Source: an uncultured bacterium (lineage in GTDB: Bacteria; Chloroflexota; Anaerolineae; J036; Brachytrichaceae). From it: 64,000 nucleotides of DNA. Positions 1 to 64,000 of the stretch are shown here, piece by piece. The notes under the pieces were generated by a model. The model was not told the origin of the DNA, did no database searches, and saw only the letters and a program-made list of their open reading frames with translations. Each line of letters opens with the position of its first letter. Position 1 is the stretch's first letter. Position numbers and translations under genes: made by a program. The stretch covers positions 18,957 to 82,956 of the forward strand of contig CAIQQO010000201.1 in the NCBI GenBank assembly GCA_903873965.1, read 5' to 3'.

Positions 1-1526
1 AGTTTGGTGAAGTTCTTGATCTTGGTTTCAGCCTCGGCCATGTATTCCACGCGGCCCGCTCCATAAATCTGCGTGGCGATGGTTTCGATCTTTTCCTTGA
101 TCGTGGCCTCATTGGTATACAGCATCTTGAACGACTTGGGCAACTCACAGGCAGCCGCCACGGCATCAGCCAGCTCGGCTCCACCTTCGCCGCCCAGCGC
201 CCACACCTTCGATGAGTAAGCGCCAACGGCGCCTGCTTCAATGGCCTGCTCGCGGACGAGTGCTGTCTCGGCAGGGGTGTCGGCGTCGAAGTGGTTAATC
301 GCCACGACGACCGGCACGCCAAACTTGCGCGCGTTCTGCACTTGCTTGGTCAAGTTGGCGCAACCCTTCAACAAAGCGGGTAGATTCTCACGCGTCAACT
401 CGGGTGGTAGCGGCTTGCCGGCAACGACGCTGCCTGCGCCGCCATGCATCTTCAGGGCGCGCACCGTGCACACCAGCACCACGCAATCGGGCGCGAGCCC
501 GCTGGCGCGACACTTGATGTCCATGAACTTTTCCATGCCCAGATCGGCGCCGAATCCACTCTCTGTGACGACGTAGTCAGCCAGCTTCAATGCGATTTGG
601 TCGGCCACGATCGAGTTGTTGCCGTGCGCGATGTTGGCAAACGGCCCGGCATGCACGAACACGGGCGACTGTTCCAACGTCTGCAGCAGGTTCGGCATGA
701 TGGCGTCTTTCAACAGGACTGTCATCGCGCCGGCAACGCGCAGTTGCTCAGCCGTGATGGGTGATCCGTCTTTCGCAAAGGCCACGACCATGCGGCCCAA
801 CCGAACGCGCAGGTCTTCGATGCCGTTCGAAAGTGCCAGAATGGCCATCACTTCAGAGGCGACCGTGATGTCATAGCCGGAAGTGCGCGCCACGCCGTCT
901 TCGCGTGTGCCGAGTCCCAGTGCAATCTTGCGCAAGGAGCGGTCGTTGATGTCGACGACGCGGTTGAGCATGATCGAGTAGGGATCGATGTTTAGAGGAT
1001 TGCCGTGATAAAGGCAATTGTCGACTGCTGCGGCCAACAGGTTGTGTGCTGCGCCGATGGCGTGAATGTCGCCGGTGAGGTGCAGGTTAAAGTCTTCCAT
1101 CGGAATCACCTGCGCATAACCGCCGCCGGCTGCACCACCCTTAATGCCAAAGGTCGGCCCCATACTCGGCTGGCGCAGGCAGGTGAACACGTTTCGACCG
1201 GTGTAGTGCAATGCCTGTGACAGACCGATGGTTGTCACGGTTTTGCCCTCGCCCAGCGGCGTTGGGGTGATTGCTGTCACCACGATATATTTTCCGTTGG
1301 GGCGGCCAGCCAGCCGCTCGCGCACATTCAAGTGCACTTTGGCTTTATGCTTGCCGTAAATCTCAAGATCGTCTTCGGCCAGCCCGGCATGTTTTGCCAC
1401 ATCAAGGATCGGCAGAATCGGCGCGGCTTGCGCGATTTCCAAGTCCTTGGGTACTGGGGTCAACTTGACAGGACCGTTGTACTGAGTGCTTCGGTTCGAT
1501 TGTTTACGGTTGTTTTGGTTTGGCAT
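1..1526 (-). CDS. fhs: Formate--tetrahydrofolate ligase, 3' end cut by window
   Basis: This enzyme joins formate to tetrahydrofolate using ATP, giving 10-formyl-THF, the second step of the methyl branch of the Wood-Ljungdahl pathway. The ORF track omits it because its stop lies outside the window; I translated it directly. About 508 codons are present of a family that usually has about 550-560. Visible signatures are the P-loop region TPTPLGEGKTVTTIGLSQAL, then MGPTFGIKGGAAGGGY, the IDPRS-like NIDPYSIMLNRVVDINDRSLR region (quoted in part), and TESGFGADLGMEKF. The start ATG at 1526 follows a good ribosome site, TTAGGAG. It is the last visible gene of the minus-strand cluster, 209 bases downstream of the formate dehydrogenase large subunit, so formate made or used by that enzyme feeds here directly. 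Family call is very secure. Confidence 0.97.
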   Translation of the reverse strand, partial: MPNQNNRKQSNRSTQYNGPVKLTPVPKDLEIAQAAPILPILDVAKHAGLAEDDLEIYGKHKAKVHLNVRERLAGRPNGKYIVVTAITPTPLGEGKTVTTIGLSQALHYTGRNVFTCLRQPSMGPTFGIKGGAAGGGYAQVIPMEDFNLHLTGDIHAIGAAHNLLAAAVDNCLYHGNPLNIDPYSIMLNRVVDINDRSLRKIALGLGTREDGVARTSGYDITVASEVMAILALSNGIEDLRVRLGRMVVAFAKDGSPITAEQLRVAGAMTVLLKDAIMPNLLQTLEQSPVFVHAGPFANIAHGNNSIVADQIALKLADYVVTESGFGADLGMEKFMDIKCRASGLAPDCVVLVCTVRALKMHGGAGSVVAGKPLPPELTRENLPALLKGCANLTKQVQNARKFGVPVVVAINHFDADTPAETALVREQAIEAGAVGAYSSKVWALGGEGGAELADAVAAACELPKSFKMLYTNEATIKEKIETIATQIYGAGRVEYMAEAETKIKNFTK

Positions 1527-1548
1527 CCTGAATCTCCTAAATGGCTTT

Positions 1549-1665
1549 CCATCCCAGTGGGATGGCATTCACGTCGGGGTGAACTCGTGTATTCACCCGT
1601 TCTCTTGACTCACTAATCTCCTGTATGGCATTCATGTAGGGCGAACCCGTTCTTTTGAATCACCA
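1549..1665. repeat. Palindromic and direct-repeat tract between fdsA and fhs
   Basis: The 209-base gap between the formate dehydrogenase large subunit and fhs holds a perfect hairpin CCATCCC-AGT-GGGATGG at 1549-1565 and a second one, GGGTGAA-ctcgtgta-TTCACCC, at 1577-1598. The stretch starting ATGGCATTCA near 1563 is repeated imperfectly near 1625 and ends both times in a similar CCGTTCT-TTGA-TCAC motif. It looks like a decayed REP-like intergenic repeat. It could also act on the fhs mRNA leader, since it lies just upstream of that start. Confidence 0.55.
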
Positions 1666-1735
1666 ATTATCGGACCTAAATGCGAGGCAGTTTCCTTTCC
1701 ATCTTGCTTTGGCTTCTTGCCTGGTCTATCTCGTT

Positions 1736-4495
1736 TCATGCCTCAAGTGTCTGTTCTCTGGCTTCTTCCTTATCAATCCGCACCGTCAAAACCTTATACT
1801 CCGGGCAGCGTGTGAGTAAGTCTGAAGATGAAGACAGGATCGAGTTCATATCCGTCTCCGGAAAGTGGAAAGTCGTAAACACGTTGCCTGGATTGACGCG
1901 TTCGCTGATGTGCGCCGTCATCGGAATACTGCCGCGTCGGCTGACCAACTTCACCCTTTGCCCGTCGCTGATGTGGTAGGTCACTGCATCATCGGGGTGA
2001 ATCTCCAGCGCATCGTGATCGACAACCTGCCCCAGCGGCGTGCGGCGAGTCATCGTGCCGGCGTTGTAATGCTGCAGTACTCTGCCTGTCACGAGAACGA
2101 GCGGGTACTGGTAATCAGGTTCTTCACCTGGCGGCAGGTATTCCACCGCGGCGAATTTTGCCCGACCTCGGGGGAATTTTTCGGTGTGCAGAATCGTGGT
2201 GCCGGGATGTTGTGCGGAGGGCACAGGCCACTGCAATTCCTGTTTCTCAAGGCGCTCATAACTGATGCCGGCCAGCGGTGGCGTCAATGCTGATATCTCA
2301 TCCATGATCTCAGAGGCGTCGCGGTACGACATCGGCACACCCATCGCGGTTGCAATGGCGCAGATGGCCTCCCAGTCCGATCGGGCGTTGCCGGGTGGCG
2401 GCACCACCTGCCGGACGCGCTGTACGCGCCGTTCACCATTCGTGAAAGTGCCGTCTTTTTCAAGTGCGCCGGCTGCCGGAAGAACGACATCCGCGAGCCG
2501 CGCCGTTTCACTCATGAAGAGCTCGGAAACGACGACGAAGTCGAGTGCCCGCATGGCATCGCGCACCAGCCGTGTATTAGGTTCGGTCTGTGCGGCGTCG
2601 TAGCCCATGATCCACATCGCCTTCATCTTGCCGGCCAGTGCCGCATCCCACATATCTGGGATTTTCAAGCCGGTGCTCTGTGGCAGCGGTCGTCCCCAGC
2701 GTGTTTCAAATTTGGTGCGCACAACCGGATCGCTGTATTTCTGATACGAGGTGAGGACGTTGGGCAACGCGCCCATGTCGCACGAGCCTTGCACGTTGTT
2801 TTGTCCTCTCAGCGGATTCACGCCCGTGCCGGGTCGTCCGATGTTGCCGGTCAGGATGGCGAGGTTGGCCAGCGCCATAACGCCATTGGAACCAGTGCGA
2901 TGCTCCGTCATGCCGAGGCCGTGGAACGCCATCGAGGCGCCGCTATTGGCATACAACCGTGCTGCCTTGCGCAGCAATTCAGCCGGCACGCCCGATATCT
3001 CTTCAACGCGCTCCGGCGTGTAGGTGGCGACGGTTTCATAGAAGGCATCGAAGTTCTCGGTGCGGTTCTCGACGAAATCGCTGTCCACCAGTTCTTCCGT
3101 GATGATGACATTGGCCAGCCCGTTAAACACCGCCACATTGGTGCCCGGTCGCAGGCGCAGATGTACGTCGGCGTAATGGGTCAGTTCGATGTTGCGCGGG
3201 TCGATGACAATCAGCTTGGTGCCATTGCGAACGGCGCGCTTGATTCTCGCCCCGGTCACTGGGTGTCCTTCCGTGGGGTTACAGCCACTCACCAGGAAGA
3301 GGTTGGCCTTCTCAATATCCTCAAGCGAATTGGTTGCGGCGCCGGTGCCGATCACTTCCTGCATACCGGCTACGGTGGGGCTATGGCATACGCGCGCGCA
3401 GTTGTCGATGTTGTTCGTACCCAGGCATGCCCGCGCGAATTTCTGCATCAGGAAATTTTCTTCATTCGTGCCGCGGCTCGACGAAATGCAACCCACGCTA
3501 TCTGCGCCATGCGTCGCCACGGCGTCGCCGAAGCGTTGCGCAATCAGCGCCATGGCTTCTTCCCACGTTGCTTCGCGCCATTCTTGTGCAGGTTGGGATG
3601 CGCCCGTCTCAGCGCCCCTCACGCGGATCAATGGCTGCGTCAGGCGGTCGCTGGCGTTAATGTAGCCGAAAGCATAACGGCCTTTGACGCACGCGTGCCC
3701 GGCGTTCACTGCCGAGTCGTCCACCGGGATCATGCGAATAATCCTGTTATCGGCGACTTCGGCATCAAACTGGCAACCGGTGCCGCAGTACGCGCAGGTC
3801 GTGCGCGTCTTGTGCGTGGCGGTGACCGCAACTCGGTCAACGGGAATGATGTCGCTGAGTGCGTCGGTGGGGCACTCGTGTACGCAGGCTCCGCACGTCA
3901 CGCAGGCTGAGTTGTCGAAATGGCCTGCGCCGGGCACGATACTGCTATGAAAACCGCGACCGTTCAGGTGCAGCACGTTCTGACCCTGAATCTGATCGCA
4001 GGTGCGCACGCAACGCGAACACAAAATGCACTTGGCGGCGTCAAAGGTAAAAAAGGGGCTGCCCGTATCGACTGCGGCGGTGCGATGCTCGTGCCTCTCA
4101 CCGCTAAACCGCTCCGGGTTGGCGCCATAGCGCTGCGCCAGTGCGTGGACTTCGCCGCGTCCGTTGCCCCCGCCGCGGGTGTATTCGCGTGAGCCTTCAG
4201 ACAGGTAAAGCTCCAACAAAGTGCGTCGGATGCGCTGAATGTCGGGTGTGTCAGTGGTCACCACCATGCCATCGCGGATAGGGGTGGTGCACGCAGCTGA
4301 AAGCGCTTTTTGCCCCTGCACTTGCACGACACACAAACGGCATGAGCCATAAGCTTTCAGGTGATCGGAATAACACACCGAAGCAATGGGCAGACCTGCG
4401 TGCCGCGCGGCTTCCATGACGGGTGTGCCGGCCTTCACCTGCATGACGTGTCCGTCAATGGTGACGGTTACATGTTCAGTTGTCTCATTTGGCAT
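1736..4495 (-). CDS. fdhA: NAD-linked formate dehydrogenase, molybdopterin large subunit (FdsA/FdhA type)
   Basis: Catalytic subunit that interconverts CO2 and formate at a Mo/W-bis-molybdopterin site and passes electrons along Fe-S clusters. Of 919 residues, the N-terminus is a NuoG-like module: a [2Fe-2S] site (C41, C52, C55, C69) and two ferredoxin-type [4Fe-4S] sites (C156/159/162/166 and C198/201/204/208). The molybdopterin oxidoreductase domain starts near residue 230 with its own cluster (CAYCGTGC, later C269). The active-site motif is ARVCHSPTVAGM with Cys370 (codon TGC), so this is a cysteine, not selenocysteine, enzyme; the neighbouring His is kept. The His-Cys3 cluster normally found near residues 95-120 is missing. 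The start overlaps the end of the FdsB-like gene by 11 bases, showing translational coupling. Other possibility: an NADP- or ferredoxin-linked variant. Confidence 0.93.
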   Translation of the reverse strand: MPNETTEHVTVTIDGHVMQVKAGTPVMEAARHAGLPIASVCYSDHLKAYGSCRLCVVQVQGQKALSAACTTPIRDGMVVTTDTPDIQRIRRTLLELYLSEGSREYTRGGGNGRGEVHALAQRYGANPERFSGERHEHRTAAVDTGSPFFTFDAAKCILCSRCVRTCDQIQGQNVLHLNGRGFHSSIVPGAGHFDNSACVTCGACVHECPTDALSDIIPVDRVAVTATHKTRTTCAYCGTGCQFDAEVADNRIIRMIPVDDSAVNAGHACVKGRYAFGYINASDRLTQPLIRVRGAETGASQPAQEWREATWEEAMALIAQRFGDAVATHGADSVGCISSSRGTNEENFLMQKFARACLGTNNIDNCARVCHSPTVAGMQEVIGTGAATNSLEDIEKANLFLVSGCNPTEGHPVTGARIKRAVRNGTKLIVIDPRNIELTHYADVHLRLRPGTNVAVFNGLANVIITEELVDSDFVENRTENFDAFYETVATYTPERVEEISGVPAELLRKAARLYANSGASMAFHGLGMTEHRTGSNGVMALANLAILTGNIGRPGTGVNPLRGQNNVQGSCDMGALPNVLTSYQKYSDPVVRTKFETRWGRPLPQSTGLKIPDMWDAALAGKMKAMWIMGYDAAQTEPNTRLVRDAMRALDFVVVSELFMSETARLADVVLPAAGALEKDGTFTNGERRVQRVRQVVPPPGNARSDWEAICAIATAMGVPMSYRDASEIMDEISALTPPLAGISYERLEKQELQWPVPSAQHPGTTILHTEKFPRGRAKFAAVEYLPPGEEPDYQYPLVLVTGRVLQHYNAGTMTRRTPLGQVVDHDALEIHPDDAVTYHISDGQRVKLVSRRGSIPMTAHISERVNPGNVFTTFHFPETDMNSILSSSSDLLTRCPEYKVLTVRIDKEEAREQTLEA

Positions 4496-6032
4496 CGTTT
4501 ACCTCACTAAACCACATAGGGAACCGCTGAATGGCCGACAACACGGGTGTCGGCGCCATCATGCCCAGTGCACACAGGCTGCTCCCGCGCATCGCAAATG
4601 CAATATCGTCGATCAATTGCACGTCATCCGGCTGCGTTTCACCTCGGCGCATCGCATCCAGAATCTCTGCGGCGCGTTGCGATCCAAGCCTGCACGGGGC
4701 GCACTTGCCACAACTTTCATGCGCTACATAGGCCATCAACCGATGTGCCAGTTGCAGCGGATTGGTGCGTTCGTCGTAGACGACCACACCGCCATGTCCC
4801 AGCATACTGCCTGCCGCGCTGAATGCGTCGAAGTCGATAGGCAGATCAAGACCGCTATCGGGCATAAGGTCGCCCAGCGGTCCGCCGACTTGCACTGCCA
4901 GCAACTGATGCCCTTCGGGTACGCCGCCGCCGTAAGTATTGATCACTTCACGCAGGGTAACGCCAAATGGCACTTCAACCAGTCCCGGCGTGCGTAAGCT
5001 CCCGGCGAGTTGCAGCGGTATCGTGCCGCGGCTGCGCCCGGCGCCAATCGACCCATACTGGTCGCCGCCATCGACGATGATCGAAGGAATGGTGGCCAGC
5101 GTGGTGACGTTGTTGATCACCGTGGGTTGGCCAAACAGCCCGCTGATTGCGGGGTAGGGCGGTTTGGGCCGCACCATGCCGCGCTTGCCTTCCAGGCTCT
5201 CCAGCAGCGCCGTTTCCTCGCCGCATACATAGGCGCCGGCGCCGCTGCGCACATCAACATCGAATGCGAATCCGCTGTCCAGAATAGAGGCGCCGAGGTA
5301 TCCGGCATCACGCGCGGATTGCACCGCTTGTTTCATCACGGCCTGCGCGCGTGGATATTCTGCTCGGATGTAGATATACCCCTGTTGCGCGCCAACAGCC
5401 CTGGCGCAGATCGTCATACCTTCCAGCAGGGCAAACGGGTCACCTTCCATCAACATGCGATCGGCGTAGGTGCCGGGGTCGCCTTCGTCGCCGTTGGCGA
5501 CAACGTATTTTTTAAGGCTGACAATGTCGGCCACCGTCTGCCACTTGATGCCGGTTGGAAATGCGGCGCCGCCGCGGCCACGTAATCCCGACCGCTTGAC
5601 CTGGTCGATGATGGCGGCAGGTCCAAGCTCTGACAGGGCGCGGCGTAATCCGGCATAACCACTTGCATTCTCATAGGCTTCAATAGAGCCGGTTTCGATG
5701 ACGCCACAGCGTTGGAACGTGATGCGTTGCTGACCCTTGAAGAAGGGATGCTCGGTCACTACGCCTATGGAAAATGGCGCAATTGCAGCGCCTTCAAGCA
5801 GCCCTTGTTCCAGCAAGGCTGCAACATCACTGGCGTTGACATTGGCATAGCCTACGCGTCCATGTGCAGTTGCCACTTCGATCAGGGGTTCAAGGAAAAA
5901 CGCGCCGCGACTGCCGGTGGTGACCACTCGGAAATCGCCTCTGCGCTCCTGTTCACTGCGTAAGGTATTTTCGACATCGCGCGCCCCAATGGAGCGGCTG
6001 GACATATCTGCGGAGATGTACACGTCAATCAT
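4485..6032 (-). CDS. fdsB: Formate dehydrogenase NADH-binding subunit (FdsB/NuoF-like)
   Basis: Flavoprotein subunit that exchanges electrons between NAD(H) and the Fe-S chain of the formate dehydrogenase. I place the start at 6032 (MIDVYISAD), inside the longer ORF, because that ATG overlaps the TGA of the upstream NuoE-like gene by 4 bases (ATGA); the protein is then 515 residues. Signatures in order are a thioredoxin-like N-terminal region, the FMN loop GLRGRGGAAFPTG, the NADH loop GAGAYVCGEETALL, an SLBB segment (LREVINTYGGGVPEG), and the C-terminal [4Fe-4S] site ESCGKCAPCRLG with a later Cys in SSLCALG. It lies between the NuoE-like and FdhA genes, giving the FdsG-FdsB-FdsA order. A bifurcating hydrogenase flavin subunit has the same fold, but no hydrogenase gene is present. 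Confidence 0.92.
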   Translation of the reverse strand: MIDVYISADMSSRSIGARDVENTLRSEQERRGDFRVVTTGSRGAFFLEPLIEVATAHGRVGYANVNASDVAALLEQGLLEGAAIAPFSIGVVTEHPFFKGQQRITFQRCGVIETGSIEAYENASGYAGLRRALSELGPAAIIDQVKRSGLRGRGGAAFPTGIKWQTVADIVSLKKYVVANGDEGDPGTYADRMLMEGDPFALLEGMTICARAVGAQQGYIYIRAEYPRAQAVMKQAVQSARDAGYLGASILDSGFAFDVDVRSGAGAYVCGEETALLESLEGKRGMVRPKPPYPAISGLFGQPTVINNVTTLATIPSIIVDGGDQYGSIGAGRSRGTIPLQLAGSLRTPGLVEVPFGVTLREVINTYGGGVPEGHQLLAVQVGGPLGDLMPDSGLDLPIDFDAFSAAGSMLGHGGVVVYDERTNPLQLAHRLMAYVAHESCGKCAPCRLGSQRAAEILDAMRRGETQPDDVQLIDDIAFAMRGSSLCALGMMAPTPVLSAIQRFPMWFSEVNDAK

Positions 6033-6559
6033 GCGTGTGATCCATCCCCGGGCGGATACACGGATCCGTCCTGACGAGAGTGCCATGCTGGAGATTCAGA
6101 AGCGCGTTCCAACTGTTGAACCACTGTATCTGGCCTGCATCGCCCAACCACCTGTTCATCGATGGCCATAGAAGGTGAAAGGGCGCAGTTGCCCAGACAG
6201 TAAACGTGTTCGTATGAGTATTTGCAATCAGGCGTGGTTTGATTAGGCGCGATACCCAGATGCGCTTCAACGGTTTCCGAAATGCGATCCGCACCCGTGG
6301 CCGCGCACGAATCGCCGTGGCAGACGCAGATGCGATGCTGCGCCGGCGGCGTAGTGCGTAACTCCGTATAGAAGGTGATGATGCTTTGTAACTCACCTTC
6401 TGGCACGCCCAGCGCCTTCGTGAGTGCATTCACCGCTTCGACGGCGATATATCCAGACTGGGCCTGGATTTCCTGTAGTGCGACGAGAGCCATCTCGGGA
6501 TGTCCCGCGTGGCGGGCAATAATCTCCGAAACTGGTCCTGCATGAACTTCCATGGTCAC
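6029..6559 (-). CDS. fdsG: Formate dehydrogenase [2Fe-2S] subunit (FdsG/NuoE-like)
   Basis: Small thioredoxin-fold subunit that carries one [2Fe-2S] cluster and pairs with the FdsB flavoprotein. The 176-residue length fits the NuoE/HoxE family. The four cluster cysteines are visible as CHGDSC (with an extra CVC just before) and YCLGNC about 40 residues later, followed by the usual ALSPSMAID stretch. It is the first gene of the formate dehydrogenase trio on the minus strand, coupled to fdsB by an ATGA overlap. The start MTMEVHAG at 6559 has a second ATG two codons later (6553), and either could be used. Confidence 0.92.
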   Translation of the reverse strand: MTMEVHAGPVSEIIARHAGHPEMALVALQEIQAQSGYIAVEAVNALTKALGVPEGELQSIITFYTELRTTPPAQHRICVCHGDSCAATGADRISETVEAHLGIAPNQTTPDCKYSYEHVYCLGNCALSPSMAIDEQVVGRCRPDTVVQQLERASESPAWHSRQDGSVYPPGDGSHA

Positions 6560-6599
6560 CCGCGTTGCATAAGATATAGTGCTGATCTTTCATGAACCA

Positions 6600-6622
6600 C
6601 ACCGCCGCGTTTTGCGGCGGTG
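6600..6622. repeat. Perfect GC-rich hairpin between metVF and fdsG
   Basis: CACCGCCGC and GCGGCGGTG form a perfect 9-base-pair stem around the loop GTTTT. It lies in the gap between the stop of the fused metVF gene and the fdsG start on the minus strand. No run of T follows on that strand, so it is more likely an RNA processing or stability element, or a weak attenuator, than a classic terminator. It may set different levels for the reductase and the formate dehydrogenase within one transcript. Confidence 0.55.
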
Positions 6623-6640
6623 CAATTAACGTGTTTTGCC

Positions 6641-6671
6641 GAATCTAATCCCTGATCCCTTGGTCCCTGGC
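6641..6671 (-). repeat. Purine-rich gene-end repeat after metVF
   Basis: Read on the minus strand, the bases right after the metVF TAA stop are GCCAGGGACCAAGGGATCAG followed by GGATTAG. This is one of several purine-rich AGGGACAAGGGAC-like tracts in the window that sit immediately at the end of a gene in sense orientation (see also 11855, 20985, 46395). Confidence 0.5.
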
Positions 6672-8129
6672 TTACGCTACGGCGCGCACTTCTTCCGGTG
6701 CGCGTTTGAGACCAGCATCCGTGACGATTCTCGGGATGATGGATTCCCAACCCACGGTCATCAGATGGATACCGCTGGCTGCTTTCTTGGCGCGCACGTG
6801 CTCGATGATTTCGAGCGCGATCTTGATGCCTTCTTCTTCGGCGCCATCACCTGCCGCTTCCATGCGCTTGATGATACTGGCCGGCATAACGATCCCGGGA
6901 ACTTCCGCCAGTTTGTGCGCCATCTTCAGGCTCTTGATTGGCATGACGCCGATCAGGAGATAGGCTTTGTCGATGATATTGCGCTTGGCCAGTTCGTTGA
7001 ACCAGATTTCCAGCCGATCGGTGTCATAGACCACGTTCGTCTGAATAAACTGCGCGCCGGCGTTGATCTTCTTGTGTTCGCGAATGGCCTGGAAACGCGG
7101 CTCCGATGTCATGGGCGAACCTGCAGCGCCGAGGAAATACTTGGGCAGCTGCTTGATCTCGCGCCCGTCCAGGTATTTGCCTTCGTCGCGCAAGCGTCGC
7201 AGCATCCACAGAATCTGGATTGAATCGATATCGAGAATATCGAGGCGCGCCATGGGTTGCGCCCCTTCGCGCGGGCTGTCACCTGACAGGCACAGGATGT
7301 TGCGGATGCCCAGTGCGCTTGCACCCAGCACATCCGACTGCACGCTTAAGCGTGTGTGATCGCGCGCTGTCACTTGCATGACGGGTTCCGCGTGCTTTTG
7401 CAGTGCCAGCATGGCCGATGCCCAACTGGATACGCGCGGCATCGCCGAGGCGTTGTCGGTAAAGTTGACCGCAGTGACATAGTCGCGTACCGATTCCACG
7501 TTACCCAGGAACTTCGTCGTGTTCGGGCTCAGTGATGGCGCGACTTCGGCTGTGACGACGAATTCGCCGTTGCGTAGACGCCGTTCCAGTTCTGATGCGG
7601 GTTCGGTGTATTTGGGTGCGTGATACTCAGAATCGCCCGACCACCATACCGGCTGGCGCACAGGGCGGAAAATTGAATCCCATGTGCGGGCGCGTTCATT
7701 CACGTTGCGCGTTGCCAATCCTTTGACAACCTTGCGCACGCCGACCTTCTTTACTTGTCTGACAACGTCGCCCCAGGTTTCGGTGCCGACTTTGTCCCAG
7801 TCCAACGGAGGAAGCACTTCCAGCAGTTTTTCGCTGGTACCCATTTTCTCTGAGCGATCATAAATGGCGTACCAGATGCACGGGCGCTTATCGTCGACAC
7901 AACATATTTCGGTTGAGCCGCCGCATGGGCCATTGCGCACACCCTTTGGGCATTCCATGGGGCAGATGTAGGCGGTTTCTTGAAGCATGCAGTTGCCGCA
8001 CATGCGACAACCAAACAGCGGCCCCTTGATCATTTTCTCGGTCGAAGCAAGCAGCTTCTTCCCAAGTGACACTTTCTTAAAAGGATCGTATGGCGGTTGC
8101 CAACGGCGACCCGGCGTAAAAATGGGCAT
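6672..8129 (-). CDS. metF: Fused MetV-MetF methylenetetrahydrofolate reductase
   Basis: Reduces 5,10-methylene-THF to 5-methyl-THF, the last folate step of the methyl branch. Of 485 residues, about 1-100 form the cysteine-rich MetV (MTHFR C-terminal Zn/Fe-S) module with CRMCGNC, CPMECPKG, GPCGG and CCVDDKRPC. From about residue 190 the TIM barrel of MetF follows: FVVTAEVAPSLSPNT, NFTDNASA, and the flavin/folate motif CLSGDSPREG. In most acetogens these are two separate proteins, so the fusion is notable though related fused forms may exist. The gene lies 70 bases downstream of acsE, in the same direction. Its electron donor is not visible from the sequence; the MetV module suggests a partner other than free NAD(P)H. 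Confidence 0.92.
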   Translation of the reverse strand: MPIFTPGRRWQPPYDPFKKVSLGKKLLASTEKMIKGPLFGCRMCGNCMLQETAYICPMECPKGVRNGPCGGSTEICCVDDKRPCIWYAIYDRSEKMGTSEKLLEVLPPLDWDKVGTETWGDVVRQVKKVGVRKVVKGLATRNVNERARTWDSIFRPVRQPVWWSGDSEYHAPKYTEPASELERRLRNGEFVVTAEVAPSLSPNTTKFLGNVESVRDYVTAVNFTDNASAMPRVSSWASAMLALQKHAEPVMQVTARDHTRLSVQSDVLGASALGIRNILCLSGDSPREGAQPMARLDILDIDSIQILWMLRRLRDEGKYLDGREIKQLPKYFLGAAGSPMTSEPRFQAIREHKKINAGAQFIQTNVVYDTDRLEIWFNELAKRNIIDKAYLLIGVMPIKSLKMAHKLAEVPGIVMPASIIKRMEAAGDGAEEEGIKIALEIIEHVRAKKAASGIHLMTVGWESIIPRIVTDAGLKRAPEEVRAVA

Positions 8130-8198
8130 CTCTACAACCTCACAATGAACAGTTCACCAACACAATCACCGGCGGAATTCCACCGGTGATCTCGTTAA

Positions 8199-9080
8199 TC
8201 AGGCTTTTGCAGCAGCATCAGCCTGTGCGCTTGCTGCAAGTCTAGCACGATATGCCTTGATCCATCGCACCGAATACTCGTCATTACCCATCAGCAGGTC
8301 ACAGGCAAGCAAAGTGGTGCGGATTTCGGAAACCGTGGGATCGGTGATGGCGGCCGTCAACCCGCGCGCCACGGCCAACGCCAGATAAGTGACGTTGATG
8401 ATCTTGCGATCGGGCAAGCCAAAGCTGACGTTGCTGGCGCCTAGTGACAGGTTAACGCCCAGTTCCTGCCGGATCAACTGCATCGCATTCAACGTGATGC
8501 GCCCGGCGTTGGAATCGGCGCCGACTGTCAGCGCCAGAGAGTCGATGATGATGTCTTCCGCGGGAACACCGTAATATGCAGCGCGCTCAATGATCTTGCG
8601 CGCTACTGCCAGGCGTGCCTCGGGTGTCGGCGGAATGCCGCTCTCATCCGTCAAAACGCCCATCACGACAGCATGATACTTGGCTGCGAGTGGCAGCACT
8701 GTATCGAGATGCCTGTCTTCACCCGTGGTTGAGTTAATCAAGGCCTTGCCTTGATAGACTGATAGCGCTGCATCAAGGGCCTCGGGATTGGCGCTATCGA
8801 AACATAGCGGCACATCGACGGCTCCCATGATGGCTTTGGTCAATTCGCTGAGCAACTTGGGCTCATCAGCGCCGGGCACGCCGGCGTTCAGATCTAGTAC
8901 GGTGGCGCCTGCAGCTACCTGAATGCGCGCATCATCGATGGCGACACTGTAATTGCCTGCTGCAAGCGTCTCCATCAGCTTTTTGCGCCGGGTAGGATTG
9001 ATGCGTTCACCAATAATAACGAAGGGCTGGTCGGGGCCAATGATCACCTCTTGGGTGCTCGATGATAGTAGCGTTTCCAT
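8199..9080 (-). CDS. acsE: Methyltetrahydrofolate:corrinoid/Fe-S protein methyltransferase (AcsE-like)
   Basis: Pterin-binding TIM-barrel enzyme that moves the methyl group of methyl-THF to a corrinoid protein. In acetogens that partner is the corrinoid iron-sulfur protein of CO dehydrogenase/acetyl-CoA synthase. Family signatures are FVIIGERINPTRRKKL, ATVLDLNAGVPG, LCFDSANPEALDAAL and NSTTGE. I choose the second ATG (9080) because GGAG lies six bases before it; the ORF-track start at 9092 lies over that site. The protein has 293 residues and no cobalamin domain, which fits AcsE rather than MetH. It begins the minus-strand cluster. No acsABCD gene is in the window, so the partner must be elsewhere. 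A related mono-methyltransferase (MtvA/MtgA type) is the alternative. Confidence 0.85.
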   Translation of the reverse strand: METLLSSSTQEVIIGPDQPFVIIGERINPTRRKKLMETLAAGNYSVAIDDARIQVAAGATVLDLNAGVPGADEPKLLSELTKAIMGAVDVPLCFDSANPEALDAALSVYQGKALINSTTGEDRHLDTVLPLAAKYHAVVMGVLTDESGIPPTPEARLAVARKIIERAAYYGVPAEDIIIDSLALTVGADSNAGRITLNAMQLIRQELGVNLSLGASNVSFGLPDRKIINVTYLALAVARGLTAAITDPTVSEIRTTLLACDLLMGNDEYSVRWIKAYRARLAASAQADAAAKA

Positions 9081-9230
9081 GCATTTCTCCATATATGCGC
9101 GGGTTAATAAAGTGAAGGCATGATTATATCTGAATTAGGAAATCATGTGTAACTCAATCGATGCGGGATGCAGAGCCATCACTCAGAGATACAGTGCAAG
9201 ATGATGTTACAGTTTATTCAGGTGTAATGA

Positions 9231-9845
9231 GTGCCACAGTTTGATATAACGCGTTATCAGGATCAGCTAAACCTGTTGCATACCCACATCTGCCCTCGGC
9301 AGGTGCTTGGCATGCGCATGGGCGAATTGGCCGGCGACTATTTAGGTCTCGACTTGCCGGTGTTACGGCAACAGCACGACAAGCGTTTGTTTGTTTTTGT
9401 TGAGACGGATGGCTGTTTTGTCGATGGTGTGATGGTGGCGACCGGCTGCTCGCTTGGTCATCGTACCATGCGGTTGGAAGATCAGGGGAAAACGGCTGCC
9501 ACGTTCGTGGATACTAGTCGGCATGACCAGTCTGGTCTGCGCATCTGGCCGCACCCTCTAGCGCGCCAGCGTGCAATGGATATGGCGCCTGGCGCGAGTA
9601 GCCGGTGGCATGCACAACTCGATGGCTATCAACACATGGCCAATGCCGACCTGCTTTGTACGCGCGTAGTGACACTGACTGTTTCGATGCAGGCCATCAT
9701 CAGTAAACCCGGCCTGCGTCAGGAATGCGCAGTCTGCGGCGAAGAGATTATGAATGAACGCGGCATTTTACGGGGAGATGTGATTCTGTGCCGCACGTGT
9801 GCCGGCGAGTCGCGCTACTATGAAGTGACAACGCCCAGTGACTAG
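9231..9845 (+). CDS. FmdE-family protein with C-terminal zinc finger
   Basis: The 204-residue protein has the FmdE pattern: HTHICPRQVLGMRMGELA near the N-terminus (conserved H, C and RMG) and a TDGCFVDGV...TGCSLGH core. It ends in a CxxC-CxxC zinc ribbon (CAVCGEE...CRTCAG). FmdE proteins were named for formylmethanofuran dehydrogenase clusters and often occur near molybdenum or tungsten enzymes, but their reaction is not established. The start is a GTG placed directly after an in-frame TGA, so no longer form is possible. It is divergent from acsE, with about 150 bases between, and likely shares a control region with the formate/methyl cluster. Confidence 0.85.
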   Translation: MPQFDITRYQDQLNLLHTHICPRQVLGMRMGELAGDYLGLDLPVLRQQHDKRLFVFVETDGCFVDGVMVATGCSLGHRTMRLEDQGKTAATFVDTSRHDQSGLRIWPHPLARQRAMDMAPGASSRWHAQLDGYQHMANADLLCTRVVTLTVSMQAIISKPGLRQECAVCGEEIMNERGILRGDVILCRTCAGESRYYEVTTPSD

Positions 9846-9971
9846 CACGGCGCTTTGCCACAGAATTTCATAACCATCATCACGTTACAATGTGCTGTAT
9901 AAAAGGCCGCCGTCGCATGGGCAAACAGGGCCATGCCGGCAATAGTGGTGCACATCTTTACAAGGAGTATG

Positions 9972-10547
9972 ATGAAACCGAACTTGAAACTGGTCATGAA
10001 TCGCCTGATGGCGATCCTGAAGCCTTGTGGTCAATCACAAGAGGCCGGCGATGGTGCGTCGTCCATCCCCACTTTCCGTGAGTCTCGTGGTATGTCATCC
10101 TCTAACCTGGCAACGCCTGCAAAACGACACTTGGACCGCAAGGCCGCTTTGATGGCGCTGTCGACTTTTACGCTTGCGTTGGTGGTGGCCGGATGCGCCT
10201 CGGTGGTACAACCCTATGCCGTGCGCAAAGGCACTGCGCGCGACTTTATCTTCTCGGTGGAACCCTTGAACAATGCGGCGGTGCGGGTGTGGTTGCGGTC
10301 GGATAACATGGCCGCGTACTGCGTGACGCAACCCGAATTGGCAGCGCGGTTTACTGATGCGATCGTCAATTGGAACGGCGAGGTGCTGGTGACTTATCAC
10401 TCGCTATCGCCGGTCGAGCAGAAAGCGCGTGAGTGGGTGCTGGCTGGCTGCGGCACATTCTCTGGCACCAATGCCAGTACCTTTGAACTTTACAATGTGG
10501 ACGACATGAAACTAGTGTCTGGACGACCTGACAACAGCGGGCGTTAG
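9972..10547 (+). CDS. Predicted lipoprotein, function unknown
   Basis: A hydrophobic stretch ending in the lipobox-like LVVAGC is preceded by a basic segment (KRHLDRKAA), which marks an exported lipoprotein; the mature part after the Cys is about 120 residues with no domain I recognise. The start is uncertain. AAGGAG stands just before tandem ATGs at 9969/9972, but the ATG at 10092 would give a normal-length signal peptide (about 35 residues). The ORF track starts even earlier, at 9933. The mature part contains NNAAVRVWLRSDNMAAYC, and two further cysteines that could form a disulfide. It is 24 bases upstream of the cohesin-type surface protein gene, so the two may be co-transcribed. Confidence 0.7.
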   Translation: MKPNLKLVMNRLMAILKPCGQSQEAGDGASSIPTFRESRGMSSSNLATPAKRHLDRKAALMALSTFTLALVVAGCASVVQPYAVRKGTARDFIFSVEPLNNAAVRVWLRSDNMAAYCVTQPELAARFTDAIVNWNGEVLVTYHSLSPVEQKAREWVLAGCGTFSGTNASTFELYNVDDMKLVSGRPDNSGR

Positions 10548-10570
10548 GTCGCATCGACCATCCAGCAGGG

Positions 10571-11884
10571 ATGCATAGCCATACCATATTCTACTCAACA
10601 TCAAGTACAACGCGCATGATGGGAATTCGACGCCGTTCTGACCCAGTCTTACGGGGACGCAGTGCTGTTCTGGCTTTCGCCTGCCTGCTGATGGCCTTGT
10701 CGCCATTCTCACAGAGCTGCAGAGCCATGCCATCGTATGCCCAAACGGCAGCCCAGGTGCGCGTGACGCCTGTTCCCTCCCAGGTGACTACCAGTGCGCT
10801 GACCAATGTGACCGTGCAGGTCATAGGCGCCACTGGCCTGTATGCGATCGACATCATCGTGAAGTTCGACCCCGTGCTGCTCGAGGCTGCAGGCACCAGC
10901 CCGGGACAACAATACGTGCCGGTGACACCCGGAACGTTTCTTGAGGCGGGTACGACAACAGCGAATCAGGCTGACAATAGCGCCGGGACGATTCATTTCG
11001 CGATGACGCAGATTGGGGCAAGCCCTGCTAAATCGGGTGATGGTCTCCTTTTCAGCATCAACCTGCGCGGGCGCGCCAACATCGGCCTCTCTGCTCTCAC
11101 CTTTACAAAAGTGCAATTGACTTCCCAGAATGGCACTTTGTTGCCAACCACGTTGACGTATGGTGAGATTACCGTAATTGCAGGGCCACCTGGCAGTGTT
11201 GCGCAGACGCCATTGCCCACGATCACGCCGTGGCCAACACTGAACCCCGGCGGTTCTCCCATTGATACACCTACGCCCGGCGCACCTCAGCTTCCGACTC
11301 AAACCGCCACGGCATCTCCAACACCAACGGCCACGGCATCACCCGTCGCCGAGTCGACCGTAATCCCATCGCCCCTTCCGCCGGTGTTGCCCAGCGTGAC
11401 GCACACCGCGCTTGTGCCCACGCACACCAGCACGGCAATAGCAACTGCATCCACGTCAACCCCTACACCCGTACTGACATCGTCGACAACCCCCACAACG
11501 ACAGCGGTGATCATCACCGTGACGCAGCAAGCGCCGCTGCCATCACCGGATCAAGCACTGACGTCATCCATGCAGTCTGACGGAGGTACGGAACCATCCG
11601 GCATCGCGACTTCGCCTTCACTCAGCGGCACAAACAGCATTTCGCCGTCACTCGTGGCCTTATCAGCGCCACCGTCGCGCATAACGCAGGGGCAGGCCAG
11701 AGCGCCATTAAGTGCGGATGAGAAGCGCGCCCAACTGACTCGCGCTACGATCGAAACGTTGATCTTGCTCGCCTTGTGCCTGATCGGGCTGATTGTGATG
11801 GCGGCAGGCGTGGTCGTTGTCAGGATCATGCTGCAGCCGCCAACAGGAGTTGATGGAAGTCAGGGGACAAGGGACGGGGGATAG
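10571..11884 (+). CDS. Cohesin-domain surface protein with Thr/Pro-rich stalk and C-terminal membrane anchor
   Basis: The protein has 437 residues. A signal region (VLAFACLLMALSPFSQS) is followed by a cohesin-like beta domain, about residues 60-205, with the typical phrases VTVQVIGATGLYAIDIIVKFDPVLLEA and GDGLLFSINLRGRANIGLSALTF quoted here only in part. A low-complexity stalk rich in T, P and S spans about 210-380, then one membrane helix (LILLALCLIGLIVMAAGVVVV) and a short cytoplasmic tail. Cohesin-type modules bind partner proteins or sugars at the cell surface; no dockerin is seen nearby. The start could also be the ATG at 10619. The last 10 codons (GSQGTRDGG) come from a purine-rich gene-end repeat, so the true C-terminus may be recent. 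Confidence 0.85.
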   Translation: MHSHTIFYSTSSTTRMMGIRRRSDPVLRGRSAVLAFACLLMALSPFSQSCRAMPSYAQTAAQVRVTPVPSQVTTSALTNVTVQVIGATGLYAIDIIVKFDPVLLEAAGTSPGQQYVPVTPGTFLEAGTTTANQADNSAGTIHFAMTQIGASPAKSGDGLLFSINLRGRANIGLSALTFTKVQLTSQNGTLLPTTLTYGEITVIAGPPGSVAQTPLPTITPWPTLNPGGSPIDTPTPGAPQLPTQTATASPTPTATASPVAESTVIPSPLPPVLPSVTHTALVPTHTSTAIATASTSTPTPVLTSSTTPTTTAVIITVTQQAPLPSPDQALTSSMQSDGGTEPSGIATSPSLSGTNSISPSLVALSAPPSRITQGQARAPLSADEKRAQLTRATIETLILLALCLIGLIVMAAGVVVVRIMLQPPTGVDGSQGTRDGG

Positions 11885-11890
11885 GTGGCA
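11855..11890 (+). repeat. Purine-rich gene-end repeat spanning the cohesin-gene stop
   Basis: GGAAGTCAGGGGACAAGGGA followed by CGGGGGATAG overlaps the last codons and the TAG stop of the preceding gene. It matches, in sense orientation, the tract just after metVF (read on the minus strand) and is similar to those after the solute-binding protein and the isomerase-like gene. Confidence 0.5.
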
Positions 11891-11949
11891 GGCATCACGC
11901 AACAAAGTAATGCGATCCCTCAATGTCGATTTCAATTAGCAGGGCGATA

Positions 11950-13752
11950 TCACAGTGTTTTCAAGGCTCGCAGCAACGAAGGCCGGCGGCGATAGTCCTC
12001 TCTTATCCGCGCCAGGTACGCATCCCATGTGTGTCCTTGGCCGAGTACGCGATAGGCCTTCTTCACAAGTATCAGCCAAGCGGCGACCGTAGGATAGTTT
12101 GAACTGCTGACGGTGTCGATCAATGCTTGGGCATGTTGTTTGCCCACCTCGACCACCCAATCAGGGCGATGCTGCATCACGCCATCGGCGATGATACTAA
12201 CGACTTGCGTGTTGATTCTTCCACGAGCGCTGTTTGCGAAAGCAATTGCCGCATCCCATTCCTGCTCGTACAGTAATATCGCAGCATACTCACTGGACAG
12301 CCACCAACGTGCCGATTGCTCAAGGAGGTGTTTTCTTATCTCGTCCCAGTTCTTGTCTGCCAGTGCCTTGATCTCCTGAAAGAGCGGCAGTAACGGATTT
12401 TCATCGAACACCGCTATCAACGCTTGCAACGCCAAATCGTCCTGTTTGTGCGATTTAGCCAAGGGGGCTAGCCATCGCCCCAACTCGGCGCGGGATTGCG
12501 CCAACTGCAAGCCATTTCCTGCAATCATGATGGCTTCTGCTACCTGACCGATCGCATGCAACTGTTGCGCCAGCGCTAACGCCTCGCTTGCCAGTTTGAA
12601 ATGTTGCGTAGCATACTGCACCGCCTCGGTTCCGCGCCTCAACTCAATTAGTTTTTGTGTGTAACGGAGATGACGCCTGGCAGAAAGCGCAATGGCCAGA
12701 TATCGCTCGTTTTCGCCGCGTCGATTCAGCACATTTAGCTGTGCATCGTTGACGTCTTCCAGGCGATAGTTACTTGTCCCCCATGTGTTCTCCGGGATAG
12801 CGGCATGTTCTTTGATGATTTCATCGTCACCAGCCTCATCAGCATCGTTATTGCCGTGTTCGCTCTTGCGATCAATTGCGGTCCAGCCATATTCCAGCGC
12901 ATCACTCGTCGCAGGATAGCCGTGATAGTCATCCCCGATTGCAATTTGGAGGTTCTGTTTCTCAGCGCTGCTTAACTCGGTGCTGAGCACAGCCTCCGCA
13001 GTGGGTATGTCCAGCTGATTCGCAAAGTTGTCCAGCTCGCTCAGTTCAAAATCTGCGTAATTCTGACTCTTGCGAATCTCATCGATTACGGCGGTAGCGA
13101 TTGCCAGCGCATTCCTGGATTGGTCTGTGTTCAAGTAGTCGACTATGACTTGCCGTATTTCGTCAAGTTCCTGGATCAGTTCGCCGTCCTCCTCTTCGTA
13201 TTCCGGGTTGTAGTTCTCACATGCGTCACGGATGAGTGCGCGGATGTGTTGGCGATATGGGGCGTCGTCCACGGTCTTGTGCTGCGGTGTGTTTTTTACC
13301 TCACCTGTGGACTTTGCTGTGGTGCTCTTGCGCGCCAGATCGGCGACCCAGCGTTCGACCGCGTTGCGCACGTCATCGTTTTTCTGAATAAGCGCCGTCA
13401 GCAGTTCCACCATCTGGTCGCGATTCAGTCCGCTCAGCAGGTACTGTGGGGCAATTTGCGGCTCGAACGACGCAGGGTCATTCAAATAAGCCAGAAGCAG
13501 CGCGACGATGTGTTTGCAATAATCGCCATTTTCATAAGCGCATGTGCACGAGGCGTTGGAGACGCCGGCGTTGTCAAATTCCACGCGCAGTTGGTAATGT
13601 GGGGCGTAACTGCCACGGCACTTGGCATTGAGAGCATTCTCGCTGATGGCTGCTTCGTAAATGGCGCCTTTGCTGTAGTAGTCACGACCACGGGCGAGTG
13701 ATTCATTCGAAGCGCCTGCGCTAATCATGGCTTCGGTCAATTTTATGAGCAT
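11950..13752 (-). CDS. SWIM zinc-finger protein with helical repeat tail
   Basis: The N-terminal 100 residues contain a SWIM zinc finger, CTCAYENGDYCKH (CxCx(n)CxH), a fold that binds DNA or protein. The rest, about 480 residues, is helical and acidic in the middle (EYEEEDGELIQELDEI), with repeat-like helices suited to a scaffold. I place the start at 13752 (MLIKLTEAM), where AGGAGG lies six bases upstream, giving 600 residues. The 46-residue extension in the ORF track is very basic and lacks support. SWIM proteins often occur with SNF2 helicases or MoxR/VWA genes; none is adjacent here. Its role is unknown. Confidence 0.85.
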   Translation of the reverse strand: MLIKLTEAMISAGASNESLARGRDYYSKGAIYEAAISENALNAKCRGSYAPHYQLRVEFDNAGVSNASCTCAYENGDYCKHIVALLLAYLNDPASFEPQIAPQYLLSGLNRDQMVELLTALIQKNDDVRNAVERWVADLARKSTTAKSTGEVKNTPQHKTVDDAPYRQHIRALIRDACENYNPEYEEEDGELIQELDEIRQVIVDYLNTDQSRNALAIATAVIDEIRKSQNYADFELSELDNFANQLDIPTAEAVLSTELSSAEKQNLQIAIGDDYHGYPATSDALEYGWTAIDRKSEHGNNDADEAGDDEIIKEHAAIPENTWGTSNYRLEDVNDAQLNVLNRRGENERYLAIALSARRHLRYTQKLIELRRGTEAVQYATQHFKLASEALALAQQLHAIGQVAEAIMIAGNGLQLAQSRAELGRWLAPLAKSHKQDDLALQALIAVFDENPLLPLFQEIKALADKNWDEIRKHLLEQSARWWLSSEYAAILLYEQEWDAAIAFANSARGRINTQVVSIIADGVMQHRPDWVVEVGKQHAQALIDTVSSSNYPTVAAWLILVKKAYRVLGQGHTWDAYLARIREDYRRRPSLLRALKTL

Positions 13753-13930
13753 ACGCCACCTCCTGAGTATGGTCAGTTGACTATACATCAGGTACGTCGC
13801 CTGCGCGGCTCCTCTCTTCCTCTCGCTAAAAACGCGGGTTTTTCCATTTGGTGTATTATCGAATTTGAATTGTAGATTCGCAAAAATCAATTAAAACAAG
13901 CGAGTAGATACCTACTCCAAGGTTCCACCT

Positions 13931-16900
13931 TTGCATACTTTCAAAGAGGTAACAACGACGCGCCTATCCGGGCTAACGGACCGTGTTGACACCCAATCCC
14001 AGCCGCTGATTGAACCGCCGACCAACCGGGCAGAGCCGACTGTCCCCACTCATCTGGCCGAGTTGGAATTACGCATCCTACGCGGTTGGGAACAAAGACG
14101 CGGCCAGGGTGCTGCCGAAGTACTGCCGGGAGATTTCGAACAACTCTCGTTCGAACGCCGGGGGCTTCTGTACACGCTCAAGTGCTGCCACAAGACCGAT
14201 GCTGATGCTCACGAAGGCGGCAGGGAAGGCGGTTGCCCTCTCTGTGATTCCGTCCAGCGCCAGCTGCACAACCTCACCGCCGTTCAGCTGCCCTCCGGCC
14301 GCAGCTGGGAAATCTGGGTCAATAAGAGAAGCTATGCTGCGTACCATATCCTGATCATGCCCTTGACTGGTCAGGGACAGCCTGAGCATCGCTGTTGCGG
14401 CCAGGAAGCCACCCGCGACGATATCCAGGATATGCTGGCGCTGAAGACACTTCTACCCCACTTCTGCCTGTTCTTCAACGCTCATGGCGCGGGTAACAGC
14501 CAGGAACATCAGCATTTCCAGGGCTTTTACGCGGATACCGGCGCTGTGCTGCAAGTGGAGAAACAGGCCACACAGGGTTTGTGGCAGCACGGGCGTTTTT
14601 GGATGACGCAGGTGGAAGATTGGCCGGCAGAGTGCATCAGGATGCGGGGCCGGCACGATGTGCTGGCCGCGTACGCGGCCCAGGCTATTCAACTCGCTAG
14701 ACAAAAAAACCTGTCTTACAACTTGTTGTTCACAGGCAACGCGCTGTACTTTGCCAGGAGAAAGCAACTCGGATCAACCCACCTGGATAAGACCGCAGCC
14801 GGCGCGCTGGATGTGTTTGATCTGAAGCACATTGTCTCGCCGTCTGCGTTTGAGTGGGCGAAAACACACCCCCTGCAACTGCCAGACGAACTTGATTCGC
14901 TGTATGCGGATATCACCTGCAGCCGTGTCGAGACGCAGGCCTTCATGCGGGAGTGGATACAACTGGTCGGCGACGCACCGATATCCCATCTGGCTACGAA
15001 TGCTGCCGTTCAGTCGCAGGAGGCGACCGTACTGGACATACTGGTTGACTGTGCGGCAGGAGAACCGGCGTTGCGTGTGGCGGGCAGAGCGAAACTGGCG
15101 GCGTTTCTGAAAGATGAACTCTCCAATCGTAAGGAGCTGGCTGAAGCGCCATCAGCCTGTGGCACACCCGGCCATAAATGGTCGCGATTTTCCCGCTGGG
15201 CGGAGTCACGCCTACGGCCGGCAGAAGAAAGAATCAAAGACTCTGAAGAGGTTAACAAGGGGCTGGGCGTCGTGGATGCCCTGGTTGAAGCCTCGCGTTG
15301 CCTGCTGTGCCGGGAACCATTCTGCACCAAGGGCTGCCCGGTCATGATGGATATCAAGGGTGTGGTGAAGGCCTTTGTGAACGGCGACATCCAACAGGCT
15401 TATGCCATTATCAGAAAAGATAACATCCTACCGGCAATTACGAGCCGGGTTTGTCCACAGGAGACACAATGCCAGGCAACCTGCGCGCTGGCCAAAAGAG
15501 GCGATGCGTTATCGATTGGTCAACTGGAAAGGGCGGTGGTGGACCTGCACGACTTATTCTGCGCCTGCCGAGTGATCGATGCAGCGGAGATTGAGGACCA
15601 CGTTGACATCGTCATGCCTGAAAAAGACTATCCCATTGCGGTCATCGGTGCCGGCCCGGCTGGTCTTACGGTTGCATCCGAGCTGGCGCGCTGGTACACC
15701 CGCGTGGTCATCTTTGAAGCGTTGCCCGAACCGGGCGGCGGTGTGTTGAAGTATGGGATTCCCGGCTTCCGCTTGCCAAAAGACATCGTGCAAGCCGAGA
15801 TTGATTGGGTCAAAAGCCGCGGCGTTAAACTCATCTTCGATGTGGCCGTCGGTCGCACCCTGACCATCGCGGACTTGCGCCAGATGGGCTTTCGCGCGAT
15901 TGTGCTCGGCACAGGCGCCGGGTTGCCGAAGTTCATGGGCATACCCGGCGAGGAACTGAATGGCGTCGTTACCGCCAACGAGTTTCTCATGCGCTACAAC
16001 CTGATGTCAGCCGGGCAGCCCGAGTATGACACACCTCTCAAGGTGGGCAGGAAAGTGGTTATTATCGGTGGCGGCAATGTGGCCATGGATTCAGCGCGCA
16101 GCGCCATGCGCACCGGCGCACAAGAGGTCATTGTCATGTACCGTCGGGCGGAGGTAGATATGCCGGTGCGCGCTGAGGAACTGGATCGCGCCAGGGAAGA
16201 GGGCATCATCGTCATGCCACTGACAGCACTGCTGGAGTTCCTGGGCGTCGATGGCGCGCTCACGGGCGCACGCTGCCAAAAGATGGCCCTGGGCAAGCCG
16301 GATGAATCGGGGCGCCGCTCTCCTCAGCCGATTCAGGGTAGTGAATTCATCGTCGACGGCGTCAGCAGCGTCATTCTGGCCATTGGCACCGAGCCCAACA
16401 CCATGCTCATGGACCAGGAAAGATTGCCCAAGGGCAAGTGGAATACCGTCGCTCTTCAGGATGCTCAAACCGGCCAGACCCGGCAGCCGGACATTTTCGC
16501 CGCCGGTGACATTGCCGGCGGGTCGACGGTGATCGACGCGATGGGCACCGCCCGCAAAGCCGTCGTGGGAGTGCACACCTATCTGCAGTCTCTGCCCGAA
16601 GATGCGCGCCGGATTCGCACCGACCGGCGCGTGCTGCAGGCCGATGGTTACGCGATCACGCATCGAGAGGAACTGGCCAGTAATATCGTCCTGTTGAAAG
16701 TGTCAGCGCCGTTTGTGGCGGCGGCTGCGCGCGCCGGTCAGTTTGTCATGGTCATGAGTGATGCCCGTTCGGAACGAATTCCCCTCACCATTGCCGATTG
16801 GGATGCGGACAGTGGTGAAATCACTATAGTCATCCAGGCGGTCGGCTTGTCGACCATCAAGCTGTGTCGACGCCAGGTGGGCGAGCGCCTCTTCAGTGTG

Positions 16901-17482
16901 GCCGGCGCGTTGGGGCAACCCACCCATGTCGTGCATGACCCACAAAAAGACATCGTTGTCTGCGTTGCCGGCGGGGTCGGTATCGCACCGCTCTATCCGA
17001 TTGCCCGCGCCAACGTGCAGGCCGGAAACCGCGTGGTATCCATCATCGGCGTGAAATCACTCGACATGCTGTTTTGGGAAGACAGGATGCGGGCCATGTC
17101 AACCGCATTCACGCTGACGCTGGATTCGCAAGGACAGCTTGTGACCGATGGACTGGGAGCGTATCTGGAGGAGCAGCAGAGCAATGGCGGCATCCACCGG
17201 ATCGCGCGCGTCGTCGCCATAGGATCGGCTGGCATGATGCAGGCCGTGAGTAAATTGACCGCCCGTTACGGCATTCCTACGGTGGTCAGCCTGAATTCGA
17301 TCATGCTATGCGGGATCGGCATGTGCGGCTGTGATCGCGAGAACGTCAACGGTCAGCGGGTGTTTACCTGTGTGCATGGGCCTGAATTCGAGAGCCAGTC
17401 GGTTGACTGGCATGGCGTGTTTGCGCGACAGAAGCGCTATCTCCAGGAAGAGGCGCTCGCGCGCGCAGCCTCGAAGGGATAG
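13931..17482 (+). CDS. Triple fusion: HIT-type phosphorylase-like domain + NfnB/GltD-like + NfnA/PyrK-like oxidoreductase
   Basis: One unbroken 1183-residue frame joins three modules. (1) Residues about 60-360 resemble the GDP-sugar/Ap4A phosphorylase branch of the HIT superfamily, with GNSQEHQHFQGFY (187-199) as the His-x-His-x-Gln-like motif and a CC...CPLC zinc-like pair near 85-105. (2) About 420-890 is an NADPH-dependent glutamate-synthase-small-subunit-like module: Fe-S cysteines CLLCREPFCTKGC and CPQETQCQATC, FAD loop IGAGPAG, NAD(P) loop GGGNVAMD, and FAAGDIAGG. (3) About 900-1160 is a PyrK/NfnA-like flavin-NAD module with AGGVGIAPLYP and [2Fe-2S] ligands CGIGMCGC...C. Modules 2+3 together match NfnAB, which bifurcates electrons between NADH, NADPH and ferredoxin. 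Whether the phosphorylase part is active is unknown. Start is TTG with AAGG upstream and is uncertain. Confidence 0.85.
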   Translation: MHTFKEVTTTRLSGLTDRVDTQSQPLIEPPTNRAEPTVPTHLAELELRILRGWEQRRGQGAAEVLPGDFEQLSFERRGLLYTLKCCHKTDADAHEGGREGGCPLCDSVQRQLHNLTAVQLPSGRSWEIWVNKRSYAAYHILIMPLTGQGQPEHRCCGQEATRDDIQDMLALKTLLPHFCLFFNAHGAGNSQEHQHFQGFYADTGAVLQVEKQATQGLWQHGRFWMTQVEDWPAECIRMRGRHDVLAAYAAQAIQLARQKNLSYNLLFTGNALYFARRKQLGSTHLDKTAAGALDVFDLKHIVSPSAFEWAKTHPLQLPDELDSLYADITCSRVETQAFMREWIQLVGDAPISHLATNAAVQSQEATVLDILVDCAAGEPALRVAGRAKLAAFLKDELSNRKELAEAPSACGTPGHKWSRFSRWAESRLRPAEERIKDSEEVNKGLGVVDALVEASRCLLCREPFCTKGCPVMMDIKGVVKAFVNGDIQQAYAIIRKDNILPAITSRVCPQETQCQATCALAKRGDALSIGQLERAVVDLHDLFCACRVIDAAEIEDHVDIVMPEKDYPIAVIGAGPAGLTVASELARWYTRVVIFEALPEPGGGVLKYGIPGFRLPKDIVQAEIDWVKSRGVKLIFDVAVGRTLTIADLRQMGFRAIVLGTGAGLPKFMGIPGEELNGVVTANEFLMRYNLMSAGQPEYDTPLKVGRKVVIIGGGNVAMDSARSAMRTGAQEVIVMYRRAEVDMPVRAEELDRAREEGIIVMPLTALLEFLGVDGALTGARCQKMALGKPDESGRRSPQPIQGSEFIVDGVSSVILAIGTEPNTMLMDQERLPKGKWNTVALQDAQTGQTRQPDIFAAGDIAGGSTVIDAMGTARKAVVGVHTYLQSLPEDARRIRTDRRVLQADGYAITHREELASNIVLLKVSAPFVAAAARAGQFVMVMSDARSERIPLTIADWDADSGEITIVIQAVGLSTIKLCRRQVGERLFSVAGALGQPTHVVHDPQKDIVVCVAGGVGIAPLYPIARANVQAGNRVVSIIGVKSLDMLFWEDRMRAMSTAFTLTLDSQGQLVTDGLGAYLEEQQSNGGIHRIARVVAIGSAGMMQAVSKLTARYGIPTVVSLNSIMLCGIGMCGCDRENVNGQRVFTCVHGPEFESQSVDWHGVFARQKRYLQEEALARAASKG

Positions 17483-17498
17483 CGTCTTTCGCATGGAT

Positions 17499-17530
17499 AA
17501 AGCTCCGGGTTTTAACCCGGAGCTTTTTTT
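17499..17530. terminator. Bidirectional intrinsic terminator
   Basis: AAGCTCCGGGTT and AACCCGGAGCTT form a perfect 12-pair stem around TT, followed by seven T on the plus strand and preceded by a short A run. It serves the triple-fusion gene (plus) and reaches the TAA stop of the convergent glycosidase-like gene. Confidence 0.9.
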
Positions 17531-19637
17531 ACGCCAGCAACCGGACCAGAATAGGGTAGTCCTTGATCAATACACCGCGGATGTGTGCGCTGCCATGGAC
17601 GAACTCCATGTCTAGCTCCTGTTCCACGCCGTTGAGCGGGTCGTAGGCGATGGCCTGACGGCAGGGACCCGGCACAACCAGATCCGCCGGCACGCCGTTG
17701 CAGGTATCGGCTGCCCGACCCGGCTGCCACAATGCCACTACGCGTTCGCCCGGCCGTTCCAGCGCGAATTGCTCCAACTCGGCCGGACCTCCCTCTACCT
17801 GGAAGTCAAACACAGCCGGCTGGAGGTTCTCGAGGGCTGTGGCAAGATTTCGCAGCACGTAATAGGCCGCTTGCGGCTGCTGTGGTGAGATCGGATCGGC
17901 CGTGAAGGTGCGCCGCATCAAAGTCAGGTCCATGGCATAGTAGCTGTTGCCCCAGGTTTCGCAGAAAAAAGAGCCACAGGCCAGGGCTGTATGCTGCACC
18001 GAAAGACGCGCCACGTATTTCGCCTTCACCATTTCCGTGCAGACATAATCGCCCCACCAGTTGGGCGGGGTCGGTTCGGGATAGCTGGCGCCGTAACTCC
18101 ACTCCGAGGCGCAGAACTCACCGCGGAATCCCTGTGAAAGACACCAATTCTGGAAGCGGCGCACATCCGCTGTGTAACTGCGCACCGTGGGTTTGTCCGG
18201 ATCTGTCTGGTAAAACGGATGCCAGCCGATGATATCCACATCTGGTGCCAGTGCGCGAATGGCCGCCAGAAGCAGCGAGTCGCGCTCCTGTTGGATCAGC
18301 TCCTCCGGCGACCAGGTGCTCATGCCTGGGAAATACCCGGCAAAAGATCCCAACATGACTTTTGCCTGCGGACATTCCCGGCGCAGGATCGGGATCGTGA
18401 CTCGCGCGATTGCCAGGTATTGTTCGAGACTTGGCTGAGCGCCCCAGTACACGCCGATGTTCCACTCGTTCCAGATCTCGAATACTTTGATGCGGTCGCG
18501 GTACTTTCGAGCCATGAAGCGCACATAGCGGGCCCAGGCCTTGAGCGCGGCAGGTGTAACCGGCGGTTGGGGGTTCTCGTAATACCATTCCCACAACTGG
18601 GGAAGTTTGCGGGCCGGATCAGGGTTGGAGTAGAGCCGATTGCCAAATCCCAGCGCTAATATGATGTCGACGCCGTGATCCACCATGTAGTCGATGGCAG
18701 CGTCGGCTTCCGCATCCACAGCCAGCTTGCCCTTTTCCTTTTCCACCCAGTGCCAGTTTACCGGGTCGTCGTGGTAGCCGATGCGGATCCATTTGATTCC
18801 CAGGTCGGTGGCTAATGGCCACAACCAATGGTGTTCTTCCCGAGTTTGTCCCAGGGAATGCTGGGTGGAACTGACGGTAACGCCCGCTCCGCGGGTTGCC
18901 AGAGCCACGTTGCGTCCGGCAGTATCCAGCACCTCGATTTCAGCAATCGAAAAAGAATACAGCCAGTTTTCCACGCGCCGCAGTCCCCGCCCGATGACCC
19001 AGATCTGTTTGGCGGGCCTTGCAGCAAACTCGCAAATCAAATCACGTTTTTCGGGGGTATCACCGCTTGGCCCGTCGAACACGGTTTCCCATGTGCGCGC
19101 ATCCCGGCTGATGCGGATGGTGAGTTCCGCGGGCATAGCCATGCCGACCTCAACCGCGCCAGTATCCAACGGCATGCTGGACATGTCTGTGGACCGGGCT
19201 GCGCCGGGGACTCGCTTGCGCAGGATGATGCGGCACAGGTCGCGTTCAACTGGCAGGTCCAGCCGGATCCAAATCGGCTCGACGTCCGGCTGCGGTAGCG
19301 ATTTACTCGACCAACAGGTGGTCGGGTCACCGTCAATTAAGTGAATGCACTCCAGGGGCAGGTAATCGTTGGCCACTGTGCGCGGCATACGCGGAGAAGT
19401 GCCGCCCAAACGGTTGAAAACGACCTCTCCGCTTGATTTCACAGGCTGTTTGATGAAAGGTCGCAGATTCCCGACCTGAAGCCGTGTCTCGTCAGCCAGA
19501 TCGGGCGCTCCGGCCAGGATATGGGTGTATCCATAGGTTCGAATCGGCACGCCTTCGCACACGGCCCGAGTTGCGGGTTCGTCAAAAGGAGAAAGGCGGT
19601 TGGTTTGGCGCTGCCGGGTTGTCTTCTTAATCTGCAT
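17529..19637 (-). CDS. Clan GH-A glycoside hydrolase-like protein (GH39-like) with N-terminal carbohydrate-binding-like domain
   Basis: The 702-residue protein (start at 19637; GGAG lies six bases upstream of that ATG, while the ORF-track ATG at 19649 overlaps the site) likely cleaves a sugar chain. About residues 90-240 form a discoidin-like (F5/8 C) beta domain (LIDGDPTTCWSSKS, WIRLDLP). About 260-600 is a TIM barrel with the acid/base motif VFEIWNEWNIG and the likely nucleophile in FCASEWSYGAS, near 120 residues later. This spacing and the WNEWN motif fit GH39 and related GH-A families. There is no signal peptide, so it probably acts on taken-up oligosaccharides. The GH5-like gene 116 bases upstream on the same strand is its likely partner. 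Substrate cannot be read from the sequence. Confidence 0.8.
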   Translation of the reverse strand: MQIKKTTRQRQTNRLSPFDEPATRAVCEGVPIRTYGYTHILAGAPDLADETRLQVGNLRPFIKQPVKSSGEVVFNRLGGTSPRMPRTVANDYLPLECIHLIDGDPTTCWSSKSLPQPDVEPIWIRLDLPVERDLCRIILRKRVPGAARSTDMSSMPLDTGAVEVGMAMPAELTIRISRDARTWETVFDGPSGDTPEKRDLICEFAARPAKQIWVIGRGLRRVENWLYSFSIAEIEVLDTAGRNVALATRGAGVTVSSTQHSLGQTREEHHWLWPLATDLGIKWIRIGYHDDPVNWHWVEKEKGKLAVDAEADAAIDYMVDHGVDIILALGFGNRLYSNPDPARKLPQLWEWYYENPQPPVTPAALKAWARYVRFMARKYRDRIKVFEIWNEWNIGVYWGAQPSLEQYLAIARVTIPILRRECPQAKVMLGSFAGYFPGMSTWSPEELIQQERDSLLLAAIRALAPDVDIIGWHPFYQTDPDKPTVRSYTADVRRFQNWCLSQGFRGEFCASEWSYGASYPEPTPPNWWGDYVCTEMVKAKYVARLSVQHTALACGSFFCETWGNSYYAMDLTLMRRTFTADPISPQQPQAAYYVLRNLATALENLQPAVFDFQVEGGPAELEQFALERPGERVVALWQPGRAADTCNGVPADLVVPGPCRQAIAYDPLNGVEQELDMEFVHGSAHIRGVLIKDYPILVRLLA

Positions 19638-19752
19638 TGTAATCTCCATTGGCGGTCAGCCGAGACGCGGGCCACCGACGCCAGTGGAACGGTTTTATCA
19701 ACCCGCACCGGCATAGGGTTAAGGTCTGTTTCGGTTTCATATCGGATCACCT

Positions 19753-20691
19753 CTACGGACGCTGAAAACGTGGACGGTCGCGCAGGAACTCCAGGCCGGG
19801 GCGCAGTTGACCGCTACGAGTAAACCAGGCATGAAAGCCCTGCCCGTCAATGCCATTGCCATCGTAACGATCGCGGCGGGTGGAAATGGCCCGGCCTTCG
19901 CGCATGCCCCATCCCATCCAGCCGTAGCCTGCGTCTTCCATCATGGCGATAGTCCAGCGGGCGCAATCGGCCCGCTTCTTGTCATCGAGACAGCCGGGAA
20001 TCGTCTCATTGGACAGCATCGGCTTGTTATGTCGTTTTTGAACGGTAGCACACACAGCCAGCATCTGGCGCAGTTCCTCAGGTGTCCGGCCGTAAGGATG
20101 GCAACACAACACATCGCACAGCGGGGCAAAAATGTCCATATTGTCTCCGCTCTGGTGTGTGCCAATGGTGATTGACTGCTGTGCACCGGTTCGACGAACT
20201 GTGTCGGCAACCTGGTTGAGCCAGTGCAGCTCGCGGGCTGCCATGGGATCGTCCAGTCGGCATGTTGCCGGCTCGTTGCACAGATCCCAGGTGAGGATGC
20301 GCTGATCTGCAATCAAAGGTTCCACCAGGGTTCGCACATATTCAAGCCGCGGTTCGATATGGCGACACAAATCCTCGTTGTACGTCCCCCCATAATCGTA
20401 ATCCAAGTCATGCCAGCGATTGAACAGGCACGGTATGACCAGGAGATCGAGTTCGCCCAGGGCGGTGACCGCATCCATAAACGCGGCCTGGACGCGGTCG
20501 GGGTCAGCCATCCAGGCGGTAAACTCAATCCACAAGCGAATGCAATTGGCTTGGGCGTGTGTGGCCAGAGTCGCTTCCTCACGGAAGCGGCTGCCGTCGT
20601 AGTCCCACCATGCCTGTTCAATACGGGCGCCCCATGAGGGGATCATGTTGAATCCGCGCAGCCAGCGGTAGTCGGCGTAACGATGGATCAT
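19753..20691 (-). CDS. Clan GH-A glycoside hydrolase-like protein (GH5-like)
   Basis: A compact TIM-barrel protein of 312 residues from the ATG at 20691, which follows GGAGG by six bases (the ORF-track start at 20718 is unlikely). The acid/base motif DLCNEP and the nucleophile motif LSNETIPG lie about 90 residues apart, with CCHPYGRTPEE and WMGWGMREG between or after, as in GH5-type enzymes. No signal peptide is seen, so it should be cytoplasmic. It is first in a two-gene unit with the GH39-like gene. The exact substrate is unknown; mannosidase or beta-glucanase relatives are both possible. Confidence 0.75.
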   Translation of the reverse strand: MIHRYADYRWLRGFNMIPSWGARIEQAWWDYDGSRFREEATLATHAQANCIRLWIEFTAWMADPDRVQAAFMDAVTALGELDLLVIPCLFNRWHDLDYDYGGTYNEDLCRHIEPRLEYVRTLVEPLIADQRILTWDLCNEPATCRLDDPMAARELHWLNQVADTVRRTGAQQSITIGTHQSGDNMDIFAPLCDVLCCHPYGRTPEELRQMLAVCATVQKRHNKPMLSNETIPGCLDDKKRADCARWTIAMMEDAGYGWMGWGMREGRAISTRRDRYDGNGIDGQGFHAWFTRSGQLRPGLEFLRDRPRFQRP

Positions 20692-20815
20692 AAAGAACCT
20701 CCAGAGATGATTCCCCATTCTAGTAGCTATTTAACACTTCATGTCCTGCCAATTAAATTACCGGTAGACATGGAAGAGTCCTTGGGCCAACTGCCGCAAA
20801 GTCACTATGCCGAAA

Positions 20816-20857
20816 AACAAAAAAAACGGCAAAGTGACTCGTGTTCACTCTGCCGTA
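20816..20857 (-). terminator. Intrinsic terminator after tRNA-Lys
   Basis: On the minus strand ACGGCAGAGTGA-acacgag-TCACTTTGCCGT forms a strong stem with one mismatch, directly followed by a run of eight T. It begins about 15 bases after the tRNA 3' end. Confidence 0.85.
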
Positions 20858-20870
20858 ATCGGGCGTTTCA

Positions 20871-20943
20871 TGAGCCGTGAGGGATTCGAACCCCCGACAC
20901 AGGGATTAAAAGTCCCCTGCTCTACCAACTGAGCTAACGGCCC
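20871..20943 (-). tRNA. tRNA-Lys (TTT anticodon)
   Basis: The 73-base cloverleaf folds fully by eye. The acceptor stem is GGGCCGT/ACGGCTC with one G-T pair, the D-loop is GCTCAGTTGGTAGAGC, and the T-arm GGGGG-TTCGAAT-CCCTC. The anticodon stem-loop GGGGA-CTTTTAA-TCCCT places TTT as anticodon, which reads AAA and AAG lysine codons. The 3' CCA is not encoded. It stands alone between the GH5-like gene and the solute-binding protein. Confidence 0.97.
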
Positions 20944-20984
20944 AACTTCTTGTATTTTACCCTGATTTGCATTGCGCGCAAGGG

Positions 20985-21024
20985 ATAGGAAGTCAGAAAT
21001 CAGACTTCTGACTTCTTTTCCCCG
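20985..21024. repeat. Inverted purine/pyrimidine gene-end repeat after the solute-binding protein
   Basis: AGGAAGTCAGAA and TTCTGACTTCTT form a stem around ATCAGAC, starting about nine bases past the stop of the minus-strand gene at 21031. On the minus strand the tract begins GGGGAAAAGAAGTCAGAAG. It may terminate that gene, but the T run is on the plus side only. The GAAGTCAGA core is shared with the tract at 39197. Confidence 0.55.
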
Positions 21025-21030
21025 CTTATG

Positions 21031-22881
21031 CTACTGAGCTGCCTTCAGACCGAGCACCATCAGTGGGAATGTCCAATGCCAGAACGCACCGTTGATGTAC
21101 GGGTTATCCTGCGTTGGCCAGTTGGTCCAGTACGTGGTGTTGTAGGCAATGCGATGCAGGAACTGATTGGTTGGAATCTCAACCATATCGGTCCACCAGA
21201 TCGTCATGGCTTTGTTGAACAGGTCAGCGATGCCGGGATCGCCCATCGGCAGCACCGCGATGCCGTCAACCAGTTTATCGTACTCGGGGTTCTTGTAGCG
21301 CCCAAACGAAGCCCCGCTTGAGGCCGTGCCCAGTGGCCGCGAGTTCTTGCTGTGATACAGGTACAAAGTCGCAAACGGATCGATGACGCTACCACCATGC
21401 CCGAACATGTACATGCCCGGTTTGCCGTCGACCATGTTCTGATAGGCATCGTTGCCGAAGTTGATGGAAGCTTCAAAGCCGCCTTTGCGCAGCATTTCCA
21501 CCAGCACGGGCACGATGTCCGTGTGGATGAACTCGAAACCGTTGATCGTCGCATTGACGCGCTTGCTGTCTTTAACCCAGAACCCGTCTGCATCCTTCGC
21601 GAAGCCGGCTTTCGTCATCTTCTCGGCCGTCTTGGCCAGGTCGAATGTGCGCACACCCAGTTTGTCAGAGATGGCCTTCGCGCCATCGGTGAGTCGCTTG
21701 AGCGCCGGATATTCAGGGAAGGGGTGGATCGTGGCAATCTTGGCGCCGAAGTACACCACCTTATCGATGGTGTCGCGGTCGATGGCGTAGTTCATCGCCC
21801 AGCGCACGTCGGGATTGCTGTACGGTTCCTGCAAGGTGTTGACATACAACGAGTTTGGCCACCAGTCCAGGTTCCCGAGTGGCTGTTCCTTGCCAGTATG
21901 CGTCGTGATCTTCGGGTTCTGCTTGACGACGTTGGCAATGGTTGCCGGCGCGGAGCCGAACATCGAATCAGTTTCGTTGTTGACGACGCGTTGCGCGGCG
22001 TTGGTCTCGTTCACCAAGGGCACATAGATGACGCGCTGAATATCAGGCATCTTCTGGAACCCGGTTGTGAAGCCCCACCAATCCTTGCGGATATCGAAAA
22101 CATACTGCTCAGCAACCTGCTTCACGTTAAACATACCGCTGTGTGGGAAGCTATCGCCGCCCTTAACACTGGTGATGTCTTCGCCATCCTTAAAAGCATG
22201 CATCGGGTAGACAGGAATGCCCGTGTCGAATTTCAAACTCAGATACTCGAATTTGAACCGAGGCTGTGGCTTATTGAAGGTGACGATCACGGTCATGTCG
22301 TCGGGCGCATCGACACTCTTAACGTTGTCGACAAATGGCCCGTGATATCCCAGCTTCTCGTTCTTGACATTGGTATCGATGGTGAATTTCGCATCGGCTG
22401 ATGTGATGGGTTTGCCATCGTTCCACATCGTTCCTTTGCGCATCTTGATCGTTAGAACGGTGTAGTCTTTGTTGTACTCACTGCTCTCGGCCAGCCAAGG
22501 TAATTCCTTTTCGGCGAAGACAGAATAGTAAAACAGTGGGTCCCACAATAGCGCCATGCCTTCCTGATGGTTCATGCCGCCTTCTGGGTTGGTCAGGCCC
22601 ATGGAAGCGAACTTGCCGGCGCCGCCGCCGAAGTTCACGATCAGGGTGCGGTTACGGGGAACATCACCATTGGCTGCCGGCGCCGTTGTTGCTGCGGCTT
22701 CGGGTGCTTTGGTGGCTTCCGGGGCAGCAGTGGCTTTGGGTGCTGTCGTCGCAGCGGGGGCGGTAGTGGCTACCGGTGCGGCAGTTGGTGTTGCGGCGGC
22801 ACCGCATGCGGCCGCTAGGGTGCCTGCACCGACGATTACCGACAATTGAAGTAACTCTCTACGCGATATCTTGCCTTTCAT
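21031..22881 (-). CDS. ABC transporter solute-binding lipoprotein, family 5 (peptide/oligosaccharide type)
   Basis: A 616-residue extracellular binding protein for a peptide- or sugar-type ABC importer. The N-terminus has twin Arg (ISRRELLQL) and a hydrophobic stretch ending in LAAAC, a lipobox, so it is exported and lipid-anchored. An Ala/Thr/Pro-rich linker of about 50 residues follows. The family-5 body shows LPWLAESSEYNKDYTVLTIKMRKGTMWNDGKPITSAD (quoted in part) and, near the end, the usual YDKLVDGI segment. No permease or ATPase gene is next to it, so it is an orphan that must work with a transporter encoded elsewhere. It is followed by a gene-end repeat. Confidence 0.88.
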   Translation of the reverse strand: MKGKISRRELLQLSVIVGAGTLAAACGAAATPTAAPVATTAPAATTAPKATAAPEATKAPEAAATTAPAANGDVPRNRTLIVNFGGGAGKFASMGLTNPEGGMNHQEGMALLWDPLFYYSVFAEKELPWLAESSEYNKDYTVLTIKMRKGTMWNDGKPITSADAKFTIDTNVKNEKLGYHGPFVDNVKSVDAPDDMTVIVTFNKPQPRFKFEYLSLKFDTGIPVYPMHAFKDGEDITSVKGGDSFPHSGMFNVKQVAEQYVFDIRKDWWGFTTGFQKMPDIQRVIYVPLVNETNAAQRVVNNETDSMFGSAPATIANVVKQNPKITTHTGKEQPLGNLDWWPNSLYVNTLQEPYSNPDVRWAMNYAIDRDTIDKVVYFGAKIATIHPFPEYPALKRLTDGAKAISDKLGVRTFDLAKTAEKMTKAGFAKDADGFWVKDSKRVNATINGFEFIHTDIVPVLVEMLRKGGFEASINFGNDAYQNMVDGKPGMYMFGHGGSVIDPFATLYLYHSKNSRPLGTASSGASFGRYKNPEYDKLVDGIAVLPMGDPGIADLFNKAMTIWWTDMVEIPTNQFLHRIAYNTTYWTNWPTQDNPYINGAFWHWTFPLMVLGLKAAQ

Positions 22882-23115
22882 CTCTCATACTCCCACGAAA
22901 CAGTTGTAGACGGAATAGGGTTCCGGTTGAATCGCAAGGCTGTAGTGAAGCAGTAATGCCACGACTTGTAGTGACGATGCTTGAGTTGACCTCCTTAGTA
23001 TCTGGCAATAGCATCAAGGCTTATTGTCGTCAACCTCGGTGCCGGATTGGTCTCCAAGCTTTATGGCTCGCATGGAGATTTCGCAAGTCTACAACATAAT
23101 TCAAAATATGAGAAT

Positions 23116-23147
23116 ACCTGATTCAGGTGATTTTCAGAGAAAATCAC
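23116..23147. repeat. Two adjacent palindromes after the GNAT gene
   Basis: ACCTGA-T-TCAGGT (23116-23128) is directly followed by GTGATTTTC-AGA-GAAAATCAC (23127-23147), both perfect. They lie just beyond the stop of the minus-strand acetyltransferase gene. A transcription end for that gene is the simplest reading, though there is no clear T run. Confidence 0.5.
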
Positions 23148-23169
23148 ACTTCTGTAGGTCGAGAACTTA

Positions 23170-23910
23170 TCATGCCTGGGACAGACCTCTTGTTCGCATT
23201 GTCAACTCGGACAAAGAAGTGCGTTGCCTGCCTCGTTCATCAAAGTTCGAGGGATGCAACCATTGCACAAAAACATCCTGTAACGCCGGCCACTCGCTGT
23301 CGATGATCGAAAACCACGCGGTGTCGCGGCTGCGGCCTTTATAGATGACGGCTTGACGGAAGGTGCCTTCGTAAACGAATCCATATCGCACTGCAGCCGA
23401 ACGAGAGGGAGCGTTGAGCGCGTCGCATTTCCACTCGCACCGGCGATATCCCAGCTCAAACGCAGCATTGATCAGCAGGTAAATGGCCTCTGTTGCAGCC
23501 GGCGTACGCTGTAGTGCGGGTGAAAAGGCAAGGTGACCAACTTCGATCACGCCGTTGGCGGGGTCTATGCGCATCAAACTGGCCACGCCAACGGCTTTCT
23601 GGTTCGCCTTATCGATGATGGCAAAAAAGAGGGGATCATCGTTTTGTGCTGAACGTGCTACCCAGCCTGTGTATTCATCCTCTGAGGTGAATGGCCCATA
23701 GAAGAGGTATGTCCACATACCCCCGGGATCAGCGCTGTTTGCGGCGTACAAGTCCGTGGCATGCCGCGCGGCGTCAAGCGGTTCCACGGCGCAGGTTCGG
23801 CCTTCAATTCGTACTCGCGCCGGGCGTGCTCGCGGCGTCCAGCCCGGCACATCCGGTCCAATGGGTTGACCGTCTGTGTTTAATCGTTGAGTCTTTGCAG
23901 GTGTTGACAT
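23170..23910 (-). CDS. GNAT-family N-acetyltransferase (RimJ/RimL-like)
   Basis: A 246-residue acetyl-CoA-dependent acyltransferase. The core fold matches the RimL group: GPFTSEDEYTGWVARS, VGVASLMRIDPANGVIEVGHLAFSP, an RTPAATEAIYLLINAAFE helix and the C-terminal RYGFVYEGTFRQAVIYKGR(S/D) block, quoted in parts. The Q/RxxGxG/A-type CoA loop is degenerate (LQRTPAAT). The substrate cannot be told; protein N-termini, amino acids or antibiotics are all known for relatives. The start MSTPAKTQ at 23910 is preferred over the ORF-track start at 23970, which would run into the divergent gene's control region. It faces away from the channel-like gene with about 70 bases between. Confidence 0.85.
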   Translation of the reverse strand: MSTPAKTQRLNTDGQPIGPDVPGWTPRARPARVRIEGRTCAVEPLDAARHATDLYAANSADPGGMWTYLFYGPFTSEDEYTGWVARSAQNDDPLFFAIIDKANQKAVGVASLMRIDPANGVIEVGHLAFSPALQRTPAATEAIYLLINAAFELGYRRCEWKCDALNAPSRSAAVRYGFVYEGTFRQAVIYKGRSRDTAWFSIIDSEWPALQDVFVQWLHPSNFDERGRQRTSLSELTMRTRGLSQA

Positions 23911-23978
23911 GGCACGATTATCACCGAGTGTAGTCAACCTGTCTGGTGGTGTGATAATCTGCATACACAACCCGATTT

Positions 23979-25028
23979 ATGCTGAATTTACTGATCCGCC
24001 TGTTTCTTTGTCTTCTTGGCGTCGCCATCGTCGCCGGCACGCTGCTGTCTGCTGTGCGCACTTTCATCCTGCCGCGCAGCGCCAATGACCAATTGACCCG
24101 CCTCGTTTTCCTCGTTTCGCGCAAGTTATTCAACATCGCTTTACGCAGGGCCGACACCTACAATCAGCGTGACGGGATCATGGCGCTCTATGCCCCGATC
24201 ACGCTGCTCGCGCTGCCGCCTGCCTGGCTGGCCTGTGTCATGGTCGGGTACACACTGATCTATCGTGCTACTGGCATTGAGAGTTTTCACGACGCCTTCC
24301 TGATCAGCGGCGCGTCATTATTGACGTTCGGCGCTTCCTTGAGTGCAATACCCTTGGCCATCATGTCATTCACCGAAGGCACAATTGGGCTGATTCTCGT
24401 GGCTGTCTTGATTTCCTACCTGCCGACGATGTATTCAGCATTCTCGCGGCGTGAGGCTGTTGTGAACATGCTTGAAGTGCGCGCTGGGTCACCGCCATCA
24501 GCGGTTGAGATGCTGGTGCGTTTCTACCGCATCCGGGGTATCGATGCGATGCACGAAGTCTGGGAAACCTGGGAAGCGTGGTTTGCCGAAATTGAAGAGA
24601 CGCACACTTCACTCGCTGCGCTGGCGTTCTTTCGTTCCCCCAAGCCCGATCGTTCATGGATTACGGCCGCGGGCACGGTACTTGACGCGGCGGCGCTACT
24701 GGATTCCACCATCGATCGTCCGCGAGATCCAGCCAGTAACCTGTGCATTCGCGCCGGGTATCTGGCGTTACGGGCCATCGGCGACTTCTTTCGCATCGAG
24801 TATAGCCTGACGCCAAAGGTTGACGATCCCATCAGCATCACGCGCGAGGAATATGATGGCGCCTATGATCGACTGGTGACCGAAGGCCTGCCGGTGAAAC
24901 CTGACCGTGAAGCCGCATGGCTGGCCTACAAGGGCTGGCGCGTGAACTATGACACTGTCCTGCTGTCATTGTGCACGATGCTGATGGCACCTTACGCGCC
25001 GTGGTCGTCTGATCGGTCGTTGCGCTAA
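23979..25028 (+). CDS. Membrane protein resembling two-helix ion channels
   Basis: A 349-residue protein with an N-terminal helix (LIRLFLCLLGVAIVAGTLLSAV) and a helix-reentrant-helix segment around residues 65-150 (DAFLISGASLLTFG...TIGLILVAVLISYLPTMYSAFSRRE). The LISGASLLTFGAS stretch sits where a potassium-channel filter would be, but lacks the TVGYG sequence. The soluble C-terminus has RAGSPPSAVEML, HTSLAALAFFRSP, and a final KGWRVNYDT; this pattern recalls a family of uncharacterised two-pore-type membrane proteins common in actinobacteria, from memory only. No function is established. It is divergent from the acetyltransferase gene, and 78 bases upstream of the first GT-C-like paralogue. 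Confidence 0.6.
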   Translation: MLNLLIRLFLCLLGVAIVAGTLLSAVRTFILPRSANDQLTRLVFLVSRKLFNIALRRADTYNQRDGIMALYAPITLLALPPAWLACVMVGYTLIYRATGIESFHDAFLISGASLLTFGASLSAIPLAIMSFTEGTIGLILVAVLISYLPTMYSAFSRREAVVNMLEVRAGSPPSAVEMLVRFYRIRGIDAMHEVWETWEAWFAEIEETHTSLAALAFFRSPKPDRSWITAAGTVLDAAALLDSTIDRPRDPASNLCIRAGYLALRAIGDFFRIEYSLTPKVDDPISITREEYDGAYDRLVTEGLPVKPDREAAWLAYKGWRVNYDTVLLSLCTMLMAPYAPWSSDRSLR

Positions 25029-25041
25029 ATTGGGTTGATGA

Positions 25042-25058
25042 GTTGCATGACATGCAAC
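25042..25058. promoter_or_regulatory. 17-base palindrome upstream of GT-C-like gene
   Basis: GTTGCATG-A-CATGCAAC is a perfect palindrome lying between the stop of the channel-like gene and the start at 25107. It could be an operator for the downstream gene. No regulator is adjacent to name it. Confidence 0.5.
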
Positions 25059-25106
25059 GGCGTCAAAAAATGACATAATAATTGGTGGTTGTAACTATTA
25101 CAGTAA

Positions 25107-27101
25107 ATGACTATCATGAATACGCTTAAAACGCGAACTAAGTTTTCATTTATCGTACTCGTCATGACAATCGCGGGTACTGTAGTGTGGTCTTTCCTTC
25201 TGGCGTTAGATCTCATACCCGGGTTACGTGGAACTAACGACTGGAGCTACATGTTCGAAGGGACGCGGGAGCCACTACGACTGCTGCCCTTCACAATAGG
25301 TTCTTTAGGATATCTCGGTGTTGGGGCATGGCTGATGAATCGAAAGCATCCAGCTGGGCTGCTAATCTGGTCTGTTACAGGCACAGTTGGGTTGACGCTG
25401 GCTGGCATATACATCAAAGAATCCCCGTTCTTTAAGTTGTTTGGGCTGACAGTCGCTCCTGATGGCACGGGTTGGCACATAGCAGCAGCTGCCATTGTCG
25501 ATCTGGGCAAGACATTGCGTGATTGGCCAGCCTACATGGTCTATGCTTATAAGTATTCATACCATCTGTTTATATCACCACCCGGTGCGGTTGTTTTTTA
25601 TTACGGACTCATTCAGCTACTGCAAGGATTGCCTGGAATTGCACACCTGATGTCAGAGCCATTGCGCCAGATTATGTGTCAGAATTTCACTATCGCTGAA
25701 TATTCTGATGCTCAACTTGCTGCTGCATGGGCAGGTATCTTAATGCCTCTTTGGAGCGGGTTGACAGTGCTGCCTTTATATTCGCTCGGGAAACGGCTTA
25801 TTGGCCAACGCGCTGCACGATGGAGCGTGTTATGGTGGCCACTAATCCCGAGTGTGATTATGTTTACCGGCACATTGAATACATTCTTTCCATTCCCGAC
25901 CGTTTGCCTGGTGTTGTTACTACTTGAGGGGTTAGCGCTTGGCAAGTGGTGGCTGGTTGTGCTTGCAGGAATCCTAGCATCTGTGATGACCTTCGTAAAT
26001 TTCGTTTTCTTCCCGTTGATATTTCTTGCTGGCATGCTTGTGTTACTTCATTACTTTGCCCGTACTAGCTTGTACAAGGCATCTGCAGAGGTGTTTGCTC
26101 CGAAGCGAGCTCCGTGGTTATGGCCATTCAACATTGGGATGCTCTTTGGTATAGGCCTCCTGTCAGTGTGGGTAGTCTATGACGCCTTCTTCGGCGTAAC
26201 CTTTTTCGATATTCTGCGTACATCTGCAGCATCGCACTTGGTACTAGATCGCCCATATTTCGCGTGGTTATTCCTGCATCTATACGACTATTTCATGTTT
26301 ACGGGCTGGCCATTAGTTGTCGTAGCAGCGTTGAGTGTAATTGCAGTTTTACGCACTTACTTTCGACATAAGAGACTTGATAATGCCGGTGTCCTTTTGA
26401 TATCGGTCTTCGTTACACTGATAACCCTTGATTTATCGGGTACGCTGCGCGGCGAAACTGGGCGCCTTCTCGTGTTCTTTACACCATTTTTCTTGTGCGG
26501 TGCAGGATGGATTGCTGAATCGAGCTCTCTAGAAGGTAACACGCATGCTGTATGGCTGTTGACGGTCGCGCAGGTGTTTGTAGTTGGCGTAATGCTTTCA
26601 TCATTGCATGTCATGGGGTTGGTGTGGAATACGCCATCTCCTATTGCACCGCCATTGCAAAATGCAGAGTCGCCACTGCAATCGATACCAAGTGGGGCTA
26701 CATTCGATCATGCGCTGCGCCTGATAGGGTTTTCTGGTGTTATTCAATCCGTCATGGATGCGAGGCCTATTAGTCCAACCCTCGACTTGTGGTTGGAATG
26801 GCAAGCAACGGGTCGCGTCAACTATCCGTATTGGTTATCACTTCTTCCGGTAGCGCCAGACGGCACAGTTGGCCAATCGACCCTACATCAGCCGTTTGAG
26901 AATCGGTTTCCAACGACTTGTTGGGCACCAAGTACTGGCGTGATCCGTGAGCATGTCAAGATCATCGTGCCCGCATCGTTTAAAGATGGAGCCTATTGGG
27001 TCAGTCTGGCATTAATGGATCGCTCTGGAAATCGCACAGAAGTGTTGATGCCTGATGGTTCCAGGGACGACCAGACTGGGCTAGGCCCATTTGTCAGATG
27101 A
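25107..27101 (+). CDS. GT-C-like polytopic membrane protein, paralogue 1
   Basis: The 664-residue protein has about 11 membrane helices and a soluble C-terminal beta domain of about 130 residues. That layout, with the C-terminal WLEWQA...PYWLSLLPVAPDGTVGQS...PFENRFPT pattern, is like glycosyltransferase-39-type proteins of Chloroflexota, which use lipid-linked sugars at the membrane. I cannot see a certain catalytic Asp/Glu motif, so the reaction is open. It is clearly homologous to the 661-residue protein at 29700-31685 along the whole length (KTRTSLYKASAEVFAP versus RTSLYTASAQAFAP; IVDLGKTLRDWPAYM versus IVDIGKTLQNWPAFM). This copy is visibly more AT-rich than its neighbours. The start has no good ribosome site; the ATG at 25116 is possible. 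Confidence 0.75.
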   Translation: MTIMNTLKTRTKFSFIVLVMTIAGTVVWSFLLALDLIPGLRGTNDWSYMFEGTREPLRLLPFTIGSLGYLGVGAWLMNRKHPAGLLIWSVTGTVGLTLAGIYIKESPFFKLFGLTVAPDGTGWHIAAAAIVDLGKTLRDWPAYMVYAYKYSYHLFISPPGAVVFYYGLIQLLQGLPGIAHLMSEPLRQIMCQNFTIAEYSDAQLAAAWAGILMPLWSGLTVLPLYSLGKRLIGQRAARWSVLWWPLIPSVIMFTGTLNTFFPFPTVCLVLLLLEGLALGKWWLVVLAGILASVMTFVNFVFFPLIFLAGMLVLLHYFARTSLYKASAEVFAPKRAPWLWPFNIGMLFGIGLLSVWVVYDAFFGVTFFDILRTSAASHLVLDRPYFAWLFLHLYDYFMFTGWPLVVVAALSVIAVLRTYFRHKRLDNAGVLLISVFVTLITLDLSGTLRGETGRLLVFFTPFFLCGAGWIAESSSLEGNTHAVWLLTVAQVFVVGVMLSSLHVMGLVWNTPSPIAPPLQNAESPLQSIPSGATFDHALRLIGFSGVIQSVMDARPISPTLDLWLEWQATGRVNYPYWLSLLPVAPDGTVGQSTLHQPFENRFPTTCWAPSTGVIREHVKIIVPASFKDGAYWVSLALMDRSGNRTEVLMPDGSRDDQTGLGPFVR

Positions 27102-27147
27102 ATCACTCCACAGGCGTTAGTGCATTCGCGTACAATTTGCCAAACCT

Positions 27148-28041
27148 ATGAACGCCAAACCAACAATTTCACCGGCCAAGACCGCGATACGCTCCGCAAC
27201 GCTGTTGATGCACAGCCCCGACCGCATGGGGCTTGTTTCCAGCGTCACCGACTTTATTTTCAAAAATAACGGCAACATCCTATACCTTGACCAGCATGTG
27301 GATGCGCAGTCTCAGGTGTTCTTTATGCGCGTGGAATGGGACCTTGCCAATTTCTCAATCCCGGATGACAAGATTGGCGAGTACTTCCACGTCCTTGTCG
27401 CCGAGCGCCTTGCGATGACATGGACGATCCACTTCTCTGACGAGATTCCGCGCATGGCGATCTTCGTCTCCAAAATGCCGCATTGCCTGCATGATATTCT
27501 GGCGCATGTGGAGGCCGGCGAGTGGCGTGTTCAGGTGCCATTGATCATCAGCAATCACGCCACGCTGGAGCATGTGGCAAAACGGCAGGGCATTCCGTTT
27601 CATGTCATCCCTGTGGATAAGGACAACAAAGCGGCGCAGGAGCAACAGCAATTGGCTCTGTTACAGGAAAACAAAATCGACTTCATCGTGCTGGCGCGCT
27701 ACATGCAGATCGTGAGTGCGGATTTTATTGCGCACTATGCCAATCGCATCATCAATATCCATCACTCGTTCCTGCCCGCCTTCCCCGGCGCGAAGCCCTA
27801 TCATTCGGCGCACGAACGCGGTGTGAAAATCATCGGTGCGACCAGCCACTATGTCACGGCTGACCTCGATGCCGGTCCGATCATTGAACAGGATGTGGCG
27901 CGGGTAACCCACAAGGATGCAGTTGAGGATCTTCTTCGCAAGGGGCAGGACCTCGAAAAAGTGGTGTTGTCGCGCGGCATCTGGTCGCACCTGACTCGCA
28001 AAGTGCTTGTATACGGCAACCGAACCGTTATCTTTCCATAA
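27148..28041 (+). CDS. purU: Formyltetrahydrofolate deformylase
   Basis: Hydrolyses 10-formyl-THF to THF and formate, which balances one-carbon pools and supplies formate. The 297-residue protein has an N-terminal ACT domain (ATLLMHSPDRMGLVSSVTDFI) and a C-terminal formyltransferase-type domain with IPVDKDNK, YMQIVS, RIINIHHSFLPAFPGAKPY, and GATSHYVTADLDAGPII. The catalytic Asn-His-Asp triad is represented by SNHATLE, HHSFLP and DLDAGPI. It opposes Fhs (position 1-1526) in net effect. It lies between the two GT-C-like paralogues and overlaps the convergent DtxR-type regulator gene by 14 bases at its 3' end. Confidence 0.95.
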   Translation: MNAKPTISPAKTAIRSATLLMHSPDRMGLVSSVTDFIFKNNGNILYLDQHVDAQSQVFFMRVEWDLANFSIPDDKIGEYFHVLVAERLAMTWTIHFSDEIPRMAIFVSKMPHCLHDILAHVEAGEWRVQVPLIISNHATLEHVAKRQGIPFHVIPVDKDNKAAQEQQQLALLQENKIDFIVLARYMQIVSADFIAHYANRIINIHHSFLPAFPGAKPYHSAHERGVKIIGATSHYVTADLDAGPIIEQDVARVTHKDAVEDLLRKGQDLEKVVLSRGIWSHLTRKVLVYGNRTVIFP

Positions 28042-28738
28042 GCGCGGTTTGCGCAAAGATTGACTGCGCCATGGCTAATCCCAGGACGACCTGGGCGCCG
28101 TTTACGATCACCGTCATAGTCTGATTGAAAGTCTGTACTTCGAGAATGGTGATCGTGGCGCCGGGCATCAGGGCGCGCTGTTCGAGGAAGGACATCAGAT
28201 CGGGAGTGTCCTCAGCCAGTTCATGGATGCGCCGAATGACGCCCTGTTGACCAGCCTTCATATCAATCAGCCGAATCCACTGCGCCACGGCCATCTCATT
28301 ACCTGGCATCGGGTTGCCATGGGGACATGTGCCGGGATGATGGAGCTTTTCTTCCATGAGCATCAGCGTTTCTTCGGAGATGACATGCTCGAGCGCGTGG
28401 GCTTCTTGATGCAGTCGCGACCAGGGCACGCCCAGAATATCGCGTAACAGCCTTTCGATGATGAAATGCCGCCGGATGACACTGCGCGCTTTCTGACGTC
28501 CCTGCGCCGTCAAGCGCAACACCTTGTGTTCCTCTACGATGACCCAGCCATCTCGCACCATACGCTTGATCGTCGCGCCGGCAGTGGGTTGTGACACACC
28601 AATCTGTGTGGCCAGCAACGAGGCGTGCGCCGGTCGGCCGTCGCGTTCCCATACATATAACACGACGAGATAGTCCTCTACGGTAGCAGTAGCCGGGGGA
28701 TGATTTCTGACTGGGGCCAATTCGCCCTGGGTTACCAT
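28028..28738 (-). CDS. DtxR/MntR-family metal-dependent repressor
   Basis: A 236-residue regulator that should bind DNA when loaded with Fe(II) or Mn(II). The winged helix is at residues about 20-80 (TVEDYLVVLYVWERD, LATQIGVSQPTAGATIKRMVRDGWV). The metal-site region follows: HALEHVISEETLMLMEEKLHHPGTCPHGNPMPG, the usual dimerisation block of the family (quoted in part). A C-terminal FeoA/SH3-like domain (LMPGATITILEVQT) ends the protein. The start ATG at 28738 is preferred; the ORF-track start at 28771 is a TTG. It is divergent from a ZIP transporter gene, with a perfect 14-base palindrome between them. That places the ZIP gene as its probable target. Confidence 0.9.
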   Translation of the reverse strand: MVTQGELAPVRNHPPATATVEDYLVVLYVWERDGRPAHASLLATQIGVSQPTAGATIKRMVRDGWVIVEEHKVLRLTAQGRQKARSVIRRHFIIERLLRDILGVPWSRLHQEAHALEHVISEETLMLMEEKLHHPGTCPHGNPMPGNEMAVAQWIRLIDMKAGQQGVIRRIHELAEDTPDLMSFLEQRALMPGATITILEVQTFNQTMTVIVNGAQVVLGLAMAQSIFAQTALMER

Positions 28739-28818
28739 GTGTTCACCCACATTGGTTAATATTTGCCTCAATTACCGGTTGACACTCAGCAGAAGACCGT
28801 GTACCATCCGCCATGTAG

Positions 28819-28832
28819 TTAGTATATACTAA
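28819..28832. promoter_or_regulatory. Palindromic operator for the DtxR-type repressor
   Basis: TTAGTATATACTAA is a perfect 14-base palindrome midway between the divergent repressor and ZIP genes. DtxR/MntR operators are AT-rich palindromes of this kind. A TTGACA at 28779-28784 with a TACCAT 17 bases later lies just upstream on the plus strand, so the operator would overlap the transcript start of the ZIP gene. Confidence 0.75.
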
Positions 28833-28874
28833 TTCCGGCAGAAAGCCTATACAACACTTGGAGACCATACTGTC

Positions 28875-29660
28875 ATGACCTTTGCACAAACGGTACTGCT
28901 TGGCGCCATTGCTGGTTTCACGATCTTTATCGGATTGCCACTCGGGCGCCTCAAAATCCTCTCAGACAAAGCGCGCACCCTCATTTCGATGATTTCTGTC
29001 GGTATTATATTATTCCTGCTTATCGATATTTTCACCCATGTCGCTGAACCGATAGAAGCAGCTCTGAAAGGCGATAATGGCGTGCCCAATTATGGCGATG
29101 CCGCCCTGTTGATCGCTGTGTTTGTGATCGGTTTTGGTGTGGGTTTATTAGGGCTTATTCTGTTTGAGCAGCGGTTCCTGTCCCATCGTGCAACCGACAA
29201 GCAGTCACTCCCGCCGGCGCGGCTGGCGTTGATGATCGCCATTGGACTTGGGTTGCACAATTTCTCCGAGGGACTAGCCATCGGGCAATCAGCAGGCCAT
29301 GGCGATATTGCCCTGGCGCTGCTGTTGATCATCGGCTTTGGATTGCACAATGCCACAGAAGGATTTGGCATCGTCGGTCCACTCGCCGGCCAGATGCCCA
29401 GCTGGGGCTTCCTCGGCATGGTCGGGCTGATCGGCGGAGGGCCGACGTTTATCGGCACCATGCTGGGCTACGGGTTCACCTCACCGGTAACTTCAGTGCT
29501 CTTTCTGGCACTGGCGATAGGTGCTCTGATCTATGTACTCGCCGAACTCATGTTTGCCAACCATCGTCCCGGCACCAAGATGCAGGGTGCCATCGGCTTG
29601 ATGCTGGGATTCATCCTCGCGTTCTTGACCGATATGATTCTCGTGATTGCCGGCGCTTAG
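28875..29660 (+). CDS. ZIP-family divalent metal transporter
   Basis: A 261-residue inner-membrane importer for zinc, manganese or iron, with eight predicted helices. The paired metal-binding motifs of helices 4 and 5 are HNFSEG and HNATEG, which are diagnostic of ZIP proteins. The link between helices 3 and 4 is short (FEQRFLSHRATDKQ) and lacks the usual His-rich stretch. It is controlled, by context, by the divergent DtxR-type repressor and the palindrome before it. A DtxR-family repressor suggests Mn or Fe rather than Zn. The second GT-C-like gene starts 39 bases later and may be read through from the same promoter. Confidence 0.92.
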   Translation: MTFAQTVLLGAIAGFTIFIGLPLGRLKILSDKARTLISMISVGIILFLLIDIFTHVAEPIEAALKGDNGVPNYGDAALLIAVFVIGFGVGLLGLILFEQRFLSHRATDKQSLPPARLALMIAIGLGLHNFSEGLAIGQSAGHGDIALALLLIIGFGLHNATEGFGIVGPLAGQMPSWGFLGMVGLIGGGPTFIGTMLGYGFTSPVTSVLFLALAIGALIYVLAELMFANHRPGTKMQGAIGLMLGFILAFLTDMILVIAGA

Positions 29661-29699
29661 TTCACTGTCCAGCGTGTCTTCGTTGATAATTAACGCCTG

Positions 29700-31685
29700 A
29701 TGGACAATCATAAGGGGCGATCCCGTGCTGCGCTAGGCATCGCCATCATACTGATATTTTCGATTGGCTGGGTAGCGCTTCTTGCGCTCAACCTGGTGCC
29801 ACAATTGCGCGGTGATTTTGGGTGGCGTTGGCCGTATGAGCTGCCTCAGGCTGCGACGCGGGTTCTACCTCTGGGCGGGGGCGTGATCTTCTTTATGGCT
29901 GTCGGCGCATGGCTGCAAGGGCGCCAACGTGCCCGCTGGCTGTTGTTCTGGTCTATCCTCGGCACTGTGGGCATCACGATGGCGGGACTGTACGTAAGCG
30001 AGTCGCCCTTGTTCAAGCTGTACGCCGTGGCGGTGAGTCCGGGCGTTACCAGTTGGCATTACGCCGCTGCGACGATCGTGGATATCGGGAAGACTTTGCA
30101 GAACTGGCCTGCATTCATGCAGGTGGCGGTGAAGTATTCAACCCATCTGGGCATCGTTCCGCCAGGCGCTGTTCTGATCTATTATGAGTTCAACCAGTTA
30201 TTGCAGGGCGTGCCCGCTGTAGCGCATATGCTGGCTGCGCCATTGCGTCTGGCGATGTGCCAGAATTTTGAACTGGCGCAATACAGTGACGCCCAGCTAG
30301 CCAGTGCGTGGTTCGGCATACTCATGCCCTTGTGGGCTGGACTTACCGTGCTGCCCATGTATCGGCTGGCCATGCGCATGGTGGGAGAGAAGGCCGCGCG
30401 TTGGTGTGTGATCTGGTGGCCGCTGATTCCGGGAATCCTGATGTTTACTGGCTCGTGGAATACTCTTTTTCCACTGCTGGCTGTCTGTGACATACTCCTG
30501 TTGGTCGAAGGTCTATTACGCGGGCGGCGCTGGCTTGTCGTTGCCTCAGGGCTGCTGGCATCGCTGTTGACCTTTATCTCGTTCGCGTTCTTTCCTGTGC
30601 TTTTCCTCGCCGGCATGCTTGTGCTTGTTGGCTATCTTGCGCGCACCAGTCTATATACTGCGTCGGCGCAAGCCTTTGCGCCTGGTCGGTTTCCCTGGCT
30701 TTGGCCGCTCGTTGTGGGCGTTTGTTACGGCGCAGGACTGCTTGTTGTGTGGGTGTTGTACGATGTCCTTGCCGGCGTGAGTTTTTTCGACGTGTTGCGT
30801 ACCGCTTCATCGGCGCACCTGGCGATGGATCGTCCGTACTTGCCGTGGCTGTTCATGCATCTCTATGATTACTTCATCTTTACCGGCTGGCCTGTTATAT
30901 TGCCGGCTCTCATGGCCGTTGCCGCAGCCGTGCTGACGTTGAAACGACGGCAGGCGCTCAATACTGGCGCGCTATTGGCCTTGTCAGCAGGCGCCACATT
31001 GTTGCTGCTTGATCTCAGTGGCACGATGCGTGGCGAGTCGGGACGCATTTTACAGTTCATGACGCCCTTCTTTCTGGTCAGTGCTGCCGGATGGTTGACC
31101 AGCGTGGCAAAGACGCGAGCTCAGCGTGCCGGCTGGCTCATTACCCTTGCTCAGGGGCTGGTGGTCGTCGTCATGATATCCGTCCTGCGCGTCATGGGCG
31201 CAGAGTTTATTACGCCTGCGCCCGTCGCGTCGCCTGAACTGGTGCAAGCATCGCCGCGCGAGAGTTTCCCCAATGGCGCTCTTTTTGCGCAAGCGCTCAA
31301 GCTCAATACCTTTTCTGGCTATGTATCGGATGCGGTCGATGCGCAAGGCGTTAGCCGGCCCGTGTTGAATGTGTGGCTGGAATGGCAATCGAGCGGGCAG
31401 GTGGATACGCCATACTGGATGTCCCTGCTGCCCGTCGCGCCTGACGGTACACTCGGGCAAGCCGTACTGCGACAGCCATTCGACACCAGGTACCCCATCA
31501 CGTGTTGGTTGCCCCGCAGTGGCGTCATCCGCGAGCAATTCACAGTCACTTTACCCGCTACGACCAAAGAGGGTGGGTATTGGGTCAGCCTGTCGTTGCT
31601 TGATCGCACTGGCAAACCTGCGTCCGTGGTTATGCCGGATGGGTCGCTCGATACACAGACTGGTCTTGGTGCCTTTGATCGCTGA
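29700..31685 (+). CDS. GT-C-like polytopic membrane protein, paralogue 2
   Basis: The 661-residue membrane protein has about 11 helices and the same C-terminal beta domain as the protein at 25107-27101. Both end in a DxQTGLGxFxR tail (DTQTGLGAFDR here). Base use here is GC-rich like the neighbours, unlike the AT-rich paralogue. Function is likely transfer of a sugar from a lipid carrier, by similarity in layout to GT39-type proteins; no experimental homologue is known to me. It follows the ZIP gene closely and ends before a clear terminator at 31795. Confidence 0.75.
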   Translation: MDNHKGRSRAALGIAIILIFSIGWVALLALNLVPQLRGDFGWRWPYELPQAATRVLPLGGGVIFFMAVGAWLQGRQRARWLLFWSILGTVGITMAGLYVSESPLFKLYAVAVSPGVTSWHYAAATIVDIGKTLQNWPAFMQVAVKYSTHLGIVPPGAVLIYYEFNQLLQGVPAVAHMLAAPLRLAMCQNFELAQYSDAQLASAWFGILMPLWAGLTVLPMYRLAMRMVGEKAARWCVIWWPLIPGILMFTGSWNTLFPLLAVCDILLLVEGLLRGRRWLVVASGLLASLLTFISFAFFPVLFLAGMLVLVGYLARTSLYTASAQAFAPGRFPWLWPLVVGVCYGAGLLVVWVLYDVLAGVSFFDVLRTASSAHLAMDRPYLPWLFMHLYDYFIFTGWPVILPALMAVAAAVLTLKRRQALNTGALLALSAGATLLLLDLSGTMRGESGRILQFMTPFFLVSAAGWLTSVAKTRAQRAGWLITLAQGLVVVVMISVLRVMGAEFITPAPVASPELVQASPRESFPNGALFAQALKLNTFSGYVSDAVDAQGVSRPVLNVWLEWQSSGQVDTPYWMSLLPVAPDGTLGQAVLRQPFDTRYPITCWLPRSGVIREQFTVTLPATTKEGGYWVSLSLLDRTGKPASVVMPDGSLDTQTGLGAFDR

Positions 31686-31794
31686 TAAGAACATTAAAAT
31701 ATGATTAAAAATCCAGGTCATACGTAGTAATACGTATTGTTGGTAAATTGGGTGCATACCATAATACCTTTGCGTCTGGGGGGCGGGGTTATTT

Positions 31795-31832
31795 GGTGTG
31801 CGAGCTGGTATATCAGCTCGTACACCCTTTTT
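31795..31832 (+). terminator. Intrinsic terminator after GT-C-like paralogue 2
   Basis: GGTGTGCGAGCTG and CAGCTCGTACACC pair over 13 bases with one G-T-type mismatch around the loop GTATAT, followed by CCTTTTT. It lies between the GT-C-like gene and the racemase homologue. Confidence 0.75.
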
Positions 31833-31859
31833 CGAGAGCATCGCCTATACTCTGCCATA

Positions 31860-32576
31860 ATGAAAACCATAGGTCTGATAGGCGGTATGTCCTGGGAGTC
31901 TTCTCTGGAATACTATCGCATCATCAACGAAACTGTCCGCGATACGGTGGGTGGGTTTCACTCAGCCCGTTGCCTGATGTACTCAGTCGACTTTGCCGAT
32001 ATTGAAGTGCTGCAACATGAAGGTCGTTGGGACGAAGCGGCTGCGGTGCTTATTGACGCTGCTCAACGCCTTGAACGTGGGGGCGCCGAATTTATTGTGT
32101 TGTGCACCAACACCATGCACAAACTGGCCGACAGCATGAGCGCCGGCATGCGCATCCCGCTGCTGCATATTGCCGACGCGACAGCCGAACAGATTGTTGC
32201 GCGCGGATATCATACCATCGGCCTGCTGGGCACGCGCTTCACGATGGAAGAGGACTTTTACAAAGGTCGCCTGGCGAATCGATACGGATTGCGCGTACTC
32301 ATCCCTTCCAGCGAAGAACGCGCCCTGATCCACCGCGTTATCTACGAGGAACTCATATTGGGACAGATCAAACCGGCTTCGCGTGACGGCTATCTGAAGG
32401 TTATTCAGAACCTCATTGCACAAGGCGCCGAAGGCGTCATTCTTGGCTGCACTGAAATCGGCTTACTCGTCCATGATGGCGACAGCGCTGTTCCGCTTTT
32501 CGACACTACTCATATCCATGCATTGGCTGCGGTGAGTTATGCTCAGTCTCTCGAGGCATCTCCAATCCCCAATTGA
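31860..32576 (+). CDS. Aspartate/glutamate racemase-family protein
   Basis: The 238-residue protein begins at MKTIGLIGGMSWESSLEYY (31860). The ORF-track start at 31737 would read through the terminator hairpin and is rejected. The two catalytic cysteines of the PLP-independent racemase fold are visible in IVLCTNTMHK and ILGCTEIGL. The GGMSWESS N-terminus matches the aspartate racemase (YgeA-like) branch, so broad-specificity amino-acid racemisation is likely, giving D-amino acids for cell walls or signalling. It is a single gene, convergent with ycgQ, with no gap between stops. Confidence 0.88.
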   Translation: MKTIGLIGGMSWESSLEYYRIINETVRDTVGGFHSARCLMYSVDFADIEVLQHEGRWDEAAAVLIDAAQRLERGGAEFIVLCTNTMHKLADSMSAGMRIPLLHIADATAEQIVARGYHTIGLLGTRFTMEEDFYKGRLANRYGLRVLIPSSEERALIHRVIYEELILGQIKPASRDGYLKVIQNLIAQGAEGVILGCTEIGLLVHDGDSAVPLFDTTHIHALAAVSYAQSLEASPIPN

Positions 32577-33338
32577 TTAAGGGTACAAGTAGGGATTCTC
32601 TGGTTGCTGTGCCGGTTCAATCTTGTCTGGGATAATGACCGGTACACCTTCGCCTGCAAACTGGCCGGCCTTAAACTTCCCTGTCACGTGGATCCAACTG
32701 TCATTGGTCAATGTTGATGCCGCACTGGTCTGCACCAGCAATCCCAGGGCTGATGCATCGGCGACGCAACAACTGATGGCGAAGCGCGATACCCAGATTT
32801 GATCCGCGCCATTGCGTGGATCGCGGTACACAAAGCCGATGACATCCACCACCTGGCCATTGAACGAGGCTGGATCAGGATTCTTAGTGAATTCATTGAG
32901 CCAGTCGAGGATATTCTTTGGCCCCGTGGCAGCGCGCTGTGCCGTTGTGACGCTCCCGGCGCGTTGTGGGGCGCTTAACCCAATACCGCGGCTGTTGACG
33001 GCACTGGCTCCCAGCGGACGCGCCGGAACGAACAGCCCCAGCAACATCGGGATCGCCATGATCGCTAGCGCGCCCCACGAAATGCCGTGATGGTGGTCGT
33101 GGGCATGATCGTGCTCCTCCTCATTGCCCCTTCTTCCCTGCCTCCCCTCGATCAGTCGATATACCATCGTGAGTGCGAGTGCAGACAGGATCAGGACGGC
33201 GATGAACGATAACCACGCAAAACGTTGATTGATGTAAAACGCCAACGTACCATCGCTGATTTTCGTGTAGAACATCAAGCCCAATCCGCTGAGGATCAAG
33301 GCTTTGAGGATTGTTTCCGGTCTATTCATGGTCTTCAC
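32577..33338 (-). CDS. ycgQ: YcgQ-like membrane protein (DUF1980/TIGR03943 type)
   Basis: A 253-residue protein with two N-terminal helices (ILKALILSGLGLMFYT, FAWLSFIAVLILSALALTMV), a His-rich loop (HDHAHDHHHG) that may bind metal, a third helix, and an extracellular C-terminal domain with VDVIGFVYRDPRNG, ISCCVADASALGL and WIHVTGKF. This is the pattern of YcgQ proteins, which are always paired with a YcgR permease. The role of the pair is not established. The ATG at 33338 (MKTMNRP) lies immediately after the stop of the permease gene. Confidence 0.88.
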   Translation of the reverse strand: MKTMNRPETILKALILSGLGLMFYTKISDGTLAFYINQRFAWLSFIAVLILSALALTMVYRLIEGRQGRRGNEEEHDHAHDHHHGISWGALAIMAIPMLLGLFVPARPLGASAVNSRGIGLSAPQRAGSVTTAQRAATGPKNILDWLNEFTKNPDPASFNGQVVDVIGFVYRDPRNGADQIWVSRFAISCCVADASALGLLVQTSAASTLTNDSWIHVTGKFKAGQFAGEGVPVIIPDKIEPAQQPENPYLYP

Positions 33339-34376
33339 CTACCATCCCAGGTTCAAATTGATCACCAGCCCGATCAAAATCGCAGCGAGCAGCGGTAGAA
33401 CGAACAGGTAAGCCACTGTTTTGCGGTGGAAAACGCCGAGAAACATCAAGATGCTCTTAATGTCAACCATCGGGCCAAAAACCAAAAACGCAATAATGGA
33501 CCCGCTCGTGAACGTCCTGACAAAGTACAGCGCAATAAAGGCGTCGACGGTGCTGCATACTGAGAGAACGAATGCCAGCGCGCACAACGCAATGACGGAT
33601 GTGATGGGGCTGGTGCCAATGCTGATCAACACTTGCTGCGGGATCAGGCTTTGCATCGTTGTGGCGATCAAAGAACCAACCACCAGGTAGCGTCCCATGT
33701 CGAAAAACTCATCGGCCGCAATGCCAAATGACCGTTGTAGTCGGGTTGAAAATGACTCGATTTTGATGGATTCAATCGGTATCAGGTCGGTTGAACCGCC
33801 TATGATAGGCGCGAGCGTTGCCGGACGTACCACCTTGAGCAGGTCAGGTTGCGCCGTGAACACAAGCCCAATCCCCATAGCGATCACAAAGGTAAATCCG
33901 ATGCGCGCCCAGAAAATAGTTGACAATCCAAATGCCGCGTAGGTGCTTGCGATCACTACCGGGTTCAGAACCGGCGCGCCAAGGATAAATGCAATGCCAA
34001 CCGATGTGGGCAGACCTTTCTGATACAGGCGCCGCACGACGGGCACGACGCCGCATTCACATACGGGGAAAATCATACCGAGCAACGCCCCCATGGCCGT
34101 GGCGATGTATTTGTTGCGCGGAATGACGCGCGCCATGTCGTCGGGTGTGACGAACACCGAGATCAAACCAGCGACGATGGAGCCTAGCAGCAGGAACGGG
34201 GCTGCTTCGATGAACAGTCCTACAAATGTTGTCACATAGTTCTGCGCCATGTCAGGCAGGTTGATCGCAGGCGTCATGCCGAGTACCGGTAGCAGATTGT
34301 CCAGCAAGAAGGTGCCAAGCAGGATGACCAGTACCAGCAACACAAAAGACAACAAGCGTTTGCGAGTCATTTCCAT
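33339..34376 (-). CDS. ycgR: YcgR-like permease (UPF0718/DUF318 family)
   Basis: A polytopic permease of 345 residues from the ATG at 34376 (MEMTRKRLLSF). Family motifs are AAPFLLLGSIVAGL, FPVCECGVVPVVRRLYQKGLP, FILGAPVLNPVVIASTY and VCSTVDAFIALYF. The two cysteines in CECG and the C in VCSTVD are typical of the family. It is followed directly by ycgQ, which is the standard pair. Substrate is unknown; metal or toxic-anion efflux has been suggested for relatives. It begins just past the stop of the flippase-like gene upstream, so transcription from the promoter at 35740 may cover all three. Confidence 0.88.
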   Translation of the reverse strand: MEMTRKRLLSFVLLVLVILLGTFLLDNLLPVLGMTPAINLPDMAQNYVTTFVGLFIEAAPFLLLGSIVAGLISVFVTPDDMARVIPRNKYIATAMGALLGMIFPVCECGVVPVVRRLYQKGLPTSVGIAFILGAPVLNPVVIASTYAAFGLSTIFWARIGFTFVIAMGIGLVFTAQPDLLKVVRPATLAPIIGGSTDLIPIESIKIESFSTRLQRSFGIAADEFFDMGRYLVVGSLIATTMQSLIPQQVLISIGTSPITSVIALCALAFVLSVCSTVDAFIALYFVRTFTSGSIIAFLVFGPMVDIKSILMFLGVFHRKTVAYLFVLPLLAAILIGLVINLNLGW

Positions 34377-34383
34377 GGATGCT

Positions 34384-35730
34384 TTACGACGAAACAGCCT
34401 TAAGGTTCTGACGCATGGCAGGCAGGCTGCGCAGACCAAGCCACGCTGTCTGTAGAATCATGCCGGTGCAGAATGCCACGAGCCCGATGTAAATACCGCT
34501 GATGGTCGAAAACATCACGCCGGCAATCAGGATGCCGCCAACGACGACCAGATAGACGATGACGGATTCCGTGATACCGCGCGTGCGACGGCTGTGCAGA
34601 ATCGTTCCCTGGAACCAGCTCTGCAAGGCTGCCATGGCAGGCATGGGCAGCACCAGCCACAATCCGATTCGGGCTATATCAGCCAGATTGGGTGGTAACG
34701 CCGCGAGGCGGCTGAACCACAATTGTGACAAGGGCGTGGCTGCAATGCCGATGAGCAGCGCGGTGGTGATTACCAGAACAATGGCCATGAACGTGCGCAG
34801 CGAACGGGCAGCGCCGGGGCGATCGAGGAACGTGACGACGACCTCGTTAAGCGCAATCCCGGGGCTTTGCAGCATAAAAAGGAGTCCATGAATGACCGGC
34901 CATACAGCCAGCGAAATGATGGGATTGGGCATGCGGCTGAGCGCCGCGCTGCCCAGTGGTTCAATTAACAGGCTGATCAACGCGGTCATGACCAGCGGCA
35001 CATAGAAGGTGAAAAAGCTGCGCGCGGTGAGTGCGGGTTCAACGGCAGGCGCCGCCCTGAGCTTTTCGCGCAAGACGGGTTGCACACGCCAGCCGATGAA
35101 GATGGCTTCTGCCAGTACGCCTATTCCAACGGCTGCCGCGCCAACCGCCGCGCCGGGCATGGCAGTGGCGAAGAAGCCGATGGCCAGCGCGATAATCTCG
35201 GACCCCAGCCGAACCATGGTGCCTGCGCCAATATCGCGTGAGTGGCCAAATCGGATCAAAACGCCCTGATTAAAACGGCGATAGGCGATGGACCATGACC
35301 ACGGCAGCATGAACATCAGCCCCAGCCGGCCAGGCTCAACGATCTCAGCTGGCGCACCTAAGATGCCTTGCACGACCAGGTTGTAGACAGGCGTAAAGGC
35401 GACGACAAACTGCACTATCGTGAGGATCAAGCCCGCGATTCGCATGAACTTGCGGATTTTCACATACGAAGCCCAGTCCTTGCTCAATGTCGTCGACGCC
35501 GCCAGTAGCATGATGATGGGCGACTCCATAATCAACGCCAGCGGCAGCACAATGCCACCGTAAGCGGCGAGGTTGATTTCGGGATTGGGCAAACGCGCCA
35601 TAACGGCGCTGACAGCCGGCAATTCGATGGCCATCAGTAGCCAGCTCGCGGCTAGAGGCCACCACGTTTTGATAATGCGGCGGATCTGGGTGGCTTGTGT
35701 TTCGGATGAAGTAGTGGGGATTGCGGTCAT
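34384..35730 (-). CDS. MOP-superfamily flippase-like membrane protein (MATE-like)
   Basis: The 448-residue protein has about 12 helices in two related halves: LPNPEINLAAYGGIVLPLALIMESPIIMLL (first) and MPNPIISLAVWPVIHGLLFMLQSP (second), quoted in parts. Internal duplication is typical of MATE/polysaccharide exporters. It cannot be assigned to a substrate. The ATG at 35730 is preferred; the ORF-track start at 35778 translates the palindromic control region. The -10 box TATACT lies only about 10 bases from this ATG, so the mRNA may be nearly leaderless. Confidence 0.75.
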   Translation of the reverse strand: MTAIPTTSSETQATQIRRIIKTWWPLAASWLLMAIELPAVSAVMARLPNPEINLAAYGGIVLPLALIMESPIIMLLAASTTLSKDWASYVKIRKFMRIAGLILTIVQFVVAFTPVYNLVVQGILGAPAEIVEPGRLGLMFMLPWSWSIAYRRFNQGVLIRFGHSRDIGAGTMVRLGSEIIALAIGFFATAMPGAAVGAAAVGIGVLAEAIFIGWRVQPVLREKLRAAPAVEPALTARSFFTFYVPLVMTALISLLIEPLGSAALSRMPNPIISLAVWPVIHGLLFMLQSPGIALNEVVVTFLDRPGAARSLRTFMAIVLVITTALLIGIAATPLSQLWFSRLAALPPNLADIARIGLWLVLPMPAMAALQSWFQGTILHSRRTRGITESVIVYLVVVGGILIAGVMFSTISGIYIGLVAFCTGMILQTAWLGLRSLPAMRQNLKAVSS

Positions 35731-35780
35731 GTGACCGCTAGTATAGTGGATGTCAGACATCGTGTTGATGTCTGACATCC
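35723..35780 (-). promoter_or_regulatory. Promoter with tandem palindromic operators before the flippase-like gene
   Basis: Two near-identical palindromes, GATGTCAGACATC (35749-35761) and GATGTCTGACATC (35767-35779), are separated by five bases and also pair with each other as a 14-base inverted repeat. TATACT at 35740-35745 (minus strand) fits a -10 box; a weak TCAACA about 17 bases upstream would be the -35 and lies between and across the operators. A further palindrome, GCGGTCA-TG-TGACCGC, covers the ATG. The TGTC-GACA core resembles GntR-type operators; no such regulator is adjacent. Confidence 0.7.
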
Positions 35781-35794
35781 GTACTGACAGGAGA

Positions 35795-36841
35795 CTATTT
35801 CACGACAGGCGCTGCTTTGGCAGCATCGTTCGGGATGGTCAAGGCCGCATAAACATACGCAGTCTTGCCGTTATAGGTAATCTGATACCAGGTGCCTGTG
35901 CCCGCAATGCCGGTCACGGGCAGAATTTGGCCCTTGGTTGCTACACCAACAATGTTGGTGTCGTTGATTTCGGGCGTGCTGCGGACGTTCAACCCGACGT
36001 TGGAGTTCGCAATCGTCTGGGCGCTGCCGGAATTGGCTGCGACAACGGGAACCACTGCACTGGAATTGCCATCAACGGCCGAGGGGACGAAGCCGGCGCC
36101 ATTGCAGATGCCAGGTCCGCTCGCTGGGAGCACTTCGAAGCACGAGTCATCCGCGTAGATGTCGTTGTGTTCCACCGGAATGTCAGCATTAGACTGGATT
36201 AGCACCAGCACGCTGCTATTGGTCGGCGTCGCGTCAACGGATATTTGCGCGTACTTATCGTAAGGTTGGGCCCAGTCAGAGCACTTCAGCGCGGGGCTGA
36301 CCATGTTACGCGGTCCGCCATCCACTTGAATGCATACGCGAACCTTGAGGTTGCCATCTTTAGTCGATCTGGCAGGCGTGAGGTTTTCATTGCTGGACCA
36401 CAATTGCACCCAGGAAGTGAAGCGCATGGGTTTGCCAACAGGCACGTTATTCACAACCTGCATGATGCCGGCAGCATGATTCAGCGCGAAGTAGTTAAAC
36501 CATCGATCAGCGCCGCCCCCAGTGTGTACGCGCTCGGGGTAAATGCTGGCAAATACGGGGCGGAATTCGGGCGTGCGGTAGTGTTGATCGCGCGCATCAA
36601 CTCCGGGAGGTGACTCTTCCCAGAATCCCACCCAGCTCCAAGTTACATTGATCTCACCGCGCCCGCCAAAATACACGCCCGGGTGCTCGTGGCTTGGATT
36701 GCTGAGCAGGTTAAGCCCAGGTCCCCACGGCTCTTGAACTGTCGTCTTGGCCAGTACCGGCGTCGCATTCATTGCTAGTGCGAGCGCACTGGCAGCAATG
36801 GCGGAAGCGGCTCCGCTACGGATTATCTTCTCGAACTTCAT
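35795..36841 (-). CDS. Secreted protein with C-terminal SH3b domain
   Basis: The 348-residue protein starts at MKFEKIIRSG (36841), with GGAGAAGG about ten bases upstream. A signal peptide ends near MNATPVLAKT. Residues about 40-240 form a beta-rich domain (LLSNPSHEHPGVYFGGRGEINVTW; ICIQVDGG-like VCIQVDGGPRN), similar in layout to carbohydrate-binding CBM4/9-type domains. The last 70 residues are an SH3b domain (GLNVRSTPEINDTNIVGVATKGQ...YVYAAL), which often binds cell-wall peptides or glycan. It is a likely surface protein; no catalytic site is seen. Confidence 0.82.
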   Translation of the reverse strand: MKFEKIIRSGAASAIAASALALAMNATPVLAKTTVQEPWGPGLNLLSNPSHEHPGVYFGGRGEINVTWSWVGFWEESPPGVDARDQHYRTPEFRPVFASIYPERVHTGGGADRWFNYFALNHAAGIMQVVNNVPVGKPMRFTSWVQLWSSNENLTPARSTKDGNLKVRVCIQVDGGPRNMVSPALKCSDWAQPYDKYAQISVDATPTNSSVLVLIQSNADIPVEHNDIYADDSCFEVLPASGPGICNGAGFVPSAVDGNSSAVVPVVAANSGSAQTIANSNVGLNVRSTPEINDTNIVGVATKGQILPVTGIAGTGTWYQITYNGKTAYVYAALTIPNDAAKAAPVVK

Positions 36842-36971
36842 ATATATTAGCCTTCTCCTCATGAAAGTAACGGAATCTACAAGGTGGTAGTTATACCATA
36901 GTCAATTGTCTAAATGCCTACTCTACGGCTACGATATATAAACGCGGATACAGCATTTGAGTAGTGACCGA

Positions 36972-37012
36972 TAACAAAACAGCCCCGCATGCAGTGAGCA
37001 TACAGGGCTGTT
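36972..37012 (-). terminator. Intrinsic terminator after groEL
   Basis: On the minus strand ACAGCCCTGTATGC and GCATGCGGGGCTGT form a long stem around TCACT, followed by TTTTGTT. It begins 24 bases after the groEL stop. Confidence 0.85.
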
Positions 37013-37035
37013 GTTGTTTGAATGAGAACGGTGAC

Positions 37036-38685
<1,650 letters not shown>

Positions 38686-38712
38686 CTACTCTCCTAAGAG
38701 TGAACGGAATTA

Positions 38713-39027
38713 CTATTCCACGACCGCCAGAATATCGCTCTCTTTCAGGATGAGCAGTTTGCGGCCATCAACCTTGACTTCGGTGCCGGCGTACTTCGCG
38801 TACAGCACCTGATCGCCGACTTTGACGTCCATTGGCAAACGCTTGCCATCGTCATCAGAGCGGCCGGGGCCAGTCGCCAGGATCAAACCCTTTTGGGGCT
38901 TCTCTTTGGCTGTCTCGGGGAGCACCAGTTTGCCACCGGCAAAGGTCTGCTCGTCTTCATCGACAGACTCGATCACTACGCGGTCCGCTAATGGGCGTAG
39001 GTTCAACTTTCCTTCAGTTTTCGCCAT
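38713..39027 (-). CDS. groS: Co-chaperonin GroES
   Basis: The lid of the GroEL chamber. I start it at [17 protein letters not shown] (39027), where GGAGG lies eight bases upstream, giving 104 residues, the normal length. The 23 extra residues in the ORF-track version are leader sequence. The mobile loop is [19 protein letters not shown], and the family end [15 protein letters not shown]...[11 protein letters not shown] is present (quoted in part). It is the first gene of the groES-groEL operon. Confidence 0.98.
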
Positions 39028-39096
39028 CTTAAAATCCTCCGAATTGATTGATGGTGGCTTCTTAGCACCATCATTTTTCAACTGAGTGTCTTGCAT

Positions 39097-39122
39097 TTAG
39101 CACTCATTGTTCTGAGTGCTAA
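39097..39122. promoter_or_regulatory. CIRCE element (HrcA operator), downstream copy
   Basis: TTAGCACTC and GAGTGCTAA are perfect 9-base arms of the heat-shock operator CIRCE. The spacer is eight bases (ATTGTTCT) instead of the usual nine. It lies between the groES promoter and start, in the 5' leader. Confidence 0.93.
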
Positions 39123-39133
39123 CAACGGGTCAG

Positions 39134-39162
39134 ATCATAGCATCCGGACTAACGGTTGTCAA
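39134..39162 (-). promoter_or_regulatory. Consensus sigma-70 promoter of groES-groEL
   Basis: On the minus strand TTGACA (39157-39162) and TATGAT (39134-39139) are separated by exactly 17 bases. Transcription would start near 39126, just before the downstream CIRCE element. Confidence 0.92.
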
Positions 39163-39169
39163 GGGGTTT

Positions 39170-39196
39170 TTAGCAATCTAGTTAATAGAGTGCTAA
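39170..39196. promoter_or_regulatory. Second, degenerate CIRCE element upstream of the promoter
   Basis: TTAGCAATC-tagttaata-GAGTGCTAA has the normal nine-base spacer and one mismatch from CIRCE. It lies just upstream of the -35 box, so the promoter is bracketed by two sites. HrcA bound at both could loop or block the promoter. Confidence 0.8.
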
Positions 39197-39277
39197 AGAG
39201 AAGGCAGAAGTCAGAGATCAGAGACTAGATATTAGAAATCAGAAGCAAGAGACAAGAGATAAGAAGCAAGAGGAACA
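39197..39277 (+). repeat. Purine-rich degenerate tandem repeat
   Basis: About 80 bases of nearly pure A/G built from imperfect 18-20-base units such as AGAAGTCAGAGATCAGAGAC and AGAAATCAGAAGCAAGAGAC. Its GAAGTCAGA core is the same as in the tract at 20985. It lies between the second CIRCE site and the convergent-side Uma2 gene. Confidence 0.6.
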
Positions 39278-39379
39278 CTCTGATGACAAATGGTCACTTC
39301 GAGCAAGCTGGTTTCCCCCGACAAGACCTATGTCACGTCCAACACCACTAACCGTCCCAACGACTCTCTTCATTACGTT

Positions 39380-39895
39380 TCACGTTTCATGCCCCAGATC
39401 CTCAATCATGCCCCAATATGCCATCATCGTCCAGATATCGGGTAGCTGGGTGAACCATACCACGGGAAAGCTAAGCTCCACGATGGCAGTAGAGAAGTGC
39501 AGGTCGGCCACATCAGGTGGAATAAGGTCATACTTCCATGCTGCATTTGCCTGATACAGGAAGAAGCGACCGCTATCGGCCTCAATCTGCCAATATTCAA
39601 GCATGTGCGCACGTGCGTAGAGTGCCTGCAGTTTCTTGCGGACAGGCTGCGGTGTTTGCCGGTGAATGATATCAATTGCCAGAAGTGGCGCGCTGGCAGT
39701 GTCATCAGGCATGGCAGGATTGCCGGCGACGAACATGACATCAGGCGCGAGTATATTGTCGCCGCCAGCCTGAATCAGCGCACCTTTTCCAATGACCGTC
39801 CCAAGCTTGTAGGCGTCTACCGGTATGGCAAGCAGGTTGACGCACCATGACTGCATTCTTGCCTGCTGCGTGGCGGTACTGGGTGTAAATTCCAT
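39380..39895 (-). CDS. Uma2-family protein (restriction-endonuclease fold)
   Basis: The 171-residue protein (start MEFTPSTATQ at 39895, which avoids overlap with the upstream gene) has the Uma2 pattern: GDNILAPDVMFVAG, PLLAIDIIHRQT and LEYWQIEADSG, which place the PD-(D/E)xK residues D, D and E. Uma2 proteins are abundant in Chloroflexota and cyanobacteria, occur in many copies, and have no firmly known role. The final GHET* comes from an ATGAAACGTGAAACGT repeat tract, so the end may be recent. It is third in a minus-strand unit with YwqG-like and HNH lipoprotein genes. Confidence 0.8.
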   Translation of the reverse strand: MEFTPSTATQQARMQSWCVNLLAIPVDAYKLGTVIGKGALIQAGGDNILAPDVMFVAGNPAMPDDTASAPLLAIDIIHRQTPQPVRKKLQALYARAHMLEYWQIEADSGRFFLYQANAAWKYDLIPPDVADLHFSTAIVELSFPVVWFTQLPDIWTMMAYWGMIEDLGHET

Positions 39896-39903
39896 AGGAA
39901 ATT

Positions 39904-40497
39904 CTACTTTGTCATCAACGCGAACGCTTTGTGCCAATCGGTGGCAATCATGATCTGCGCCTCTTTGAGTGTCATTTCGCCGGAACAGACCTGATCATGC
40001 AAAAAGTTCTCCACCTTGTCTTTTTCCCGAAATCCCGGTTTTGGAGCAGCTAATTCCGGCCACAGGTTGGAGATATCGTTTGAACCGCCCAGTTCAAGGC
40101 TGACAAGGTGATCCACTTCGTACTCGCCTGCTGTGCGGCTTTTGATGCCATAAGAAGCGTAGACTGCATTCTTGAGGCTTTCCGGCACATTACGAACCGA
40201 TTTTGAGTAGCCCGGGACGCATATCATGGCTTTGGTAGCATCCGGGAAAATATCACCCGGGGTGCAGCCGTGATCCTGCACGCCGCCAGACGCCTTGCAG
40301 CCACTGGTCTTCGTTTGTACGCCCCATTTGTACGACGTGGCGGGCACGGCAGTTTTCTTTACCGTGCCCGTTTGTGGGACGGAGGTGCCGCTATCGGTTG
40401 ATGTGTCGGCAGGAAGATCATTGGGTACGACAATCGTGCATCCAGTTGCACTGACCAGCATCACAACGCAGGCAAGAAGCAGGAACCATCTTCGCAT
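39904..40497 (-). CDS. Secreted HNH-type nuclease-like lipoprotein
   Basis: The 197-residue protein starts with a signal peptide ending in a lipobox, VSATGC, then a Thr/Ser-rich linker. The C-terminal 100 residues carry an HNH-like core: YEVDHLVSLELGGSNDISNLWPE, with the D-H and N residues in place, and nearby Cys pairs (GCKASGG, HGCTPGD). HNH folds on the cell surface are known in secreted nucleases and in toxins, but the third catalytic His is not certain here (HDQVC or DWHKAF). It is flanked by YwqG-like and Uma2 genes on the same strand. Confidence 0.8.
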   Translation of the reverse strand: MRRWFLLLACVVMLVSATGCTIVVPNDLPADTSTDSGTSVPQTGTVKKTAVPATSYKWGVQTKTSGCKASGGVQDHGCTPGDIFPDATKAMICVPGYSKSVRNVPESLKNAVYASYGIKSRTAGEYEVDHLVSLELGGSNDISNLWPELAAPKPGFREKDKVENFLHDQVCSGEMTLKEAQIMIATDWHKAFALMTK

Positions 40498-40506
40498 ATC
40501 AAAACC

Positions 40507-41361
40507 TCATTCAGACTGTAGAACCACCCACACATTATCGAAATGGCGCAGTGCCAGATCGTTGCGCTTAATCCAGAAATAGATCATACCGGTGTTGGCC
40601 CACCGCATTCCGGATAGGTCATCGGAATCCACCTGCAACAACAATAGCCAGTCATTTGCATCGGCTAGCAGTGCAGCGGCTTCAGGATCATCTGAACTGG
40701 TCACACCGTTGGCGACCAATTGGCACTGCCCGCGCATATCGTCCTGAATAGTGTCGGGATGCCCAAGCAAGCGATGCTTGGCATCTGGGCTTGCCTTATG
40801 GCTGGGAAATGCCGCATACACCGCTTCGTAGCGAACCTGTTCTTCCAGCGACCACATGAGCGAAGGCAGATCGGTGCCCGGGTTGACTGGCAGTGTTGGC
40901 TCCGCATTAAAGGCAACGCTGCATGCCTTGAACTGTGCTTCTGGCGCGAGGCCATCAGGCGCTGGCCGGCGCTGGAGTTGACCTTCACTCAGATCGTTGA
41001 CAAAAATGACCTGTCTGCCCGCGCGATCTCCAGGGTCTGAGCCATATGACTCCTGCGCAGCGTCGTAGAAAAACCACAACATGCCGGAAGTGGGCAGGAT
41101 CGACGCGCCATCCAACTGATTAAGCTCGTCCAGGCGAATCTGGGCAACAAATGACATCGGCGCACCATTGAGTTCAGGCCACTCAAAGGCGTCGGGTAGA
41201 TCGGGCAGTCCGCCCAGTTTTGACGCACCGATCGTAATCTCGTTTTCCTCGGCCAACGTCGCCGATAAGCGTATTGATGGCAACACCAGCTTGTCCACCG
41301 CGTGTACCATTTGTGTTAATCCAACCGCTGCAAATGTCGAAGCGATGGTATTTGTGTCCAT
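40507..41361 (-). CDS. YwqG-family protein (DUF1963)
   Basis: A 284-residue cytoplasmic protein with the YwqG/DUF1963 pattern: SKLGGLPDLPDAFEWPELNGAPMSFVAQIRLDELN (quoted in part), LWFFYD, KHRLLGHPDTIQDDM and LLLLQVDSDD...GMRWANTGMIYFWI near the end. The fold is an all-beta one that is widespread but without a defined reaction. It begins the three-gene minus-strand unit with the HNH lipoprotein (10 bases apart) and the Uma2 gene. Confidence 0.88.
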   Translation of the reverse strand: MDTNTIASTFAAVGLTQMVHAVDKLVLPSIRLSATLAEENEITIGASKLGGLPDLPDAFEWPELNGAPMSFVAQIRLDELNQLDGASILPTSGMLWFFYDAAQESYGSDPGDRAGRQVIFVNDLSEGQLQRRPAPDGLAPEAQFKACSVAFNAEPTLPVNPGTDLPSLMWSLEEQVRYEAVYAAFPSHKASPDAKHRLLGHPDTIQDDMRGQCQLVANGVTSSDDPEAAALLADANDWLLLLQVDSDDLSGMRWANTGMIYFWIKRNDLALRHFDNVWVVLQSE

Positions 41362-41436
41362 AATCTTGTTCGTACCCCTCCCTGATGGAAGTTGAAGAAA
41401 TCAATGCTGGAATCATCTCACAAAGCGGCGGGTTTG

Positions 41437-42396
41437 TCAGCGTAGGGATCGCGCCTGTGAACGAAATCGGGCGCGATAGTCGCGCGGTGTGATGCCGAGT
41501 GCGGTGCGGAAGGCGCGCGAGAGCTGGGCAGAATCACCGAAGCCGGACTGTTGGGCGATCTCGGTGATGGATAAGGCGGTTGTGCGCAGGAGCGTCTGGG
41601 CATGGGCAAGGCGCAGGCCGCGCAGATAGGTGGCTGGTGGCTGACCCACCTCGCGCGTGAAGATTTCAGAAAAATGGCTGGGCGACAGGAAGGCCAGTGC
41701 TGCCAGTTGAGAAACGGTGAGGTCTTCGGCAAAGCGTGATTCGCAGATCCGTAAAATATCGGTCAGCGACAACCCGCCGGCGGCGTGATGACTATTGATG
41801 CTGGTTTCGGCAGTGATGGAAGTCGTTGGTCCTTCGCTGCGCACGCGCGCCAGATAAATCAGTAGCCTGAACATCAAGCTGCGCACAATGATGGTGGCCA
41901 CGGCTTCCGACCTATTCATCTCAGCAACAATGTCTTCGACGATGTGTTCTACGGCGAGATCATGCGGTGGCGTCAGGTGCAACTGGTAGTCGTTGATGGA
42001 CTCTGCCTTCCGGTCTTTGACAGGAATGATGATGTTGTGGAAACCTACTTGCGTGCTGAGAGCATCGAGTTCAGCGTCGCTGAACAGTTGCGCCTGAAAG
42101 CAGAACGCTTCGGCGCGCAAGGCGCGATAGTCACGATAACCCACAATGGATCCGGGCGGTGTGATATAGACATCCCCGGCGCGAATAGGGTAGGGATGAT
42201 CGTTGATGACGTGCAGGCCGCGCCCGCCGCGAATGACGTATAACGCATAAAAATCCACGTGTTGATACAACCCGGTATGGTTACCTTCGTCATAGCGTTG
42301 ATGCAGCACAGCCAGAGGCAAACCAGCGCGCCAGCAACGTTCGCGGTATGAGCTGAAAAACTCCTGCGTTACCCGAGTGGGTTGTTGTAATGACAT
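41437..42396 (-). CDS. AraC-family transcriptional regulator
   Basis: A 319-residue regulator with an N-terminal cupin-like effector domain (about 25-115; FYALYVIRGGRGLHVI, GDVYITPPGSIVGYRD) and two C-terminal helix-turn-helix units (about 210-315; LTVSQLAALAFLSPSHFSEIF, LSITEIAQQSGFGDSAQLSRAF). Cupin-AraC proteins usually sense sugars. It is divergent from the PhyH-family dioxygenase and the sugar genes beyond, which are its likely targets; about 170 bases separate the two starts. Confidence 0.92.
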   Translation of the reverse strand: MSLQQPTRVTQEFFSSYRERCWRAGLPLAVLHQRYDEGNHTGLYQHVDFYALYVIRGGRGLHVINDHPYPIRAGDVYITPPGSIVGYRDYRALRAEAFCFQAQLFSDAELDALSTQVGFHNIIIPVKDRKAESINDYQLHLTPPHDLAVEHIVEDIVAEMNRSEAVATIIVRSLMFRLLIYLARVRSEGPTTSITAETSINSHHAAGGLSLTDILRICESRFAEDLTVSQLAALAFLSPSHFSEIFTREVGQPPATYLRGLRLAHAQTLLRTTALSITEIAQQSGFGDSAQLSRAFRTALGITPRDYRARFRSQARSLR

Positions 42397-42569
42397 GGTG
42401 TCGTGGTTTGCCGAGAAATCGTCAAATCATCCGGTGAGATTGACAAGTTCATATACCCACTTGCCGATATGATACCCGCAGTGGTCACAGTTCATGTAGG
42501 ATGAGTCGTGATAGCAATGTAATGTCGTTTCTGATTTGCATGTGAATAGTGGATGCTTTGGAGGATTTG

Positions 42570-43349
42570 ATGTTATCGGAAAAGCAAGTGACTGATTTTA
42601 AGGCCAATGGATTTGTCAAAGGTGGGCGTGTTCTGAGCGATGCACAGGTTGAAGAACTCCGTGATCAACTGGCTTTGGTGATTGACGGCAAGGCTGCGCG
42701 CAAGCCGGTGCGTATCGCTAACTTAAGCGGTAAAGACATTGCGCCTGTCTGGCAGATCGTTAACATCTGGGAAGCCAGCGACGCATTCAGCGCTTTGGTG
42801 CACAATCGCCAGATTGTTGAGGAAGTAGCCCAATTGACGAATGCTACGGAGTTGAGATTGTGGCATGACCAGATTCAGTACAAGCCCAAGGCCATTGGCG
42901 GTGTCAATATGTGGCACCAGGACTCGCCTTATTGGCCGAACATCGGTCCCCTGACGGCGCAAGTGACGGCGTGGGTGGCTCTTGATGATGCCGATGCTGA
43001 GAATGGCTGCATGAGCATGGTGCCTGGCACGTACCATTGGGGCGACAACATCGATTTCCTGCACACACTCAGCACCTTTGACAGCATGCCGGCGACGTTC
43101 GACGGCCACGAACTCAAAGTGCAGTTGTGCCCTGTAGAGAAAGGAGCGGTGCACTTTCACCATGCATTGACGTGGCATGGTTCTGCTGCCAACACCAGTG
43201 GTCGCCCCCGTCGCGCCATTGCCTTGCACTACATGACCCAGGATACGGTGTACATCGCATCGGGCAATCACATCATGAAGCCCTTTGTGACAGTACCTGA
43301 CCGCGCCAAGCTCGAAGGCGAACACTTCCCGCAGGTGTGGCCTCAGTAG
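42570..43349 (+). CDS. Phytanoyl-CoA dioxygenase (PhyH)-family protein
   Basis: A non-heme Fe(II)/2-oxoglutarate-type oxygenase of 259 residues from the ATG at 42570, which follows GGAGG; the ORF-track start at 42549 is a GTG and weaker. The iron ligands are in MWHQDSPYW (HxD) and LTWHGSAAN (distal His), and the likely 2-oxoglutarate Arg is in GRPRRAIALHY. The substrate is unknown. An oxygenase in a genome carrying Wood-Ljungdahl genes suggests that the host meets some oxygen. It is divergent from the AraC gene and followed by a palindrome. Confidence 0.88.
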   Translation: MLSEKQVTDFKANGFVKGGRVLSDAQVEELRDQLALVIDGKAARKPVRIANLSGKDIAPVWQIVNIWEASDAFSALVHNRQIVEEVAQLTNATELRLWHDQIQYKPKAIGGVNMWHQDSPYWPNIGPLTAQVTAWVALDDADAENGCMSMVPGTYHWGDNIDFLHTLSTFDSMPATFDGHELKVQLCPVEKGAVHFHHALTWHGSAANTSGRPRRAIALHYMTQDTVYIASGNHIMKPFVTVPDRAKLEGEHFPQVWPQ

Positions 43350-43359
43350 CACCCCCAAG

Positions 43360-43411
43360 CCTTGCGAAGGTTACCAACGAAATCACATCCGTCACGGGAG
43401 CCTTCGCAAGG
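43360..43411. repeat. Inverted repeat between PhyH-like and GalT-like genes
   Basis: CCTTGCGAAGG at 43360-43370 and CCTTCGCAAGG at 43401-43411 are perfect 11-base inverted arms. They start about ten bases past the dioxygenase stop. A transcription end or REP-type element is likely; no T run follows. Confidence 0.5.
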
Positions 43412-43485
43412 TTGCATGCACGAAACCCCATCCTTCCTCGCAAGGGAAACGCTTGCCAGTTTGCTCGCGTTATACTCGGACACGC

Positions 43486-44571
43486 ATGTCCAAACTGACC
43501 AACACATCCTCTCTGCTTACACCTGATCTGCCCGATCTGCTTGCCGCGCTATCGCCTGACCAACGTGCCAGGTTTAACCGCATCTTTAATGTCGAACTGG
43601 TCACTGGTGAGTTGCGCGTACCTGAGCCGATGCATGAATGGGTTGTCGGTCGATTTGGGTCGCTGGATGAGGTTGAGAACCAAAAGATTGTGCGTGTTAC
43701 TAATATCGTGACCTGGGAAGGCGCCATCTTCAATCCCTTGCGCGCGCGCCGCCCGCAACGCTTTCGCGAAGAGCAACATCAACACATGTCTGACCATGAC
43801 GACCTCTTCGCTGATCCGATGCGAATGACGACTGAGGACGTCTATGGTCGCGTGCATGGTCAGTATTGCGTCACGACAAGCAATATTGCGCGCTGGGATG
43901 CGCAGTGCAGCGTTCTGATCTTCAAGGAACCTGATCCACTGGCGTTCACCCGTGATCATCTGCGAGACTACTTTCGTACCAGCCTCAAGTGGGCTGATGC
44001 GGCGCATCGCGTCGACCCAGAAGCGCGCTTCCTGGCATGGATGTGGAACGGTGGCAGTGCGGGTGGCGCCTCAATCCCTCATGCCCATGCGCAGATGGGA
44101 TTGGGTAAGGTGACGCCATATGCGATGGTCGAAGGGCTGCGGCGTGCAGCAGTATCCTATCGAGAGCGCTACGGCGCCGATTATTTCGTTGATCTCGCCA
44201 ACGCGCATAACGATGTTGGGCTGGGATTTAAGGTTGGCGTACTGGATGCTTTCGTCGCTCTTACACCGGCGCGCATGAAAGACACCTGGATTCTCGGTTC
44301 AGCGCTTGATGACACTCTCGCAGATGCAGTACACGATGTTTTGCGCACGCTGATCGACGTCGGAAGTGTACGCGGATTCGACGTGGGTGTGGTGATGCCG
44401 CCCTTGTATGCGCAACCGGGTGATGCATGGGAAGGATTTCCCGTTATTGCGCGCATCCTTGATCGCGGGCGACCTGATGCGCTTTCATCCGATATCGGTG
44501 CCATGGATTTCTTTGGCGCGCGCATCATCGCCGATGATCCGTATCTCACGCGCGCCCTGTTCGCATGGTAG
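43486..44571 (+). CDS. Galactose-1-phosphate uridylyltransferase-like protein
   Basis: The 361-residue HIT-superfamily protein (start MSKLTNTSS at 43486) has the GalT-type motif GGASIPHAHAQM, whose His-x-His-x-Gln carries the nucleotidyl-transfer His, and an earlier NPLRARRPQRF stretch like the GalT N-terminal half. The zinc cysteines of classical GalT are not obvious. It likely moves a nucleotide between sugar phosphates or acts as a phosphorylase. Together with the next gene, a ROK kinase, it suggests a short sugar-activation route. The gene is 45 bases upstream of the kinase gene. Confidence 0.82.
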   Translation: MSKLTNTSSLLTPDLPDLLAALSPDQRARFNRIFNVELVTGELRVPEPMHEWVVGRFGSLDEVENQKIVRVTNIVTWEGAIFNPLRARRPQRFREEQHQHMSDHDDLFADPMRMTTEDVYGRVHGQYCVTTSNIARWDAQCSVLIFKEPDPLAFTRDHLRDYFRTSLKWADAAHRVDPEARFLAWMWNGGSAGGASIPHAHAQMGLGKVTPYAMVEGLRRAAVSYRERYGADYFVDLANAHNDVGLGFKVGVLDAFVALTPARMKDTWILGSALDDTLADAVHDVLRTLIDVGSVRGFDVGVVMPPLYAQPGDAWEGFPVIARILDRGRPDALSSDIGAMDFFGARIIADDPYLTRALFAW

Positions 44572-44616
44572 GCTACGACGTTCTGCGAAATCTACCGCAA
44601 AGGCTACAATACCCAT

Positions 44617-45576
44617 ATGACTACGGGCACAGTTATCGCTGTCGATCTCGGCGGCACCAACATTCGCGCAGCATTGTGTAATCGTGACGGCCAGATTCTG
44701 AGGCGTATCAAGCAACCCACCATCGCGCAGGAAGGGCCTCAGGCGGTGATAGGACGCATGATTGAGGCGATCCGTGGTGTTCTGCCTGATTCGACTGAAC
44801 CACCAGTCTGGGCAGCAGCCGTGGCATCACCTGGGCCACTTGATCCGTACAAAGGTGTTGTGAACTATGCGCCTAATCTTCCCGGCTGGAGCGATGTCCC
44901 TTTGCGCGATATTTTGCGCAGCGAGCTGGGCATCCCGGTTGAAATTGGCAATGACGCCAACCTGGCTGCGCTTGGAGAGCAACGCTATGGCGCGGCTAGA
45001 GGCGTGGCCGACATGGCATACATCACACTCAGCACAGGCATTGGCATGGGTGTGATTCTGAATAACCAACTGGTGCTCGGGATGCGCGGCCTGGCAACCG
45101 AGATGGGTCACGTTGTGATGGACGTAAATGCGACATGGACGCACGCTGGCGTCCCCGGAAGCTTCGAAGGCATGGCCTCCGGCACTGCTATTGCGCGCCA
45201 GGCGCAGGAACGGTTGCGCCATGGAGAGAAATCGCTGATGCTTGAGATGGCAGGTGGCGATATTGCTGCAGTTACATCGAAGGAAGTCGGCGAGGCAGCA
45301 CTACAGGGCGATCCGGTCGCGATGGCCATCGTCTCACAGGTCTCCAGAATCATCGGGTTGGGTTTTGTCAGCCTGTTCCATCTTTTCGACCCCGCCATGA
45401 TTGTTGTCGGCGGTAGCGTGTCGTTGATGGGTGATTTGTTGTTTGAGCCCATACGGAAAACCGTCAACCAGTATGTCATGCCGCCGTATCGCGGCAGGCC
45501 CGTCTTGCCCGCTGCGCTTGGTGATGATTGCGGTCTGCTTGGCGCAGCCGCGTTGGCATTTGATATTAAGGCGTAA
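44617..45576 (+). CDS. ROK-family sugar kinase lacking the zinc-binding cysteines
   Basis: The 319-residue protein phosphorylates a hexose, most likely glucose, if active. ATP-binding DLGGTNIRAA, the sugar site NDANLAALGE with the catalytic Asp, STGIGMGVI, and MIVVGGSVS are all present. The ROK zinc signature CxCGxxGCxE reads THAGVPGSFE here: all three Cys are replaced (T, A, S) while both Gly and the Glu remain, and the GH before it is kept. The sugar-contact His/Glu are therefore conserved but the structural zinc is lost. It follows the GalT-like gene and precedes a sugar-isomerase-like gene. Confidence 0.9.
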   Translation: MTTGTVIAVDLGGTNIRAALCNRDGQILRRIKQPTIAQEGPQAVIGRMIEAIRGVLPDSTEPPVWAAAVASPGPLDPYKGVVNYAPNLPGWSDVPLRDILRSELGIPVEIGNDANLAALGEQRYGAARGVADMAYITLSTGIGMGVILNNQLVLGMRGLATEMGHVVMDVNATWTHAGVPGSFEGMASGTAIARQAQERLRHGEKSLMLEMAGGDIAAVTSKEVGEAALQGDPVAMAIVSQVSRIIGLGFVSLFHLFDPAMIVVGGSVSLMGDLLFEPIRKTVNQYVMPPYRGRPVLPAALGDDCGLLGAAALAFDIKA

Positions 45577-45635
45577 TACGGTGTATGCCTTCGCATGGGG
45601 GCATCCCGTCTGTTTAAATTGTCAGAGGACACATC

Positions 45636-46394
45636 ATGAAGAAATATCCAGTTTCAGTACAGTTGTATTCGGTTCGTGAAGAAGCAAAGAGCGATTTCGC
45701 AGGCGTACTCAAGAAGATCGCCGCGATGGGTTATGTGGGTGTTGAGCCGGCTGGTCTGCAGGGCATGGCGCCCAAAGACTTTCGCATACTCCTTGATGAC
45801 CTTGGAATGAAAGTCAGCTCAATTCATGGCTCCTTGCCGACACCAGAAAACGCCAACGAGATTGTCGATCTAGCTGGCATTCTGGGTTATTCGATGCACA
45901 TAGCCGGCTTTGGTCCGGATCAGATGGCAACAGAAGCCGGTGTGCTCAAAGCAGCAGAGCAGTTCCAGCGCGGCGCGGAAGTGCTCAAACCACATGGCAT
46001 TCGGTTCGGCTTCCACAACCATTGGTGGGAGTTTGATAAGAAGTTCGGTGGGAAGACACCCTACGAGATTCTGCTGGCCAACGCTCCTGATGCTTTCTCT
46101 GAACTCGATACATATTGGTGCGCAGTGGGTGGTGATAACCCGACCAAGGTGGTTACAACATATGGTGAGCGGATGCCCGTGTTGCACATCAAGGACGGCT
46201 CACTGGATCGGAACGATAACATGACTGCCGTGGGCGAGGGCAAAATGGACTGGGCGAGTGTCATTGGCGCTGCTGATGAAGCGACATTGGAATGGTTGAT
46301 CGTTGAACTCGACCGCTGTTCGACCGACATGATCGAGGCCGTCAGCAAGAGCGTCAAGTACCTGACTAGCGCCGGATTCGGCATCAGCCGCTAA
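45636..46394 (+). CDS. Sugar phosphate isomerase/epimerase-like protein (TIM barrel)
   Basis: A 252-residue xylose-isomerase-like TIM barrel. Metal ligands are seen in VGVEPAGL (E), FHNHWWEF (H), ELDTYWC (D), HIKDG (H) and IVELDR (E), as in the family of sugar isomerases, epimerases and 3-keto-sugar-processing enzymes. AGAGGA precedes the ATG. It is last in the plus-strand sugar group with the GalT-like and ROK genes and ends in a purine-rich stem region shared with the convergent nucleoside hydrolase. The substrate is unknown. Confidence 0.88.
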   Translation: MKKYPVSVQLYSVREEAKSDFAGVLKKIAAMGYVGVEPAGLQGMAPKDFRILLDDLGMKVSSIHGSLPTPENANEIVDLAGILGYSMHIAGFGPDQMATEAGVLKAAEQFQRGAEVLKPHGIRFGFHNHWWEFDKKFGGKTPYEILLANAPDAFSELDTYWCAVGGDNPTKVVTTYGERMPVLHIKDGSLDRNDNMTAVGEGKMDWASVIGAADEATLEWLIVELDRCSTDMIEAVSKSVKYLTSAGFGISR

Positions 46395-46486
46395 GGGAAC
46401 AGACAAGAGGAGCAGAAGCGAAGAGGAGAAAAGGAACGATGGCGATGCCATTGCCCTAATCTCCTTCACTCTTTTGCTCCTTTTCT
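46395..46486. terminator. Long imperfect stem with purine-rich gene-end repeat
   Basis: Right after the TAA of the isomerase-like gene is GGGAACAGACAAGAGGAGCA and more A/G; the complementary CTCCTTCACTCTTTTGCTCC arm lies at 46462-46482, giving an imperfect stem of about 24 pairs. On the minus strand the tract is T-rich after the nucleoside hydrolase stop. It probably ends transcription of both convergent genes. Confidence 0.65.
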
Positions 46487-46488
46487 AT

Positions 46489-47382
46489 TTACTTGACCAG
46501 ACCGAAGTAGTGATCAAAGAAACGCTGTGGCTGAACCCCTAGGGCTACTTCGTGCGACGCCGGAGTAGATGCTGTCAATGCAGCTTGAAACACAGTCTTT
46601 CCGGCACTGCTAGGTTCGCCAAGATCGACTGTGACGGTGCCGCGCTCAAACGTGCAGATCGTATCATCGAAGATCGTCGTTGCTGCAAGCGGATCATGGA
46701 ACGTAATGCGGTCAGTTTCCTGAAACCAAACCTCGGCAAAATCGAGCACCGGACGCAACACCTTGGCCTGGAAACGGCGCTTGACGTTGTTGACATCCAT
46801 CGTGACTTTTGTTGTGACGTCCAGACCGATGGAGCGGTGGCGGGGTGGGTGGGCGCGATAAACCATCGCCGTTGCATCAGGATCGAGCATGGCGTTCCAT
46901 TCGAGCGGTCCGTAGCAATCGACACAGTCACCAAAGACCCCGCACATCAGAACGATTTCCTTCAGCAGATCAGCGCATTCCGGCGCCGTCTTGAACAACA
47001 TCGCGATGTTCGTCAGCGGGCCGATCGTGAGTAAGGTGATTTCGCCGGGGTACTTGCGAATGGTATCGCGCAGGAATTTCACGGCCTGTCCCTGTGGAAA
47101 ATCGGTTTTGTGCGGCCATTTGGGCAAAGCTGTTGCCTGACGTGCGATCGGCTGCAACTGCTTGATGAATAGCGGCATATCGGCGCCGGGATAAATCGGG
47201 ATGTCAGGTTTACCGGCTACTGTGCACATGGCGCTGGCCATCATGGCGCGCTTCTCGACCTCTCCGGTCACTGTTGTTATACCTAGTAGATCACACTCCG
47301 GTTGAGACAGAAGATACGCCAGGCACACGGCGTCATCAATATCCGAACCGATGTCAGTGTCAAGAATGATTTTTTTAGTCAT
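46489..47382 (-). CDS. Nucleoside hydrolase (inosine-uridine preferring family)
   Basis: Cleaves the N-glycosidic bond of ribonucleosides to give base and ribose. The calcium-binding N-terminal motif DTDIGSDIDDAV (DxDxxxDD) is complete; the family's TIGPLTNIA and FHDPLAAT motifs, with the catalytic-site His, follow. At 297 residues it is slightly short but whole. The gene is convergent with the isomerase-like gene and divergent from the C39-like gene. It may feed ribose into the sugar genes nearby. Confidence 0.92.
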   Translation of the reverse strand: MTKKIILDTDIGSDIDDAVCLAYLLSQPECDLLGITTVTGEVEKRAMMASAMCTVAGKPDIPIYPGADMPLFIKQLQPIARQATALPKWPHKTDFPQGQAVKFLRDTIRKYPGEITLLTIGPLTNIAMLFKTAPECADLLKEIVLMCGVFGDCVDCYGPLEWNAMLDPDATAMVYRAHPPRHRSIGLDVTTKVTMDVNNVKRRFQAKVLRPVLDFAEVWFQETDRITFHDPLAATTIFDDTICTFERGTVTVDLGEPSSAGKTVFQAALTASTPASHEVALGVQPQRFFDHYFGLVK

Positions 47383-47436
47383 GCAAGTTATTACTCCCTG
47401 TCAAAGCACTCGTATTGTGCATCATAATTGACGGAT

Positions 47437-48324
47437 ATGTTTAGTACACAACCTCTCTCACAGCGTGACCCGCGCTGGTCTGATTGGCCGCTGGGTTTTG
47501 GTGATGCATCGACCACCATTGGCAGTGATGGATGTACGTTGACATGCTTGACGATGGCGGCGAACGGTTTTGGCTTTACGGAAACGCCCCAGTCACTCAA
47601 TGACAAGCTCAAGGCGCTTGGCCAGAATATGGGATTTTCCGGCCCATTGATCGTCTTTTCAGGGTTACCGTCGGCGTTGGCTGGTATTTCACTCCAGAGC
47701 GTTGTTTTTTGCAGAAATACACCCGCGCCAATGGCCGATATCGACGCGGCACTGGATACCGGTTTCCCTGTCATTGTGGAACTCGATCATTCGACGGCGC
47801 CAGGTCTGCAGAATCACTGGGTGATGATCGTCGGCCGCAGCCAGGGCGATTATCTGATTAATGACCCATGGCCGGTTCCTGCAGAACCCCCGGTATCACT
47901 GACAGGTCGATTTGGATTTGCAGGCACGCCTGCGCAGATCATCACGATTGCCGTGTTCTACCAGGGACCATTGACGCAAGCAGTTCAACCACTTACGTTG
48001 TCTGTAGTTGACACGCAGGAAATCGCCAACTTCGGCGGTCTGGCATTGCGTTTTGCGCCTATGGTGGGACGCGTGATCAAACGGCTCCCGGCTGGGACAC
48101 GTTTATCGGTGAACGAAGCTGCCGATCAGGCCATGCAGAAGGTCGGTCAGTGGGGTGAATGGATTGCAGTCACCACGCTAGATGGCATGAGTGGTTATGT
48201 GGCAGCCTGGCTGGTTCAGGCGAATCACAACCCGATGCTTCTATCACTGGCGCCTCATATCCATTCATTACCCAAGGTGGCCGACCCGGCGTTGATTGGC
48301 GTCGTTCAACCACCTTTGCGCTAG
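47437..48324 (+). CDS. C39-like cysteine peptidase with SH3 domain
   Basis: The N-terminal 170 residues match the peptidase C39-like family: SQRDPRWSDWPLG, a Cys in DGCTLTCLTM as the likely nucleophile, and NHWVMIVGR with the catalytic His, then NDPW. Residues about 200-275 form an SH3b-like domain (LALRFAPMVGRVIKRLPAGTRL...YVAAWLV). There is no clear signal peptide. Such proteins act on cell-wall peptides or propeptides. The start at ATG 47437 is used instead of the TTG three codons earlier. Confidence 0.82.
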   Translation: MFSTQPLSQRDPRWSDWPLGFGDASTTIGSDGCTLTCLTMAANGFGFTETPQSLNDKLKALGQNMGFSGPLIVFSGLPSALAGISLQSVVFCRNTPAPMADIDAALDTGFPVIVELDHSTAPGLQNHWVMIVGRSQGDYLINDPWPVPAEPPVSLTGRFGFAGTPAQIITIAVFYQGPLTQAVQPLTLSVVDTQEIANFGGLALRFAPMVGRVIKRLPAGTRLSVNEAADQAMQKVGQWGEWIAVTTLDGMSGYVAAWLVQANHNPMLLSLAPHIHSLPKVADPALIGVVQPPLR

Positions 48325-48359
48325 TCCATACTTATCCTCTTTGTATTCACTGCCAACCT

Positions 48360-51300
48360 TCAGGTCGTTCTGCGTTTCATCGCGTTGATGTGCGCGTTGA
48401 GGATCAGCGCAGGCTCAGCGGCAGACATCATCGCCGATACCTCGTTGCCGTTCAGAACGGTGAATCGTTCGTTGTCACCTGCCTCGGTGACAGCCAGTGC
48501 AATCTGGGGTGCAATATCCACGTTGCGGCCGGGACGACCCAGCGCAATGACGATCCCACAAGGATGCTGTGCCATGCCGACGTCCATAGCGCCATCGAGT
48601 TTATCCATGGCATCTGTAAGGTTCTTCACACTGCGTTTCAATGCCTCATTGTCAGCCAGGAACAGCAGTGCAATCGGCCTGTTTAGCTTTGAAGCTCTTG
48701 TTGCCTTTGTGGCATAAATGCGCACGGCATCCACGTCGATTCCCGCCATCAACTCAAGGTCCAGCGATGCTGCGAATGATGAACCCAGTTGCGCCACGTG
48801 CTTGCGGTTGGTCCAGACCGCGCCTTCGCGCAGCATAGCGGTGGTCATGGCGCGCCACGCACTAGCCCAGCGTCTCATTTGGACGCGTCCCGCCGCATGC
48901 AGACGTTGACCCTCCATGCGCACTGCCTGGCCGCCGGCATGTTTCTGCTCATATCGTTGTATGGCGTATTGGCGGAAGGGGCCGGGGATGGACGGTACGT
49001 CTTCTGGCGTAACGTCGCCATATGCAAACAACTGTCTTTGAATTGTCTTCTCCCACCTTGGCCAATGGGCATCAAGTTTCGTCTTGTTTGCCGTATTCAT
49101 GCTGCGCCACGGTTTGAACAGTGCAATGGCGAGGGGAACACCAAATGACCGGCTTAATCGCAACCGACTTGCAGCCACCAGGGCAGCTAGCAGCATAAAC
49201 AAAGCTACCATGACTGACCACCATAGAGGCGTCAATGCATTCAAGGTGCGGACCTGCTGCCATGACCATATCCTTAACAGCATCCACACCAGGGGGACAC
49301 GGTTTGCAGTGATTCCCGGTTCGGACTGCGTTATCTCTGCGCCCCATGCAGCAATCATCTGGCTGCGGCCGTCGGGCAGAATGCGAATTGCACCGCTTAT
49401 GGCACTCACGCCGGGGAGTGTTCGCGCCATGATTTCACCACCGCCATGCAAAGCCCAGATGATGTCACCGCTAGGAAGGCGGCCGGCAACACCGTACGTA
49501 TTGATCGGCAGGAACAAGTCGAGCACGTTGCCGATGTTTGCCGGGCGTTCCTGCCACGCAGCGGAGCCGTTACTCACAACGTATTGCATCGGCGTAAACA
49601 CGGCTTTGGTTTTGTTATAAGATGCGTCTAGTGGAATCACAGTGATATGGTCGGTTCTCAGGTTTAGTCCCGGCGTTGCATTATCACCGTTGGAGGTTAA
49701 CCCGCGTACCGTGAGTTCACCCAATCCCACATTGGCAGCGCGCCATGTTTGCCCTGCATCATCTGATTGAAAAATACCCCGATCTGTTGCGGCAGCGCTG
49801 AGTAATCCACTGGCGTCTTCGATGGCAATATCCAGGAATTCGATATCGGTAAGGCCATTGGATACAGGTTTCCATGTCACGCCTGAATCGGTAGATCGAT
49901 ATGCGCCGCCCGCCATGGTGCCTGCATACAGCGCGCCCGCCACGCGATCATAGACTACAGACAGGATGCTGTTGTGGTACATTCCCCCGATGGCTTGACT
50001 CCAGTACTGATCGGCATTGCCCATGCGGAACAGCCCCGATTTCACGGCCGCAAACACACCACCATATCTCTCATCAACAGCTAGCGCGATGATGTTGCCA
50101 GGCAGGTTCTTGGCCATTTGCTCCCAACCGCCGTTGACCATGCGATACACACCGCCGCTGAGTGTTCCAGCATAGACGGTGCCATCACGTTCATCGACTG
50201 CGAGCGTTTCAACGTTATTGTCAGGTAGTCTACCGCCATGGCTGCTCCAGGTGAAGCCAAAGTCATTCGACACTAGCACACCACCTTTATAGGCGCCAGC
50301 ATATACCGCTGAATCATGGCTACTGACAGCCACTGTGCGCGCGAACACGGTCTGCAGAGGTTGAACGATGGTCCATGAGGCGCCATCACTTGTGGATCGC
50401 AACACGTCGCCATTAGCTGTAACCGCGTACGCGTTGCCATGACGATCATCGACAGCTATGGTCTGGATGTCTTGTCCGATTGCTTTTGGTGTGGCCAAGG
50501 TCCAGTTGATTTTGTCTAGTGCAGTGCGATATAAACCACTGCGTGTCCCGGCATAGAGCGTGTTCGTACCATGATCGATGCCAAGCGATTGAACAACGGC
50601 GTTTGGCAAACCAGTATTGATGGGTGTCCAGTTCGCGCCGTTTTCTGTTGAGTGAAAAACGCCGCCGCCCAGGAGTCCCGCATAAAGAGCGCCATCCTGC
50701 GGATTGACCAGCAATGTTTGCACATGCCGTGCATTGGGATTCTGTTCTGCGGATTGCCAGTGAGCGCCGCCGTCAGATGTCATGAAGATGCCGCTGCTGG
50801 TAGCAGCCAGCAAGCCCGTGCCATCTGGTTTTAGCAACAGGGAATGCACCAGCGTGCTGCTTAAGCCTTGATCTATGCGCACCCATGTAGCAGCGCCATC
50901 GCGCGATTTCATAATGCCGTCCAGTGTTGCCGCATAAATCACACCATCGGATCGGTCTTGCACCAATGCCTGGACGTTGCCATCGGTCAATCCAGTCAAA
51001 TTAACTGTAAAACCGCTGCCCTGTTTCGCTATCTGCAGAATGCCGTGATCAGTGCCTGCCAGGATGATGCCGGTATTGACATCTCTCAATAGCGAAATCA
51101 CGCTGACAACGGAGGTGTTACTGGTCAACAAGTCCCATGTCTCTGTGACATTGGTGCTGTGCCAAAGTCCGCTGTCGGTGGCGACATATACCTCGCCGGG
51201 TTCATCGCCAAGGAGAAACTGGTGAACGTAGGTGTTGCTGACGCCGGGGCCGATGGTCTGCCATGTGGCACCCTGGTCGATTGAGGTATACATGCCGTAG

Positions 51301-51821
51301 CCTAGCATTCCTGCGTACATGACAGGCACACGCGGGTCGACCGCGATAGTCAGCAGCTTGTCGCCACGCATGCCGCCGCCTAACTGTTGCCAGGATTCGC
51401 CATGGTTGGAACTGCGGAAAAGCCCGCCGCCAAACACGACGGTGTACATGACATCGTGGTCTTTGTCGTATAGCAGATCCTGAATATCGATGCCCGATAG
51501 ACCATGACTTGCAGGCTGCCACGTGACCCCGCCGTCAATGGATTTGAACACGCCGCCATTCGAACCGGCATACAGATCGCCCGTTTTGGTATCCATCTCA
51601 AGCGCGCGCACAACTGAGAGCGCTGCCGGTCCAGACGCCACATGGGTAAGTTCGATAGCGGGGGTAAGTGCGTTATCGGCTATGGTTAATGCTGTAGTGA
51701 ACAGTATGATGACCATCGCTACTGCAATGATGGTCTTTATCGGCCTGAGAACACGCGTCGGCCTGAATGGCCATGTGCGTGTTGTTGTTAATGAACTTAC
51801 CACTGACTTAAGTTTCTGCAT
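48360..51821 (-). CDS. Giant membrane protein with extracellular BNR/Asp-box propeller and unknown cytoplasmic domain
   Basis: The 1153-residue protein starts at 51821 (MQKLKSVV; CAAGG six bases upstream; the ORF-track start at 51839 is a GTG). One helix near residues 30-50 (TIIAVAMVIILFTTALTIA) is followed by about 650 residues with 13 or more Asp-box repeats (SIDGGVTWQ, NHGESWQQ, DQGATWQT, DSGVTWKP). These form sortilin/YCF48-type beta-propellers. A second helix (WWSVMVALFMLLAALVAA) lies near residue 870. The last 270 residues are a soluble cytoplasmic domain with a predicted beta-alpha core (RPIALLFLADNEALKRSVKN, CGIVIALGRPGRN) that I do not recognise. Two helices place the propeller outside and the tail inside, a receptor-like layout. 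Confidence 0.82.
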   Translation of the reverse strand: MQKLKSVVSSLTTTRTWPFRPTRVLRPIKTIIAVAMVIILFTTALTIADNALTPAIELTHVASGPAALSVVRALEMDTKTGDLYAGSNGGVFKSIDGGVTWQPASHGLSGIDIQDLLYDKDHDVMYTVVFGGGLFRSSNHGESWQQLGGGMRGDKLLTIAVDPRVPVMYAGMLGYGMYTSIDQGATWQTIGPGVSNTYVHQFLLGDEPGEVYVATDSGLWHSTNVTETWDLLTSNTSVVSVISLLRDVNTGIILAGTDHGILQIAKQGSGFTVNLTGLTDGNVQALVQDRSDGVIYAATLDGIMKSRDGAATWVRIDQGLSSTLVHSLLLKPDGTGLLAATSSGIFMTSDGGAHWQSAEQNPNARHVQTLLVNPQDGALYAGLLGGGVFHSTENGANWTPINTGLPNAVVQSLGIDHGTNTLYAGTRSGLYRTALDKINWTLATPKAIGQDIQTIAVDDRHGNAYAVTANGDVLRSTSDGASWTIVQPLQTVFARTVAVSSHDSAVYAGAYKGGVLVSNDFGFTWSSHGGRLPDNNVETLAVDERDGTVYAGTLSGGVYRMVNGGWEQMAKNLPGNIIALAVDERYGGVFAAVKSGLFRMGNADQYWSQAIGGMYHNSILSVVYDRVAGALYAGTMAGGAYRSTDSGVTWKPVSNGLTDIEFLDIAIEDASGLLSAAATDRGIFQSDDAGQTWRAANVGLGELTVRGLTSNGDNATPGLNLRTDHITVIPLDASYNKTKAVFTPMQYVVSNGSAAWQERPANIGNVLDLFLPINTYGVAGRLPSGDIIWALHGGGEIMARTLPGVSAISGAIRILPDGRSQMIAAWGAEITQSEPGITANRVPLVWMLLRIWSWQQVRTLNALTPLWWSVMVALFMLLAALVAASRLRLSRSFGVPLAIALFKPWRSMNTANKTKLDAHWPRWEKTIQRQLFAYGDVTPEDVPSIPGPFRQYAIQRYEQKHAGGQAVRMEGQRLHAAGRVQMRRWASAWRAMTTAMLREGAVWTNRKHVAQLGSSFAASLDLELMAGIDVDAVRIYATKATRASKLNRPIALLFLADNEALKRSVKNLTDAMDKLDGAMDVGMAQHPCGIVIALGRPGRNVDIAPQIALAVTEAGDNERFTVLNGNEVSAMMSAAEPALILNAHINAMKRRTT

Positions 51822-51839
51822 ATGTACCTTGCATCTCAC

Positions 51840-52277
51840 CTGACGTGTGTGCAGTGCTGCTATGATCTGTACTCACCCGTGGAGGGGACGACTCACATGT
51901 AGTCCCGTCGCACTATCGAGGTGGCTTCCTATGTGTTGCCTCACCGTGTGTTGTTCCGCATGAGGCAGAATCAACTACAGTGAAACGCTATGAAGCGTTG
52001 TATCACAAATCCAGAAATAGTTCGTAACCGAAGTGCTTCTATCCCATATGCCCCACCGGGGAGTAAAACCGCGTTGAGGCGCAGGCATTCGCTGCAGTGT
52101 ATTGGATGAAACAGGCGAAAAGGTTGAGGATCGCGAGAGTGGGCAAAGATGCGGCAGGCGAACAGAGATGTCATGGGCTGACAACGTGTCGGATGGATCG
52201 GCACACGGGTCCGCATTCGCGCCTGCAGCCATACAGCCAGCAAGCGCATGTACATGACATCTCTGCCAGCCCGTTCG
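51840..52277. other. 438-base interval without a gene; structured RNA possible
   Basis: No ORF here is convincing on either strand. A perfect 13-base inverted repeat, CAGAGATGTCATG (52163-52175) and CATGACATCTCTG (52253-52265), encloses 77 bases that also contain a GCAGGC/GCCTGC pair and a CGTGT/ACACG pair. The right arm ends 13 bases from the stop of the small gene at 52278. I looked for tmRNA, SRP, RNase P and riboswitch cores and saw none. Confidence 0.4.
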
Positions 52278-52460
52278 CTACTTTAGTTTCAGTTGCTTGA
52301 CCAGGTCGATGAATTCTTCGTACTCGTCCTCAGTCAGGTGGACGGTGACCATTCCCAACTCAAGGTCGAAATACAGTCCGTCAGTCTCGCGTACTTCGAT
52401 GACTGCAAAGCTTTCGGTTTCGGCAAGGTATTTCTCGTTGTCTGCTGAATCTGCTGGCAT
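52278..52460 (-). CDS. Small acidic protein, 60 residues, unknown
   Basis: The protein is unusually acidic (DLELGMVTVHLTEDEYEEFIDLVKQL) and ends in KLK. AGGAG lies six bases before the ATG, the reading frame is intact, and the gene follows thrB by 90 bases on the same strand, so I accept it as real. The second half reads like one beta strand and a long helix. It has no Cys and no membrane segment. No function is proposed. Confidence 0.65.
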   Translation of the reverse strand: MPADSADNEKYLAETESFAVIEVRETDGLYFDLELGMVTVHLTEDEYEEFIDLVKQLKLK

Positions 52461-52508
52461 AGTTGCTCCTCTTGTATTAACTTAGTTCGCTATTGTCTCA
52501 GGGACAGA

Positions 52509-52524
52509 CGCAAGGCTACTTGCG
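52509..52524. repeat. Small hairpin after thrB
   Basis: CGCAAG-GCTA-CTTGCG is a perfect six-pair stem in the gap between thrB and the small acidic gene. No T run follows, so it is more likely an mRNA stability element than a terminator. Confidence 0.4.
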
Positions 52525-52550
52525 CCCGGCGTGCCCCTACCTTTGTCATT

Positions 52551-53561
52551 TTACCTCGCGATTCCATTGGGATTCAGAGTTATCTGAATGTCGACGCCCG
52601 TAGGTGATGCATCGAGTACCCAATAGCGCGCAGATAATCCCGCATTTTGATAGGCAGTGCGCATGGCTTGACCGATGCCTTCATGATTTTCACGGGCGAA
52701 TGCCAGCATGCCCGGCCCTGCGCCGCTTAAACATACGGCTACGGCGCCATGATCCAGCGCAGCCTTTTGACAAGCTGCGGCGCCCGGTATCAATGGAATG
52801 CGATAGGGTTCGTGAATGCGGTCTGCCATCGCCCGCGTGAGTAGTGTGTCATCGCCGTTGCGCAAGGCTTCGGCTACCAGCATCGCGCGCCCGATATTGA
52901 GTACGGCATCTGATCGGTTCAATGTTTTGGGTACGGCTGCACGCGCCTCAATTGTCAAGAAGTTGTATGCCGGTACGCAGATGACGACTTTCCAGGGTGG
53001 TAGTTGCACCCGTTCAGCCACCACGGTCAATCCATTGTAGGAAATCAGGATAAGCCCACCGTACAAAGCCGGCGCGACGTTGTCGCCATGACCTTCAAGC
53101 GCAGTGGCGCGTTCCAAAATGGCTTCCAGATTGACTTGCTTGTAAGCCAGTGCATTGGCGAAGATCAAGCCGGCCAGCACCGCAGTTGAACTGGAACCCA
53201 TACCACTGGCGCATGGGATGTTATTGCGGGCGACGATACGATATCCCTGGGTTTTATATATCTCAGGGCCGATCAGACCCGGCTGGGCAAAATTGATGCG
53301 GTACAACTCACCGCGCATGGTCTGCGCGATCAGGTTGTTCCCGCCGTTTGGCAAAATGTCGGCGCCTTCTCCGTGAGATTCGACCGAGATGACTGGTTCG
53401 CCAGGCACAAGGTGCAGCTCAAACGTATTCCACAGCGTCACCGCCATTCCCATGCAGTCAAAACCAGGGCCGAGGTTGGCACTGGTGGCAGGAACCCGTA
53501 CACTGACTGACGTAGGGGATGACTCGCGTTTCTCCCCGTCTGGCTTAGTGTCTGATATCAC
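52551..53561 (-). CDS. thrB: Homoserine kinase
   Basis: GHMP-family kinase that phosphorylates homoserine, the step before threonine synthase. The 336-residue protein shows PATSANLGPGFDCMGMAV, the ATP loop PCASGMGSSSTA, and SGAGPGMLAF near the C-terminus. The start ATG overlaps the thrC stop by 4 bases (ATGA), so the two are translationally coupled. A polar N-terminal extension of about 17 residues (SDTKPDGEKRESSPTS) precedes the core. Confidence 0.97.
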   Translation of the reverse strand: MISDTKPDGEKRESSPTSVSVRVPATSANLGPGFDCMGMAVTLWNTFELHLVPGEPVISVESHGEGADILPNGGNNLIAQTMRGELYRINFAQPGLIGPEIYKTQGYRIVARNNIPCASGMGSSSTAVLAGLIFANALAYKQVNLEAILERATALEGHGDNVAPALYGGLILISYNGLTVVAERVQLPPWKVVICVPAYNFLTIEARAAVPKTLNRSDAVLNIGRAMLVAEALRNGDDTLLTRAMADRIHEPYRIPLIPGAAACQKAALDHGAVAVCLSGAGPGMLAFARENHEGIGQAMRTAYQNAGLSARYWVLDASPTGVDIQITLNPNGIAR

Positions 53562-54643
53562 AGGTCAAGCCTCGCTAGCAGGGCTTCGATCTTCGGCTCG
53601 ATGATCTGCGGTGTTGCTGAAAGGCGAATAGCCGTATCAGGGTCTTTCAAACCATGCCCGGTGAGTACTGCGACGACGCGCTTTCCGTGCAGGTTGATCT
53701 TGCCTTCGCGCAAAGCTTTGGCCAGACCAGCCAGTCCTGCAGCGGACGAGGGTTCACAGAACACGCCTTCGTGGCGCGCGACAAGCTGGTATGCGTGCAG
53801 GATTTCATCGTCACTCACAGCGTAAATCTGGCCGTCGGATTCTTCCAGAGCTGTCGCGGCTTCGTGCCAGCGTGCCGGATTGCCGATGCGAATAGCGGTA
53901 GCAATGGTTTCGGGATGCTCTACAACATGACCGAGGACGATGGGCGCCGATCCTGCTGCTTGTGCCCCCAGCAACTGTGGGCGATTTGACACTACATGAT
54001 CGTTGAAATACTCTTGGAAACCAAGCCAGTAGGCGGTGATATTTCCCGCATTGCCCACAGGCAGGCATAGCCAGTCGGGCGCATCCCCAAGGACATCGCA
54101 TACCTCAAAGGCAGCCGTTTTCTGTCCCTGTAACCTGGCTGGATTGATCGAGTTCACCAGTGCTATGGGCGCGCGCTGTGTTGCTTCCCGCACCATGCGC
54201 AGCCCGTCGTCGAATGACCCGTTGATTGAGATGACTTGCGCTCCGTAGCTCAAGGCGCCGGCGAGTTTTCCAGCGGCAATCTTGCCATCCGGCACCAGCA
54301 CCACGCACTTCAAGCCTGCGCGCGCGGCATAGGCCGCGGCAGACGCAGCCGTGTTGCCTGTGCTGGCACAGATGACGGCGCGTGCGCCATCCGCAACAGC
54401 CTGTGTCATGGCGGCGGTCATGCCGCGATCCTTAAAGGAGCCAGTTGGATTGAGTCCCTCATATTTCAGATACAGCTCGAAACCGCCACCCAGAATGGCG
54501 GCCAACGCAGGCGCTGGTATCAGCGGCGTGTTGCCTTCAAGCAAGGTGACGGGAGGCACCGATGAGGTCAGTGTTATGCGCTCGCGATAGTGTGCGATGA
54601 CGCCACGCCAGGGCGCAGATATACGGCTGGGTTGTAGTGACAT
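53558..54643 (-). CDS. thrC: Threonine synthase
   Basis: PLP enzyme that makes threonine from O-phosphohomoserine. The PLP lysine is in NPTGSFKDRGMT; CASTGNTAASAAAYA and PVGNAGNITAYW are the phosphate-binding and family loops. At 361 residues it belongs to the shorter class typical of archaea and Chloroflexota. It is coupled to thrB downstream, and the deleted MscS-like gene lies 60 bases upstream on the same strand. Confidence 0.97.
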   Translation of the reverse strand: MSLQPSRISAPWRGVIAHYRERITLTSSVPPVTLLEGNTPLIPAPALAAILGGGFELYLKYEGLNPTGSFKDRGMTAAMTQAVADGARAVICASTGNTAASAAAYAARAGLKCVVLVPDGKIAAGKLAGALSYGAQVISINGSFDDGLRMVREATQRAPIALVNSINPARLQGQKTAAFEVCDVLGDAPDWLCLPVGNAGNITAYWLGFQEYFNDHVVSNRPQLLGAQAAGSAPIVLGHVVEHPETIATAIRIGNPARWHEAATALEESDGQIYAVSDDEILHAYQLVARHEGVFCEPSSAAGLAGLAKALREGKINLHGKRVVAVLTGHGLKDPDTAIRLSATPQIIEPKIEALLARLDL

Positions 54644-54703
54644 AGAGGCGGATTGTACACGGAGAAAACCATAGGCAATGCTGCGACACTCGTCCGCATG
54701 GGT

Positions 54704-55051
54704 TTACAGGATGGGCAGCGATGCCTGGGTGAACGCTTCGCGGATGATGCGGTAGCCGTCGTGGAACACCTGCCAGTAATGCGTGTTGCTACAGTAAATA
54801 GACAGCGTGATCACAGTGCCGCCCGGGCCTAATGACGTGATTAGCAGCACGACATTCAAAAGCAAGTTTAATGATGATCGCGCATAACGTATGATTGTAG
54901 GATCGATCCGGCGCGCGAGCAGGCCTTTGCCGGTCAGCGCTACGGCATAGTGAATAAGAAGTCGCGCCATAATCCAGATGACGATAGCAATAACGATGTG
55001 GGTAGCGCTCTGGATAAGAAACGCAGCGATGTCGGCGGGGTTAATGGACAT
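54704..55051 (-). pseudogene. Internally deleted MscS-like mechanosensitive channel remnant
   Basis: The 115-residue ORF looks like both ends of a small MscS channel joined with the middle missing. The N-terminus has two membrane helices (IVIAIVIWIMARLLIHYAVAL, SSLNLLLNVVLLITSLGPGG), the second like the start of the pore helix. It then jumps to SIYCSNTHYWQVFHDGYRIIREAFTQASLPI, which fits the last strand and helix of the MscS cytoplasmic domain (pattern like RPWVxTxDYW..VxxDxxxxIKxAFDxAGIxIP). The pore-helix remainder, the beta domain and most of the alpha/beta domain are absent, yet the frame is open. Either an in-frame deletion left a dead gene, or a mini-protein is made. It starts divergently from the 1014-residue gene. 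Confidence 0.6.
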
Positions 55052-55141
55052 GTTTCACCTACAACAATATAGTGTACACCGCGCAGGTCAGCCCGTTCCG
55101 GTGGCGACTCTGGGTGATCCACCTAATACCACCGCGATTGT

Positions 55142-58100
55142 ATGGCGGAAACATTCATCTATATGCAGGCCCGGATGGCGTGTGATGTAATCGTGGCAGG
55201 CAGCGCTACAATCGAGCTGCAAATGGAACTGAACACACCGATAGACTATGGCGTGGGCGAATGGAATGCTAATGAACTGGGCAATCACCGGGTAGTGTTG
55301 CGCGTTAGCGATGCGACGGATGCCGTTCGCATTCGCATCCCGTGGCGGCGCAGAGATCAATCGCCCGAGGCAAAAGCCATCATCATCGTGGACGCTGCTA
55401 CGAACGAACCAGTGACTCATATCGCGAGGTTCGAAATCGGGCGTGAGTCTGGCGATATCGGTTTTCAGCCCGTAAGTGGCCCAGGCTTGTACTACGTGTA
55501 CTACTTGCCTTTCATCAACACGGGGCGTGTGAACTATCCTACGATTACCTATCCGCAAGCACCGCCCGCAACGGATTCGGCGTGGCTGGATCGCGTAACG
55601 GCGGAGCGCGACACTTTGCCGATGGCTGCAATCGTCGCGTTTGAAGCTGCTGATGAATTCAACCGATTTACTGAGATGGAAGTGATCGCGACTGAAGCCG
55701 AGGTGGATGTCTTATTAGCAACGTACCCGCACGCCAACTACTTCGTCTTTCCTGAAGATCGCGCGCACGTCATTCGAATGACCGACGATCTGCCGCAACG
55801 CTGGATTACAGCAAAGCCGGGTCAAACTTTACGTGGTGAAGCCTTGCGTGGTGAGTTCTACACTTTCCAACTGGGCGTTTTTGCGGCGCGCCAGGCAGCG
55901 ATGAATGTCCACCTTGTATTCAGTGATCTTCATGCCGAAGATGGTTTCACAGCGATACCGGCTGCGGCTCTGCGCTGCTTCAACCTGGCAGGTGTGTCGT
56001 GGGACGGGCGCGACTTTCAAAAAGTGTTGACCATACCGATGGGTAAGGTGCAGACACTGTGGTGTGGACTGGATGTTCCGGAAGATATAGCAGTGGGAGA
56101 GTATCGTGGGACGATCACAATTTCGGCGCAGAATGCATCCTCTACGACCATTGCCATTCATGTGACCGTTTTGCCCGATCAGATCGTAGATCATGGCGAC
56201 AACGAGATGAATCGGCTCTCGCGGTTGCGCTGGCTTGATTCGCGCATCGCACTCGATGATGAGGTCGTTGCCCCATTCACGCCTATGATCGTGCAGGGCA
56301 ACACGGTAGGCATTCTTGGGCGCGAGGTCAAGATTGGCCCCAATGGTTTACCACAGCAGATTACCAGTCGCTTTGCGCCGGAAATTACCCACTTGATCGA
56401 TGCAGGACGCGATGTACTGAGCGCGCCGCTTGCATTGCTGATTGAGTCGCCGAATGGCGCCGCTTTGCCTTGGACTCATGCGGGTGTGGTATTCACCTCA
56501 CAGACGCCGGGGCGCGTCACCTGGGAGGCGACAAGCGTTGCCGGTGTGATTGACGCACATGTACGTGCTGTCATGGAGTGCGATGGAAATATCGAATACA
56601 CTATGGCATTACGCGCCGGCGAGTCATGCGAACTAAACGATGTGCGCCTGGAGATACCAGTCGCGGGTGACGTGGCAAAGTACTCGATGGGACTGGGACT
56701 GAAGGGCGGCATTATCCCGGGTGAATATATATGGCAATGGGATGTGTCTAAAAATCAGGACGGTGCCTGGATTGGCGATGTCAACGCCGGCCTCCAGTTT
56801 ACGCTGAAAGACGAGTGCTACGAGCGGCCGCTGAATACGAATTTCTACCAGCTCAAGCCACTTGTGATGCCGTCATCTTGGTATAACGATGGGCGCGGAA
56901 GTATCAACATGCACGCGCAGGATGCACAAACATATATCGTGAAGTGCAGCAGTGGTCAGCGTACCTTCAAGGCGGGAGAAACGTTATATTACAACGTGCG
57001 ATTGCTCATCACGCCCTTCAAGCCTATTGATACCAACGCGCAGTGGTCAACGCGGTTCTATCATCGTTACAGTCCTCTCGATACTGTAGCTTCTGCGGGC
57101 GCTAACACCATCAATGTGCATCACGCTACGCCCGTGAATCCATATATCAACTACCCGTTCTTTCGCAACGACGATCTGAAAGCCTATGTCGATGCCGCAC
57201 ATGCGCGTGACATGAAGATGAAGTTGTACTACACCGTGCGCGAGTTGACGAACCGCGCGCCAGAATTGTTCGCCTTGCGCAGCCTCGGTGATGAAGTACT
57301 CACGCGCGGGCCGGGTGGCGGCTGGGCATGGCTGCAGGAGCACCTGGGTGAAGACTACATCGCGGGCTGGTTTGTGCCGGAACTGCAGGATGCGGCGGTG
57401 ATCAACAGCGGTATGTCGCGCTGGCTGAACTTTTATCTCGAAGGACTGGACTGGCTGGCGCGCCACATCGGCATTGATGGGTTGTATATCGATGACGTCG
57501 CCTATGACCGCACGATCATGAAGCGCGTCCGCAAGATACTGGATCGACACCGCTCAGGCGCAGTCATCGACCTGCACTCAGCCAATCAATACAATCCGCG
57601 CGATGGTTTTGCGAACAGCGCCGGTATATACATGGAACACTTCCCGTACCTCAATCGGTTGTGGTTCGGTGAGTATTTCGACTACAACGCCGCGCCTGAT
57701 TTCTGGCTGATCGAGATATCGGGGATACCGTTTGGCCTGATGGGCGAAATGCTGCAGGACGGTGGCAATCCCTGGCGCGGGATGATCTACGGTATGACCA
57801 GTCGCGCGCCGTGGGCAGGCAATCCACAGGCATTGTGGCAAGCCTGGGACGCGTTTGGTATGGCAGATAGCCGCATGATCGGATATTGGGTCGCGGGATG
57901 CCCTGTTCGAACCAGTCATCCAGAGGTACTTGCAACGGTCTATGTTGCTGAAGGGCGCGCGCTGATTGCCATTGCAAGCTGGGCCAAGGAGTCAGTTGTC
58001 GTTACGTTGAGTATCAATTGGACGGCACTGGGTATCGATCCGTCGCATGCCACATTGCGCGCGCCGGCGATGGCTGATTTTCAGGAGGCTGCGTGTTTCG

Positions 58101-58186
58101 AGTTTAATAGTTCGGCCGGGATGCAGAAGCAGAGCAGTGATATTCCGGTCGAGCCCGGGCGTGGCTGGCTGCTCGTGGTTGGGTAA
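55142..58186 (+). CDS. Large glycoside-hydrolase-like protein (GH123/DUF6067-like)
   Basis: The 1014-residue protein has a beta-rich N-terminal half (about 1-620) with immunoglobulin- or jelly-roll-like repeats, then a TIM-barrel-like half (about 650-930): NVHHATPVNPYINYPFF, MKLYYTVRELTNRAPELFALRS, GIDGLYIDDVAYDR and VIDLHSANQYNP. The IDDVAYD and LHSAN phrases recall the GH123/DUF6067 group, N-acetylgalactosaminidase-like enzymes, where an Asp-Glu or Asp-Asp pair acts with substrate assistance. A C-terminal beta sandwich (LIAIASWAKESVVVTLSI) ends it. There is no signal peptide. The start at 55142 is the ORF-track one; the ATG at 55163 is possible. It stands alone. Confidence 0.7.
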   Translation: MAETFIYMQARMACDVIVAGSATIELQMELNTPIDYGVGEWNANELGNHRVVLRVSDATDAVRIRIPWRRRDQSPEAKAIIIVDAATNEPVTHIARFEIGRESGDIGFQPVSGPGLYYVYYLPFINTGRVNYPTITYPQAPPATDSAWLDRVTAERDTLPMAAIVAFEAADEFNRFTEMEVIATEAEVDVLLATYPHANYFVFPEDRAHVIRMTDDLPQRWITAKPGQTLRGEALRGEFYTFQLGVFAARQAAMNVHLVFSDLHAEDGFTAIPAAALRCFNLAGVSWDGRDFQKVLTIPMGKVQTLWCGLDVPEDIAVGEYRGTITISAQNASSTTIAIHVTVLPDQIVDHGDNEMNRLSRLRWLDSRIALDDEVVAPFTPMIVQGNTVGILGREVKIGPNGLPQQITSRFAPEITHLIDAGRDVLSAPLALLIESPNGAALPWTHAGVVFTSQTPGRVTWEATSVAGVIDAHVRAVMECDGNIEYTMALRAGESCELNDVRLEIPVAGDVAKYSMGLGLKGGIIPGEYIWQWDVSKNQDGAWIGDVNAGLQFTLKDECYERPLNTNFYQLKPLVMPSSWYNDGRGSINMHAQDAQTYIVKCSSGQRTFKAGETLYYNVRLLITPFKPIDTNAQWSTRFYHRYSPLDTVASAGANTINVHHATPVNPYINYPFFRNDDLKAYVDAAHARDMKMKLYYTVRELTNRAPELFALRSLGDEVLTRGPGGGWAWLQEHLGEDYIAGWFVPELQDAAVINSGMSRWLNFYLEGLDWLARHIGIDGLYIDDVAYDRTIMKRVRKILDRHRSGAVIDLHSANQYNPRDGFANSAGIYMEHFPYLNRLWFGEYFDYNAAPDFWLIEISGIPFGLMGEMLQDGGNPWRGMIYGMTSRAPWAGNPQALWQAWDAFGMADSRMIGYWVAGCPVRTSHPEVLATVYVAEGRALIAIASWAKESVVVTLSINWTALGIDPSHATLRAPAMADFQEAACFEFNSSAGMQKQSSDIPVEPGRGWLLVVG

Positions 58187-58206
58187 ATATCAGTCTGGGA
58201 TTGTCT

Positions 58207-58236
58207 CGGCTTGTTCCGCATCTGCGGAACAAGCCG
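58207..58236. terminator. Perfect 14-pair hairpin after the GH123-like gene
   Basis: CGGCTTGTTCCGCA-TC-TGCGGAACAAGCCG is a perfect stem about 20 bases past the stop. It lies between the convergent GH123-like and inositol-phosphate synthase genes and probably ends transcription, though no T run follows on either side. Confidence 0.7.
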
Positions 58237-58332
58237 ATCATGTTGAAAAGGACTGCCCTCTCTTTCCCCAAGGTCTGCATGGCTATTCGCGTTGCAGCCA
58301 CAGCGCTTGGGTGTAATCAGGGCAACGCGACG

Positions 58333-59448
58333 TTATGCGCCTTTAATAAAATCCTCGACTTTCGTGTGCGCTACATCGTCGATGTACTGTTCCGGTGGCG
58401 ATTTCATAAAGTACGAAGACGGCGCAAACAGCGCGCCTTTCATCCCGCGATCCAAACCGATCTTGGCGCATCTGACGGCGTCGATGACAACACCGGCGCT
58501 ATTCGGGCTGTCCCATACTTCCAGCTTCAACTCGGCTAGTAATGGCACATCGCCAAAAGTCGTACCTTCCATGCGGATGTAACAGAACTTTCGATCCGTC
58601 AACCATGGCACGTAATCACTCGGTCCGACGTGGACATTGTCTGGGTCCATTTCGTATGGAATCTGTGATGTGACGGCATTGGTCTTACTGATCTTCTTTG
58701 ATTCCAGGCGCTCGCGCTCCAGCATATTCATGAAGTCCGTATTGCCGCCAAAGTTCAATTGATAAGTGCGGTCGATGCGGACGCCACGGTCGACAAACAG
58801 GTGCGCCAGCATGCGGTGCGTGATGGTCGCGCCGACCTGGCTTTTGATGTCATCGCCAATGACCACCGAACCGGCTTCTTCAAAGCGACGCTGCCAATAA
58901 TGCTCGCGCGCAATAAAGACCGGAATACAGTTCACCAGACCACAACCTGCCTGCAACACTTGTTCGACATACCATTTGGTGGCCTGTTCGCTGCCGACAG
59001 GGAGATAGTTGATGACGACATCGGTCTGTGTATCTTTGAGAATCTTGACGATATCGGCGGTCTCGCCTGGTGCTTTCTTGATGATCCGCGATAGGTACTT
59101 ACCCAGGCCATCGTGTGTCATGCCGCGATGAACGCAGCAACCCATATAGGGAACGTCTGCAAATTTGATGGTGTTATTCGGCTTGGTGTAGATGGCTTCA
59201 CTCAGGTCCTTGCCAACCTTGTTCGAATCGATGTCAAAGGCAGCCGTGAACTCGATATCGCTGATGTGGTAGCCGCCAAGTCGCACGTGCATCAGCCCGG
59301 GTACTCGGTCGGTGTCCTTGGCATTGCGATAGTAGTGCACGCCCTGTATAAGTGAACTGGCGCAGTTGCCGACGCCGATGATGGCGACACGCACCTTTTT
59401 GCTGTTCTTTGGTCTAGCCTGTTGCACTGAATTATCCAATTGATCCAT
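58333..59448 (-). CDS. ino1: Inositol-3-phosphate synthase
   Basis: Converts glucose-6-phosphate to 1D-myo-inositol-3-phosphate with NAD as bound cofactor; this opens inositol-lipid or inositol-solute synthesis. The 371-residue protein has the NAD loop [15 protein letters not shown], and conserved [36 protein letters not shown] and LNFGGNTDF. It matches the short archaeal/actinobacterial type. The PadR-type regulator gene lies just upstream, on the same strand, 22 bases away, and may be co-transcribed. Confidence 0.96.
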
Positions 59449-59470
59449 AGTAATCTCCTATTGCCAATGA

Positions 59471-60004
59471 TTAGATCATACTCCCGGATTTAATGTGATC
59501 CAGCCAGTCGATGATGGCCGACATTTCACATTGCCGAAACTCAAGCACGAGTTTGTAGTACGAATCTTGTGTCTCCTGACGTGCTTGCTTCAAAGATAGC
59601 ACTCGTTCGCTGAACAGGGCTGTTTGAGCGGCGATCAGGTGATCCAGCCCCGGTAATTGCAGCCGACGAAAGAGATACAGTCTGGCCGGAAACTCCAGGC
59701 GAAAGTGTCTGCCATGCTGGGTAGGTTGGTGCAGCCAATCCAGGAAGATCGTTTGCCCCGCAGCGGTGATGGCATATACATTGCGCGCCGGTCGGTTGCT
59801 TTGGGTTTCAGTCTGAACGACCAGCAATTCCTTTCTGGTCAGTTGTTTCATGTGAGCATAAAGATGGCTCTGCCCGATATGCCAGACTTTACCTAACTCC
59901 CGGTTGATTTCCTGGTAGAGATTGTATGGATGGCGTGGTTTCAGCATCATAAATCCTAATAACACGGGTTCTGGTGAAATGGGGGCTTCAACCTGTTTGG
60001 TCAT
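59471..60004 (-). CDS. PadR-family transcriptional regulator
   Basis: A 177-residue regulator with a PadR winged helix (VLLGFMMLKPRHPYNLYQEINRELGKVWHIGQSHLYAHMKQL, quoted in part) and a C-terminal helical dimerisation domain. It lies divergent from the molybdenum hydroxylase gene and just upstream of ino1. A perfect palindrome sits before its start, so self-control and control of the hydroxylase are both likely. PadR proteins often respond to phenolic compounds or drugs. Confidence 0.9.
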   Translation of the reverse strand: MTKQVEAPISPEPVLLGFMMLKPRHPYNLYQEINRELGKVWHIGQSHLYAHMKQLTRKELLVVQTETQSNRPARNVYAITAAGQTIFLDWLHQPTQHGRHFRLEFPARLYLFRRLQLPGLDHLIAAQTALFSERVLSLKQARQETQDSYYKLVLEFRQCEMSAIIDWLDHIKSGSMI

Positions 60005-60061
60005 TCTGGCACCTATGATGCGCTTCGTGAGACTAGTGATGGCTGCATGCTTTCGTATGAA

Positions 60062-60080
60062 ATACTCACACTATGAGTAT
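60062..60080. promoter_or_regulatory. Palindromic operator between PadR gene and molybdenum hydroxylase
   Basis: ATACTCA-CACTA-TGAGTAT is a perfect 7+5+7 inverted repeat in the divergent intergenic region. Its place suggests that the PadR-type protein binds here and controls both directions. Confidence 0.7.
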
Positions 60081-60199
60081 CACAAACAATATAAGGAATT
60101 TCGCTAGTTTTGTCAAATGCGTGATTTTTACTCTTTGACCTATTGAAAAGCTTCGAGGACTATGATAAATATCTTACATACACCACAAGGAGAGATGCA

Positions 60200-62935
60200 A
60201 TGCAAAAGATTAATCTCAACATTAACGGTATGTCCAAGACGATGATCGTCGACCCCGAGGCCAGTCTGGCCGATGTACTTCGTAAACAAGCGTTACTGAC
60301 AGGCGTCAAGGTTTCATGCAATGATGGCCATTGCGGAGCATGCTCTGTCATTCTCGATGGCAAACTCACACTGGCTTGTGTCATTAAGATGAAGCGAGTG
60401 CCGGATGGCGCTAAGGTAGTTACGGTGGAAGGGATCGGCCAACCCGGTAATCTCCATCCGATTCAAATGGCGCTCATTGCGCACGGCGCCGCACAATGCG
60501 GCTTTTGCATGCCAGGCTTTGTCGTATCGACAAAAGCTTTGCTGGACCAGAATCCCAGTCCGACGCGCGAGCAGGTGCGCACATGGTTTACGCAGCACCA
60601 CAATGCATGCCGCTGCAACGGTTACAAACCCACGGTTGACGCTGTCATGGACGCAGCCGCTGTTCTGCGCGGTGAAATGAAACGCGAAGAACTCGAGTTC
60701 AAAATGCCCGCTGACGGCAGAATCTGGGGCAGCAAATACCCCCGGCCTACTGCTGCCGCGAAGGTGACTGGTACATTGGACTATGGCCAGGACTTAGGTA
60801 TGAAGCTTCCGCCCAATACCCTCCAACTGGCCCTGGTACAGGCCAAGGTATCGCACGCTAACATCCTGTCGATTGACACCTCGAAAGCCGAGAAGATGGA
60901 CGGCGTTCACAGCGTCATCACTCACAAGGATGTGAAAGGTAAGAACCGCATTACGGGACTGATTACTTTCCCGACAAATAAGGGCGATGGCTGGGATCGA
61001 CCGATTCTATGCGACACGAAAGTCTTTCAGTATGGCGATGCTATTGCCATCGTGTGTGCTGACACCATTGAGCAGGCGAAAGCGGCTGCCGATACGGTGA
61101 AGGTTGAACTGGAACAATTGCCTGCCTACATGAGCGCGCCTGCTGCGATGGCGCCGGATGCAATCGAAATACACCCCGGCACACCTAATGTGTACTACGA
61201 GCAGAAAATCGCCAAGGGGCCGGCAACAGCACCGATTATGGAGTCTGCGCCCTACGTCGTCGAAGGTAGCTTCTATCTGCAGCGCCAGCCTCATTTGACG
61301 ATTGAGAGTGATATGGGCTTTGCCTACTTTGACGAGAAGGAAAACCTGACCATCCACTCCAAGTCCATCGGTTTGTATCTGCACCTTTATATGATCGCGC
61401 CTGGCATCGGCATCGACGCGAGCAAGTTGCGCATGGTTCAGAACCCGGCTGGTGGCACGTTTGGCTACAAGTTCAGCCCGACAATGGAAGCCCTGCTGGG
61501 TGTGGCGTGTTTGGCGACCCATCGTCCGGTGTATCTTGAATACGATTATCAGCAGTACATGCAGTACACCGGCAAGCGCTCACCCTTCTTCATCGACATG
61601 AAGATGGCTGCTGACAAAGATGGCAAGATTGTTGCTATGGAAACGGACTGGACGGTTGACCATGGCCCGTATTCCGAATTTGGCGATTTATTGACTCTGC
61701 GTGGCGCACAATACATGGGTGCGGGTTATAACATCCCAAGCATTCGTGGAAATGGCCGCACAGTGGCGACCAATCATGTCTGGGGCGCTGCTTTCCGTGC
61801 CTACGGTTCTCCGCAAGCATTTCTGGCGTCCGAAAGCCTGGTGGATGAACTCGCTGAGAAGATTGGCATGGACCCGCTGGAGTTGCGCTATTTGAATGTG
61901 TATCGAGCTGGTTCAACCACGCCGACCGGTCAAGACCCTGAGGTCTATTCGCTGCCCGAAATGCTCGATGCGCTTCGCCCGCTGTATAAAGAAGCCAGGG
62001 AAAAGGCCAGCCTAAGCTCCACAGCAGAGAACAAAAAGGGTGTTGGCATCTCCATTGGTATCTACGGTTGCGGCTTAGACGGTGTTGATGGCGCTGAAGC
62101 GAAGATTGAGTTGACCAAAGATGGTGTCACCGTTTATGCCACTTGGCAGGATCACGGCCAGGGCGCTGATATGGGTGTGCTGGGTACTGCCCACGAAGCT
62201 CTGCGGCCATTAGGTCTGCGACCCGATCAGATTCGCTTGACCTTGAACGACACTGGAACAGCTCCCAACGGTGGGCCTTCCGGCGGCAGTCGCAGTCAGC
62301 TGGTCATTGGTAACGCCATCAAGAACGGCTGCGAACAACTGATTGGCGCGCTGACCAAGGCCGACGGCACGTTCCGAACCTTTGACCAGATGGTTGCCGA
62401 TGGCTTGCCATTGACCTTCAACGGTAAATGGGCTGCCTCGATGAACAGCAACTGCGATGAGAATGCGCAGGGAAAGCCATTTGCAGTTTACATGTATGGC
62501 GCGTTCATGGCGGAAGTGAATGTCAATACCAAGACGGGGAAGACTACCGTCGAGGGTATGACTGTCATGGCCGACATTGGCAAGATCAATAACAAGCTGG
62601 TCGTCGATGGACAGATTTATGGCGGCGTCGCTCAAGGTATCGGTCTGGCATTATCTGAAGACTTCGAAGATATAGAGAAGCACAGCACGATGTTGGGCGC
62701 TGGTATTCCTTACGCCAGGGATATCCCCGATAAGTTTGACATCCGCTATTTCGAGAATGCGCGCGACAACGGCCCGTTCGGTGCAGCCGGCGTCGGGGAA
62801 CTGCCGCTGACATCACCGCATGTCGCCATTATTAACGCTATCAACAATGCAACAGGTGTCCGTATCCGTAACCTGCCAGCGCGCCCGGACAAGGTGCTGA
62901 GCGGCCTTAAGCAGCTTGAAGCTCAACCTGCATAA
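60200..62935 (+). CDS. Molybdenum hydroxylase, aldehyde oxidoreductase (Mop) type, two Fe-S clusters and no FAD domain
   Basis: A 911-residue enzyme of the xanthine oxidase family. It starts at MQKINLNINGMSK (60200), where AAGGAGA lies seven bases upstream; the ORF-track start at 60143 is longer. The N-terminal ferredoxin has SCNDGHCGACSV...C, and the second [2Fe-2S] domain has QCGFCMPGF...CRCNGY. The molybdopterin domains follow from about residue 185: YPRPTAAAKVTGTLDYGQD, the substrate-channel GGTFGYKF, WGAAFRAYGSPQAFLASE, and the C-terminal GAAGVGELPLTSPHVAIINAI with the catalytic Glu. There is no flavin domain, as in Desulfovibrio Mop (about 907 residues), so electrons must go to a partner, likely the next gene. 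The substrate may be an aldehyde or N-heterocycle. Confidence 0.92.
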   Translation: MQKINLNINGMSKTMIVDPEASLADVLRKQALLTGVKVSCNDGHCGACSVILDGKLTLACVIKMKRVPDGAKVVTVEGIGQPGNLHPIQMALIAHGAAQCGFCMPGFVVSTKALLDQNPSPTREQVRTWFTQHHNACRCNGYKPTVDAVMDAAAVLRGEMKREELEFKMPADGRIWGSKYPRPTAAAKVTGTLDYGQDLGMKLPPNTLQLALVQAKVSHANILSIDTSKAEKMDGVHSVITHKDVKGKNRITGLITFPTNKGDGWDRPILCDTKVFQYGDAIAIVCADTIEQAKAAADTVKVELEQLPAYMSAPAAMAPDAIEIHPGTPNVYYEQKIAKGPATAPIMESAPYVVEGSFYLQRQPHLTIESDMGFAYFDEKENLTIHSKSIGLYLHLYMIAPGIGIDASKLRMVQNPAGGTFGYKFSPTMEALLGVACLATHRPVYLEYDYQQYMQYTGKRSPFFIDMKMAADKDGKIVAMETDWTVDHGPYSEFGDLLTLRGAQYMGAGYNIPSIRGNGRTVATNHVWGAAFRAYGSPQAFLASESLVDELAEKIGMDPLELRYLNVYRAGSTTPTGQDPEVYSLPEMLDALRPLYKEAREKASLSSTAENKKGVGISIGIYGCGLDGVDGAEAKIELTKDGVTVYATWQDHGQGADMGVLGTAHEALRPLGLRPDQIRLTLNDTGTAPNGGPSGGSRSQLVIGNAIKNGCEQLIGALTKADGTFRTFDQMVADGLPLTFNGKWAASMNSNCDENAQGKPFAVYMYGAFMAEVNVNTKTGKTTVEGMTVMADIGKINNKLVVDGQIYGGVAQGIGLALSEDFEDIEKHSTMLGAGIPYARDIPDKFDIRYFENARDNGPFGAAGVGELPLTSPHVAIINAINNATGVRIRNLPARPDKVLSGLKQLEAQPA

Positions 62936-63021
62936 GCAGGTCCTTGATCTCCAACTTACTAATGGGCGTGAATGGCGAGACTTAAGTTCGTCATTCACGC
63001 CGGTTCAATACGCAACTGGGC

Positions 63022-64000
63022 ATGGATCAAAAAGAACTTCGCGATCTGGAAGCGAAATGCATTCAGGAATGCTCGCCGGCGTGCACCGCAGCGTGTCCCG
63101 TTCATGTCGATGTTAAGGCGATGCTGCTGGAGGCGGCGCGTGGCGACTTCACCGCGGCTTTAAAGCAGTACAAGAAGACGGTACCATTTCCAGGCATCCT
63201 CAGCCGAATTTGTGACCAGCCATGCCAGGATGTGTGCAAACGCACTGAAGCTGGCGACGCGATTGCCATCCGTGGGTTGGAGCGCGCCGCTGTCGAAATC
63301 GGTGAGTTATCTGTTGAGAAAGTGCGCCCTCTGCCAAAACGAAGCGGGCGCGTGGTCGTTCTCGGCGGCGGCGTCAGCGGCTTAACGGCGGCCTTTGATC
63401 TGGCTCGCAAAGGTTATGCAGTGACCATCATCGAGGCAGGCAGCAGGCTGGGTGGTAGTCTCTGGAAGGTGGATCGTGACTTTTTACCCGAAAAAGTCAT
63501 AGAAGATGACCTTAATACCATGCTCAAGCTGAGCGTGGTTGTCCGGTTGAACACGTCGATCAAGCAGGAACTGCATGATCTGCGAAATGAATTCGACGCT
63601 GTGTATGTTGCCATCGGCGCTCATACGCCTGAAAGATACGATCTAGACCTCGATGAATTTGGTTATATCAAAGTTGATGAAGTGACGTTTGCCACCAGTA
63701 TGGAAGGCGTATTTGCCGGTGGAGGGTTGCGCTGGGGCCCTGAAATGCACTCTTCGGTGACGTCCATCTCGGAGGGTAGGCGCGCTGCCATTTCTATCGA
63801 TCGCTATCTTCAAAAAGTGTCGCTGACAGCATCGCGCGCCAATGAAGGATCGTATCAGTCGTGCCTGTATACCACTATGCATGCGGTTGAACCGTGCCTG
63901 ATGATTGAACCGACTGATCAAGTGCAGGGCTACGAACGGATTGAAGCCATTCAGGAGGCCAAGCGCTGCGTGCAATGCGAGTGCATGGAGTGCGTCAAGA
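63022..64000 (+). CDS. Fe-S/FAD oxidoreductase (GltD-like, shortened), 3' end cut by window
   Basis: This partial gene (about 326 codons shown) is absent from the ORF track because it has no stop inside the window. It starts with a GltD-type Fe-S domain (CIQECSPACTAACPVH, CDQPCQDVCKRTEAGD), then the FAD loop LGGGVSGLTAAFDLARKG and GGSLW, and rejoins at GVFAGGGLRWGP. The NAD(P)-binding subdomain that normally separates these is nearly absent; only about 80 residues join them. After this, EAKRCVQCECMECVK begins an extra Fe-S domain. This matches a class of FAD/dicluster-binding proteins next to molybdenum hydroxylases. It probably takes electrons from the Mop-type enzyme, 86 bases upstream. Start chosen by position; the ribosome site is weak. 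Confidence 0.8.
   Translation, partial: MDQKELRDLEAKCIQECSPACTAACPVHVDVKAMLLEAARGDFTAALKQYKKTVPFPGILSRICDQPCQDVCKRTEAGDAIAIRGLERAAVEIGELSVEKVRPLPKRSGRVVVLGGGVSGLTAAFDLARKGYAVTIIEAGSRLGGSLWKVDRDFLPEKVIEDDLNTMLKLSVVVRLNTSIKQELHDLRNEFDAVYVAIGAHTPERYDLDLDEFGYIKVDEVTFATSMEGVFAGGGLRWGPEMHSSVTSISEGRRAAISIDRYLQKVSLTASRANEGSYQSCLYTTMHAVEPCLMIEPTDQVQGYERIEAIQEAKRCVQCECMECVK

What the first reader, a model, noticed from the sequence alone, without database searches (positions are those of the whole stretch)
48360..51821. Receptor-like giant BNR-propeller protein with an unrecognised 270-residue cytoplasmic domain
Thirteen or more Asp-box repeats are held outside by two membrane helices, with a soluble tail inside. 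This architecture suggests a surface sensor or adhesin that signals to an unknown intracellular domain. The tail has a predicted beta-alpha core with IALLFLADNEALK and CGIVIALGRPG, which looks like a nucleotide or protein-binding fold, but no P-loop is visible.
Basis: partly seen in the sequence, partly recalled or inferred. Interest (0 to 1): 0.55.

Follow-up and report, generated by a model that had tools for sequence, protein, structure and literature searches.

The report
Surface propeller receptor lacking its ATPase
This bacterial protein holds a large ligand-binding propeller outside the cell on a two-helix membrane anchor, and its unrecognised inner tail is the coupling domain that in relatives links the same kind of receptor to a STAND-like signalling ATPase, which this lineage has lost.

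Summary
In detail: one intact 1159-residue ORF (complement 48360-51839) with a basic N-terminus, one membrane helix, about 15 propeller repeats of ~42 residues (10-11 readable Asp boxes), a second helix and a 269-residue tail. The tail matches no Pfam or NCBIfam family, but it is not an orphan. In roughly 35 Anaerolineae-class genomes the same domain sits between a membrane helix (usually below a BNR propeller) and a STAND-like AAA_22 ATPase. In 16 of 25 fetched loci a second ATPase gene (AAA_35) follows directly, often overlapping by 4 bases, ending in two membrane helices, a CHAT protease or a TIR domain. One relative has a receiver domain instead of the propeller. So the tail is cytoplasmic and is a sensor-to-ATPase coupling module: a helical subdomain plus an alpha/beta subdomain, tentatively restriction-endonuclease-like, without conserved catalytic residues. 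The window protein belongs to one clade (six genomes, two genera; support 100/98) that lost the fused ATPase; neither partner ATPase is found in any of the six genomes. The tail stays conserved. Most likely the receptor now works through an unidentified partner or by clustering; a degenerating leftover is less likely.

The parts
48360..51839 (-). whole coding sequence, 1159 aa (GTG start; in-frame ATG at 51821)
   Evidence: full-length relatives in five other genomes of two genera
51678..51734 (-). transmembrane helix 1 (aa 36-54), N-terminus inside
   Evidence: hydropathy; 8 K/R and 0 D/E before it
49719..51584 (-). extracellular Asp-box beta-propeller region, ~15 repeats of ~42 aa (aa ~86-707)
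   Evidence: Pfam PF15902, PF02012, PF14870; repeat positions
49236..49712 (-). membrane-proximal extracellular segment (aa ~710-868), part of it also seen in the ATPase-bearing relative of the same family (L024/L057: WGAQIT for WGAEIT)
   Evidence: sequences
49170..49226 (-). transmembrane helix 2 (aa 872-890), followed by basic residues inside
48825..49106 (-). cytoplasmic helical subdomain of the coupling domain (aa ~912-1005)
   Evidence: AlphaFold model m0c6b68cd5a23, mean pLDDT 84; homologous to the juxtamembrane domain of ATPase-bearing relatives, hhalign probability 99.6, E 4e-24
48363..48818 (-). cytoplasmic alpha/beta subdomain (aa ~1008-1159), tentatively restriction-endonuclease-like, no conserved catalytic residues; ends where relatives continue into the ATPase
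   Evidence: alignment

Best explanation
The protein is a membrane-anchored surface receptor of a family found mainly in the Anaerolineae class of Chloroflexota. Its outer part (propeller) binds an unknown ligand. The second membrane helix passes the state of the propeller to a cytoplasmic coupling domain (helical subdomain plus a non-catalytic, probably restriction-endonuclease-like subdomain). In the ancestral form that domain sits directly on a STAND-like AAA_22 ATPase, which acts with a second AAA_35 ATPase from the same operon that carries the output (two membrane helices, CHAT or TIR). In the lineage of the window the ATPase part and the partner gene were lost once, while the receptor with its coupling domain was kept. 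The most likely present mechanism is that the tail works as a docking or clustering surface for a partner encoded elsewhere. Shown by computation: topology, homology of the tail, gene order, single loss, absence of both ATPases. Inferred: ligand binding, the switch mechanism, and the present partner.
For: Tail homologous end to end to the domain in front of the ATPase: hhalign probability 99.6, E 4e-24; L024/L057 of the same family has propeller, tail and ATPase in one protein. Class survey: domain in 42 of 396 genomes; all 24 loci outside the short-form genomes that were checked have a Walker A motif directly after it, and only the six loci of genera g1 and g8 end there. Gene 2 (AAA_35) follows in 16 of 25 loci, mostly overlapping by 1-31 bases, and carries CHAT (L047), CAP12-type TIR (L032) or a pair of C-terminal helices. 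No gene-1 ATPase and no gene-2 relative in the six genomes with the short form, against strong hits in G017; no AAA_35 above cut-off in them either. The short form is one clade, 100/98, with ATPase-bearing proteins next to it. Tail constrained: dN well below dS in both subdomains (dS saturated).
Against: No partner identified; no gene neighbour is shared between genera g1 and g8. The tail evolves somewhat faster than the ectodomain in several comparisons. The window's genome is only 75% complete, so its own lack of ATPases is weak evidence alone; three of the six short-form genomes are over 90% complete. No experiment exists on any member that I could find.
Confidence: 0.6

Rival explanations
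1. Adhesin with a leftover tail: after loss of the ATPase the protein only serves as a surface binder, and the tail is a passive anchor on its way to decay.
For: Both ATPases are gone; the tail is a little less conserved than the propeller in several pairs; no partner gene in the neighbourhood.
Against: The tail is intact in all six genomes of two genera, the fold is predicted at pLDDT 84, and it is under purifying selection by a crude dN/dS.
Confidence: 0.25
2. The short form acts as a decoy or negative regulator: it binds the same ligand or pairs with other receptors without signalling.
For: Domain-loss forms of receptors are a common source of such regulators (general knowledge); the coupling domain is kept.
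Against: The genomes with the short form hold no ATPase-bearing receptor for it to regulate.
Confidence: 0.07
3. The tail is an active nuclease, activated on ligand binding.
For: Weak fold similarity to restriction-endonuclease-like enzymes.
Against: No acidic residue or lysine is conserved on strands 2-3, where the PD-(D/E)XK site would lie; no fold match reaches E 0.001.
Confidence: 0.03
4. The tail lies outside the membrane and is a secreted domain.
For: None found.
Against: Charge bias at both helices; relatives fuse the domain to an ATPase and to a receiver domain, both cytoplasmic.
Confidence: 0.02

Closest known systems
STAND NTPases (AAA_22 / nSTAND1 / AAA_35 class), as in the prokaryotic conflict systems of PMC7159879 and PMC8195603
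   Same: Relatives of the window protein carry a P-loop STAND-like ATPase with a sensor on one side and CHAT, TIR or membrane-helix outputs in the partner gene.
   Different: The sensor here is an extracellular propeller behind a membrane helix; the coupling domain is not in Pfam; the window protein itself has no ATPase. In the passages found by term those papers describe no such receptor.
Sortilin / Vps10 propeller receptors (PF15902)
   Same: Large Asp-box propeller held outside by a membrane helix with a cytoplasmic part; Pfam match over cut-off.
   Different: No cysteine between the two helices, so no cysteine-rich 10CC module; ~15 repeats; two membrane helices; unrelated tail. The match reflects shared propeller repeats.
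YqgP cytosolic N-terminal domain (PDB 6r0j; PMC7231995)
   Same: Best fold match of the alpha/beta subdomain (E 0.003); also a cytosolic domain on a membrane protein, with a core like type II restriction endonucleases that binds metal and regulates.
   Different: Weak match only; YqgP is a rhomboid protease whose domain binds manganese; no metal site was looked for here.
NCBIfam NF045728, F510_1955 family glycosylhydrolase
   Same: Summed score over seven stretches exceeds the cut-off (186 against 175 bits).
   Different: A propeller-repeat match only; the score adds up many repeats; no evidence of a hydrolase site.

Membership tests
Propeller-TM-coupling domain-STAND receptor family (described here) | extracellular propeller between two membrane helices, N-terminus inside | tested here: met
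Propeller-TM-coupling domain-STAND receptor family (described here) | cytoplasmic coupling domain after the second helix | tested here: met
   hhalign 99.6, E 4e-24; model
Propeller-TM-coupling domain-STAND receptor family (described here) | fused AAA_22/STAND-like ATPase | tested here: not met
   protein ends at the domain boundary; no such ATPase elsewhere in the genome
Propeller-TM-coupling domain-STAND receptor family (described here) | adjacent AAA_35 ATPase gene | tested here: not met
   next gene is a convergent C39-like peptidase; no gene-2 relative in the genome
STAND NTPases | Walker A and Walker B motifs | tested here: not met
   none in the window protein; present in relatives
PD-(D/E)XK restriction-endonuclease-like superfamily | alpha-beta-beta-beta-alpha-beta core | tested here: inconclusive
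   predicted order H118-135 E138-146 E149-156 E166-171 H177-194 E204-209; fold matches of E 0.003-0.8 to members, none below 0.001
PD-(D/E)XK restriction-endonuclease-like superfamily | conserved catalytic D and (D/E)XK on strands 2-3 | tested here: not met
   no conserved D, E or K in the strands
Sortilin/Vps10 receptors | ten-bladed propeller followed by a cysteine-rich 10CC module | tested here: not met
   no cysteine between the helices in the printed sequence; ~15 repeats

The most novel reading that the evidence does not exclude
Anaerolineae possess a family of cell-surface counterparts of intracellular NLR-type immune receptors: an outer propeller recognises a ligand and switches an inner STAND-like ATPase that recruits a second ATPase with CHAT, TIR or membrane outputs; and one lineage, that of the window, has rewired the receptor to a different, unknown partner through the same coupling domain.
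Probability: 0.3. Interest if true: 0.75.

Novelty: new variant of a known kind. Interest (0 to 1): 0.55.

Why it matters
Bacterial STAND ATPases are mostly thought to sense inside the cell. This family joins a surface propeller, through one membrane helix and one conserved coupling domain, to such an ATPase, with a translationally coupled second ATPase that carries exchangeable outputs. The coupling domain is absent from Pfam and NCBIfam. The natural loss of the ATPase in one clade gives a ready comparison for working out what the coupling domain does by itself.

Tried and rejected
A single-sequence scan of genome contigs with the tail found nothing; an alignment of the ATPase-bearing cytoplasmic part was needed. 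Sequence search of the PDB with the tail profile gave only chance matches. PADLOC gave weak matches that reflect generic ATPase, TIR and CHAT domains; the window protein has none. PF13401 across the genomes is too general to test for the partner ATPase (all 14 controls match), so the specific alignments A7 and A8 were used instead. Considered and rejected: hidden ATPase remnant or frameshift downstream (only 35 bases separate the stop from the convergent gene, and the genome-wide profile search found none); conserved neighbour as partner (only the thrB/thrC-like pair, in three genomes of the genus); nucleotide-binding tail (no P-loop, no Rossmann-type match that stood out); active nuclease tail.

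Full report
Observation. The ORF is real and intact: complement 48360-51839, 1159 aa. Two membrane helices (aa ~36-54 and ~872-890) flank an Asp-box propeller region with about 15 repeats of ~42 residues, of which 10-11 keep a readable Asp box. Pfam places Sortilin-Vps10, BNR and PSII_BNR on it above cut-off. Charges at the two helices put the N-terminus and the 269-residue tail inside. The tail has no family match.

Relatives of the tail. The tail finds 14 of 149 genomes, the window's own included. Five other genomes (same genus and one further genus of the family) have the same architecture and length, 1157-1218 aa, 33-65% identical over the whole protein. The others, including G017 of the same family, have the same domain followed by an ATPase. 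Aligned as profiles, the two sets match over 244 columns with probability 99.6 and E 4e-24 (L024, itself ATPase-bearing, was placed in the first set). A scan of genome contigs with the ATPase-bearing cytoplasmic part fetched 26 loci, nearly all named Anaerolineae or Chloroflexi. In a survey of 396 genomes of the class 42 have the domain; in 400 drawn from the phylum only 4, one of them the window's own, so the domain is largely confined to this class.

What the domain belongs to. In the relatives the order is membrane helix (mostly below a BNR propeller, in a few below a short outer segment) - coupling domain - linker ending in FFGRD or similar - Walker A GGRKIGKT - Walker B LLDEVDALL. Pfam calls the ATPase AAA_22 above cut-off, with nSTAND1 near or above cut-off. 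In 16 of 25 loci the next gene, usually starting inside the end of the first (4-base overlaps are common), is a second ATPase of the AAA_35 family. Its C-terminus varies: a pair of membrane helices around a ~120-residue segment, a CHAT protease domain (L047, E 1.5e-25) or a CAP12-type TIR (L032, E 8e-6). The input varies too: L055 (from a record labelled Microgenomates) has a response-regulator receiver (E 2.6e-15) and L056 a propeller-like region without a membrane helix. The constant element between variable input and the ATPase is the domain that forms the window's tail. This is the main ground for calling it a coupling domain, and it fixes the tail in the cytoplasm.

The window's version. 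The protein stops at the boundary where relatives continue into the ATPase (alignment, check). Profile searches of the six genomes with the short form found neither the ATPase of gene 1 nor gene 2, while the same searches gave E 4e-186 and 7e-87 in G017. AAA_35 is below cut-off or absent in the six. A tree of the coupling domain groups the six short forms with support 100/98 next to two ATPase-bearing proteins, inside a set in which all others have the ATPase; one change suffices, most simply one loss (the root is weak and rests on long branches). dN/dS estimates of 0.1-0.4 for the tail, though with saturated dS, speak against free decay. Gene neighbours are not shared between the two genera.

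Fold. AlphaFold2 with 26 sequences gave the tail pLDDT 84 and pTM 0.77: a helical subdomain and an alpha-beta-beta-beta-alpha-beta-alpha-beta subdomain. The latter alone, modelled on L036, gave the same order. Foldseek against the PDB found nothing below E 0.001. The scattered best matches include many of the restriction-endonuclease-like fold: YqgP N-terminal domain (E 0.003; its core is described as like type II restriction endonucleases in PMC7231995), RPB5 (its N-terminal domain is, by my own knowledge, filed with that fold), EndoMS, EcoO109I, Shedu, Cap4, SfsA. Unrelated folds such as acetyl-CoA carboxylase segments also appear, so the assignment is tentative. No D, E or K is conserved where the active site would be.

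Mechanism. Inferred: ligand on the propeller changes the arrangement of the receptor; helix 2 transmits this to the coupling domain; in relatives the coupling domain controls the STAND-like ATPase, which acts with the second ATPase and its output domain. In the window's lineage only the receptor and coupling domain remain, so any signal must pass through another partner or through clustering. Steps on homology, gene order and loss are computed; ligand, switch and partner are not shown.

Literature. Full-text searches found no description of this receptor arrangement or domain; the conflict-system papers PMC7159879 and PMC8195603, searched by term, discuss other propeller and STAND arrangements. 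Most subscription papers are not held, so an earlier description cannot be excluded.

Noticed in passing
window 47428-48324 (+): Convergent neighbour, 298 aa, Peptidase_C39-like (E 1.1e-7) with a possible bacterial SH3 domain; only 35 bases separate it from the receptor's stop codon.
   Followed up: partly
window 52551-54643 (-): Homoserine kinase-like and threonine synthase-like genes (named from sequence appearance only) lie upstream on the same strand and are conserved at 76-89% identity beside the receptor in two other genomes of the genus (L019, L020).
   Followed up: partly
window 55142-58186 (+): 1014-aa protein covered nearly end to end by Pfam GH123_N (1363 bits).
   Followed up: no
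window 25107-27101 and 29700-31685 (+): Two proteins of 664 and 661 aa without any Pfam match at E 1e-4.
   Followed up: no
second genes of L034, L036-L043, L045, e.g. L036:6797-8494: AAA_35 ATPases with a C-terminal pair of membrane helices around a ~120-residue segment not recognised by Pfam; a possible membrane output module of the receptor operon.
   Followed up: partly
L055:1855-3966: In a contig labelled Microgenomates the coupling domain and ATPase are fused to a response-regulator receiver domain, a possible link to two-component signalling; wrong binning is not excluded.
   Followed up: partly
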